DNA from: Flavobacterium sp.
GTDB taxonomy: Bacteria > Bacteroidota > Bacteroidia > Flavobacteriales > Flavobacteriaceae
Reading direction: 5' to 3'
Assembly (NCBI RefSeq): GCF_023151265.1
Contig: NZ_JAKLJH010000004.1
Coordinates: 1 to 39,798, forward strand
DNA length: 39,798 nt
Part shown: piece by piece, positions 1 through 39,798 of the stretch
Numbering within the stretch: position 1 is the stretch's first letter
Layout: the number at the start of each line of letters is the position of its first letter
Position numbers and translations under genes: made by a program
Notes under the pieces: model-generated
Database searches by the model: none
Seen by the model: the letters and a program-made list of their open reading frames with translations, nothing else
Told to the model about the DNA's origin: nothing

Positions 1-894
1 AACAATCATAACAATAGCACCTGCTAAACAAAATAAAGTTAAGATTACAACTAATGTGCTGAATAAATAAATAAATAAGTTTTCAGATTGAAGCATCTTG
101 TAAAGCGAATCGTTAAGTTGCGCTCTGTTTTTTATTTTGATGGATTTACCTAAAATAGAAGTTAGTTCTTCTCTAACCTGATTTTCGTTTGCACTTGGTT
201 TTAATTTGATTTCAAGATTAGTAATTTCGTTTTCTTTTAACCCAAGAAAATGTTGTGCTAAATCAATAGAGCAGAAGACATATTTCCCATCTAATTCTTC
301 GTTAACAGAATAAATTCCAGAAGGAAATAATAGCACTTTATTAAAAGCTTCATTCAGATTTTCAATATCTCCTTTTCCAGGTTTTGGTGCGAATGCTTCT
401 AAACCATTGTTGTAATCAAATAATCCTAAGCCAAGCTTTCTGCTAATATCAGCTCCTACAACTACATGCTCAGAATCAGTTTCAAACCATTCTCCAGCAT
501 ATAAATGTTTTTTAAAATCGGTTACTTGTATAAAATGATTGTCAACCCCTTTTATGTGAGCTACTAATTCTTTGTTGTCATACATAAAGTAAACACGCTC
601 TTCGATAATTTTACTGTAGGAAGAAATATGGGAGGTTTTTTTTAGTATTTCCTCTTGTTTTGGACTTATAAAAAAAGTTTTACCTTTAGTATTTTCAATA
701 CGTAAATCAGGATCCGAAACGTTTGCGAAATTTAAACTAAATTCTTTTAATCCGCTGAAAACAGATAAAAAAACAAAAAGCGCCATTGTGCTAGCTATAA
801 TTCCAACAGAAGCAATTCCTGTAATGATGTTTATTGCTTTGTTCTTGCTGAAACTTACAGCATATCTTTTTGCTATGTAAAAGGAAAGGTTCAA
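1..894 (-). CDS. ABC transporter permease, FtsX/LolC-E-like (partial, C-terminus outside window)
   Basis: This is the N-terminal 298 residues of a minus-strand membrane protein that runs off the left edge. It starts FYIAKRYAVSFSKNKAINII, followed by a long hydrophobic segment (about residues 20-50). A soluble region of roughly 220 residues comes next, and a second hydrophobic segment begins at about 275 at the window edge. One helix, a large periplasmic domain and then further helices is the plan of FtsX/MacB/LolC-type permeases. In that family the permease works with an ATPase in lipoprotein or substrate extrusion. I place the start at TTG (894-892), two bases after the rbfA stop on the same strand, because no in-frame ATG lies close upstream. 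rbfA and this gene are probably cotranscribed. The substrate cannot be read from the sequence. Confidence 0.8.
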   Translation of the reverse strand, partial: MNLSFYIAKRYAVSFSKNKAINIITGIASVGIIASTMALFVFLSVFSGLKEFSLNFANVSDPDLRIENTKGKTFFISPKQEEILKKTSHISSYSKIIEERVYFMYDNKELVAHIKGVDNHFIQVTDFKKHLYAGEWFETDSEHVVVGADISRKLGLGLFDYNNGLEAFAPKPGKGDIENLNEAFNKVLLFPSGIYSVNEELDGKYVFCSIDLAQHFLGLKENEITNLEIKLKPSANENQVREELTSILGKSIKIKNRAQLNDSLYKMLQSENLFIYLFSTLVVILTLFCLAGAIVMIV

Positions 895-895
895 A

Positions 896-1288
896 TTATG
901 ATTTCTTTCTTTTTTCTAATAAGTCTGGGTTTTCAATTGGGTTCTCTTCTCCTGTTAAAGCCTTATCAATTTTTTCAATGTAATCTAAACTGTCGTCAAT
1001 ATAAAAAATTAAATTAGGAACTTTTCGCAATTGATTTTTTACACGTTGTGCTAAATCGTGTTTAATAAGTGGTGCGTTGCTTTTAACTGCTGCTAAAATT
1101 TCGGGTGCTTTATCTGTAGGAAATACACTTAAATGCACTTTTGCAATTGATAAATCTGATGTTACATTTACTTTTGATACAGAGATTACCAAATTGTTGA
1201 TATTGTTTTTACGAATTTCACCTTGTAGTATTGAAACTAAGTCGTTTTGTAAAAGTGCTCCTATTTTTTTTTGTCTATTTGTTTCCAT
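896..1288 (-). CDS. rbfA: Ribosome-binding factor A
   Basis: RbfA is a small KH-like protein that binds the 30S precursor and assists 16S rRNA 5'-end maturation, especially in the cold. The 130-residue product begins METNRQKKIGALLQNDL and contains the family pattern for strand and helix segments (ISVSKVNVTSDLSIAKVHLSV, and LRKVPNLIFYIDDSLDYIEKI near the C-terminus). The open frame extends 16 codons upstream, but those codons are not RbfA-like, so I choose the ATG at 1288. A -7-type element, TATTTTTG, lies on this strand at 1300-1293, only four bases before the ATG, so the transcript may have almost no leader. The downstream permease starts two bases after the stop. Confidence 0.93.
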   Translation of the reverse strand: METNRQKKIGALLQNDLVSILQGEIRKNNINNLVISVSKVNVTSDLSIAKVHLSVFPTDKAPEILAAVKSNAPLIKHDLAQRVKNQLRKVPNLIFYIDDSLDYIEKIDKALTGEENPIENPDLLEKRKKS

Positions 1289-1370
1289 GATGCAAAAATA
1301 CAAAAAAATAAACAAGCGGAATTCTTTTGTTGCCAATACAGTATTTATACTAGCTGTTCTTGTTTTTTGT

Positions 1371-1378
1371 TAACTTTG
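1371..1378 (+). promoter_or_regulatory. Candidate -7 element of mce
   Basis: TAACTTTG matches the Flavobacterium TAnnTTTG -7 consensus 25 bases ahead of the mce ATG. I found no TTG at the usual 17-23 base distance upstream, so this is a partial promoter match. Confidence 0.4.
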
Positions 1379-1403
1379 TTTTAAATATAAAAGTTTTGAA
1401 AAT

Positions 1404-1805
1404 ATGAGAAAAATAGAGCATATAGGAATTGCGGTAAAAAGTTTGAAAGAATCAAATTTATTATTTGAAAAATTATTCGGTCAACCACCATACAAAGAAG
1501 AAGAAGTGGCTAGTGAAGGAGTTAAAACTTCTTTTTTTATGAATGGGCCAAATAAAATCGAATTATTAGAAGCAACTAATCCAGATAGTCCCATTGCTAA
1601 ATTTTTAGAAAAAAAAGGAGAAGGAATCCATCACATAGCTTTTGACGTAAATGATATTAATGAAGAAGTTATTAGACTAAAAAACGAAGGTTTTGTGATT
1701 TTAAATGAGATTCCTAAGAAAGGAGCTGATAATAAATTGGTTGTGTTTTTACATCCAAAAGGCACGAATGGCGTACTAGTAGAGCTTTGTCAAGAAATTA
1801 AATAA
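1404..1805 (+). CDS. mce: Methylmalonyl-CoA epimerase
   Basis: A 133-residue vicinal-oxygen-chelate (glyoxalase-fold) protein that interconverts (2R)- and (2S)-methylmalonyl-CoA. It links methylmalonyl-CoA mutase with propionate metabolism in the cytoplasm. The two expected beta-alpha-beta modules are visible. Probable metal ligands are H6 in EHIGIAV, E53 in KIELLE, H76 or H77 in GIHHIAFDV and E127 in VELCQ, matching the epimerase metal site. Length is typical. The gene stands alone, diverging from rbfA, and is followed by a tRNA gene. Other VOC enzymes look similar, but the DSPIAKFLEKKGEGIHHIAF stretch is very characteristic of epimerases. Confidence 0.93.
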   Translation: MRKIEHIGIAVKSLKESNLLFEKLFGQPPYKEEEVASEGVKTSFFMNGPNKIELLEATNPDSPIAKFLEKKGEGIHHIAFDVNDINEEVIRLKNEGFVILNEIPKKGADNKLVVFLHPKGTNGVLVELCQEIK

Positions 1806-1820
1806 AGTTTTAAAAAAGAT

Positions 1821-1851
1821 TTGCGTGCCATAAAAATTAGTCTTAATATTG
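1821..1851 (+). promoter_or_regulatory. Candidate promoter of the tRNA gene
   Basis: TTG (1821-1823), a 20-base spacer and TAATATTG (1844-1851) fit the Flavobacterium TTG-N17-23-TAnnTTTG promoter with one mismatch. The mature tRNA begins 14 bases after the -7 element. Confidence 0.5.
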
Positions 1852-1864
1852 CAACTTCAATACT

Positions 1865-1938
1865 GGTCCTATAGCTCAGTTGGTTAGAGCACCTGACTCA
1901 TAATCAGGTGGTCCCTGGTTCGAGCCCAGGTGGGACCA
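1865..1938 (+). tRNA. tRNA with CAT anticodon (elongator Met, or Ile2)
   Basis: A 74-base cloverleaf. The acceptor stem is GGTCCTA/TGGGACC, the D arm contains the usual AGCTCAGTTGGTTAGAGC, the anticodon stem CCTGA/TCAGG encloses the loop CTCATAA, and the T arm carries GGTTCGAGCC. The discriminator base is A1938. CCA is not encoded (the DNA reads ACT), so it must be added after transcription. CAT can belong to elongator tRNA-Met or to tRNA-Ile2, in which TilS converts C34 to lysidine. The sequence alone does not let me decide. It is unlikely to be initiator tRNA, because that usually has a mismatched first acceptor pair. Confidence 0.95.
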
Positions 1939-2131
1939 CTTTTATTGTTAAGATTTAAGAAGAAAATACTTATAAATCACAAAAATTAAGTTTTTTTTAA
2001 GTTTTTTTCTGAAAATAACTTGTAAAGTATAAAAATATTTATATTTTCGTGTTTCATAATAAGTTTGTGTTACAGAATATTAACTTATTATTAAATAATT
2101 TCTTTTATTAGTAAGAGAATGATATAAATTA

Positions 2132-2139
2132 TACTTTTG
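2132..2139 (+). promoter_or_regulatory. Candidate -7 element of the small sorted protein
   Basis: TACTTTTG fits TAnnTTTG exactly and ends six bases before ATG 2146. It overlaps an in-frame TTG at 2137, which argues that this TTG is promoter and not start codon. The 190 bases between the tRNA and this element are very AT-rich and show nothing else I can name. Confidence 0.45.
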
Positions 2140-2145
2140 CGCCCA

Positions 2146-2361
2146 ATGAGAACAATTATGAATAAAATTATAACAATTTTAGTAGTGCTTTTTAGTATCC
2201 AAGGTGTTTTGGCTGCAGATCCAACACCACCGCCGCCAACGCCTCCAGTTCCACCTGGGTTGCCTATTGATGGAGGATTGGTGATACTATTCTTTTTGGC
2301 ATTAGTTTCGGGTTATTATTTATCTAAGAAATATATATCTATTAAAAAAGGCTCTTTATAA
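2146..2361 (+). CDS. Small exported proline-rich protein with a PGLPIDGG-TM-basic C-terminal tail
   Basis: The product is 71 residues from ATG 2146, or 67 from ATG 2158 (MNKIITIL). It has three parts: a signal peptide ending near VLAAD, a proline stretch (PTPPPPTPPVPPG), and PGLPIDGG followed by one hydrophobic helix and the basic end KKYISIKKGSL. After signal cleavage, hardly anything remains outside the membrane. A short motif, a helix and a basic tail is the plan of PEP-CTERM/exosortase sorting signals. From memory, a Bacteroidota variant with a PID motif has been named PID-CTERM; I could not check this. The function of such minimal proteins is unknown to me. The gene is monocistronic and its stop codon lies in the loop of a terminator hairpin. 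Confidence 0.75.
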   Translation: MRTIMNKIITILVVLFSIQGVLAADPTPPPPTPPVPPGLPIDGGLVILFFLALVSGYYLSKKYISIKKGSL

Positions 2362-2372
2362 GAGCCTTTTTT
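2344..2372. terminator. Bidirectional intrinsic terminator
   Basis: A perfect 13-bp stem (AAAAAAGGCTCTT / AAGAGCCTTTTTT) with loop TAT. It is flanked by A and T runs on both sides, so it can end transcription of the small exported protein (plus) and of ribE (minus). The stop codon of the plus-strand gene (2359-2361) sits at the loop. Confidence 0.85.
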
Positions 2373-2379
2373 ATTGTTT

Positions 2380-2970
2380 CTATTTTCTTAATTCGTTCAA
2401 TCTACTTACGTATTTCCCAATTACGTCAAATTCTAAATTTACTTTAGTGCCAATTTTAAAAGTGTTAAAATTAGTATGATCAAATGTATAAGGGATAATT
2501 GCTACACTAAAGGTATTTAATCCCGAATTAACAACGGTTAAGCTGGTTCCGTTTACGGTAATCGAACCTTTTTCAATAGTAATATTGTTTAAAGATGCAT
2601 CGTATTCAAATGTAAAAACCCAACTTCCATTTGCTTCTTTTATATTAGTACACGTTCCTGTTTGGTCAACATGACCTTGTACAATGTGTCCGTCTAATCT
2701 ATCGCCAAGTTTCATGGCGCGTTCTAAATTTATGACATCTCCAACTTTCCAAGTCCCAATAGAAGTCTTATCAATCGTTTCTTTAATAGCCGTTACGGTG
2801 TAGTTTTTGTTTTCAATTTTTACCACTGTTAAACAAATGCCATTATGCGCTACGCTTTGGTCAATTTTTAATTCATGGGTAATGTCAGATTCTACCGTTA
2901 CATGCAGGTTTTCCTGATCTTTTTCGATTTCTTTTATAATTCCGAGGGTTTCTATAATTCCGGTAAACAT
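2380..2970 (-). CDS. ribE: Riboflavin synthase, alpha chain
   Basis: Riboflavin synthase dismutates two 6,7-dimethyl-8-ribityllumazines into riboflavin and the pyrimidinedione. The 196-residue product starts MFTGIIETLG, the hallmark N-terminus, and shows the two lumazine-binding barrels. The first contains SVAHNGICLTVV and the second SITVNGTSLTVV, with LDGHIVQGHVDQTGTC linking them. The length is normal. The open frame continues 81 codons upstream, but that part is the antisense of pdxA, so I start at ATG 2970. It is a lone minus-strand gene diverging from pdxA. I saw no FMN riboswitch in the 58-base spacer. Confidence 0.95.
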   Translation of the reverse strand: MFTGIIETLGIIKEIEKDQENLHVTVESDITHELKIDQSVAHNGICLTVVKIENKNYTVTAIKETIDKTSIGTWKVGDVINLERAMKLGDRLDGHIVQGHVDQTGTCTNIKEANGSWVFTFEYDASLNNITIEKGSITVNGTSLTVVNSGLNTFSVAIIPYTFDHTNFNTFKIGTKVNLEFDVIGKYVSRLNELRK

Positions 2971-2987
2971 AACTGATTTAATTTTAC

Positions 2988-3008
2988 TAAATTTGCACAT
3001 CAAAAGTA
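2988..3008. promoter_or_regulatory. Overlapping divergent -7 elements for pdxA and ribE
   Basis: TAAATTTG at 2988-2995 reads toward pdxA, and TACTTTTG on the minus strand (3008-3001) reads toward ribE. Both match TAnnTTTG. Only five bases separate them, so the two promoters face away from each other across the same DNA and their polymerases probably exclude each other. Confidence 0.5.
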
Positions 3009-3028
3009 AGCAATAAATCACATTTGTT

Positions 3029-4078
3029 ATGGTTAAAAAAGCAGAAAATATAATTGTTGGAATTTCGATTGGAGATTTAAATGGTATTGGAAGCGAAGTT
3101 ATTTTGAAAACATTTGAAGATACTCGAATGTTAGAATTGTGTACGCCAGTAATTTTTGCAAATGCTAAGATTGTTTCTTTTTTAAGAAAAGAACTGAACA
3201 TCGATATTGCCATTCATGGAATTGATAAAATCGAACAATTGGTTGTTGGAAAAATAAACGTGCTGAATGTTTGGCGCGAAGGAGTGAATCTTGAATTAGG
3301 GAAAAATGATGATGTAGTAGGAAGTTATGCTATAAAATCTTTTGTGGCAGCAACAAAAGCTCTGAAGGAAGGTTTGGTAGATGTTTTAGTAACAGCTCCT
3401 ATTAATAAGTATAATATTCAATCAGAAGAATTCAAATTTCCAGGACATACTGATTATTTAGATAAAGAATTAGAAGGAGATGCCTTAATGTTAATGGTTC
3501 ACGATGATTTACGTGTTGGATTACTTACCGATCATGTCCCTGTGAATGAAGTAGCAAAACATTTGAACGAAAAATTAATTTCGAGTAAAATCAAAACGAT
3601 TATTCAAACGTTAAAACAAGATTTTGAAATTGAGAAACCAAAAGTGGCAGTTTTAGGATTGAATCCACATTCGGGTGATAATGGTGTAATTGGTCAAGAA
3701 GAGGAAAAAATTATCAAACCTGCCTTGAAAAAATTATTTGAAGCAGGGAATATGGTTTTCGGACCTTTTCCAGCAGATGGATTTTTTGGTTCGGCACAAT
3801 ATGAGAAATATGATGCGGTAATTGCAACCTATCACGATCAAGGATTAATTCCATTTAAAACATTGTCGTTTGGTAACGGAGTTAATTATACAGCTGGATT
3901 AAATAAAATTAGAACTTCTCCCGATCATGGCACTGCTTATGAAATTGCGGGTAAAGGAGTGGCTAATCACGAGTCATTTAAAGAGGCGGTTTATTTAGCA
4001 ATTGATATTTATAACAAAAGAAATGACTATCAAGAGCTGATTAAAAACCCTTTAAAAACAAAAGAAAAGCAGTTATAA
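3029..4078 (+). CDS. pdxA: 4-hydroxythreonine-4-phosphate dehydrogenase
   Basis: PdxA oxidises 4-phosphohydroxy-L-threonine with NAD in the DXP-dependent route to pyridoxal 5'-phosphate. The product then condenses in the PdxJ reaction. The 349-residue product carries the family motifs in order: IGDLNGIGSEV near the start, TAPINK, FPGHTDYL, GLNPHSGDNG, YHDQGLIPFK and RTSPDHGTAYEIAGKG. The last three include metal-binding histidines. The start ATG 3029 gives a normal N-terminus. The next genes (DUF177/rpmF) have their own promoter 22 bases after the stop. Confidence 0.95.
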   Translation: MVKKAENIIVGISIGDLNGIGSEVILKTFEDTRMLELCTPVIFANAKIVSFLRKELNIDIAIHGIDKIEQLVVGKINVLNVWREGVNLELGKNDDVVGSYAIKSFVAATKALKEGLVDVLVTAPINKYNIQSEEFKFPGHTDYLDKELEGDALMLMVHDDLRVGLLTDHVPVNEVAKHLNEKLISSKIKTIIQTLKQDFEIEKPKVAVLGLNPHSGDNGVIGQEEEKIIKPALKKLFEAGNMVFGPFPADGFFGSAQYEKYDAVIATYHDQGLIPFKTLSFGNGVNYTAGLNKIRTSPDHGTAYEIAGKGVANHESFKEAVYLAIDIYNKRNDYQELIKNPLKTKEKQL

Positions 4079-4100
4079 ACAAAAAAATGTTTACAACTAG

Positions 4101-4129
4101 TTTGAATTTATAAATATTTTATATCTTTG
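4101..4129 (+). promoter_or_regulatory. Promoter of the DUF177-rpmF operon
   Basis: TTTG (4101-4104), a 17-base spacer and TATCTTTG (4122-4129) make one of the best Flavobacterium-type promoters in the window. Right after it, ACCTTTT A AAAAGGT (4133-4147) forms a small inverted repeat near the expected mRNA 5' end. Confidence 0.65.
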
Positions 4130-4159
4130 CACACCTTTTAAAAAGGTAAAACTGTTGTT

Positions 4160-4699
4160 ATGAACAATTTAAAAGAATATTTGATTCCATTCGTGGGATT
4201 AAAAATAGGGAAGCATCAGTTTGATTATCAAATAGATAATACGTTCTTTAAAAGCTTTGATTACGACGAATTTAATGACGTTTCGGTTAAAGTTGATATT
4301 GTTTTAGAGAAGAAAAGCACCATGCTTGAACTCGATTTTAAGCACAAAGGAACTGTTAATGTGCCATGTGATGTATCGGGTGAAGAGTTTGATTTGCCAA
4401 TTAAAGGAAAATTAAAACTTTTAGTGAAGTTTGGAGATGCCTTTAATGATGAAAATGAGGAGTTGCTCGTTTTACCTCATGGCGAATTTCAAGTAAATGT
4501 AGCGCAGTATATTTATGAGTCAATCATATTATCAGTGCCATTACGAAGAATACATCCAGGTGTTAAAGATGGTTCGCTGTCTGATGTAATTGAAAAATTA
4601 GAATCGCTTTCTCCAAAAGAAAACAAACAAGAAGAACAACAAAATAATGATATTGACCCTAGGTGGGAGAATTTAAAAAAACTATTAACGGATAAATAA
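4160..4699 (+). CDS. DUF177 (YceD-like) protein
   Basis: A 179-residue protein of the YceD/DUF177 family, which in bacteria and plastids sits next to rpmF and is linked to 23S rRNA accumulation and large-subunit assembly. The N-terminal half is predicted beta-rich (YLIPFVGLKIGKHQFDY). It continues with VPCDVSGEEFDLPIKGKL, where the family usually has a two-cysteine motif; here only one Cys remains. The C-terminus is charged (KENKQEEQQNN) and ends DPRWENLKKLLTDK, a common ending in this family. rpmF begins nine bases after the stop, so the two are cotranscribed. Assignment rests on context and general pattern. Confidence 0.85.
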   Translation: MNNLKEYLIPFVGLKIGKHQFDYQIDNTFFKSFDYDEFNDVSVKVDIVLEKKSTMLELDFKHKGTVNVPCDVSGEEFDLPIKGKLKLLVKFGDAFNDENEELLVLPHGEFQVNVAQYIYESIILSVPLRRIHPGVKDGSLSDVIEKLESLSPKENKQEEQQNNDIDPRWENLKKLLTDK

Positions 4700-4708
4700 A
4701 ATAGAACA

Positions 4709-4903
4709 ATGGCACATCCTAAGAGAAGACAGTCGTCTACAAGAAGAGATAAGAGAAGAACACATTACAAAGCGACAGTTGCTCAAATCGCAACATGTCC
4801 AATTACTGGTGAAGCACACTTATACCACAGAGCTTATTGGCATGAAGGTAAAATGTACTACAGAGGTCAAGTTGTAATTGATAAAAATGAAGCAGTAGCT
4901 TAA
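4709..4903 (+). CDS. rpmF: 50S ribosomal protein L32, zinc-independent form
   Basis: A 64-residue basic protein starting [19 protein letters not shown], the signature of L32 of the large ribosomal subunit. Zinc-binding L32 has four cysteines in two pairs. Here only one Cys is left ([14 protein letters not shown]), so this is a C-minus form that cannot make the usual zinc ribbon. It is second in the DUF177-rpmF operon and is followed immediately by a strong terminator. The plsX gene that often follows rpmF in other phyla is not here; fabH is next. Confidence 0.97.
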
Positions 4904-4925
4904 TTGCATCAACAAAAAAATAGAG

Positions 4926-4953
4926 AAAACTCTCACATTGTGAGAGTTTTTTT
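4926..4953 (+). terminator. Intrinsic terminator after rpmF
   Basis: Inverted repeat AAAACTCTCACA / TGTGAGAGTTTT (arms overlapping at the apex, effective stem 8-10 bp) followed by a T run, starting 22 bases after the rpmF stop. Confidence 0.85.
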
Positions 4954-4964
4954 GTTAAGTACCC

Positions 4965-5002
4965 ATTCGTTTTAAATTAATAAAAACGAATAGGATTCGT
5001 TT
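4965..5002. promoter_or_regulatory. Palindrome plus third half-site upstream of fabH (possible operator)
   Basis: ATTCGTTTT (4965-4973), nine bases, then AAAACGAAT (4983-4991) form a perfect 9-bp inverted repeat without a T run. A third copy of the half-site, ATTCGTTT, lies at 4995-5002. It lies between the rpmF terminator and the fabH start (5070), the place for an operator of the fabH-accB-accC genes. The regulator is unknown. Confidence 0.45.
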
Positions 5003-5069
5003 GAAATTTTTTTTGTAATTTCCACCACTTTTTGAATCCTAAAAATTCAGAAGGAAAAATTAATCGAAG

Positions 5070-6065
5070 ATGAATAAAATAACAGCAGCAATTACGGCAG
5101 TAGGTTCTTATGTTCCCGACTTTGTTTTGTCGAATCAAGTATTGGAAACATTAGTAGATACTAATGACGAATGGATTACCACTCGTACCGGAATTAAAGA
5201 AAGAAGATTGTTAAAAGAAGAAGGACAAGGAACTTCTTTCATGGCGATTAAAGCCGCTCAAAACTTATTAGAAAAGGCCAATTTAGATCCTAAAGATATC
5301 GATTTAGTGATTATGGCAACGGCAACTCCAGATATGCCAGTAGCTTCAACGGGAGTTTATGTAGCTACGCAAATTGGTGCAACGAATGCTTTTGCATTTG
5401 ATTTACAAGCTGCTTGTTCGAGTTTTCTTTACGGAATGTCAACAGCATCAGCTTATATCGCATCTGGAAAATACAAAAAAGTCTTATTGATTGGTGCCGA
5501 TAAAATGTCGTCAATTATTGATTATACAGACAGAGCTACTTGTATCATATTTGGTGATGGAGCAGGAGCTGTATTGTTTGAACCGAATACAGATGGTTTA
5601 GGATTACAAGATGAAATCTTAAAAAGTGATGGAATCGGAAGAGAATTCTTAAAAATTGAAGCTGGTGGTTCTATTTTGCCTCCTTCAGAAGAAACCGTTA
5701 AAAACAAACAACATTTTGTTTTCCAAGACGGAAAAACCGTTTTCAAATATGCCGTTTCTGGAATGGCCGATGTAAGCGAAAAAATCATGCAACGTAACAA
5801 TTTATCGCACGACGATATCAATTGGTTAGTAGCACATCAGGCAAACAGAAGAATTATTGACGCAACTGCAAACCGTATGGGATTAGACGAATCTAAAGTC
5901 TTAATCAACATTCAAAAATACGGGAATACCACATCAGCAACCCTACCATTATTATTATCAGATTTCGAAAACCAATTGAAAAAAGGAGATAACATTATCT
6001 TTGCAGCTTTTGGTGGCGGATTCACATGGGGTGCTATCTATTTAAAATGGGCTTACACTAAATAA
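5070..6065 (+). CDS. fabH: Beta-ketoacyl-ACP synthase III
   Basis: FabH condenses an acyl-CoA primer with malonyl-ACP and so starts type II fatty-acid synthesis and sets the primer type (straight or branched). The 331-residue product has the thiolase fold with the catalytic triad C116 (QAACSSFLYG), H256 (VAHQANRRI) and N286 (YGNTTSATLP). The C-terminal FGGGFTWGAIYLKW motif is also typical. ATG 5070 is preceded by a purine-rich stretch. accB follows after 27 bases and accC after that, so initiation of the chain and malonyl-CoA supply are encoded together. Confidence 0.97.
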   Translation: MNKITAAITAVGSYVPDFVLSNQVLETLVDTNDEWITTRTGIKERRLLKEEGQGTSFMAIKAAQNLLEKANLDPKDIDLVIMATATPDMPVASTGVYVATQIGATNAFAFDLQAACSSFLYGMSTASAYIASGKYKKVLLIGADKMSSIIDYTDRATCIIFGDGAGAVLFEPNTDGLGLQDEILKSDGIGREFLKIEAGGSILPPSEETVKNKQHFVFQDGKTVFKYAVSGMADVSEKIMQRNNLSHDDINWLVAHQANRRIIDATANRMGLDESKVLINIQKYGNTTSATLPLLLSDFENQLKKGDNIIFAAFGGGFTWGAIYLKWAYTK

Positions 6066-6092
6066 AAACAAAACTAAACTAAATCAAATATT

Positions 6093-6581
6093 ATGGATAT
6101 TAGAGAGATTCAAAACCTAATCAAATTTGTAGCTAAATCAGGTGCTACAGAAGTAAAATTAGAAATGGACGATTTTAAAATCACCATAAAAACAACAACT
6201 GAAGGAGCTGAAAGCACTACAACTTACGTGCAACAAATGCCTATGCATGCAGCACCTCAAATGGCCGCTCCACAAGTAGCAGCAGCACCAGCAGTGACAG
6301 AGGCACCAGCAGCAACTCCTGCAGCTGATGATAATTCAAAATATATTACAGTAAAATCGCCAATTATTGGTACTTTCTATAGAAAACCAGCTCCAGACAA
6401 ACCAATGTTTGTAGAAGTAGGTTCAACTATTGGAAAAGGAGATGTTCTTTGTGTAATTGAAGCAATGAAATTATTCAACGAAATCGAATCTGAAGTTTCT
6501 GGTAAAATTGTAAAAGTTTTAGTAGATGATTCATCTCCAGTTGAATTTGATCAACCATTATTCTTAGTTGATCCGTCTTAA
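6093..6581 (+). CDS. accB: Biotin carboxyl carrier protein of acetyl-CoA carboxylase
   Basis: The 162-residue BCCP carries biotin between the carboxylase and the transferase of acetyl-CoA carboxylase. Residues 1-40 are the conserved N-terminal helix region (IREIQNLIKFVAKSGATEVKLE). A Pro/Ala-rich linker spans about 50-80. The biotinyl domain follows, with the attachment site EAMKLFNEI, where K126 receives biotin. It ends SSPVEFDQPLFLVDP, as usual. It lies between fabH and accC in one transcription unit. Confidence 0.97.
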   Translation: MDIREIQNLIKFVAKSGATEVKLEMDDFKITIKTTTEGAESTTTYVQQMPMHAAPQMAAPQVAAAPAVTEAPAATPAADDNSKYITVKSPIIGTFYRKPAPDKPMFVEVGSTIGKGDVLCVIEAMKLFNEIESEVSGKIVKVLVDDSSPVEFDQPLFLVDPS

Positions 6582-6585
6582 TAAA

Positions 6586-6664
6586 GTTAGAAGTTAGAAG
6601 TTGGAAGTTAGAAGTTTTCTTTCTTCATAATTGTCTAATTGACACATTGTCTAATTATCTAATT
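6586..6664. repeat. Short word-like repeats between accB and accC
   Basis: The 91-base spacer holds tandem near-copies of TTAGAAG/TTGGAAG (about 6586-6616). A second set follows, TTGTCTAATT twice and ATCTAATTA (about 6629-6664). No hairpin with a T run is present, so it should not separate accC from accB transcriptionally. Confidence 0.7.
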
Positions 6665-6672
6665 AAAAAAAC

Positions 6673-8022
6673 ATGTTTAAAAAAATATTAATTGCCAATA
6701 GAGGTGAAATTGCACTACGTGTAATTAGAACTTGTAGAGAAATGGGCATTAAAACGGTTGCGGTTTATTCAACTGTTGATGCCGAAAGTTTACACGTAAA
6801 ATTTGCTGATGAAGCGGTTTGTATTGGACCTGCACCAAGTAAAGATTCTTACTTAAAAATGTCAAATATTATAGCTGCTGCCGAAATTACAAATGCAGAC
6901 GCTATTCACCCAGGATACGGATTCTTATCTGAGAATGCTAAGTTTTCAAAAATTTGTCAAGAGCATGGTATCAAGTTTATTGGTGCTTCTCCAGAAATGA
7001 TTGAAAAAATGGGAGATAAAGCTACAGCAAAATCAACTATGATTGAAGCTGGAGTTCCTTGTGTTCCTGGTTCTGAAGGGATTTTAGAAGATTTCGAACA
7101 AGCTAAAAAAGTAGCAAAAGAAATTGGATATCCTGTAATGATGAAAGCTACCGCCGGTGGTGGTGGTAAAGGAATGCGTGCTATTTGGAAAGAAGAAGAT
7201 TTATTGAAAGCATGGGAAAGTGCGCGTCAAGAAGCAGCTGCAGCTTTCGGAAATGATGGTATGTACATGGAAAAACTAATTGAAGAACCACGTCATATCG
7301 AAATTCAAGTAGTTGGAGATTCTTACGGAAAAGCATGTCACTTATCAGAAAGAGATTGTTCAGTACAACGTCGTCACCAAAAATTAACTGAGGAAACTCC
7401 ATCGCCTTTCATGACAGATGAATTGCGTGAAAAAATGGGTACGGCGGCAGTTAAAGCAGCAGAATATATCAAATATGAAGGTGCTGGAACAGTTGAATTC
7501 TTAGTTGACAAACACAGAAATTTCTACTTCATGGAAATGAACACACGTATCCAAGTAGAGCACCCTATTACAGAACAAGTAATTGATTACGATTTAATTC
7601 GTGAGCAAATCATGGTAGCGGCTGGAATTCCAATTTCAGGGAAAAACTACTATCCACAATTACACTCAATAGAATGTCGTATTAACGCTGAAGATCCTTA
7701 TAACGATTTCCGTCCTTCGCCAGGTAAAATTACGGTTTTACATGCGCCAGGAGGTCACGGAGTACGTTTAGATACGCACGTTTACGCTGGATATACAATT
7801 CCACCAAATTATGACTCTATGATTGCTAAGTTGATTACAACAGCACAATCGAGAGAAGAAGCTATCAATAAAATGAAGCGTGCTTTAGATGAGTTCGTAA
7901 TCGAAGGAATCAAAACTACCATTCCATTCCACAGACAATTAATGGACGAACCAGATTATGTGGCTGGAAATTACACTACAAAATTCATGGAATCTTTTGT
8001 AATGAAAGACCCTCAAGAATAA
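6673..8022 (+). CDS. accC: Biotin carboxylase of acetyl-CoA carboxylase
   Basis: AccC carboxylates biotin on BCCP using ATP and bicarbonate, the first half-reaction of malonyl-CoA synthesis. The 449-residue product has the N-terminal domain starting [20 protein letters not shown] and [11 protein letters not shown]. The glycine-rich ATP loop [11 protein letters not shown] follows, then the ATP-grasp core with [20 protein letters not shown] and [14 protein letters not shown], and the C-terminal domain with NAEDP. Length is standard. It is last in the fabH-accB-accC group and is followed by a strong terminator. Confidence 0.97.
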
Positions 8023-8027
8023 AAAGC

Positions 8028-8060
8028 AAAAAGCGATTTCAATTGAAATCGCTTTTTTTA
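8028..8060 (+). terminator. Intrinsic terminator after accC
   Basis: A perfect palindrome, AAAAAGCGATTTCAA / TTGAAATCGCTTTTT, with T run, six bases after the accC stop. The symmetric A/T runs allow function for the minus-strand gene ending at 8080 as well. Confidence 0.9.
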
Positions 8061-8079
8061 TGTTTGTTACTTTTAATTT

Positions 8080-8541
8080 CTAAAGATTACTTTTAAGTTT
8101 TTTTTCTTCAATAATTAATTTATTGAAAAACAAGAATAGCCAAAAGTGAATAAAATTAAATCCAAACATAAAATTATTATCAACTTCAAATGAGTCTATA
8201 TCGAATATGATGTTATAAGGTATTGCTGTAAGTCTAGTTGATAAATCACCATCATCAAATACAAAGAAAGAAATATCTGGTCCAAGTAAAAACTTATATG
8301 AAAACCCCAAGAATACAAACGTAAATACCTGAATTAAGTTTGTTAGCGCAAGAAAATACAAAGAAGGTTTTACCACTCGATTAAGATAAATAGATGAAAT
8401 GGCTATAACATTTAATAAACTGAAAGTGAAGAAAAACAAGGTATTAAATTTAAAATCAAATTGAATAAATACACTTATGATACTTGGAATTAAACAGATT
8501 AGATTAATGATTATATAATAGATTATTATGTGTTTTTTCAT
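8080..8541 (-). CDS. Hypothetical four-helix membrane protein
   Basis: I do not recognise this 153-residue protein. It starts MKKHIIIYYIIINLICLIPS and has about four hydrophobic segments (near residues 5-27, 34-52, 62-85 and 125-143). A less hydrophobic loop, PDISFFVFDDGDLSTRL, sits before the last one, and the C-terminus is lysine-rich (EEKKLKSNL). The base composition is more AT-rich than the housekeeping genes around it. It shares the strand of the HExxH gene, 51 bases away, but no evidence ties it to a pathway. Confidence 0.7.
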   Translation of the reverse strand: MKKHIIIYYIIINLICLIPSIISVFIQFDFKFNTLFFFTFSLLNVIAISSIYLNRVVKPSLYFLALTNLIQVFTFVFLGFSYKFLLGPDISFFVFDDGDLSTRLTAIPYNIIFDIDSFEVDNNFMFGFNFIHFWLFLFFNKLIIEEKKLKSNL

Positions 8542-8592
8542 TTTTGATTTTCATTTTTTTAGTTGAATCTTCTCAAATTTGAATTCAGATTT

Positions 8593-9108
8593 TTATCCTA
8601 AACTTTTAATTAATTCCTCAATCTCTATTTTCTGATTTTCATATTTCAATCGCAACGGATTGGCTTCTTTTTCAGAACGGTTGTAATAAATCATCGCTTT
8701 TTCAGCAAAAAACTTTTGATGATGTACTGAAGCTTTTGGAATTAAAGGAAACTCTTTGTGAAACAACATTTCATAATAGGCTTGCCATTCGCGCTCATTT
8801 TTGTCTTGCATGGCAACTTCTGGTGCTTTTTGTTTTACGTGCATCATTTCATGAGCCAATAAATTCAAAACCAACACCAAAGAAAATGAAAACGTGTTTT
8901 TAGGAATTCTAATAATCTGCGGTCCACCAATAATACCTTCAGCTGTCATTAAAATAGCATCAGGCTGAATTTCATCTCTAAATTCAAAACCAGCAAAATT
9001 TGGATGTTCTAATTCATATACTTTTAAAAGCCATAGCGCTGCCTCTTTCGTTAAGCCATGCTTATGAAAGGTTTTGATGGTGAGTTCTATGTTTTCGAAT
9101 GGCATCAT
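8593..9108 (-). CDS. Putative HExxH metal-dependent protein, function unknown
   Basis: A 171-residue soluble protein without a signal peptide. The helix LLAHEMMHVKQK contains a zincin-type motif H86-E87-xx-H90. About 15 residues later an acidic helix (NEREWQAYYE) could give the third ligand, as in gluzincin folds. A role as a small cytoplasmic metallopeptidase is plausible, but I recognise no named family, so this is inference from the motif. The frame opens at TTG 9120; I choose ATG 9108 (9105 is also possible). It lies downstream of an exported S9 peptidase with a 71-base spacer that can fold into a hairpin. Confidence 0.75.
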   Translation of the reverse strand: MMPFENIELTIKTFHKHGLTKEAALWLLKVYELEHPNFAGFEFRDEIQPDAILMTAEGIIGGPQIIRIPKNTFSFSLVLVLNLLAHEMMHVKQKAPEVAMQDKNEREWQAYYEMLFHKEFPLIPKASVHHQKFFAEKAMIYYNRSEKEANPLRLKYENQKIEIEELIKSLG

Positions 9109-9128
9109 TTTCAAAGTCAAAAATCAAA

Positions 9129-9176
9129 TTCAAGAACAAGAACAATTTGAAAATTGAACTTGCTCTTGCCCTTGAA
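9129..9176. repeat. Imperfect inverted repeat between two minus-strand genes
   Basis: TTCAAGAACAAGAACAA (9129-9145) and TTGCTCTTGCCCTTGAA (9160-9176) pair with three mismatches, two of which could be G-U in one RNA strand. Read as words it consists of AACAAG/CTTGCTCTTG repeats. It could act as a weak terminator or mRNA stabiliser after the S9 peptidase. Confidence 0.6.
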
Positions 9177-9179
9177 CTT

Positions 9180-11081
9180 TTAAAGCGTTTCTTTCAACCA
9201 ACCAAAAAATTCTCTTTGCCAAACCAGCGCATTTTGAGGTTTTAATACCCAATGATTTTCATCTGGGAACAATAAGAATTTACTTTTAATTCCTTTTAAT
9301 TGCGCCGCTTGAAAAGCTTCTTGTCCTTGTCCAATTGGTACACGGTAATCTTTTCCACCTTGAATAATTAAAATAGGGGTGTTCCAGTTGTTGATTAACT
9401 TAATTGGATTGAATTCGTTATATGTTTTTTGAGCAGTAGCATTATCTTTTTCCCAATAAGCGCCACCAGAATCCCAATTCGTAAAGAAAACTTCTTCTGT
9501 AGTTCCATACATACTTTCTGTATTGAAAATACCACAGTGCGAAATGAAGGTTTTGAAACGATTTTTATGAATTCCAGCTAATTGAAATACAGAATAACCT
9601 CCATAACTTGCTCCTACAGCACCTAAACGAGTTTTATCTACATAAGACTCTTTTGCTACATCGTCAATTGCAGCTAGGTAATCGTCCATAACTTGTCCGC
9701 CCCAATCTCCTGAAATTTGTTCGTTCCAAGCCGTTCCGTGTCCTGGCATTCCTCTACGATTTGGCGCTACAATTACATAACCTTGCGAAGCCATTAGTTG
9801 GAAATTCCAACGGAAAGAATACGATTGTGTCAACGCACTTTGTGGTCCGCCTTGGCAGTATAAAAGAGCTGGATATTTTTTTGTTTTATCGAAATTTGGA
9901 GGTAAAATTACCCAAACCAACATCTTTTTGCCATCGGTAGTCGTAACCCAACGTTTTTCTGTTTTACAAGAAGCGATTTTAGCGTAAGCTTCATCGTTTA
10001 CTTTCGTAATTTGTTTCCAAGTTTTCTTAGCTAAATCATAAGAATATACTTCTGGAGCGTGATTCATATCATTTCTAGTTACTAAAACCGAAGTTTTTGA
10101 GAAACCAACAATTCCATTCACATCAAAATCGCCATCAGTTAATTGAGTTAAACGAACAGCAATTTTTGTTAAACCTGGAAAATTAACTTCAAAAAGTTGC
10201 TTCGTTCCTTTAATTGGAGCAATGAAATATACTTTTTTTCCATCGGCACTCCAAGTAAAACTATCAACTGTTCCGTCCCAACCAGCAGTTAAATTGATGT
10301 CTAATCCTCTATGACGAACGATAATATCGTTTTTATCGGCTTCATAACCATCGCGTTTCATTTGTAACCAAGACAAATCACCTTTTGGAGAAAAAATCGG
10401 ATGCGTATCGTAACCTAAATTGCTTTCGGTAAGATTTTTTGTGGTTTTGGTTGCTAAATCGTATTCGTATAAATCAGTGTTAGTGCTTGTTGCATAAGCA
10501 GTTCCGGCTTTCTTTTTACAAACGTAGATGATTTTGGTTCCATCAGGTGACCAAATGTAATCTTCATCACCTCCAAAAGGCTTTTGAGGTGCATCATAAG
10601 GTTCGTTTGGCATAATGTCAATTCCAACTGCATCTTTTTTGTTCTCTGAATAGAAAACATGGTTGTGTGTTCCGTCGTTCCAAGTGTCCCAATGGCGATA
10701 ATCTAAACCTGTGTAAACTTGAGCTGTAGTTTTTGATAATTCTGGATAAATGTCTTTTCCTAATAATTTCTCTACTTTCACCTCTTTTGAAGATAATAGT
10801 AACTTCCCATCAGGAGATATATTTTTATCAACTAATAATGATTTATAATCTTCCACCAAAGTAGCATTTCCACCCTGAACTGGAATCGTATAATATTTTG
10901 AATTGATTTTATTTTCTTCAATGGAAGGCGTTCCGACTTTATAAACCAAAAGTTTTCCATCTTTTGAAATTCCTAAAGGTGTTACTCTTCCTAATTGCCA
11001 TAAGGTTTCTGGAGTTAGGTTTTGCTGTGCTAATGTACTCATGCTTATCATGCTGAAAATGAGAAAAATGTAATTTTTCAT
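9180..11081 (-). CDS. Exported S9-family serine peptidase (acylaminoacyl/dipeptidyl peptidase type)
   Basis: The 633-residue product starts MKNYIFLIFSMISMSTLAQQ, a signal peptide, so it acts in the periplasm or outside. Residues about 25-390 are beta-propeller-like, with repeated blades such as YIWSPDGTKIIYVC and FTWSADGKKVYFI. The C-terminal alpha/beta hydrolase domain has the catalytic Ser near 492 in GASYGGYS, Asp near 578 in QGGKDYRVP and His near 608 in DENHWVL. This arrangement is S9B/S9C, which releases dipeptides or acylated residues from oligopeptides. I chose ATG 11081 because the upstream 21 codons precede a clear signal peptide. It diverges from the symporter gene. Confidence 0.92.
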   Translation of the reverse strand: MKNYIFLIFSMISMSTLAQQNLTPETLWQLGRVTPLGISKDGKLLVYKVGTPSIEENKINSKYYTIPVQGGNATLVEDYKSLLVDKNISPDGKLLLSSKEVKVEKLLGKDIYPELSKTTAQVYTGLDYRHWDTWNDGTHNHVFYSENKKDAVGIDIMPNEPYDAPQKPFGGDEDYIWSPDGTKIIYVCKKKAGTAYATSTNTDLYEYDLATKTTKNLTESNLGYDTHPIFSPKGDLSWLQMKRDGYEADKNDIIVRHRGLDINLTAGWDGTVDSFTWSADGKKVYFIAPIKGTKQLFEVNFPGLTKIAVRLTQLTDGDFDVNGIVGFSKTSVLVTRNDMNHAPEVYSYDLAKKTWKQITKVNDEAYAKIASCKTEKRWVTTTDGKKMLVWVILPPNFDKTKKYPALLYCQGGPQSALTQSYSFRWNFQLMASQGYVIVAPNRRGMPGHGTAWNEQISGDWGGQVMDDYLAAIDDVAKESYVDKTRLGAVGASYGGYSVFQLAGIHKNRFKTFISHCGIFNTESMYGTTEEVFFTNWDSGGAYWEKDNATAQKTYNEFNPIKLINNWNTPILIIQGGKDYRVPIGQGQEAFQAAQLKGIKSKFLLFPDENHWVLKPQNALVWQREFFGWLKETL

Positions 11082-11166
11082 ATCTGTTATTTTTAAAACG
11101 AAGCTAAATGTAGCAATTTTTTCAAAAAATATCCCTATTTTCACAATCTTAAAAGTAAACTTGATA

Positions 11167-12429
11167 ATGAAAAAATTAGCACTACACTGGCAAATATTAC
11201 TTGGAATGGTTTTCGGGGTTTTATTCGCTTTTATATTGATTCAATTTACATGGGGAAAAGACGTTATTGTGGATTGGGTAAAACCATTCGGAACCATATT
11301 TATTAATTTATTAAAGTTAATTGCAGTTCCATTGATTTTAGCTTCATTAATTAAAGGGATTTCTGACTTAAAAGATATTTCCAAATTATCTAAAATGGGA
11401 GGAAGAACAATTGGATTATATGTGCTAACAACGGTTATTGCGGTTTCAATTGGATTAGTAATTGTTAATATTATTAAACCTGGAAGTTTTATCTCTGAAC
11501 AAACCAGAACCGAATTAGTTTCAAGTTATACTGCTGATGCTAATTCAAAAATTGAAGCAGCAAATAAGCAAAGTGAAGTCGGACCATTACAATCATTGAT
11601 TGATATTGTTCCTGATAATATTATTAAAGCTTCTGCTGATAACGGAAATATGTTGCAGGTAATTTTCTTTGCAGTAATTTTTGGAATTGCTATGATTTTA
11701 TTGCCTGAAGATAAATCAAAGCCCGTTAAAGATTTTTTCGATAGTTTCAATGAAATTATTTTGAAAATGATTGATATTATCATGTTGTTTTCGCCTATTG
11801 GTGTTTTTGCATTACTAGCTGCTATTGTAGCCGAATCACCAAGTTTAGATTTATTTAAAGCACTTGGGATGTATGGCTTAACCGTGATTATAGGATTAAT
11901 TTTAGTAATGTCTTTCTATTTATTTTTGGTTAAAGTATTCGCTAAGAAAAGTCCAAAATTCTTTATCAACGGAATTTCTCCAGCTCAATTATTAGCTTTT
12001 TCAACGAGTTCAAGTGCTGCAACTTTACCAGTTACTATGGAAAGAACCGTAGATAATTTAGGAGTTGATGATGAAGTAGCTAGTTTTGTTTTGCCTATTG
12101 GTGCCACAATCAACATGGATGGTACTAGTTTATATCAAGCGGTTGCAGCTGTTTTTATTGCACAATCTTTTGGTATGGATTTATCTTTAGCTACTCAATT
12201 AGGAATTATTGTAACCGCAACTTTAGCTTCTATCGGAAGTGCTGCTGTTCCTGGTGCCGGAATGGTAATGTTGGTGATTGTATTAGCGCAAGCGGGAATT
12301 CCTGAAGCAGGTTTAGCTTTAATTTTTGCCATTGACCGTCCTTTAGATATGTGTAGAACCACTGTTAATGTTACAGGAGACGCTGCAGTTTCTATGATTG
12401 TAGCTAAATCTGTAAATAAATTGGCATAG
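11167..12429 (+). CDS. Dicarboxylate/amino acid:cation symporter (DAACS family)
   Basis: A 420-residue inner-membrane carrier with eight helices and two re-entrant loops expected. It imports glutamate, aspartate or C4-dicarboxylates with Na+ or H+. The substrate and ion site motifs are plain: the serine-rich hairpin STSSSAATLPVT, then NMDGTSLYQAVAAVFIAQ, and DRPLDMCRTTVNVTGDA near the end. The frame opens at TTG 11161, but ATG 11167 gives the family start MKKLALHWQILLGM. Two bases separate its stop from the DedA gene, so they are translated from one mRNA. The exact substrate cannot be read. Confidence 0.93.
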   Translation: MKKLALHWQILLGMVFGVLFAFILIQFTWGKDVIVDWVKPFGTIFINLLKLIAVPLILASLIKGISDLKDISKLSKMGGRTIGLYVLTTVIAVSIGLVIVNIIKPGSFISEQTRTELVSSYTADANSKIEAANKQSEVGPLQSLIDIVPDNIIKASADNGNMLQVIFFAVIFGIAMILLPEDKSKPVKDFFDSFNEIILKMIDIIMLFSPIGVFALLAAIVAESPSLDLFKALGMYGLTVIIGLILVMSFYLFLVKVFAKKSPKFFINGISPAQLLAFSTSSSAATLPVTMERTVDNLGVDDEVASFVLPIGATINMDGTSLYQAVAAVFIAQSFGMDLSLATQLGIIVTATLASIGSAAVPGAGMVMLVIVLAQAGIPEAGLALIFAIDRPLDMCRTTVNVTGDAAVSMIVAKSVNKLA

Positions 12430-12431
12430 CT

Positions 12432-13115
12432 ATGAACGATTTTCATTGGACCAAACTTTTTAATCCCGAGTTCTACATTACTATGGAAGTCGGCGGAATT
12501 CCTATTGGAATCTACATGGTTTTATTCATCGTTTTTGCAGAAACAGGTTTATTTGCAGGATTCTTTTTACCAGGAGATAGTCTTTTGTTTCTTTCTGGAA
12601 TTTATAGTCGTGAGTTGGTTGAAACTTTTTTCATGATTCCAAGCGATTTGTCTAATGTTACGATTTTGGCTTTGTTGATTGCTACAGCGGCAACTTTAGG
12701 AAATATTTTTGGGTATTGGTTTGGTGCAAAAAGTGGTCAGTTTTTATACAATAAAGAAGATAGTTTCTTTTTCAAAAAGAAATATTTATACGAATCTCAA
12801 GCCTTTTTTGAAAAACATGGAGGGAAAGCTATCATTTTTGCTCGTTTTCTTCCAATTGTTAGAACTTTTGTGCCTATTATCGCAGGAATTGTTCACATGG
12901 AAAAAAGCAAATTCATGTTTTATAACGTGTTGAGTTCGCTTTTATGGTCGTTTCTTTTGGTTTTTGCGGGTCATTATTTATACGGATTCTTTAACGAAGA
13001 ATTTGGCATCGATTTAAAGAAACACATCGAAAAAATAATCCTAATTTTAATTGCAGTAACTACTTTTCCATTGGTTATGAAAGCAATTAAAGCTAGAAAA
13101 AATACAACGGATTAA
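12432..13115 (+). CDS. DedA-family (VTT domain) membrane protein
   Basis: A 227-residue membrane protein of the DedA superfamily. Members are linked to lipid carrier (undecaprenyl phosphate) or phospholipid scrambling and to envelope integrity. Visible motifs are FAETGLFAGFFLPGDSLLF near residue 35, GNIFGYWFGAKSG near 95, and FARFLPIVRTFVPIIAGIVHM near 140, with the arginines important in the family. It begins two bases after the symporter stop. Its stop (13113-13115) directly abuts the stop of the convergent thioredoxin-like gene with no hairpin, so antisense read-through is likely. Confidence 0.92.
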   Translation: MNDFHWTKLFNPEFYITMEVGGIPIGIYMVLFIVFAETGLFAGFFLPGDSLLFLSGIYSRELVETFFMIPSDLSNVTILALLIATAATLGNIFGYWFGAKSGQFLYNKEDSFFFKKKYLYESQAFFEKHGGKAIIFARFLPIVRTFVPIIAGIVHMEKSKFMFYNVLSSLLWSFLLVFAGHYLYGFFNEEFGIDLKKHIEKIILILIAVTTFPLVMKAIKARKNTTD

Positions 13116-14576
13116 TTATTTACTTTGTAATAAGTTATTCAACTCTTGCTTGATTTTATCAGAATCAGGAGAAGGTGCTTTTGGATTTGAAATTTCTCCG
13201 TTTGAGTTAATTAAAACATATCTTGGAATAAAATCTATTGCTAGTTTTTTTAAGTATTCTGAGGTTTTTGGATTAATGATGAAATAACTATTTTCGGTTA
13301 GTTTCTCAAATTGATTTGCTTTTTTCCAAGCTTCAAAGTTGGCATCTGTTGATAAGTATAAAAACACAATTTCTTTTTCTTTGAATTCTTCGTGTAATTT
13401 TCTCGAACTTGGAAATGCAGCTCTACATGGCGCACACCAACTCGCCCAAAAATCTATATAGATTATTTTACCTTTATTAGCTTCAATAAAAGCCGATAAT
13501 GTAGTCGTTTTTTTGTTTTCGTCATACAAAACAACTTCAGAAGTGTTTTGTTTTAAGGCTTCAATATCTACTAAAAAGGCACTTTCAAAACCTTCGATTA
13601 ATTTTTTATCGTTTGAATATTTTTTAAAAATTGAGATATAAGTTGACAGCTTTTGAGAATCTGTTTTTGCAATTCGATTCAAATAAACATAAAGTAAATA
13701 TTCTTTTGCTTTTGCAGAAAATAAGTCCGATTTCTCAATTTGAAGGAAACTATTTTCGCTATCTTCATACTGAATGCTAACATCTTTAGTTTTGGTTTTG
13801 TTGTTAGCGGTTTTAAGTTCAAAATCTTTAATTTCTTTTTCGTATTTCTTAATTTTAAGCTCGTTTTTTACATATAATTCCAAAAAATAGCGATACGATT
13901 TTAACCAAATTAATTCTTCGTTTTTAAGTTTGTTTTTATAATCAGAAAAATTTGTTTTTGTATCCGTATTTAACGTGTAAAAAGTGATATAATTCAATTG
14001 TGAATCATACGTTTCTTGTGAAATTTTATCTGAATTTAAAAGTTCATCTAATGCTACTTTAGAACTTTGAATAAAGTTAGCTAATTCCGCTTTATATTCT
14101 TTTTCTTCTTTTGAATTTCGACTTCTTTTGTTGGTTTGAAAAAAGACAAAATTATCAATTGGAAAACTCAAATTTAGTTGGTGTTCTAAATTCAAATCAA
14201 ATGGTTTTGCTTCTCTGTTTTGAATTTTGAAATTAGGAAATCCTTTTTCGTAATCAATTTCAACTACATCATTTGCATGTAAAATAACTCTTGAGCTTTT
14301 ATTCAATTCTTTCCAATTGTGGATTAAAAAAATCTTATCCGATTCAATATTCAATTGTATCGTGTCGTTTTTTTCTTTGTTATTTGGTGAAAGATAAGTT
14401 TCTCTATACGAATTGTGTTCCGAATAATTTATTAACGAATTCATTCTTTTAAATCCTGAAGTTTCTTCAAAATGGTAATTGCTTTTTTTGAAAACTAGGG
14501 TTATACTTTTTGAGGAATTTTGGGCAGAAATAATTTGGCTAAAAAACAGCGTTGTAAAAAGTAAATAAATTCTCAT
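13116..14576 (-). CDS. Exported thioredoxin-like (TlpA/ResA type) protein with long N-terminal region
   Basis: The 486-residue product has a signal peptide (MRIYLLFTTLFFSQIISAQ). A lysine- and asparagine-rich region of about 330 residues without a motif I recognise follows. The C-terminal thioredoxin fold starts near residue 355. The redox motif is FWASWCAPCRAAFPS (C-A-P-C near residue 380), and a later FIPRYVLI supplies the cis-proline. Proteins of this plan in Bacteroidota reduce disulfides or haem ligands of exported proteins. The N-terminal part resembles the helical DUF4369-like or long linker regions seen in TlpA-like proteins, but I cannot name it. It is convergent with dedA. Confidence 0.88.
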   Translation of the reverse strand: MRIYLLFTTLFFSQIISAQNSSKSITLVFKKSNYHFEETSGFKRMNSLINYSEHNSYRETYLSPNNKEKNDTIQLNIESDKIFLIHNWKELNKSSRVILHANDVVEIDYEKGFPNFKIQNREAKPFDLNLEHQLNLSFPIDNFVFFQTNKRSRNSKEEKEYKAELANFIQSSKVALDELLNSDKISQETYDSQLNYITFYTLNTDTKTNFSDYKNKLKNEELIWLKSYRYFLELYVKNELKIKKYEKEIKDFELKTANNKTKTKDVSIQYEDSENSFLQIEKSDLFSAKAKEYLLYVYLNRIAKTDSQKLSTYISIFKKYSNDKKLIEGFESAFLVDIEALKQNTSEVVLYDENKKTTTLSAFIEANKGKIIYIDFWASWCAPCRAAFPSSRKLHEEFKEKEIVFLYLSTDANFEAWKKANQFEKLTENSYFIINPKTSEYLKKLAIDFIPRYVLINSNGEISNPKAPSPDSDKIKQELNNLLQSK

Positions 14577-14666
14577 TTTTTCGGATTTTTATATCATAAC
14601 GCAAATAACGAGATTTAGTGTGTAACTAAAAACAAATTCTTACATTTACTTTTTAAATTTAGAACA

Positions 14667-15779
14667 ATGCAACTCAGTTATTGGGAAATAAAAAATTGGT
14701 TTTCTAATGTCGATTTTACTATCGTGGGTAGTGGAATTGTAGGTTTACATTCAGCATTAGCTTTGCGTGAGCGATTTCCTTCAGCAAAAATTTTAATTCT
14801 TGAAAAAGGCATTTTGCCACAAGGTGCGAGTACAAAAAATGCAGGTTTTGCTTGCTTTGGAAGTATTTCCGAAATCATCGACGATTTAAAAACCCATACC
14901 GAAGAAGAAGTCATTCAACTCATTCAAAAACGATATGCAGGATTGCAATTGCTTAGAAAAAATCTCGGTGATTCTGTAATTGATTTAAAACCTTATGGTG
15001 GTTACGAATTATTTTTGAAAGAAGACGAATCGTTCTATAACGAATGCATTCAGAAGATTTCTTTCGTTAACGATATCATTAAGCCACTTTTTAAAACCGA
15101 TGTTTTTTCAAAAGAAGTAGATCGTTTTAATTTTGGAGGTGTTTTTGAACATTTGATTTTCAATCCATTCGAAGCACAAATTGATACCGGAAATATGATA
15201 CAAGCGTTATTAAAAAAAGCACATCAAAATGACTTCCTGATTTTAAACTCTCAAACGGTAACAAGTTTTCAAGAACTAAACGATGGTGTTGAGGTGGAAA
15301 CGAATGGAATTACATTTAAAACCAATAAATTATTATTCACTACAAACGGTTTTGCATCGCAACTAACAAATAATCAAGTAAAACCAGCTCGTGCTCAAGT
15401 TTTAATTACAAAACCAATTCCGAATTTAGATATTAAAGGTACTTTTCATTTAGATAAAGGGTATTTTTATTTCAGAAATATAAACGATAGAATTCTTTTT
15501 GGTGGCGGAAGAAATTTAGATTTCGAAGGCGAAACTACCACTTCACACGATACCACAGAATTGATTCAAAATCGTTTGGAAGAGTTATTAAAAACAGTAA
15601 TTTTGCCACATCAATCGTTCGAAATCGAACACCGATGGAGCGGCACTATGGGCGTAGGAACACATAAAAAACCAATCGTTGAACAACTTTCAAACCATGT
15701 CTATTGTGGAGTTCGCATGGGCGGAATGGGAGTTGCCATAGGCAGTTTAGTCGGACAAGAATTAGCAGATTTAGTATAA
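14667..15779 (+). CDS. FAD-dependent oxidoreductase of the DAO (glycine oxidase-like) family
   Basis: A 370-residue cytoplasmic flavoprotein. The dinucleotide-binding motif VGSGIVGLHSALALRERFP lies near residue 20 and is followed by an acidic strand end (LILEKG). The GASTKNAGFACFGS segment is typical of DAO-family amine and amino-acid oxidases. The C-terminal HRWSGTMGVGTHKKPI and GVRMGGMGVAIGSLVGQELA form the last flavin contacts. Substrate is unknown; sarcosine, glycine or other secondary amines are possible. The start ATG 14667 leaves about 12 residues more than usual before the nucleotide fold. mtgA follows after 60 bases. Confidence 0.88.
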   Translation: MQLSYWEIKNWFSNVDFTIVGSGIVGLHSALALRERFPSAKILILEKGILPQGASTKNAGFACFGSISEIIDDLKTHTEEEVIQLIQKRYAGLQLLRKNLGDSVIDLKPYGGYELFLKEDESFYNECIQKISFVNDIIKPLFKTDVFSKEVDRFNFGGVFEHLIFNPFEAQIDTGNMIQALLKKAHQNDFLILNSQTVTSFQELNDGVEVETNGITFKTNKLLFTTNGFASQLTNNQVKPARAQVLITKPIPNLDIKGTFHLDKGYFYFRNINDRILFGGGRNLDFEGETTTSHDTTELIQNRLEELLKTVILPHQSFEIEHRWSGTMGVGTHKKPIVEQLSNHVYCGVRMGGMGVAIGSLVGQELADLV

Positions 15780-15782
15780 TTT

Positions 15783-15836
15783 GTTTCAGTCTTTAACTTG
15801 AAACTTTAAACCTGAAACTAAAAAGCAAAGCTTTTA
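15783..15836. repeat. Inverted GTTTCAG/CTGAAAC words and a small hairpin before mtgA
   Basis: GTTTCAG (15783-15789) pairs with CTGAAAC (15812-15818), with an AACTTGAAACTTTAAAC word between. Next, AAAAGC AAA GCTTTT (about 15821-15835) makes a small hairpin just before the mtgA start. This could be a weak terminator for the DAO gene. Confidence 0.5.
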
Positions 15837-15839
15837 TAT

Positions 15840-16577
15840 ATGGCAAAAAAAATTACTCCAAAAAGTAAATCACCAAAATCACCCACAAAGAAAAGAACCA
15901 CTGGTCAAAAGATTTTCCGTTTCTTTTGGTTGCTTTTTTTATGGTTTAATATCATCAGTTTTTCAGTTGTTTTGTTGTTTAAGTTTGTTCCCGTTCCGTT
16001 TACGCCTTTAATGGGAATAAGAGCCTTAGAGCATAATAGTGCAGGAAAAGATATGGTTTGTAGTCATGAATGGGTGCCAATTGACGAAATTTCATTAAAC
16101 CTTCAAAAAGCGGTTATTGCTAGTGAAGATGGTCGCTTTTTACAACATTGGGGTTTCGATTTTGAAGCCATGCAAAAAGCTTTCAAGAATAATTCAAAAG
16201 GAAAACGATTAAAAGGCGGAAGTACTATTTCGCAACAAACCGCAAAAAACGTTTTCTTATGGCAGGGAAGAAGCTATGTCCGTAAAGGTTTAGAAGCATA
16301 TTATACGGTTTTAATTGAACTAATATGGGGTAAAAAACGTATTATGGAGGTTTATCTTAATAGTATCGAAATGGGAGATGGCGTTTATGGCGCTGAAGCC
16401 GCAGCAAAACATTGGTACAGAAAAGACGCGTCTAGTTTAACACGTTATGAAGCTGCTGGAATTGCCGCAATTTTACCAAATCCAAGAAAATACAAAGCAT
16501 CCAATTCTTCATCCTATATCAACAGAAGAAAAGCCAAAATCAGTAGAGAAATTGGTTACGTGAAATTGGATTATTAA
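15840..16577 (+). CDS. mtgA: Monofunctional peptidoglycan glycosyltransferase
   Basis: MtgA polymerises lipid II into glycan strands at the periplasmic face but has no transpeptidase domain. The 245-residue product has a basic N-terminus (MAKKITPKSKSPKSPTKKRT), one membrane anchor (about 26-50) and the GT51 domain. This includes the catalytic glutamate E96 in IASEDGRFLQHWGFD, the second motif KGGSTISQQTAKNVFLW, and later LIELIWGKKRIMEVYLN. It ends soon after, as monofunctional enzymes do. An SDR gene begins ten bases after its stop. Confidence 0.95.
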   Translation: MAKKITPKSKSPKSPTKKRTTGQKIFRFFWLLFLWFNIISFSVVLLFKFVPVPFTPLMGIRALEHNSAGKDMVCSHEWVPIDEISLNLQKAVIASEDGRFLQHWGFDFEAMQKAFKNNSKGKRLKGGSTISQQTAKNVFLWQGRSYVRKGLEAYYTVLIELIWGKKRIMEVYLNSIEMGDGVYGAEAAAKHWYRKDASSLTRYEAAGIAAILPNPRKYKASNSSSYINRRKAKISREIGYVKLDY

Positions 16578-16587
16578 AAATAAAAAT

Positions 16588-17412
16588 TTGAAAAAAACAA
16601 TATTAATCACAGGTGCTTCAAGCGGAATTGGTAAAGAAACTACCTTATATTTTGCAAAAAATAATTGGAACGTTATCGCTACGATGATTTCAATTGATTT
16701 GGCTGAAGATTTGGCAACAACTGCAAATGTATTTTGCTACGAGCTTGATGTAACTTCATCGGATAGTATTACAAAAGCAAAAGATAAAATTTTAAACAAT
16801 CACAAAACCATTAATGTTGTTCTAAACAATGCGGGCTTGGGTTACAGAAGTTTTGTAGAGTTGTCTGAAGACAATAAAATTGATAACATTGTTAATGTTA
16901 ATTGGTTGGGCGCTGTTAAAGTGTGTAGAGCCTTTATACCCGTTTTTAGAGAACAAAATTTCGGGCAATTCATTACAATTTCTTCCATTGCGGGATTGGT
17001 TAATTTACCGTTAGGGAGTTTTTATCACTCTACAAAGCAAGCAGTAGAAAGTTTTTCGGAATGTATGGCGTATGAACTTCTTGATTTTAATATTAGCGTT
17101 AGTACAGTTCAATTTGGAAATGCACCAACTTCTTTTCAATTAAATGTTACAAAATGTAATGCCACAGAAATTGATTCCTACAATAAATTAATGGATAAAG
17201 TGACAGCGATTTTACACAAAAAAACTAAGAAAAACACCAATCTTACTCCTATAATTACTAAAACACTATTCAATATTGCTGAAAATCCAAAGAAAAAATT
17301 TAAACGTTATACGATTGGTTTCGATGCTAATTTTATGAGTTTTATTAGACGTTTATTAGGATATAAATTATTTAATTCGTTAATTCGAAAATCGGTTTTA
17401 GGTCATTTTTAA
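16588..17412 (+). CDS. Short-chain dehydrogenase/reductase
   Basis: A 274-residue classical SDR. The NAD(P) motif TGASSGIG is at residues 8-15 and NNAG at 80-83. The catalytic set is S133 (TISSIAG), Y146 and K150 (FYHSTK). The C-terminal part with RRLLGYKLFNSLIR is longer than the minimal SDR and could bind membrane or lipid, but its substrate is unknown. The start is TTG 16588, ten bases after the mtgA stop, since no ATG lies before the nucleotide motif. Cotranscription with mtgA is likely. Confidence 0.9.
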   Translation: MKKTILITGASSGIGKETTLYFAKNNWNVIATMISIDLAEDLATTANVFCYELDVTSSDSITKAKDKILNNHKTINVVLNNAGLGYRSFVELSEDNKIDNIVNVNWLGAVKVCRAFIPVFREQNFGQFITISSIAGLVNLPLGSFYHSTKQAVESFSECMAYELLDFNISVSTVQFGNAPTSFQLNVTKCNATEIDSYNKLMDKVTAILHKKTKKNTNLTPIITKTLFNIAENPKKKFKRYTIGFDANFMSFIRRLLGYKLFNSLIRKSVLGHF

Positions 17413-17454
17413 TTTTATATCATCTAGTAATCAATAATTTAAAAACGTAATACT

Positions 17455-17775
17455 ATGAAATTAGTCATTTTAGCTTTAAGCTTTGTAATGTTAACCGCTT
17501 TTGGAACAGTAGAAAAAGTAAGTTTAAACAAAACATCAAATTCTGAAATTGTAATTGGCGAAAGTTTTTCCCTTATAAACGATTCAAAAGATAAAATTTC
17601 GATTCACACCGGAACTGGCTTTGTGTCTTTGAATAAAGGTTCGAAAACAAGTATTGGATGTAATGTAGGAAAAGAAGTGCGTTGGGCAAATGAAGGTAAA
17701 AAAGGAGATGTGATTTTTAAAATTACTGCCGATATGTGCGGAAAAACCTTAAAATTATCAGAATTGACGAAGTAA
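17455..17775 (+). CDS. Small exported protein of unknown function
   Basis: A 106-residue protein that I do not recognise. It has a signal peptide (MKLVILALSFVMLTAFGT) and a beta-rich body. The body contains ISIHTGTGFVSLNKGSKTSIGCNVGKE-like glycine and serine turns and two cysteines (IGCNVG and DMCGKT) that could form a disulfide in the periplasm. It lies 42 bases after the SDR gene on the same strand and is followed by a terminator. Confidence 0.75.
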   Translation: MKLVILALSFVMLTAFGTVEKVSLNKTSNSEIVIGESFSLINDSKDKISIHTGTGFVSLNKGSKTSIGCNVGKEVRWANEGKKGDVIFKITADMCGKTLKLSELTK

Positions 17776-17795
17776 GATATTTCTAATTATAATTT

Positions 17796-17829
17796 AAATC
17801 CGAAAGCAATATTGCTTTCAGATTTTTGT
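17796..17829 (+). terminator. Intrinsic terminator
   Basis: AAATC-C-GAAAGCAAT / ATTGCTTTC-A-GATTT forms a long stem with one internal mismatch, then TTTT. It ends the mtgA-SDR-small-protein group. Confidence 0.8.
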
Positions 17830-17882
17830 TTTTACAGTAACATTTTATTTATCTGTTCGACTAATTAAGAAAACTAAAAATT

Positions 17883-18686
17883 ATGAGAGCACACGAAATA
17901 GACTACCATATTTATGGTGAAGAAATGCAATATGTGGAAATCGAATTAGATCCTCAAGAAGTAGTTGTTGCCGAAGCCGGAAGTTTTATGATGATGGAAA
18001 ACGGCATCAAAATGGAAACTATTTTTGGAGACGGAAGTCAAGACCAACAACAAGGTGTTTTCGGGAAACTGTTATCAGCTGGGAAACGCGTTTTAACTGG
18101 AGAAAGTTTATTCATGACGGCTTACCAAAACCAAGACATGGGAAAACGAAAAGTTTCTTTTGCATCACCATATCCAGGAAAAATTGTGCCAATAGATTTA
18201 CAACAATTTGGTGGAAAATTCATTTGTCAGAAAGACTCGTTCTTATGTGCAGCAAAAGGCGTTTCTGTTGGAATTGAGTTTTCTAAAAAATTAGGAACAG
18301 GATTGTTTGGAGGTGAAGGCTTCATCATGCAAAAAATAGAAGGAGATGGAATGGCATTTGTCCATTCAGGTGGAACTTTAGCTAGAAAGGAATTAAAATC
18401 TGGAGAATTACTTCGAGTTGATACTGGTTGTTTAGTAGGTTTTACCAAAGACGTAGATTACGATATTGAATTTGTTGGAGGTGTTAAAAACACTATTTTT
18501 GGAGGTGAAGGGATTTTCTTTGCAACACTTCGCGGACCTGGAACCGTTTATATTCAATCGTTACCATTTACACGTTTAGCCGATAGAATTATTGCGTCGG
18601 CACCAAAAGCAGGTGGAAGCAGTAGAGAAGAAGGTAGCTTACTTGGAGGTTTAGGAAGAATGCTTGACGGTGACAATCGTTTTTAA
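17883..18686 (+). CDS. AIM24/TIGR00266-family protein
   Basis: A 267-residue beta-rich protein of the AIM24-like family (TIGR00266), named for a mitochondrial homologue. The bacterial role is not established. Typical features are the start [32 protein letters not shown], and [17 protein letters not shown]. Repeated glycine-rich strands follow ([16 protein letters not shown] and [20 protein letters not shown]). The end is Gly/Ser-rich ([14 protein letters not shown]). No signal peptide or membrane helix is visible, so it is cytoplasmic. It stands alone between a terminator and a membrane-protein gene. Confidence 0.88.
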
Positions 18687-18764
18687 TTTAACGTATTTTT
18701 ATATATTGATTTTCAGCAGTTTAGATTAAAATTTGTAACTTTATTAATCTAAACTCTGGAAATC

Positions 18765-19208
18765 ATGAAAAATAAAACAGTGTTACAAAATGGATTTCTA
18801 ATCTTCTTAGGAATCGGTTTGTTTTTCCTATTAATGGATTTTTTAGGATTGGCAAGTAAAAATTATCTACGCTCGTTAAATGCTTTTATTGTATTATACG
18901 GAATTCATAAAACTATTAAGTATAATTACGATAAAGGGAAAATGGATTATTTTGAAAATCTATTTTCAGGATTTATAACAGGAGTACTAGGTGTTTTTTT
19001 AGGAATAATTGGTTTAATTGCATTCATCTACATTAAAGGAGGAGAAAGCTACTTAACAACATTATCAGATACTTTCTTTTTTGTTGGAAAAATAAATATC
19101 ATTCAATATTGTGGTGTTTTATTTTTTGAAGGCGTTGCTTCTAGTTTAATTGGTGCTTTTGTATTGATGCAATTTTACGGAGATGTTGCAATTAGTCACA
19201 AGTACTAA
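18765..19208 (+). CDS. Four-helix membrane protein, DUF4199-like
   Basis: A 147-residue protein with four hydrophobic segments (about 10-30, 33-50, 66-90 and 108-137). The KYNYDKGKMDYFENLFSGFITG stretch between helices two and three resembles DUF4199 proteins of Bacteroidota, a family without known function. That label is from memory. Its stop codon overlaps the stop codon of the convergent lipoprotein gene: TAA 19206-19208 against TAG read from 19207 to 19205. Confidence 0.7.
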   Translation: MKNKTVLQNGFLIFLGIGLFFLLMDFLGLASKNYLRSLNAFIVLYGIHKTIKYNYDKGKMDYFENLFSGFITGVLGVFLGIIGLIAFIYIKGGESYLTTLSDTFFFVGKINIIQYCGVLFFEGVASSLIGAFVLMQFYGDVAISHKY

Positions 19209-19654
19209 ATAGGTCTAAGCGTATTGCTATACGTAATGATAAATTGAAATTTCCCTTTAGTTACTTTTTTCATCAAGTAAACATATTTGTGTTTGCTCGA
19301 CTTTTTAGTGGGAATTAAGATTTCTTTTTTAGAGCTTACATCTTTAATTACCAAATCTTGTTGGTTGTTAAAACTTAAATAAGAAGCAATTCTATTGTTT
19401 AAATTAGTGATGGGATATTCAGAGTAAATCGTTTTTCCATTTTGTGAAATGATGATTTTTTCCCCTTTGTACACTTGAGTCAGGAATAAAATACTTTTGT
19501 TACTGCTTTTAGCATTTGCTTCTTTCTGAATATTCTCGATTTCTGTTTTGGAAGCACTTCTAAAGTCATCACGATACACACTTTTTACTGTCGAATTACA
19601 ACTTTGTAATCCAATGGAAATGATTAAAACGAATATAAAAACTAGAATTCTCAT
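19205..19654 (-). CDS. Small lipoprotein of unknown function
   Basis: A 149-residue product from ATG 19654 (the frame opens five codons earlier). It starts MRILVFIFVLIISIGLQSCN: a lipoprotein signal with cysteine in LQSC, so it is anchored in the outer or inner membrane. After a lysine- and serine-rich helix the remainder is beta-rich (KIIISQNGKTIYSEYPI, and LVIKDVSSKKEILIPTKK). I recognise no family. It is tail-to-tail with the DUF4199-like gene. Confidence 0.75.
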   Translation of the reverse strand: MRILVFIFVLIISIGLQSCNSTVKSVYRDDFRSASKTEIENIQKEANAKSSNKSILFLTQVYKGEKIIISQNGKTIYSEYPITNLNNRIASYLSFNNQQDLVIKDVSSKKEILIPTKKSSKHKYVYLMKKVTKGKFQFIITYSNTLRPI

Positions 19655-19690
19655 AATTAGAAAACCCATTTTTTGAAGTTTTATTGCATA

Positions 19691-19713
19691 AAAAAAAAGC
19701 CCGAAGGCTCTTT
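19691..19713 (-). terminator. Intrinsic terminator after the prolyl oligopeptidase gene
   Basis: Read on the minus strand, AGCC TTCG GGCT with flanking A and eight T. The UUCG-type tetraloop makes a very stable hairpin. It lies 20 bases past the peptidase stop and 37 bases before the lipoprotein start. Confidence 0.85.
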
Positions 19714-19732
19714 TATCAGTTTTTTAACTTTT

Positions 19733-21835
19733 CTATTTTAATTTTTTAACACCCATATTGTAAAGTGTAAATACTTGCATATCTACATTTTCTTGAATGG
19801 TAGCCGCAACCGATTTTCCAGCTCCATGACCCGCATTTACATCAATACGAATTAAAACTGGATTGTCTCCCGCTTGTTTCGCTTGTAATTCTGCTGCGAA
19901 TTTGAAACTATGCGCAGGAACTACTCGGTCATCATGATCGCCTGTGGTTACCATAGTTGCTGGATATTTTGTACCTGCTTTTACATTATGAACTGGAGAA
20001 TATCCTTTAATGTATTCAAACATTTCTTTGCTTTGCTCCGATGTTCCGTAATCGTAAGCCCAACCTGCTCCAGCGGTAAACGTGTGGTAACGCAACATAT
20101 CTAAAACTCCAACTGCAGGTAATGCCACTTTTACTAAATCCGGGCGTTGTGTCATCACTGCACCCACTAATAATCCTCCGTTTGAACCACCTTTTATCGC
20201 TAAATAATCTGAAGAAGTGTAGTTTTCTTTGATTAAATATTCAGCTGCCGCAATGAAATCATCAAAAACGTTTTGCTTTTTCAATTGTGTTCCAGCATCA
20301 TGCCATTTTTTACCGTATTCTCCACCACCGCGTAAATTCGCAACAGCGTAAACGCCTCCATTTTCTAACCAAACCGCATTTGCAATACTGAAAGCTGGAG
20401 TTAAACTCACATTAAATCCTCCGTAACCGTATAAAACAGTTGGATTTTTCCCATTTAATTTTGTTCCTTTTTTATACGTAATAATCATCGGTACTTTTGT
20501 GCCATCTTTTGAAGTATAAAACACTTGTTTTGATTCGTAATCAGCCGAATTAAAATCTACTTTAGGTTTTTGATAAACTGCTGATTTTCCTGTTTTTGGA
20601 TCAAAAGTGTAGATAGTTCCTGGAGTCACATAATTCGTAAACGAAAAATACAAAGTAGTTTCTTTTTCTTTTCCACCAAAACCTCCAGCTGTTCCAACAC
20701 CTGGTAATTGAATATCACGCACTAATTTTCCGTTGTAATCATATTGTTTGATGAATGAAACGGCATCTTTCATATAACTTGCGAAAATATAACCGCTTCC
20801 TGTGTTTGGCGACAATACATTTTCGGTTTCAGCGATGCAATCTTTCCAGTTTTCTTTTGCAGGATTTGATAAATCAAAAGTTACTACGCGTTTGTTTGGC
20901 GCTTTGTAATTGGTAACCAAATAAATTTTAGAGCCTTTATTGTCTAAAACATCGTTGTCGTTTTCGTAATTGTCAATTAAAGTGACGATTTTAGCATCTG
21001 GTTTGGATAAATCTAAATAGTATAATTCGTTTCCAGAAGTTGAATTCGCAGCAGAAATAAACAAATATTTCTCATCTTCCGAAACATAACCACCAACATA
21101 TCTTCTTTTTACATCGCCACCAAAAACCAATTTATCTGTTTTTTGAGAAGTATTTAATTTGTGATAATACAATTTGTGTTGGTCTGTTTTTGCTGATAAT
21201 TCGCTTCCAACAGGTTTGTCGTAGCTTGAATAATAGAAACCTTCGTTTTTGTACCAAGAAACGCCACTGAATTTCACATCTACAATCGTATCGCCAATGA
21301 TTTTCTTAGTTTTAGCTTCCATTACAATTACTTTTCTCCAATCGCTTCCACCTTCTGAAATAGCATAAGCAACCAAACTTCCATCTTTTGAAAAGTTAAT
21401 TCCACCTAATGAAGTCGTACCGTCTTTTGAAAAGGTATTTGGATCTAAAAAGATTTCTTCTTTACCGGCTTTATCTTTTCGGTATAAAACCGATTGATTT
21501 TGAAGTCCATTGTTTTTGTAATAATACGTAAAATCACCTTCTTTGAATGGAGCCGAAATTTTCTCGTAATTCCATAATTTTTCCATTCTAGATTTAAGCT
21601 GATTTCTGTATGGAATTTGCTCTAAGTAACCATACGTTACCACGTTTTGAGCTTTTACCCAAGCTTCCGTTTCTGCACTTCGGTCGTCTTCTAACCAACG
21701 GTAAGGGTCGTTGATTTTTTCGCCAAAATACGTGTCAACATGGTCGATTTTTTTTGTTTCAGGATAATTGATTTTTGTTTGTGCGTTCATAACAAGTGTA
21801 CAAACAATAGCGGTTATTGTTATTGTTTTTTTCAT
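19733..21835 (-). CDS. Exported prolyl oligopeptidase (S9A)
   Basis: A 700-residue S9A peptidase that cleaves short peptides after proline. The start MKKTITITAIVCTLVMNAQ is a signal peptide, so it is periplasmic, which is usual in this group. The N-terminal segment DPYRWLEDDRSAETEAWVKAQN is the family signature. A seven-bladed propeller follows, then the hydrolase domain with Ser near 548 (KGGSNGGLLVG), Asp near 636 (GDHDDRVVPAHSFKF) and His near 669 (NAGHGAGKS). I choose ATG 21835 instead of the frame opening 11 codons upstream. It is downstream of the TonB receptor, with 55 bases between them. Confidence 0.95.
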   Translation of the reverse strand: MKKTITITAIVCTLVMNAQTKINYPETKKIDHVDTYFGEKINDPYRWLEDDRSAETEAWVKAQNVVTYGYLEQIPYRNQLKSRMEKLWNYEKISAPFKEGDFTYYYKNNGLQNQSVLYRKDKAGKEEIFLDPNTFSKDGTTSLGGINFSKDGSLVAYAISEGGSDWRKVIVMEAKTKKIIGDTIVDVKFSGVSWYKNEGFYYSSYDKPVGSELSAKTDQHKLYYHKLNTSQKTDKLVFGGDVKRRYVGGYVSEDEKYLFISAANSTSGNELYYLDLSKPDAKIVTLIDNYENDNDVLDNKGSKIYLVTNYKAPNKRVVTFDLSNPAKENWKDCIAETENVLSPNTGSGYIFASYMKDAVSFIKQYDYNGKLVRDIQLPGVGTAGGFGGKEKETTLYFSFTNYVTPGTIYTFDPKTGKSAVYQKPKVDFNSADYESKQVFYTSKDGTKVPMIITYKKGTKLNGKNPTVLYGYGGFNVSLTPAFSIANAVWLENGGVYAVANLRGGGEYGKKWHDAGTQLKKQNVFDDFIAAAEYLIKENYTSSDYLAIKGGSNGGLLVGAVMTQRPDLVKVALPAVGVLDMLRYHTFTAGAGWAYDYGTSEQSKEMFEYIKGYSPVHNVKAGTKYPATMVTTGDHDDRVVPAHSFKFAAELQAKQAGDNPVLIRIDVNAGHGAGKSVAATIQENVDMQVFTLYNMGVKKLK

Positions 21836-21890
21836 ATTGTGTTTGTTGATTGAAACAAAGATATTCATTTGAATTCTAAAGATTTGTTAA

Positions 21891-24092
21891 TTATAAATCA
21901 AAATTTAAACTCATGATTATATTTCGCCCCATATTGTTGATTCCGTCAGCTTTTAAACGCGATAAATGATTAACATAGTTTTTGTTCAAAAGATTGTTTG
22001 CGTTTACATTCCAACGAAATTCCGTTTTAGCTATTTTAATAGTACTACCAATTGCAAAATTGACTAATAAATAATCAGAAGTTTTGGTTTCAAATTCACC
22101 TAAATTATTTTGGGCGAAAGTATAATTTAAAAACAACGAAGTAAATCCTTTTTTCAACCAATTGCGGTATTCAAATTCTGCTCTAATGTTGTTTTTCCAT
22201 TGATTGGCTGGAATTAATGGTAAATAATTGCCACCCTGTTTACCTGTTACGCTTTCAAAACTACTGGTAAAATGCAACCAATCATAAGGATGAGGATGAA
22301 AGTGAATTCCAGCTTCTCCACCAAATAAATACGCATTGTTTTGCACATAATTGTAAACATCATTTCCGTCAATTTCAGCACCAGTTGGCGTAATGTAAAT
22401 GTAATTGTTTACGAGATTGTAAAATCCGTTGATGAACCATTCAAAGTGTTCGCTTTTGTATTCCAAATTCAAATCCACTTGAAAATTTTGTTCGTTTTCT
22501 AAATCAGAATTTCCAATTTCATAACGATTACTTCCTTCGTGAACGCCATTTGAAGTTAATTCTGATAAATTCGGTGCTCTAAATCCAGAAGCAATGTTAA
22601 TTCGGGTTGAAATATGGTTTGATAAATCGGTTTTGTAGCCTAATGACGCATTAAAACTGTTGAATTGTTTGTCTATGGCTTCAAAATAGCCTTCTTCGCC
22701 TTCGATTCCGTGAGTGGAAGTGTTTATTTTTCTATTGTCGTAACGAATTCCCGCTTGTAAAACGTTAGAATTCCAACTGTAATTTGTAGTAGCAAAAGCG
22801 CCAAAATCTTTCACATTTGCATCTGGAATTAGTAATTCTTCTCCAAAATTAGTATTGGTTTGATCCATTCCTTGAATTCCGATAATGCTTTCTAAACGAT
22901 TCATTTTTGGGAAAAAGTATTTTACATTGTAACTCGCAGTTTTCAATTTCATAGATAACGCAATTTCATCGGGCGCTTCTAATTCTTTTCTGTCGTTTAA
23001 TGAGTAACCAAAATCACCTTCAATTTTTGAGTTTTTGAAGTACACTTTTTGATTCAAACTCAATACATGATTGTCGACTTCTTGTTTTGGATAAAGTGGA
23101 TTTCTGAATCCTGAATTTTCTAAATCTTCTTCAGGTAAACCCAAGTTTAAGTTGTTGTAATTGTATCTAAAATCGGTTGAAAATTTAGAGTTTGAATACC
23201 CAATTCCCGATTTAAAATCTTTCTCGATGAAACGTGTATTGATGATTCTGTCACCATTCGAAACTTTATAATCGGCATGCGATGTGTAATTTCCTCTAAC
23301 CAAAAACTTAAAATTTGATGGCGAAGCTTTAAATCCGAAAGTAGTGGAAGTTCCTTGCGTATTGGTAAAATATTGTTGCTCAAAATCGGCTGATTTTTCT
23401 TGAAAAGGCGCATATTTTTCAGGATTAAAATAAATAACACCGCCCAATGCATCGGAACCATACAATAACGAAGCTGGCCCTTTGATAACTTCGACACTTT
23501 CAATTCCGGCAGCGTTTAAACCTAAACCATGTTCTTCGCCAAATTGTTGATTTTCCATACGAACTCCTTGCGAATACACCAAAACACGATTGCCACTTAA
23601 ACCACGAATCACAGGCTTTCCAATCGAATTTCCTGTTGAAATTTGAGAAACCCCAGGAATCGTTGCAATTCCATCAATTAGTGAAGTTGCACCGTTTTCT
23701 TTCAGCGTATTTATAGAAGCATGTTCTACTTTCATCACGTTTTGCGATTGTATTTTGTTGTATAAAGTAGAAATAATGATTTCATCTAAATGTTGTTCTT
23801 TTTCGGTTAGAATTACGTTCAACTTGATTTCGGTCCCATTATTGGTTACAATTTCTGTTTTAGTTTCAAAACCTGCTAAATGAAAAATAAGTTTATTAGT
23901 TCCTTTTGGTAATGATAAAAATTGATAAAAACCATTTTCATCGGTTGTGGTTTCAGAATTATTTTCTTCGATATGAACGATAACTCCGGCAAGTTTTTGA
24001 TTGTTGCTATCAGTAACATAACCGCTTATTTTGAATTGCGAAAAGCCTGCTATCGAAGACAATAGCAGTAGTATATTGAAAAGACATTTCAT
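21891..24092 (-). CDS. TonB-dependent outer-membrane receptor (possibly metal uptake)
   Basis: A 733-residue receptor that imports a ligand with energy from TonB-ExbBD. It has a signal peptide (MKCLFNILLLLSSIAGFSQ) and a carboxypeptidase-regulatory-like beta domain (about 22-105, ISGYVTDSNNQKLAGVIVHI). The plug domain (about 110-230) includes GKPVIRGLSGNRVLVYSQG and EVIKGPASLLYGSDALGGV. A 22-stranded barrel follows to the end, with the last strand NIIMSLNFDL. It is not a SusC type (far too short). A histidine/cysteine-rich exported protein lies just upstream. That context, and the general look of the plug, make zinc or copper uptake my best guess, not proved. Confidence 0.92.
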   Translation of the reverse strand: MKCLFNILLLLSSIAGFSQFKISGYVTDSNNQKLAGVIVHIEENNSETTTDENGFYQFLSLPKGTNKLIFHLAGFETKTEIVTNNGTEIKLNVILTEKEQHLDEIIISTLYNKIQSQNVMKVEHASINTLKENGATSLIDGIATIPGVSQISTGNSIGKPVIRGLSGNRVLVYSQGVRMENQQFGEEHGLGLNAAGIESVEVIKGPASLLYGSDALGGVIYFNPEKYAPFQEKSADFEQQYFTNTQGTSTTFGFKASPSNFKFLVRGNYTSHADYKVSNGDRIINTRFIEKDFKSGIGYSNSKFSTDFRYNYNNLNLGLPEEDLENSGFRNPLYPKQEVDNHVLSLNQKVYFKNSKIEGDFGYSLNDRKELEAPDEIALSMKLKTASYNVKYFFPKMNRLESIIGIQGMDQTNTNFGEELLIPDANVKDFGAFATTNYSWNSNVLQAGIRYDNRKINTSTHGIEGEEGYFEAIDKQFNSFNASLGYKTDLSNHISTRINIASGFRAPNLSELTSNGVHEGSNRYEIGNSDLENEQNFQVDLNLEYKSEHFEWFINGFYNLVNNYIYITPTGAEIDGNDVYNYVQNNAYLFGGEAGIHFHPHPYDWLHFTSSFESVTGKQGGNYLPLIPANQWKNNIRAEFEYRNWLKKGFTSLFLNYTFAQNNLGEFETKTSDYLLVNFAIGSTIKIAKTEFRWNVNANNLLNKNYVNHLSRLKADGINNMGRNIIMSLNFDL

Positions 24093-24193
24093 TTTTTAAT
24101 TTATTTTTATTAGATAAATAATACAGCAAAGTGTTGTACATCATTTTGATATACAGCAGCAGAAGCTTTGTTTAGGAAACAAAGCGAAATTAT

Positions 24194-24544
24194 TTAAGCC
24201 ATAAAAACGGGCGGACCGCGAAGATGGAACGAATTTCCTTCAAACGTAACGCAAGATTCCTTACTGTTAAATTGATACGGAATTTCGTAAAACGAAGGAA
24301 TAAAATCAAAATGGAATACTTCTGGTGAAAGGAAAGCCGCAAATTTGAAATCACAAACAGGACAATCTTCACTTTCGGTAAACGTTTTTTCAGAAGTCTT
24401 AAAAGTCAAATGATGCGAATCGTCACAACATTCCGATTTTAAATGATGATCGTGCGAAAAAGTATGAATAGACTGATAACTCACAGCAAATAATACTGCA
24501 AGCATCAAAAACAAATTCATATGTAATAATTTCTTTTTCACCAT
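24194..24544 (-). CDS. Small exported His/Cys-rich protein (DUF2946-like)
   Basis: The product is 116 residues from ATG 24544; ATG 24520 (MNLFLMLAVLF) is an alternative and would fit better if the promoter is the one at 24547-24554. One N-terminal hydrophobic segment is followed by HTFSHDHHLKSECCDDSHH, then EDCPVCDFKF, and the last residues are FHLRGPPVFMA. Clustered His and Cys suggest metal binding in the periplasm. The CPxC motif and the RGPP ending recall DUF2946 proteins that accompany metal-related TonB receptors in other phyla; this is from memory. It sits 101 bases ahead of the receptor gene on the same strand. Confidence 0.75.
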   Translation of the reverse strand: MVKKKLLHMNLFLMLAVLFAVSYQSIHTFSHDHHLKSECCDDSHHLTFKTSEKTFTESEDCPVCDFKFAAFLSPEVFHFDFIPSFYEIPYQFNSKESCVTFEGNSFHLRGPPVFMA

Positions 24545-24546
24545 CA

Positions 24547-24576
24547 CAAATATACTGCTTTTAGAATAAAGCCAAA
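24547..24576 (-). promoter_or_regulatory. Promoter of the His/Cys protein-TonB receptor unit
   Basis: On the minus strand TTTG (24576-24573), an 18-base spacer and TATATTTG (24554-24547) match the Flavobacterium consensus fully. The -7 element ends two bases before ATG 24544, so either the mRNA is leaderless or translation starts at ATG 24520. Confidence 0.6.
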
Positions 24577-24581
24577 AAACA

Positions 24582-24737
24582 AACCACGAATTAACGAATT
24601 TTTAAGTTTTGATGACTTATTTCGCTAGTTCGTGGTTATGTTTGAAACACATAGAAACATAGAATTTAAGCTTGATGTGGACTCAAAAAAAGTGTAACAT
24701 ACTTATCTATAAAAACAAACTATGTGGCTATGTGTTT
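24582..24737. repeat. Two consecutive inverted repeats upstream of the receptor unit
   Basis: AACCACGAA (24582-24590) pairs with TTCGTGGTT (24629-24637). Next, AAACACATAGAAACATAG (24645-24662) pairs with CTATGTGGCTATGTGTTT (24720-24737), 16 of 18 positions, across 57 bases. The inner CATAG word is itself repeated in each arm. These elements fill most of the space between asd and the receptor unit. Confidence 0.75.
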
Positions 24738-24741
24738 AAAA

Positions 24742-25731
24742 TTACACTAAGTTATTCGCAACCAAATATTCCGCAATTTGAATTGTATTTGTTGCTGCTC
24801 CTTTTCTTAAGTTATCGGCTACAATCCACATGTTAATTGTGTTTGGTTGGCTTTCATCTCTTCTAATTCTACCTACAAAAACATCATCTTTTCCTTGTGC
24901 GTAAATCGGCATTGGATAAGTAAACGTATCTAAATTATCTTGAACCGTTACGCCAGGTGTGTTGTGTAAAATTTCACGTACTTCGTTCACATCAAAATCA
25001 TTCTCAAACTGAATGTTTACCGCTTCACTATGTCCGCCAACCACTGGAATACGAATTGCAGTTGCTGTAACCGCAATAGTTTTGTCATTTAAGATTTTTT
25101 GTGTTTCACGTACTAATTTCATTTCTTCTTTGGTGTAACCGTTTTCTTCGAAACTATCACATTGTGGAATCGCATTTCTATGAATTGGATATTTATACGC
25201 CATTTCATCTTGAATTCCAGCGTATTCATTTTCTAATTGACGTACGGCTTTCACTCCAGTTCCTGTAATGGATTGGTAAGTTGAAACTACAATACGTTTG
25301 ATATCATATTTAGCATGTAAAGGTGCTAAAGCCATTACCATTTGAATCGTAGAACAGTTTGGATTTGCAATAATTTTGTCTTCTTTAGTTAAAACCGATG
25401 CATTGATTTCTGGAACGACTAATTTCTTAGTAGCATCCATACGCCAAGCGGAAGAATTATCGATTACAGTTGTTCCAACAGCAGCAAATTTTGGAGCCCA
25501 TTCTAAAGAAGTTTCTCCACCTGCCGAAAACAAAGCAATCTCAGGTTTCATATCTACAGCGGTTTGTAAACCTACTACTTTGTAGGTGTTGCCTTTCCAT
25601 TCGATTTCTTTCCCAACTGATTTTTCAGAAGCAACTGGAATTAACTCCGTTACAGGAAAATTACGTTCTGCTAATACTTGAAGCATTATTTCGCCTACCA
25701 TACCGGTAGCGCCAACTACGGCTACTCTCAT
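24742..25731 (-). CDS. asd: Aspartate-semialdehyde dehydrogenase
   Basis: Asd reduces aspartyl phosphate to aspartate semialdehyde, the branch point to lysine, diaminopimelate, threonine and methionine. The 329-residue product starts MRVAVVGATGMVG with the NADP-binding loop. It has the catalytic Cys126 in NPNCSTIQ, the substrate-binding Arg in IRIPVVGGHSEAV, and the His in the same stretch as general base. Length is normal. The gene has its own promoter and stands alone. Confidence 0.96.
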   Translation of the reverse strand: MRVAVVGATGMVGEIMLQVLAERNFPVTELIPVASEKSVGKEIEWKGNTYKVVGLQTAVDMKPEIALFSAGGETSLEWAPKFAAVGTTVIDNSSAWRMDATKKLVVPEINASVLTKEDKIIANPNCSTIQMVMALAPLHAKYDIKRIVVSTYQSITGTGVKAVRQLENEYAGIQDEMAYKYPIHRNAIPQCDSFEENGYTKEEMKLVRETQKILNDKTIAVTATAIRIPVVGGHSEAVNIQFENDFDVNEVREILHNTPGVTVQDNLDTFTYPMPIYAQGKDDVFVGRIRRDESQPNTINMWIVADNLRKGAATNTIQIAEYLVANNLV

Positions 25732-25752
25732 TGTGTGTGTTATTTAATGATG

Positions 25753-25785
25753 CAAAAATATAGAATATTCAAACGACTTAGCAAA
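25753..25785 (-). promoter_or_regulatory. Promoter of asd
   Basis: On the minus strand TTTG (25785-25782), a 21-base spacer and TATTTTTG (25760-25753) fit the consensus, giving a leader of about 15-20 bases before the asd ATG at 25731. Confidence 0.6.
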
Positions 25786-25837
25786 TATTGATGAAATTAT
25801 AACAAAAGTTTTGATTTGTAACGGGATTTTAAAAATT

Positions 25838-26062
25838 TTACATGTTGAGGTAAAATGTAAAAATACAGAGAAACATGAATAGCAAAGCAATAAAATATTT
25901 ATGAAACCAACTTAGCCATATAGCTATTAGAACGAGAACAAATCCTTCAAAATAATATTCACTAATTGAGTTTCTTAAAACTACTGAGAATATAAAATTA
26001 AAGGTTATTAATAGTCTAACAATCCATTTGGTGATGATTGAATCGTTGATTTTTTGATACAT
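25838..26062 (-). CDS. Hypothetical small membrane protein
   Basis: A 74-residue protein, MYQKINDSIITKWIVRLLI at the start, with about three short hydrophobic stretches and aromatic-rich helices (IWLSWFHKYFIALLFMFLC). I recognise no family. The ORF is AT-rich and may be strain-specific. It is 67 bases downstream of another small ORF on the same strand. Confidence 0.5.
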   Translation of the reverse strand: MYQKINDSIITKWIVRLLITFNFIFSVVLRNSISEYYFEGFVLVLIAIWLSWFHKYFIALLFMFLCIFTFYLNM

Positions 26063-26129
26063 TTTTAATTTTTAATTGAAAGTTACTACTAAATTTGAAA
26101 TATTACCTGCAACAAATTATTGGTGATCT

Positions 26130-26405
26130 TTAATAAATTAAGCCATCATCTAATTCAACGGCATCAAAAAACAAATCTTCGGCACTTATTTTAGTATCTT
26201 TCCACTCAGAGTTATTCATTAGATTTGCGATTTCTGAATTTTCAAACCCTAATTTATCCAATACTTTAATTGTAATAGAGTATGCTAACTCTTGTTTGTT
26301 ATTGTTCATTTCTTTATGAAGTGAATTAACAATATCGAATCCTGTAAAATTTTGTGATTTTAGTCTTTTTGCAATGTTATAATATTTTAATACTCTTTCT
26401 TGCAT
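26130..26405 (-). CDS. Hypothetical small acidic protein
   Basis: A 91-residue soluble protein that starts MQERVLKYYNIAKRLKSQNF. It is probably all-helical, with the middle rich in Asn/Lys and an acidic C-terminus (SAEDLFFDAVELDDGLIY). No signal peptide and no motif that I recognise. It could be a small regulatory or immunity-type protein, but there is no toxin partner nearby except the unidentified 74-residue membrane ORF. Confidence 0.6.
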   Translation of the reverse strand: MQERVLKYYNIAKRLKSQNFTGFDIVNSLHKEMNNNKQELAYSITIKVLDKLGFENSEIANLMNNSEWKDTKISAEDLFFDAVELDDGLIY

Positions 26406-26521
26406 ATAAGTTAGAATTAAAAGGTTTTATAATCTTTATTAATTATCAATGCTTTACTAAATTTACTTTCCGAAAAAGTGGAATTGCATTCAATGTTTAT
26501 AACAAATCTAATCAATTTCTA

Positions 26522-26547
26522 AAAAAATACCCCGACGAATCGGGGTT
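26522..26547 (-). terminator. Intrinsic terminator after mscL
   Basis: On the minus strand ACCCCGA TTCG TCGGGGT followed by ATTTTTTT, 30 bases past the mscL stop. The stem is GC-rich, unusual for this AT-rich DNA, and has a UUCG-type loop. Confidence 0.9.
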
Positions 26548-26577
26548 TAATTAGAATATATAGTATAGCGGTATCGA

Positions 26578-26955
26578 CTATTTTTTTAATAAATCTCTAA
26601 TTTCAGCTAACAATTGCTCTTGTGTTGGTCCTGCTGGAGCCGCTGGAGCTGGTTCTTCTTTTTTCTTCATGCTGTTGATTCCTTTTATCATGATAAAAAT
26701 AACAAAAGCAATAACTAAGAAACTGATTACAGCTGCTAAAAATTTACCGTATAAAATGCCGCCATCGGTTTTTAATCCGGCTAAATCTTCTACTTGAGCT
26801 GCTTTTAATGCTGGGTTTAATAAAGCCGGAGTTATTACATCGGAAACCAAAGAGTTCACAATCGCTCCAAATGAAGCTCCAATAATTACTCCAACAGCTA
26901 AATCCATAGCGTTGCCTTTTGCAATAAAATCTTTAAATTCTGAAATCATTCCCAT
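26578..26955 (-). CDS. mscL: Large-conductance mechanosensitive channel
   Basis: MscL opens under extreme membrane tension and releases solutes at osmotic downshock. The 125-residue product begins with the amphipathic helix MGMISEFKDFIAKGN. The pore helix TM1 follows (AMDLAVGVIIGASFGAIVNSLVSDVI), then a periplasmic loop and TM2 (FLAAVISFLVIAFVIFIMI). The C-terminal bundle comes after a Pro/Ala linker (PAPAAPAGP), ending LLAEIRDLLKK. All parts and the length fit. It has its own terminator. Confidence 0.97.
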   Translation of the reverse strand: MGMISEFKDFIAKGNAMDLAVGVIIGASFGAIVNSLVSDVITPALLNPALKAAQVEDLAGLKTDGGILYGKFLAAVISFLVIAFVIFIMIKGINSMKKKEEPAPAAPAGPTQEQLLAEIRDLLKK

Positions 26956-27022
26956 AGGTTTTAAATTTTAAGAGTTAGTTTTTGTTTTAGTATAACGAAT
27001 ATACAAAATTTAAAACAAAATG

Positions 27023-29467
27023 TTAATTTTTGAAGAAAATTCGCTTCACGCGTTGCGAAATCCCAGTCAGAATTTCATATGGAATCGTTCCAATTACGCT
27101 TGCCATCTCCGTTACTTTCGGGTTTTTACCAAACACAATCACTTCATCGCCTGCTTTACAGGAAATATTAGAAACATCCACCATCATCATGTCCATACAA
27201 ATCGAACCTAAAATGGTAGCTTTTTGGTTGTTGATGGTAACAAAACCTTTTTCATTGCCCCAAGCTCTTCGAATGCCATCCGCATAACCAATCGGAATCG
27301 TAGCGACTTTCATTTTTTGAGTTACTCGAAATCTTCGGCTGTAACCAATGCTTTCTTCGGCTGAAACTTCTCTGATTTGGGAAATAATGGTTTTTAATGT
27401 GCTCACATTTTCCAACACTTTTAATTCCTGTTCCGAATTTCCAATGCCATACAAACCAATACCTAATCGCACCATTTCCATCTGTTTTTCGGTATAATTG
27501 AAAATTCCAGACGTGTTTAAAATATGACGAATTGGTTTTGAAGGTAGTACTTTTTCTAATTCGGAATGCATCGCATCAAAACGTTGAAATTGTAATTTCG
27601 TGAAATCGTCTAGTTGCAAGTCGTCACTCGCAGCTAAATGCGAAAACACACTTTTCACCTTAACAAAATTGTTGTTTTTTAGTAAAGAACACAATTCGGA
27701 AATCAAATGTGGTTCAAATCCTAATCGATGCATTCCGGTATCCAACTTAATATGAATTGGATAATGGGAAATATTTTGGTGTTGGGCAATCTTTAAAAAT
27801 GCCTGTAAACCTGTAATCGAATAAATTTCGGGTTCTAAATTATAGGCAATCATGGCTCTAAAACTACTGTTTTCTGGATTTAAAACCATAATTGGAGTCG
27901 TAATTCCGGCTTTTCGCAATTCGATGCCTTCATCGGCAAACGCTACTCCTAAATAATCGACTTTATGATGTTCGAGTAATTTAGCTATTTCGTAACCGCC
28001 ATTTCCGTAACCAAAAGCTTTTACCATCACCATAATTTTGGTTTCAGGTTTTAATTTGGATTTGTAGAAATTTAGGTTGTGACTAATTGCATCGAGATTG
28101 ATTTCTAAAATGGTTTCGTGATTTTTCTCTTCCAATAAAACCACAATTTCATGGAAGTTAAAACCACGCGCGCCTTTCACAAGAATGGTTTCGTTTTGAA
28201 ACGATTGCGTATTAAATTGCTGTAAAAATTCTTGCGTAGTGGCAAACGAAATCACATTCGGTAAATCGTTCAATTGTTTTCCGATGGTTTCGCCAATGGT
28301 AATAATGCGTTCGATTTTATTTTTCGAAAGCAATTGTTTTACCTGATTGTAAAGCGTTTCCGCAGCAATGCCACTCGTGAAAATATCAGATAAAATAATC
28401 GTTTTTTTATCGTGTAATTTTTGTTGTTCTAAGAAATCCAACGCAATTTTCAACGATTGATAATCTACCGAATAACTATCGTCGATGACCAAGCAATTGT
28501 TGATCCCTTTTTTAGCTTGAAGTCTTAATTCTATTGGATATAATTCGGAAACTCGATTTTGGATAAACGCAATTTCTTCGCCTAAAAACAGCATGAAATT
28601 CACGCAAGTAATTACATTTTCAATCGAATTTTCGTCTGAAAACGGAATATTTACACTAAAAGTGTTGGTTGCGTTTTTGAAGTTTAATTCTGTTTTACCA
28701 TTTTCAATTTTCTTCGAAACGAAAAGATTCGCGCTATCATCCGAAAAACTCCAAGTGTATTTTTGACTGTTTTCTGGAAGTAAAACTTCAATTTCAGAAT
28801 TCTTTTCCAAGAAAATATCGGAACAATTTTCAAAAAGTTTGATTTTCTCTTTGATTTTGGCTTCGCGATTTGCAAAACCTTCATCATGAACCGAACCAAT
28901 ATTCGTTAAAATGCCATATTTCGGTTGAATGATGTGTTCCAAATTCGACATTTCATTGGGTAACGAAATTCCAGCTTCAAAAATTCCCAAATCATAATTC
29001 CCTTCAATCGCTAAAATTGATAACGGAACTCCGACTTGCGAATTATAACTTTTCGGATTTCGAACAATCAAATGATTTGGACTTAATAAGAAATTCAACC
29101 ATTCTTTTACGATGGTTTTCCCGTTACTTCCGGTAATTCCCACAAATGGGAAATCGAATTGTTTTCGATAGCCAATCGCGGTTTTTTGCAACGCTTTCAA
29201 CGAATTTTCAACGATAATGAAATTCGCTTTTTCGTATACATGTTCTGGAATATATTCGACTACAAAATAGCGAACGCCTTTTGCAATCAACTCTTCCAAA
29301 TACAAATGTGCATCGTGATTTTGTCCTTTGATAGCAAAAAACAAAGTGTTATTTCCATTTTGTAACGAACGGCTGTCAATCGAAATATGACTTGCGGTAA
29401 ACTCAGTCGAATTTCCATGAAAAACGCCTTTACAAAACGAAATAATATGAGTTAAGTTGAGGTTCAA
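27023..29467 (-). CDS. Bifunctional UDP-MurNAc-tripeptide:D-Ala-D-Ala ligase / alanine racemase
   Basis: An 814-residue fusion known from Bacteroidota. The N-terminal half (about 1-450) is MurF: the N-terminal domain has DSRSLQNGNNTLFFAIKGQN, the P-loop is GITGSNGKTIVKEW, and NIGSVHDEGF follows. It adds D-Ala-D-Ala to the peptidoglycan precursor. The second half (about 455-814) is alanine racemase, with the PLP lysine near 481 in MVMVKAFGYGNGGYE, the tyrosine in IGYSRRFRV and GSICMDMMMVD. Making D-alanine and joining the dipeptide in one protein is chemically related work; Ddl acts between them. Translation starts at TTG 29467, one base after the tdk stop, so the two are coupled. Confidence 0.95.
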   Translation of the reverse strand: MNLNLTHIISFCKGVFHGNSTEFTASHISIDSRSLQNGNNTLFFAIKGQNHDAHLYLEELIAKGVRYFVVEYIPEHVYEKANFIIVENSLKALQKTAIGYRKQFDFPFVGITGSNGKTIVKEWLNFLLSPNHLIVRNPKSYNSQVGVPLSILAIEGNYDLGIFEAGISLPNEMSNLEHIIQPKYGILTNIGSVHDEGFANREAKIKEKIKLFENCSDIFLEKNSEIEVLLPENSQKYTWSFSDDSANLFVSKKIENGKTELNFKNATNTFSVNIPFSDENSIENVITCVNFMLFLGEEIAFIQNRVSELYPIELRLQAKKGINNCLVIDDSYSVDYQSLKIALDFLEQQKLHDKKTIILSDIFTSGIAAETLYNQVKQLLSKNKIERIITIGETIGKQLNDLPNVISFATTQEFLQQFNTQSFQNETILVKGARGFNFHEIVVLLEEKNHETILEINLDAISHNLNFYKSKLKPETKIMVMVKAFGYGNGGYEIAKLLEHHKVDYLGVAFADEGIELRKAGITTPIMVLNPENSSFRAMIAYNLEPEIYSITGLQAFLKIAQHQNISHYPIHIKLDTGMHRLGFEPHLISELCSLLKNNNFVKVKSVFSHLAASDDLQLDDFTKLQFQRFDAMHSELEKVLPSKPIRHILNTSGIFNYTEKQMEMVRLGIGLYGIGNSEQELKVLENVSTLKTIISQIREVSAEESIGYSRRFRVTQKMKVATIPIGYADGIRRAWGNEKGFVTINNQKATILGSICMDMMMVDVSNISCKAGDEVIVFGKNPKVTEMASVIGTIPYEILTGISQRVKRIFFKN

Positions 29468-29468
29468 T

Positions 29469-30101
29469 TTATTGATTATCGTCTTTTTGCTTGTTTACAA
29501 TTTCAACATCTTTCACTTCCATGTTTTCTCGTATAGCTTTAAAATAAGCAGCACGACTTAATGGTTCGTATTCTTCGGTTTCACCAAGCATTACCAGTCT
29601 TTTATCATCTGATTTTCTAAAACTATAATGGGCTAAATTTCCGGTACGCGTACAAACCGCGTGAACTTTAGTAACATATTCGGCTGTAGCCATTAGCGCC
29701 GGCATCGGTCCGAACGGATTTCCTTTAAAATCCATATCCAATCCAGCCACAATAACTCGAATTCCCGAATTAGCTAAGTCATTACAAACGGCAACAATTT
29801 CCTCGTCGAAAAATTGCGCTTCGTCAATACCCACGACATCACAACCTTGCGCTAAAATTCGAATATTTTCAGCAACAGGAACAGGAGTAGAACGAATTTC
29901 ATTGCGATTGTGCGAAACCACCATTTCGTCGTCATATCTTGTATCGACAGCCGGTTTGAAGATTTCTACTTTTTGTTTAGCAAACTGAGCACGTTTTAAG
30001 CGGCGAATTAATTCTTCGGTTTTACCCGAAAACATGGAGCCACAAATTACTTCAATCCAGCCAAATTGTTCTTGTTGATTTACGGTATTTTCGAGAAACA
30101 T
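29469..30101 (-). CDS. tdk: Thymidine kinase, type II, without zinc site
   Basis: Tdk phosphorylates thymidine for the dTTP salvage pathway. The 210-residue product has the P-loop GSMFSGKTEE at residues 21-30, the Glu in GIDEAQFFDEE and GLDMDFKGNPFGPMP. The zinc ligands of the lid are gone: the first pair is VCTRTG (one Cys, then Thr), and the second pair is replaced by PLSRAAY instead of Cys and His. It is the first gene of a tdk-murF/alr unit. Confidence 0.95.
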   Translation of the reverse strand: MFLENTVNQQEQFGWIEVICGSMFSGKTEELIRRLKRAQFAKQKVEIFKPAVDTRYDDEMVVSHNRNEIRSTPVPVAENIRILAQGCDVVGIDEAQFFDEEIVAVCNDLANSGIRVIVAGLDMDFKGNPFGPMPALMATAEYVTKVHAVCTRTGNLAHYSFRKSDDKRLVMLGETEEYEPLSRAAYFKAIRENMEVKDVEIVNKQKDDNQ

Positions 30102-30136
30102 TTTGTATCTTTCGTACGTTAAAAATTATTTTCTGT

Positions 30137-30144
30137 TACATTTG
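30137..30144 (+). promoter_or_regulatory. Candidate -7 element for the Glu-rich protein
   Basis: TACATTTG matches TAnnTTTG, 58 bases before the ATG at 30203. The nearest upstream TTG is too far away for a full match. Confidence 0.35.
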
Positions 30145-30202
30145 TAATCAAAACAAAATTATTAAAAAAGTATCGATATATTCAATTCCATCCAATAAAG
30201 TT

Positions 30203-31183
30203 ATGAAGAAAAGAGTAAGCGCTGAATTAATCAGTATTGCCCACAGAATTTTAAAGTTGAAAAACCATTCAGAAACGGTTCAATTGCAGCAAGAAGCTAA
30301 AAATTTGTATGATCAATTAACGATTTTACGCTTTTATGAAGAGAATTTCGAATTGGTAAAAAACGAAATTTCAGAAGAAGTTTTGGAAGCAAAATTAGAA
30401 GGAAAGCAAGCCGATGTTTTTGAACAACCAATTGCGGTTGTGGAAGAAATTTCGCCTGAAAAGGAAGTTGAGGTTAATTCCGAAGTTTCAGAACCTATTG
30501 AAGAAGAAAAAGTGGACGAAACTCCAATGGAAGAAGAGAAAATTGTGGTGGCGGAGTTAATTATAGATGATGAAGACGAAGAGGAAGAAGTATTGATTAC
30601 TTCAATGGAAGAAAAACCAATTGAAGAGGAAATTATCGAAGAAGAATCAGTTGCCGCTTCCGAAGTTTCGGAACCAAAAGCAGAAGAACCAGCGAAACAA
30701 ATTTCGTTTGAAGATTTATTGGTGCACGATTACCAAGAATTGGATTTTGTGAAGGTTGAAGATGTTCCAGCTGAGGTGGCTAATGTTGTGGAAGCTACTT
30801 TTGAAGCGCCAACTCCTATTGTAGAAGAAGTTATTGCAGAAGTTCAACCAGAACCTGTTGTAGAAACTCCAAAAGTATTAGAGGAAGAAGTCAAAGCAAC
30901 TTTTGAAAAAGTAAGCCAAGAACCAAGAATCAGTTCGTTAAATGATAGACTAAACAAAGCCATTACTTTCGGTTTGAACGATAGAATCGGATTTGAAAAG
31001 AAATTATTTGGTGGTAGTTCAGATGATTTTAACCGTGTGGTTTCGCAATTGAATACGTTTGATAGTTTTGAAGAAGCAAAAGCTTTCGTAGATGATTTCG
31101 TAAAACCGGATTATAACAATTGGGAAGGTGCTGAAGAATTCGAAACGCGTTTTATGGAAATTGTAGAGAAGAAGTTTAGTTAA
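30203..31183 (+). CDS. Glutamate-rich protein of unknown function
   Basis: A 326-residue protein in three parts. Residues 1-75 are a basic, helical domain (KKRVSAELISIAHRILKLKN) with coiled-coil character. Residues about 80-235 form a low-complexity acidic linker with many EE and VEE words (IIDDEDEEEEVLI). Residues 240-326 are a conserved-looking globular end with ISSLNDRLNKAITFGLNDRIGFEKKLFGG and DWEGAEEFETRF-type helices. No signal peptide or membrane helix, so cytoplasmic. The two ordered ends on a long acidic tether suggest an adaptor, but no function is known to me. It diverges from tdk. Confidence 0.85.
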   Translation: MKKRVSAELISIAHRILKLKNHSETVQLQQEAKNLYDQLTILRFYEENFELVKNEISEEVLEAKLEGKQADVFEQPIAVVEEISPEKEVEVNSEVSEPIEEEKVDETPMEEEKIVVAELIIDDEDEEEEVLITSMEEKPIEEEIIEEESVAASEVSEPKAEEPAKQISFEDLLVHDYQELDFVKVEDVPAEVANVVEATFEAPTPIVEEVIAEVQPEPVVETPKVLEEEVKATFEKVSQEPRISSLNDRLNKAITFGLNDRIGFEKKLFGGSSDDFNRVVSQLNTFDSFEEAKAFVDDFVKPDYNNWEGAEEFETRFMEIVEKKFS

Positions 31184-31429
31184 TTTTTAGTCGCAGTCAC
31201 AGTTTTCAGTCGCAGATTCCTTTTGGTGAATTTGTGCTAATTTGTGAAATTCGAGTTTTAACACAGAGATTCACCGAGTTTTTTTGTTTTAGAGAGATAC
31301 ACAGAGCGTTTTAGTTTTTACATTCTTATATGAACTTTTCATTTACTGTATTCGCTAAAAAACTTACATGACTTATATGTTTAAAAATCCATGCTAATTC
31401 GTGAAATTCGTGTTTATAAATAGTTTTAA
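31184..31429. repeat. Gene-free 246-bp spacer made of word-like repeats
   Basis: The longest gene-free stretch of the window. AGTCGCAG occurs at 31189-31196 and 31208-31215. GCTAATTTGTGAAATTCGAGTTT-like words occur at 31236-31258 and 31393-31415 (21 of 23 identical). ACACAGAGAT and GATACACAGAG lie between. There is no long ORF and no RNA I can name. Confidence 0.7.
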
Positions 31430-32107
31430 ATGAGTAAATTATATATCGTTCCAACGCCGATTGGCAATTTAGAAGACATGACTTTTCGTGCGATTAAAGT
31501 GCTGAAAGAAGTCGATTTAATTTTAGCAGAAGACACGCGTACCAGCGGAAAATTGCTAAAACACTTTGAAATTGCTACGCACATGCACAGCCACCACATG
31601 CACAACGAACACAAAACCGTTGAAAATTTGGTGAAGCGCTTACAAGCGGGCGAAACCATTGCTTTAATCAGCGATGCGGGAACTCCAGCGATTTCTGACC
31701 CAGGATTTTTGCTTACGCGCGCTTGTGTGGAAAATGGAATTGCTGTGGAATGTTTGCCAGGAGCAACTGCTTTTGTGCCGGCTTTAGTGAATAGCGGTTT
31801 GCCAAATGATAAATTCGTTTTCGAAGGATTTTTACCCGATAAAAAAGGAAGACAAACCCGATTTTTAGCGTTACAAGAAGAATATCGTACGATGATTTTC
31901 TACGTATCGCCACACAAATTAAATAAAACCTTAGCCGAATTTGTACAATATTTTGGAGTTGATAGACCCGTTTCTGTTTCTCGAGAATTATCCAAGTTAC
32001 ACGAGGAAACTGTAAGAGGAACTGCTGAAGAAGTCTTAAAACACTTTGAAGCAAAACCAGCGAAAGGGGAGATTGTTGTGGTTGTGGGTGGGAAGAGTTT
32101 GAAGTAA
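31430..32107 (+). CDS. rsmI: 16S rRNA (cytidine-1402-2'-O)-methyltransferase
   Basis: RsmI methylates the ribose of C1402 in the decoding centre from S-adenosylmethionine. The 225-residue tetrapyrrole-methylase fold protein has YIVPTPIGNLEDMTFRA at the start, EDTRTSGKLLKHFEI, SDAGTPAISDPGFLL, and CLPGATAFVPALVNSGLP. GFLPDKKGRQTR comes last of the motifs. It is shorter than the 286-residue E. coli enzyme because the C-terminal extension is missing, which is usual in this phylum. The SGNH gene begins six bases after its stop. Confidence 0.95.
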   Translation: MSKLYIVPTPIGNLEDMTFRAIKVLKEVDLILAEDTRTSGKLLKHFEIATHMHSHHMHNEHKTVENLVKRLQAGETIALISDAGTPAISDPGFLLTRACVENGIAVECLPGATAFVPALVNSGLPNDKFVFEGFLPDKKGRQTRFLALQEEYRTMIFYVSPHKLNKTLAEFVQYFGVDRPVSVSRELSKLHEETVRGTAEEVLKHFEAKPAKGEIVVVVGGKSLK

Positions 32108-32113
32108 GTTAAT

Positions 32114-32980
32114 ATGAAAGGAATTTTAGCAATATTATTTATTGTTTTTTATAGTTGTAAATCAAAACCTGTTGAACAGGTTGAAAAAGTAAATGTATTA
32201 TTTATTGGTAATAGTTTGACTTACTATCATGATATGCCAAAGATGGTAGAAGAAATGTTAAACGAGAAGGTCCTAAATTATAATGTTGAACAAGCGGCTT
32301 TTCCAGGTATGACATTAAATAGTCATCTCAATAACATTATTTACAAAAGAGAAGGTGATAATATTTTCACAATACGTAAAAGTGAGTTCGAGATAACTGA
32401 AACAGAAAAAATAATTTCTTCTCGAAGTTGGGATTTGATTATTATTCAGGAAGCGCCTGATATGTTACTTTCAAAAGAGTTAGTTAATGAATTGGTTCAG
32501 TCAGATATTGAAAAAATAAGATTATTAAATCCTAATAAAAATTGTAAATATATATTTTTCAATACTTGGATTCCAAAAGTTGCAAGTTATCCAATTAAGA
32601 GTATTTGTTTGCCCAAGTCTGATTTTGATTCGGTAAAGTTTCCTGTTAATAAGTTAAATCCTGATGAAAAGTTTTGTTCAGAAGAAGTTTTAAATGAAAA
32701 AGAACATCTCAGAATTTTGAATGAAGCGTTAAATCAAATAAATTTAAAACAAAAGATGATAATTTCTAATCATCCAAATATTCATTTTAACACTAGAAAT
32801 AAATATCTAGAAATTCAGTTGTATGATGATGATTATCATCCTTCAAAAACAGGTTCATTTTTAAATGCTTGTATTTTTTATAAAATAATTGCAGATAAAA
32901 GTCCAACGAGATTGAATTTTAATGCTAGTTTAGATGAAAAAACAGCATCTCTGTTAAAGAGAATCGCAAATAGTAATTAA
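32114..32980 (+). CDS. SGNH/GDSL-like lipoprotein hydrolase
   Basis: A 288-residue lipoprotein: MKGILAILFIVFYSCK has a lipobox-like FYSC with Cys15. Block I is VLFIGNSLTYYHDMP, with GNSL in place of GDSL and nucleophile S34. Block V is DDDYHPSKTG, with D239 and H242 as the rest of the triad. SGNH enzymes are esterases or acetylhydrolases on polysaccharide or lipid; the substrate here is unknown. The gene is more AT-rich than its neighbours rsmI and the OsmC gene and appears inserted between them. Confidence 0.8.
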   Translation: MKGILAILFIVFYSCKSKPVEQVEKVNVLFIGNSLTYYHDMPKMVEEMLNEKVLNYNVEQAAFPGMTLNSHLNNIIYKREGDNIFTIRKSEFEITETEKIISSRSWDLIIIQEAPDMLLSKELVNELVQSDIEKIRLLNPNKNCKYIFFNTWIPKVASYPIKSICLPKSDFDSVKFPVNKLNPDEKFCSEEVLNEKEHLRILNEALNQINLKQKMIISNHPNIHFNTRNKYLEIQLYDDDYHPSKTGSFLNACIFYKIIADKSPTRLNFNASLDEKTASLLKRIANSN

Positions 32981-33010
32981 TTAAATCAATTTGTTCTTAG
33001 CAAGAAAACT

Positions 33011-33436
33011 ATGGAAACACACAACATAACTACCACATGGAAAGGTAACATGCAATTTGAGTCCACTAACCCAAGTGGCGATGTCATTTCAATTGATGCT
33101 GGTCCAGAAAACGGAGGCGAAGGAAAAGGCTTGCGTCCAAAAGCGTTGATGTTATCGGCTTTAGCGGGTTGCACAGGTTTAGACGTCGCTTCGTTAATGG
33201 AAAAAATGAAGTTAGAAGTAGCCGATTTCAAAATTGAAACTTCGGGTGAATTAACGGAAGAACATCCTAAAACGTATCACAAAGTAAAAGTGGATTACCA
33301 TTTTTATGGCAATAATTTAGACGAGAAAAAGCTAGAAAAAGCCGTTAATTTATCCGTAGAAAAATATTGTGGCGTGATGGAAATGTTTCGTCAATTTGCA
33401 AAAGTTGAGGTAACGATTTTTTATCATAAAGAGTAA
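33011..33436 (+). CDS. OsmC-family protein
   Basis: A 141-residue OsmC/Ohr-fold protein. The two redox cysteines are C54 in LAGCTGLDVASLMEKM and C120 in VEKYCGVMEMF, matching the family that reduces organic hydroperoxides with dithiol help. The early glycine-rich GPENGGEGKGLRPKALML is the substrate loop. Small OsmC members of this type are also annotated only as hypothetical. It starts 30 bases after the SGNH stop and ends at a strong palindrome. Confidence 0.9.
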   Translation: METHNITTTWKGNMQFESTNPSGDVISIDAGPENGGEGKGLRPKALMLSALAGCTGLDVASLMEKMKLEVADFKIETSGELTEEHPKTYHKVKVDYHFYGNNLDEKKLEKAVNLSVEKYCGVMEMFRQFAKVEVTIFYHKE

Positions 33437-33440
33437 AATT

Positions 33441-33473
33441 AAACCTGACAGGTTTCGAAAACCTGTCAGGTTT
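33441..33473. repeat. 33-bp palindrome, terminator-like, dispersed-type
   Basis: AAACCTGACAGGTTT, CGA, AAACCTGTCAGGTTT: perfect 15-bp arms, and each arm is itself nearly palindromic around one central base. It follows the OsmC stop by four bases and is followed by A-rich DNA, so it can end transcription. The AACCTGACAGGTT unit is, from memory, repeated in many Flavobacteriia genomes. Confidence 0.8.
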
Positions 33474-33485
33474 AAAAAATATTTA

Positions 33486-33493
33486 TACCTTTG
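33486..33493 (+). promoter_or_regulatory. Candidate -7 element of recJ
   Basis: TACCTTTG matches TAnnTTTG, about 58 bases before ATG 33552. The leader contains AATTCATAATT/AATTCGTAATT word repeats (33522-33547). Confidence 0.4.
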
Positions 33494-33551
33494 TCATTCA
33501 ATTATATAAGCCAAAATAAATAATTCATAATTTTTAATTCGTAATTAAACT

Positions 33552-35132
33552 ATGCGTTGGAATCCAAAATCTAAGCCAAATCCAGAAAAAGTACAAACCA
33601 TTCAGAGCGCCCTTCAAGTCGATGAAATTATTGCGACACTTTTAGTTCAACGAGGAATCGAAACCTTCGAACAAGCTAAAACCTTTTTTCGTCCCACTTT
33701 AGCCGATTTGCACAATCCGTATCTCATGAAAGATATGGACAAAGCTGTGGCACGAATCGAAAAAGCCATTGCGAACAACGAAAATATCTTAGTTTTCGGT
33801 GATTACGATGTCGATGGAACAACCGCGGTTTCCTTAGTTTCAAGTTATTTACGAAGTTTTTATCCGAATGTTGCGACTTACATTCCCGACAGATATGCAG
33901 AAGGTTACGGCATTTCCTATATGGGAATTGACTATGCCGAAGACAACGATATTTCCTTAATTATTGCTTTGGATTGTGGTATCAAATCAATTGACCACGT
34001 GAATTATGCCAAAGCCAAAAATATTGATTTTATTATTTGCGACCATCACCGACCAGGCGATGTTTTACCCGATGCCGTTGCGGTTTTAGACCCAAAACGT
34101 GAAGATTGTTCGTATCCGTACGACGAATTATGTGGTTGTGGTGTCGGATTCAAATTAATTCAAGCTTTAGCTGAAAATCGAAATCAAACTATTGATGATT
34201 TAGTGGAATATTTAGATTTAGTTGCGACTGCAATTGCGGCTGATATTGTTCCGATTAATGGCGAAAATCGAGTGTTAGCGAAATTTGGTTTAGAAGTGAT
34301 AAATTCGAATCCGCGACCTGGAATAAAAGCGCTAATTCAAAATGTAAAGAAGAAAGTCTTAACGATTACGGATGTGGTTTTCATCGTAGCACCAAGAATC
34401 AATGCTGCAGGAAGAATCAAACACGGAAACGAAGCTGTTGCTTTATTAACCGAATACGATTTAGACCAAGCGGAGCAATTTGCCTCCGAAATCGAGCAGC
34501 ATAATTCCGATAGAAAAGAATTAGACAAACAAATTACGAAAGAAGCCTTACTTCAAATCGAAGAAAACAACGAGCAAACCCGATTTTCAACTGTCGTTTA
34601 CCAAGAAAACTGGCACAAAGGTGTTATCGGAATCGTAGCTTCAAGATTGGTGGAAAATTATTGAGGTCATATGTATGCCGCTGGAATGACGCTTTTGGAA
34701 GAAAACTACGAAAATTTCAAAAATACTTTCGAAAAAGTCGTGCAAGAAACCATTCATCCCGATTTGTTGACACCCGAAATTTCATACGATGCCGAAATCG
34801 AGTTATCAGAGATCAATCCGAAATTAATGCGATTATTAAAACAATTCGAACCTTTCGGTCCTGAAAATATGACACCGTTATTTCTAGCGAAAGGATTAAC
34901 CGATTCAGGTTATGCGAAAACTTTAGGTTCGGATAACGAACATTTGAAAGCATTTGTAAAACAAGGAAATTCGGAGAGTTTTGGAGCAATTGGTTTTGGA
35001 TTGGGAATTAAATTAGACTTGGTAACCAACAAAAATAAATTTGATGCAATTTTCTCTTTAGAAGAAAATGAATGGAAAGATACTGTAACTTTGCAATTGC
35101 AATTACGCGATATCAATACTTCAAATGGCTAA
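33552..35132 (+). pseudogene. recJ: RecJ single-strand DNA exonuclease, interrupted by internal deletion and in-frame TGA
   Basis: RecJ is the 5'-3' single-strand exonuclease of recombination and mismatch repair. The first part (370 residues) has D84, D86 and D88 in GDYDVDGTTA, DCG near 141 and the DHH motif D164-H165-H166, and runs to GVIGIVASRLVENY. Then comes TGA (34662-34664), and the same frame continues with GHMYAAGMTLLEENY and the C-terminal OB-like domain to TAA 35132. Intact RecJ has about 40 residues between these two points, including the Ser-Arg motif. Total codons (526) plus about 40 give the usual length near 565. The protein made is probably truncated and inactive. The MFS gene overlaps its end by eight bases. 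Confidence 0.88.
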
Positions 35133-36381
35133 AAAAGATCCATTTTCATCTTTACGAATACCCGAATTTCGCTGGTTTTTAGCCATGCGATTGTTTATTG
35201 TTTTGGCTTGGTCAATGCAATTTGTATTGATTGAGTGGGAAGTGTATCGCATCACAAAAGACCCGTTATCATTGGGATTAATTGGTTTAATGGAAATTAT
35301 ACCAGCAATTAGTATGGCGTTGTTTGCCGGACACATTGTAGATCAAAATGAAAAGAAAGGTTTGTTGATCAAATGTTTTTCTGGATTAGCAACAATCAGC
35401 GCTTTGTTGTGTTTATCAGTGCATCCGAATTTCATCGAATCTTTTTCAAAAAACACCATTTTATACGGAATTTACGCTTTAGTTTTCGTGGGCGGAATCA
35501 TACGCGCGTTTTTAATTCCGTCTGTTTTTAGTCTATTGGGATTGATTATTCCGAAAAAAGAGCAACCTAACGCAGCGACATGGAGTAGTTCTACTTGGCA
35601 AGTGGCGGCTGTAATTGGACCTGCTTTGGCGGGATTTTCAATTGGTTGGTTTGGCGCATTTTGGTCGTTGATTTTTGTGGTTTTTTGTGTGATTATGGCT
35701 TTAGCCGTATTGACACAAATTGAAAGAAAACCAATTTTAAATCCAAAATTAGGCGAACCGATTTTCAAAAGTTTGAAAGAAGGATTGTCTTTTGTATTTA
35801 GTTCAAAACCTATTTTGAATGCTATTTCTTTAGATATGTTTGCGGTTTTATTTGGTGGAGCCGTTGCTTTATTACCCATTTTTGCACAAGATATTTTAAA
35901 AGTAGGTTCGGAAGGATTCGGAATTTTAAGAGCAGCTCCAGCTATTGGTGGATTGCTTACGATGTTAATTGCAACATCCATTCCATTACATCAAAAAGCA
36001 GGTAAAAAGCTATTGTTGGCTGTTTTTGGATTTGGAGTTTGTATTATCGTTTTTGGTTTATCGACTAACTTTTGGTTATCTGTAGTAGCTTTATTTTTAA
36101 GTGGTGTTACTGATGGAATTTCAGTAGTTATTCGTCAAACAATCCTTCAAATTTACACGCCTGATCATATGCGAGGACGAGTTTCTTCTGTGAATTCAAT
36201 TTTTGTAGGTTCTTCTAATGAATTAGGTGCTTTTGAAAGCGGTTTGGCTTCCAAAATTATGGGAGTCGTTCCAGCGGTGGTTTTTGGTGGTATGATGACC
36301 TTAGGAATTGTTGGAGTTACAGCTGTAGCTTCACCAAAATTCAGAGAATTAGATATCGAAAAAGATTTGGAGAAAATTTAG
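35125..36381 (+). CDS. MFS transporter (EntS/MFS_3-like)
   Basis: A 418-residue 12-helix inner-membrane transporter. It has IPEFRWFLAMRLFIVLAWSMQ in helix 1 and FAGHIVDQNEKKGLLIKC as the MFS loop 2-3 motif. DHMRGRVSSVNSIFVGSSNELGAFESG before helices 11-12 is typical of enterobactin-exporter-like MFS_3 proteins and of unspecific efflux pumps. The substrate is unknown. Its ATG (35125) overlaps the recJ stop, ATGGCTAA, so translation may depend on ribosomes that finish recJ. Its stop overlaps the lpxH stop by two bases tail-to-tail. Confidence 0.9.
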   Translation: MAKKDPFSSLRIPEFRWFLAMRLFIVLAWSMQFVLIEWEVYRITKDPLSLGLIGLMEIIPAISMALFAGHIVDQNEKKGLLIKCFSGLATISALLCLSVHPNFIESFSKNTILYGIYALVFVGGIIRAFLIPSVFSLLGLIIPKKEQPNAATWSSSTWQVAAVIGPALAGFSIGWFGAFWSLIFVVFCVIMALAVLTQIERKPILNPKLGEPIFKSLKEGLSFVFSSKPILNAISLDMFAVLFGGAVALLPIFAQDILKVGSEGFGILRAAPAIGGLLTMLIATSIPLHQKAGKKLLLAVFGFGVCIIVFGLSTNFWLSVVALFLSGVTDGISVVIRQTILQIYTPDHMRGRVSSVNSIFVGSSNELGAFESGLASKIMGVVPAVVFGGMMTLGIVGVTAVASPKFRELDIEKDLEKI

Positions 36382-37148
36382 TTTTTGAATTCTTTCAATT
36401 CCATTTTTTCACCATCAAAAACGCCATAGGTGAAATAACCAATCCAATCGCCTAAATTTACATATTTAGAATTTTCGGTTAATTCTATTTCTAATGGTAA
36501 ATGACGATGACCAAAAACGAAGAAATTATATTCTTTAGTTTCTAACTTTCGTTTACAATATTGTACTAGCCATTCGTTATCTTCTCCTAAATATTTTACA
36601 TCTTCTGCACCAGAAATCAGTTTATTTTTTACGGATAAATATTGGGCTAATTTCACACCAATATCTGGATGTAACCAACGGAATAACCATTTTGAAAACG
36701 GATTGGTAAACACTTTCTTCATTCGTTTGTAACCCATGTCACCAGGACCTTTTCCATCACCATGACCAATTAAGAATGTTTTTCCGTTAAATGTGAATTC
36801 TTGATTATCGTGATAAACAGGAATGTTTAACTCTTTTTGAAAGTAATCGCTCATCCATAAATCGTGGTTTCCAACAAAGAAATAAATAGGAATGCCAGAA
36901 TCTTTAATTTCGGCTAATTTTCCTAATACTCTTACGAATCCTTTTGGAACAACGGTTTTATATTCGAACCAAAAGTCGAATAAATCACCTAACAGGAAAA
37001 TGGCATCAGCATCTTGCTTAACAATATCAAGCCATTGAATGAATTTTTGTTCTCTTGGAAAACTTAATTCTGGGGTTGGTGCTCCAAAGTGCTGATCGGA
37101 TGTAAAGTAAATTTTCAAGTTGTTTTGTGTTAAATTTATGTTAATCAT
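36378..37148 (-). CDS. lpxH: UDP-2,3-diacylglucosamine diphosphatase
   Basis: LpxH splits UDP-diacylglucosamine into lipid X and UMP in lipid A synthesis, as a membrane-associated calcineurin-like phosphatase. The 256-residue product has D18 and H20 in FTSDQHFG, D55 in LLGDLFDFWFEY, N94-H95 in VGNHDLW, GHGDGKGPGD, and GHRHLPLEI near the C-terminus. It is thus a full metallophosphatase site with the LpxH-specific tail. I use ATG 37148; TTG 37118 (LKIYFTSDQ) is possible and would match the shorter N-terminus of relatives. Confidence 0.92.
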   Translation of the reverse strand: MININLTQNNLKIYFTSDQHFGAPTPELSFPREQKFIQWLDIVKQDADAIFLLGDLFDFWFEYKTVVPKGFVRVLGKLAEIKDSGIPIYFFVGNHDLWMSDYFQKELNIPVYHDNQEFTFNGKTFLIGHGDGKGPGDMGYKRMKKVFTNPFSKWLFRWLHPDIGVKLAQYLSVKNKLISGAEDVKYLGEDNEWLVQYCKRKLETKEYNFFVFGHRHLPLEIELTENSKYVNLGDWIGYFTYGVFDGEKMELKEFKN

Positions 37149-37185
37149 CGATTATTTTCACATTTCATCGATTTAATACTCATTG

Positions 37186-37249
37186 TGTTAACAAGTTATG
37201 AAAAAACAAATATTTTTAACAAATTATTTATTAATTGTTAATATTAACA
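37186..37249. promoter_or_regulatory. Cluster of TGTTAA/TTAACA half-sites before the surface-protein unit
   Basis: TGTTAACA at 37186-37193, TTAACA at 37216-37221, and the perfect 14-bp palindrome TGTTAATATTAACA at 37236-37249, three bases before ATG 37252. Such a cluster may be an operator. The DNA is very AT-rich, so chance is not excluded. Confidence 0.35.
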
Positions 37250-37251
37250 TT

Positions 37252-37566
37252 ATGAAAAAAATTTGTTTAATAATTTCTTTTTTAAGTTCTGTTATAGCTT
37301 TTTCGCAAGACAAAGTTAAAAATTTAGAAGTTGTAAAAGGGACTTTTCAGTTAGAAATTCTAAAAATGGATGTTGAACCAGTTTCAATTACTTCTGAATT
37401 ATTAGAAAAAATTGATGATTTAAGAAAGGATTCCGAATTAGTTTATCTTCAAATTGATGATAAAAGAAGAATTAAAATTTTTTCACGTCAAGATTTAATT
37501 TCTGGAAAAAATAAAAATATTGAGGATTATGTAGTAGTAAACTCTTTTACAACTAATACTAAGTAA
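37252..37566 (+). CDS. Small exported protein cotranscribed with the surface protein
   Basis: A 104-residue product. MKKICLIISFLSSVIAFSQ is a signal peptide, and the remainder is mixed alpha/beta with many charged residues (KIDDLRKDSELVYLQIDDKRRIKIFSRQDL). No family is known to me. The frame is open from ATG 37198, but the first 18 codons precede a clear signal peptide, so I choose ATG 37252. Only one base separates its stop from the next ATG, so it is likely coupled to the large repeat protein, perhaps as a partner or chaperone, which is inference. Confidence 0.8.
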   Translation: MKKICLIISFLSSVIAFSQDKVKNLEVVKGTFQLEILKMDVEPVSITSELLEKIDDLRKDSELVYLQIDDKRRIKIFSRQDLISGKNKNIEDYVVVNSFTTNTK

Positions 37567-37567
37567 T

Positions 37568-39798
37568 ATGAAAAAAGTTATACTACTATTGTTTTTTTTT
37601 ACAGGGTTTAATGTTTTTTCTCAAGCAGGAAGTAGTCCTTGTGATGCTTTACAATTATATCCTTACACCAGTTGCGGAAATCAATCTGGGCCGCAATATG
37701 CAGGACACTATCAAACAGAAGAAGCTTCAGGTAATAATGTTCCGATGACAGGAACAAGTACAATAAATCCTGCATGTACTACTGATAATGAAACAGCACA
37801 ATCAGTTAGATGGATTGAAGTGGTTGCAACAACGACTTCTTTTACAATTACAAATTTAACAGATTATTCAGGTGCGGGTGCTGCGACTGCTGAGCAAAGA
37901 GATTATGTGGTTTTTTCAGGAACATGTTCTAGTTTAACTCAGATTGCTTGTGGAGCTTCAATTCCTATTAATGGGACTTTAAATGTGACAGGTTTGACTA
38001 CAGGACAGACTTATTATATAATGGTTTCACAATCTGCTGCAGCTTTTAGTGGGTATCCAACAGCAAATGCTGCTGCAACCTGTATAACGAGTACAGTGCC
38101 ACACGTAGCTTCTAATGATGCATGTTCTAATGCTTTTGTGTTGCAAAATAATGTTTCATATACATCTACAAATGCAGATAGTACAGCTGATGGTCCGAGT
38201 GTTTGTCAAAATCCAGCTTCGGGTTCTGTAGAAAATAATGTTTGGTACCAATGGTGTGCGCCTGCAAACTGGCCAGTAGGTCAGTTGGCATATTTAAATG
38301 TAAATAATCAGGTTTGTAATAGCACACAAGGTCTTCAGTTGTCTATTTATGGACCAGGAACTACTTGTGCGCAAATTACTGCAGGAACAGCTACTTCGGT
38401 AGTTTGTCAAAATCCGGGATCAACAACGGATTATAACTATACCTTTACAGCTACAGCTAATCAATGTTACTTAATTGTTTTAGACGGTTTTGCAGGAACT
38501 TCTTGTACTTATGATATACAAGTTTCAGCTAGTTTGATTTGTGATACACCACCTGTAGCTCCAACAGTTACAGTTACACAGCCAACATGTGCTATTACTA
38601 CAGGAACTATTGTTGTAACAGCGCCATTAGGAGCTACATTAGAATATAGTATAAATGATGTGGTTTATCAATCAGGAACCACTTTTTCAGGTTTAGTTCC
38701 TGGGTCATATAATGTTACTGTTAGAAATACCACAACTGACTGTGTGTCAACTGCGACAGTGGTTGTGATTAATCCTCCAGCTGGAGCACCACCGGTTCCA
38801 ACGATTACTACTACTGCACCAACATGTGTAGCAAATGGATTTAGTCAAATTTCGAATTATGTAGGAGGAACTACATATACGTTTACCCCTGCAGGTCCAA
38901 CAGTTGATGGAACAGGATTAATCTCGGGTATGATTCTTGGTACGAGTTATACGGTAACGGCTACAGTTGGATCATGTACATCGGCAGCATCAGCATCGTT
39001 TACGAATTTGGCTACTTTAACAGTTCCATCGCAACCAACGATTTCAACAACAGCTCCAACATGTTCATCAGATGGAATATCAACGATAACGAATTACAAC
39101 GGAGCGTTAATTTACACATTCACACCAGCGGGTCCTACAGCAGGAGCAGGCGGATTGATAAGTGGCATGACAGTTGGTACAAGTTATACCGTAACAGCAT
39201 CTAATGGAAGTTGTTCATCAGTAGCATCAGCATCGTTTAGCAATGCAGCTATGCTAGTTACTCCAGCGGTTCCAACGATTACTACTACAGCACCAACGTG
39301 TGTTGCAGATGGAACATCAACGATAACGAATTACAATGCAGCAAATACTTACACATTCACACCAGCAGGTCCTACAGTAGGCGCAGGCGGATTGATAAGT
39401 GGAATGGTAGTTAGTACAAGTTATACTGTTACATCAGGTAATGGAAGTTGTACTTCTGTAGCATCAGCATCGTTTACGAATTTGGCTACTTTAGCAGTTC
39501 CATCGCAACCAACAATTTCAACAACAGCTCCAACATGTTCATCAGATGGAATATCTACTATCACGAATTACAACGGAGCGTTAATTTATACATTCATACC
39601 AGCGGGTCCTACAGCAGGAGCAGGCGGATTGATAAGTGGTATGACGGTTGGGACAAGTTATACCGTAACAGCATCAAATGGAAGTTGTTCATCAGTAGCG
39701 TCGGCATCGTTTAGTAATGCAGCTATGCTAGTTACTCCAGCGGTTCCAACGATTACTACTACAGCACCAACGTGTGTTGCAGATGGAACATCAACGAT
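37568..39798 (+). CDS. Large secreted repeat protein, SprB/gliding-adhesin-like (partial, C-terminus outside window)
   Basis: An open frame of at least 743 codons. It starts MKKVILLLFFFTGFNVFSQ, a signal peptide. Residues about 20-180 and 180-320 are two Cys-rich beta domains (NPACTTDNETAQSVRWIEV, and SNDACSNAFVLQNN with VWYQWCAPANW). Residues about 324-408 resemble an SprB repeat (QPTCAITTGTIVVTAP, FSGLVPGSYNVTVRN). From residue 411 come 79-residue Ig-like repeats with two Cys each: PTITTTAPTC near the start, YTFTPAGPT and GLISGM in the middle, and GTSYTVTASNGSCSS at the end. Such proteins are exported by the type IX system and act in gliding or attachment; the needed C-terminal sorting domain lies beyond the window. 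Confidence 0.88.
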   Translation, partial: MKKVILLLFFFTGFNVFSQAGSSPCDALQLYPYTSCGNQSGPQYAGHYQTEEASGNNVPMTGTSTINPACTTDNETAQSVRWIEVVATTTSFTITNLTDYSGAGAATAEQRDYVVFSGTCSSLTQIACGASIPINGTLNVTGLTTGQTYYIMVSQSAAAFSGYPTANAAATCITSTVPHVASNDACSNAFVLQNNVSYTSTNADSTADGPSVCQNPASGSVENNVWYQWCAPANWPVGQLAYLNVNNQVCNSTQGLQLSIYGPGTTCAQITAGTATSVVCQNPGSTTDYNYTFTATANQCYLIVLDGFAGTSCTYDIQVSASLICDTPPVAPTVTVTQPTCAITTGTIVVTAPLGATLEYSINDVVYQSGTTFSGLVPGSYNVTVRNTTTDCVSTATVVVINPPAGAPPVPTITTTAPTCVANGFSQISNYVGGTTYTFTPAGPTVDGTGLISGMILGTSYTVTATVGSCTSAASASFTNLATLTVPSQPTISTTAPTCSSDGISTITNYNGALIYTFTPAGPTAGAGGLISGMTVGTSYTVTASNGSCSSVASASFSNAAMLVTPAVPTITTTAPTCVADGTSTITNYNAANTYTFTPAGPTVGAGGLISGMVVSTSYTVTSGNGSCTSVASASFTNLATLAVPSQPTISTTAPTCSSDGISTITNYNGALIYTFIPAGPTAGAGGLISGMTVGTSYTVTASNGSCSSVASASFSNAAMLVTPAVPTITTTAPTCVADGTST
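38798..39798 (+). repeat. 237-bp tandem repeats in a 474-bp alternating array
   Basis: Repeat starts (Pro codon of PTI) lie at 38798, 39035, 39272, 39509 and 39746, exactly 237 bp (79 codons) apart. Odd units read VPTITTTAPTC and even units QPTISTTAPTC. Units 2-3 match units 4-5, making a 474-bp super-repeat. The fifth unit is cut by the window end. Confidence 0.95.

Follow-up and report, generated by a model that had tools for sequence, protein, structure and literature searches.

A 120-nucleotide gap in the recJ gene of a Flavobacterium draft genome: a probable local assembly error

Bacterial RecJ (TIGR00644) is a 5'-3' single-strand DNA exonuclease that combines the Pfam domains DHH, DHHA1 and RecJ_OB. 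In the RecJ of Deinococcus radiodurans, Ser371 and Arg373 are described as helping to hold the phosphate in a 5'-phosphate pocket, and kcat/Km is given as falling from 17.1 to 1.7 in the R373A variant and to 7.5 in S371A (PMC4846377). A second body of work concerns the drafts in which such genes are recorded. Metagenome assemblies are described as carrying local assembly errors, suspected to be especially prominent with IDBA-UD, together with wrong Ns at scaffold points; left uncorrected, these are said to spread incomplete or incorrect protein-coding genes through public databases (Chen et al. 2020, PMC7111523).

The window analyzed here is a stretch of 39,798 nucleotides that makes up all of contig C5 (NZ_JAKLJH010000004.1) in a Flavobacterium sp. 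draft genome (GCF_023151265.1) of 2.76 Mb, 240 contigs and 96% completeness. Its recJ gene is an orthologue of bacterial RecJ with an equal start and an equal domain order, but it differs from the family in lacking 40 DHHA1 residues (motif VI and the first part of motif VII) and in carrying a TGA codon at the join (Table 1), over which the translation reads SRLVENY*GHMYAAGMT. A first-pass annotation had placed both halves of the gene in one frame with no frameshift, had judged about 40 codons to be missing and had explained the stop by the joining of a T to a GA. This molecular description stands. The frame is open save for the one TGA; in intact RecJ, ENY and GHMY are separated by 41 residues where the window has a single codon, a spacing read in the 27 of 29 loci that passed the pattern (L030 and L032 fall outside the count); and the shortfall relative to intact relatives is exactly 40 codons. 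When recJ is aligned to the gene of a relative, G012, the 120 nt form a single gap after base 1111 of the coding sequence, which falls inside the stop codon itself.

Both recJ pieces are 97% identical to the G012 gene, whose start and domain order they share. The named contigs nearest in RecJ are those of the Flavobacteriia MAG PH2015_08D_32_81 (98%) and Flavobacterium tibetense (96%), in a search from which the window's own records were perhaps omitted, and across the 5' half F. celericrescens has a RecJ with 98% identity. The 5' part alone scores 410 bits against TIGR00644, above the cut-off of 396.9, with PF01368 (DHH) at residues 78-228, and PF17768 (RecJ OB) lies in the 3' piece, behind the stop. 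Neither piece matches PF02272 (DHHA1) at E <= 0.001, but the intact homologue P0001 does. On an alignment to the solved D. radiodurans RecJ, from which the residue numbers used here (S371, R373, R393 and H397) are counted, the gap takes in two motif VI residues, Ser371 and Arg373, as well as the position of Arg393 in motif VII, and His397 is retained. A genuine deletion would be expected to leave no active RecJ, since the motif VI residues of the 5'-phosphate pocket would be lost and the stop would come ahead of the OB domain.

Directly upstream of recJ, at window positions 33442-33473, lies a palindrome of the form AACCTGACAGGTTT-n-AACCTGTCAGGTTT. Two such pairs occur in 915,538 readable bases of the source genome, and none occurs in the stretches of G012 and of a further genome, G203, that were compared. 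The palindrome could be a terminator or else a small repeat element.

Table 1. Features of the recJ locus (window positions) and clean deletions in the sampled part of the source genome
Feature	Position	Strand	Loci	Description
recJ, whole frame	33552-35132	+		Open apart from a single TGA at 34662-34664
recJ 5' part	33552..34661	+		370 codons: DHH nuclease domain, linker, start of DHHA1
TGA stop at join	34662..34664	+		Join between 34662 and 34663; 120 nt of relatives absent
recJ 3' part, same frame	34665..35132	+		Last part of DHHA1 (HMYAAGM), then the RecJ OB domain; earliest ATG at 34671
recJ	C5 (window), join 34662/34663			120-nt clean deletion
Beta-barrel outer-membrane protein	C132:11120-13903		L205	37-nt clean deletion
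M1-peptidase-like protein	C136:5216-7495		L206	77-nt clean deletion
dnaG	C38:2231-4042		L262, L279, L280	46-nt clean deletion, frame broken
Fatty acid desaturase	C11:25165-26130		L234	30-nt clean deletion
TrmN-like methyltransferase	C27:5480-6099		L253	111-nt clean deletion

Gaps of the same kind were sought elsewhere in the assembly by comparing a sample of the source genome (G000) with the genes of G012, a single contig of 835 kb. The sample comprises 962,872 bases in 61 contigs, 915,538 of them readable and 19 short contigs masked; contigs were picked by number or through a chance match to the missing recJ DNA, not by lesion. Among 672 reference open reading frames, 310 were matched. Too low a similarity removed 62 of these and truncation at an edge another 13, leaving 235 testable genes at thresholds of at least 75% identity and 120 amino acids. 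Clean deletions of at least 20 nt, with no Ns, are present in 6 of the 235 testable genes (30, 37, 46, 77, 111 and 120 nt), and the other 229 have no clean gap of that size. Three of the six break the frame; the recJ deletion is in frame but creates a stop. Earlier runs on smaller samples had used other thresholds: at 85% identity or more and 120 amino acids (113 genes), recJ and two other genes had clean deletions, and a fourth appeared at 80% and 150 amino acids (157 genes). Several rows of the comparison of G012 with G000 were not counted as clean gaps, namely r119 and r341 (each with a gap amid numerous small gaps), r56 and r264 (where G000 has an insertion), r457 (an insertion shared by G203) and, for a net frame difference, r322, r106 and r479, the last two differing at gene ends. 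With G203 as the reference, 118 genes are testable and the recJ and desaturase gaps recur; the other four deletions, dnaG included, are aligned by base to G012 alone.

As a control, the G012 genes were compared with G203. None of 226 has a frame-breaking deletion of at least 20 nt, one has a clean in-frame deletion of 198 nt, and 4 show smaller net frame differences (r132, r233, r457 and r470). The reverse control, also with 226 testable genes, gives one clean 27-nt deletion and three net frame differences. The excess of lesions over the control genome is only suggestive: one grouping yields 4/235 for G000 against 0/226 for G203 (one-sided Fisher p = 0.067) and a count of all clean deletions yields 6/235 against 1/226 (p = 0.068), both groupings having been picked after the rows were seen.

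The most telling of these lesions is in dnaG. The G012 protein scores as DNA primase (TIGR01391, 363 bits, cut-off 284), and a protein-level search of 8 relatives finds the gene intact in every one. In the whole source genome just the two pieces on C38 were found, and they lie in differing frames. Primase is essential, being required for replication of the bacterial chromosome. Because of this, and because no other dnaG copy was found, the 46-nt gap is almost certainly not real. The gap in recJ matches that in dnaG in kind: it is clean, has no Ns and shares hardly any bases across the join. A lethal-looking gap in dnaG, taken with four other clean gaps, makes the assembly untrustworthy at this scale. 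Judged by these comparisons, the 120-nt gap in recJ is probably a local assembly error (probability about 0.86), a reading favored over loss of RecJ because similar clean gaps occur in other genes, dnaG among them.

The N-runs of the assembly bear on how such an error might arise. Four occur in the G000 sample (7, 8, 32 and 44 bases), none of them inside the window. At C7:34848 (L230), in a gene that we take from its sequence to be recQ-like, 8 Ns stand in place of about 26 nt (an error of -18), and at C97:4626 (L209), in what is presumably an RsmB-like methyltransferase gene, 44 Ns stand in place of about 16 nt (+28). The lengths of these runs are wrong, whereas a mask preserves length, so they are scaffold joins of the wrong size; joins in the source assembly thus appear imprecise, with gap sizes misjudged by the assembler. 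A single N-run is likewise present in G012 (98 bases) and in G203 (198 bases), so scaffolding is not peculiar to the source genome. The lesions seen here resemble the errors described in metagenome assemblies in both the wrong local sequence and the wrong Ns; as that source presents them, those errors are known from absent read support, while the present ones are inferred by comparison with relatives (Chen et al. 2020, PMC7111523). The fragmentation of the source genome suggests that it is a metagenome bin, and it may have been built like those cases.

In the proposed route, assembly would have halted at either end of a short stretch of recJ, after which paired reads or local reassembly would have bridged that stretch and the flanks would have been abutted without Ns. 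Living cells would then have an intact recJ and make a normal RecJ 5'-3' exonuclease. Assemblers based on k-mers do not normally invent blunt joins, so the route would need a scaffolding or local-assembly step. Some observations speak against an assembly error. There are no Ns at the recJ join, and the two measurable N-gaps are wrong by only the small amounts given above; in addition, the length of the recJ deletion is divisible by three, which also holds for 2 of the other 5.

An unlikely alternative is that the deletion is real, in frame and very recent, which would make the lineage, or a single strain within a mixed population, a natural recJ null with a product of 370 residues. Some bacteria can lose recJ. 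Both halves remain in frame and the join is that of an exact, simple 120-nt deletion. The missing 120 nt have only short matches at chance level elsewhere in the source genome, and the other window genes compared with G012 contain no further stop or clean gap. No second copy of recJ was found, for which the first-pass annotation had proposed a search: intact RecJ matches just the two C5 pieces in the source genome. Other DHHA1 matches there are open frames of 340 and 888 amino acids, presumably, by their size, an NrnA-like protein and alanyl-tRNA synthetase.

Set against a recent deletion, besides the dnaG gap and the four further clean gaps, are the relatives and the state of the gene. The best 120 homologues of the recJ 5' half (8000 scored) are all 556-566 amino acids long with DHHA1 present, and natural absence of the segment, which had been raised as a possibility, is seen in none of these 120 and in none of the 27 loci read; the gap is not a common natural variant. 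Against L004, the closest relative with DNA for this comparison, the 5' part shows a dN/dS of 0.028 and the 3' part one of 0.056, and the values between the intact L004 and L005 are 0.037 and 0.022. The window RecJ has 1 private residue, and the 93 homologues compared (those of the 120 with 566 amino acids and the same start) have 0-6. With dS to L004 at about 0.36, free decay over one tenth of the branch is estimated to bring some twenty extra replacements; in their absence, the lesion must be either very new or absent from cells. An old pseudogene is ruled out by the two dN/dS values, the one private residue and the single stop. The conclusion first drawn from the sequence, that the organism lacks its main 5'-3' single-strand exonuclease, is accordingly not supported, given the absence of relaxed selection and the other clean gaps, dnaG included; an assembly artefact, which had been named as the exception, is now the likelier explanation in view of the clean gaps of 30-111 nt elsewhere.

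Wider searches describe how recJ is distributed. A RecJ match is present in 38 of 40 genomes and in 243 of 249 genomes of the genus, the source genome being included in both counts, and in 208 of 210 among the better genomes of the genus; the genus figures count genomes with any match, some with two, and do not tell broken copies apart. Short database proteins resembling the recJ 3' piece give 138 matches (87-268 amino acids among the 120 listed), and ten proteins were read from the homologue sets of both recJ halves; the short proteins may come from broken genes or simply be pieces at contig edges. In a 300-kb genome of the same order (G039), a recJ-like open frame of 576 amino acids is found at C1:263385, and its retention in so small a genome is a sign that recJ is rarely lost. 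A literature search found no report linking recJ, Flavobacterium and pseudogene, and no title about recJ loss in this group was found among the titles listed on RecJ and gene loss in Bacteroidetes.

Real deletions can also be imagined on a genomic scale. That the organism is a living recJ-null mutator, with a very recent blunt 120-nt knockout in a genome gathering many small blunt deletions, is quite improbable. Slightly less credible still is a genome-wide burst of small blunt deletions in a mutator or decaying lineage, with recJ as a victim or a contributing cause. Six clean deletions in 235 genes, with microhomology of 0-1 base at the six joins in the G012 sequence and none at the recJ join, would fit such a burst. 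The only dnaG found would, however, carry a frame-breaking deletion incompatible with growth, 229 of the 235 testable genes are free of such gaps, and the genome is 96% complete.

Several general causes for the lost pieces were considered. Deletion at direct repeats is rejected on the 0-1 base shared at the joins in the G012 sequence; at the 37-nt deletion, an ACGG repeat may be masked by a base difference and was left uncounted. A hairpin in the lost piece is strong in recJ only, where its folding is matched or exceeded by 3% of equal-length segments from the gene, and is not general. The lost pieces were also considered as stretches common to co-occurring species, but the conservation results are mixed (within the top 1.4% of windows when 13 relatives are used, but average with the four nearest), and the desaturase piece is conserved below the mean of its gene. 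The G+C content of the lost piece exceeds that of its own gene in all six deletions.

It is extremely improbable that RecJ is made as two proteins, a 370-residue nuclease half and a 153-residue OB half restarted at the ATG at 34671; 6 nt separate that ATG from the TGA and both pieces are open, but the 40 residues that include motif VI (with the Ser371 and Arg373 of Deinococcus RecJ) are in neither piece, and many relatives have this ATG as the usual Met of the HMYAAG motif.

Where a draft genome presents a lone broken housekeeping gene, a cheap check is to seek like lesions in genes that cannot be lost, as dnaG here. Taken at face value, the gap would enter a false record of a Flavobacterium without RecJ. 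It is present in the sequence file and is most likely not a feature of the organism.
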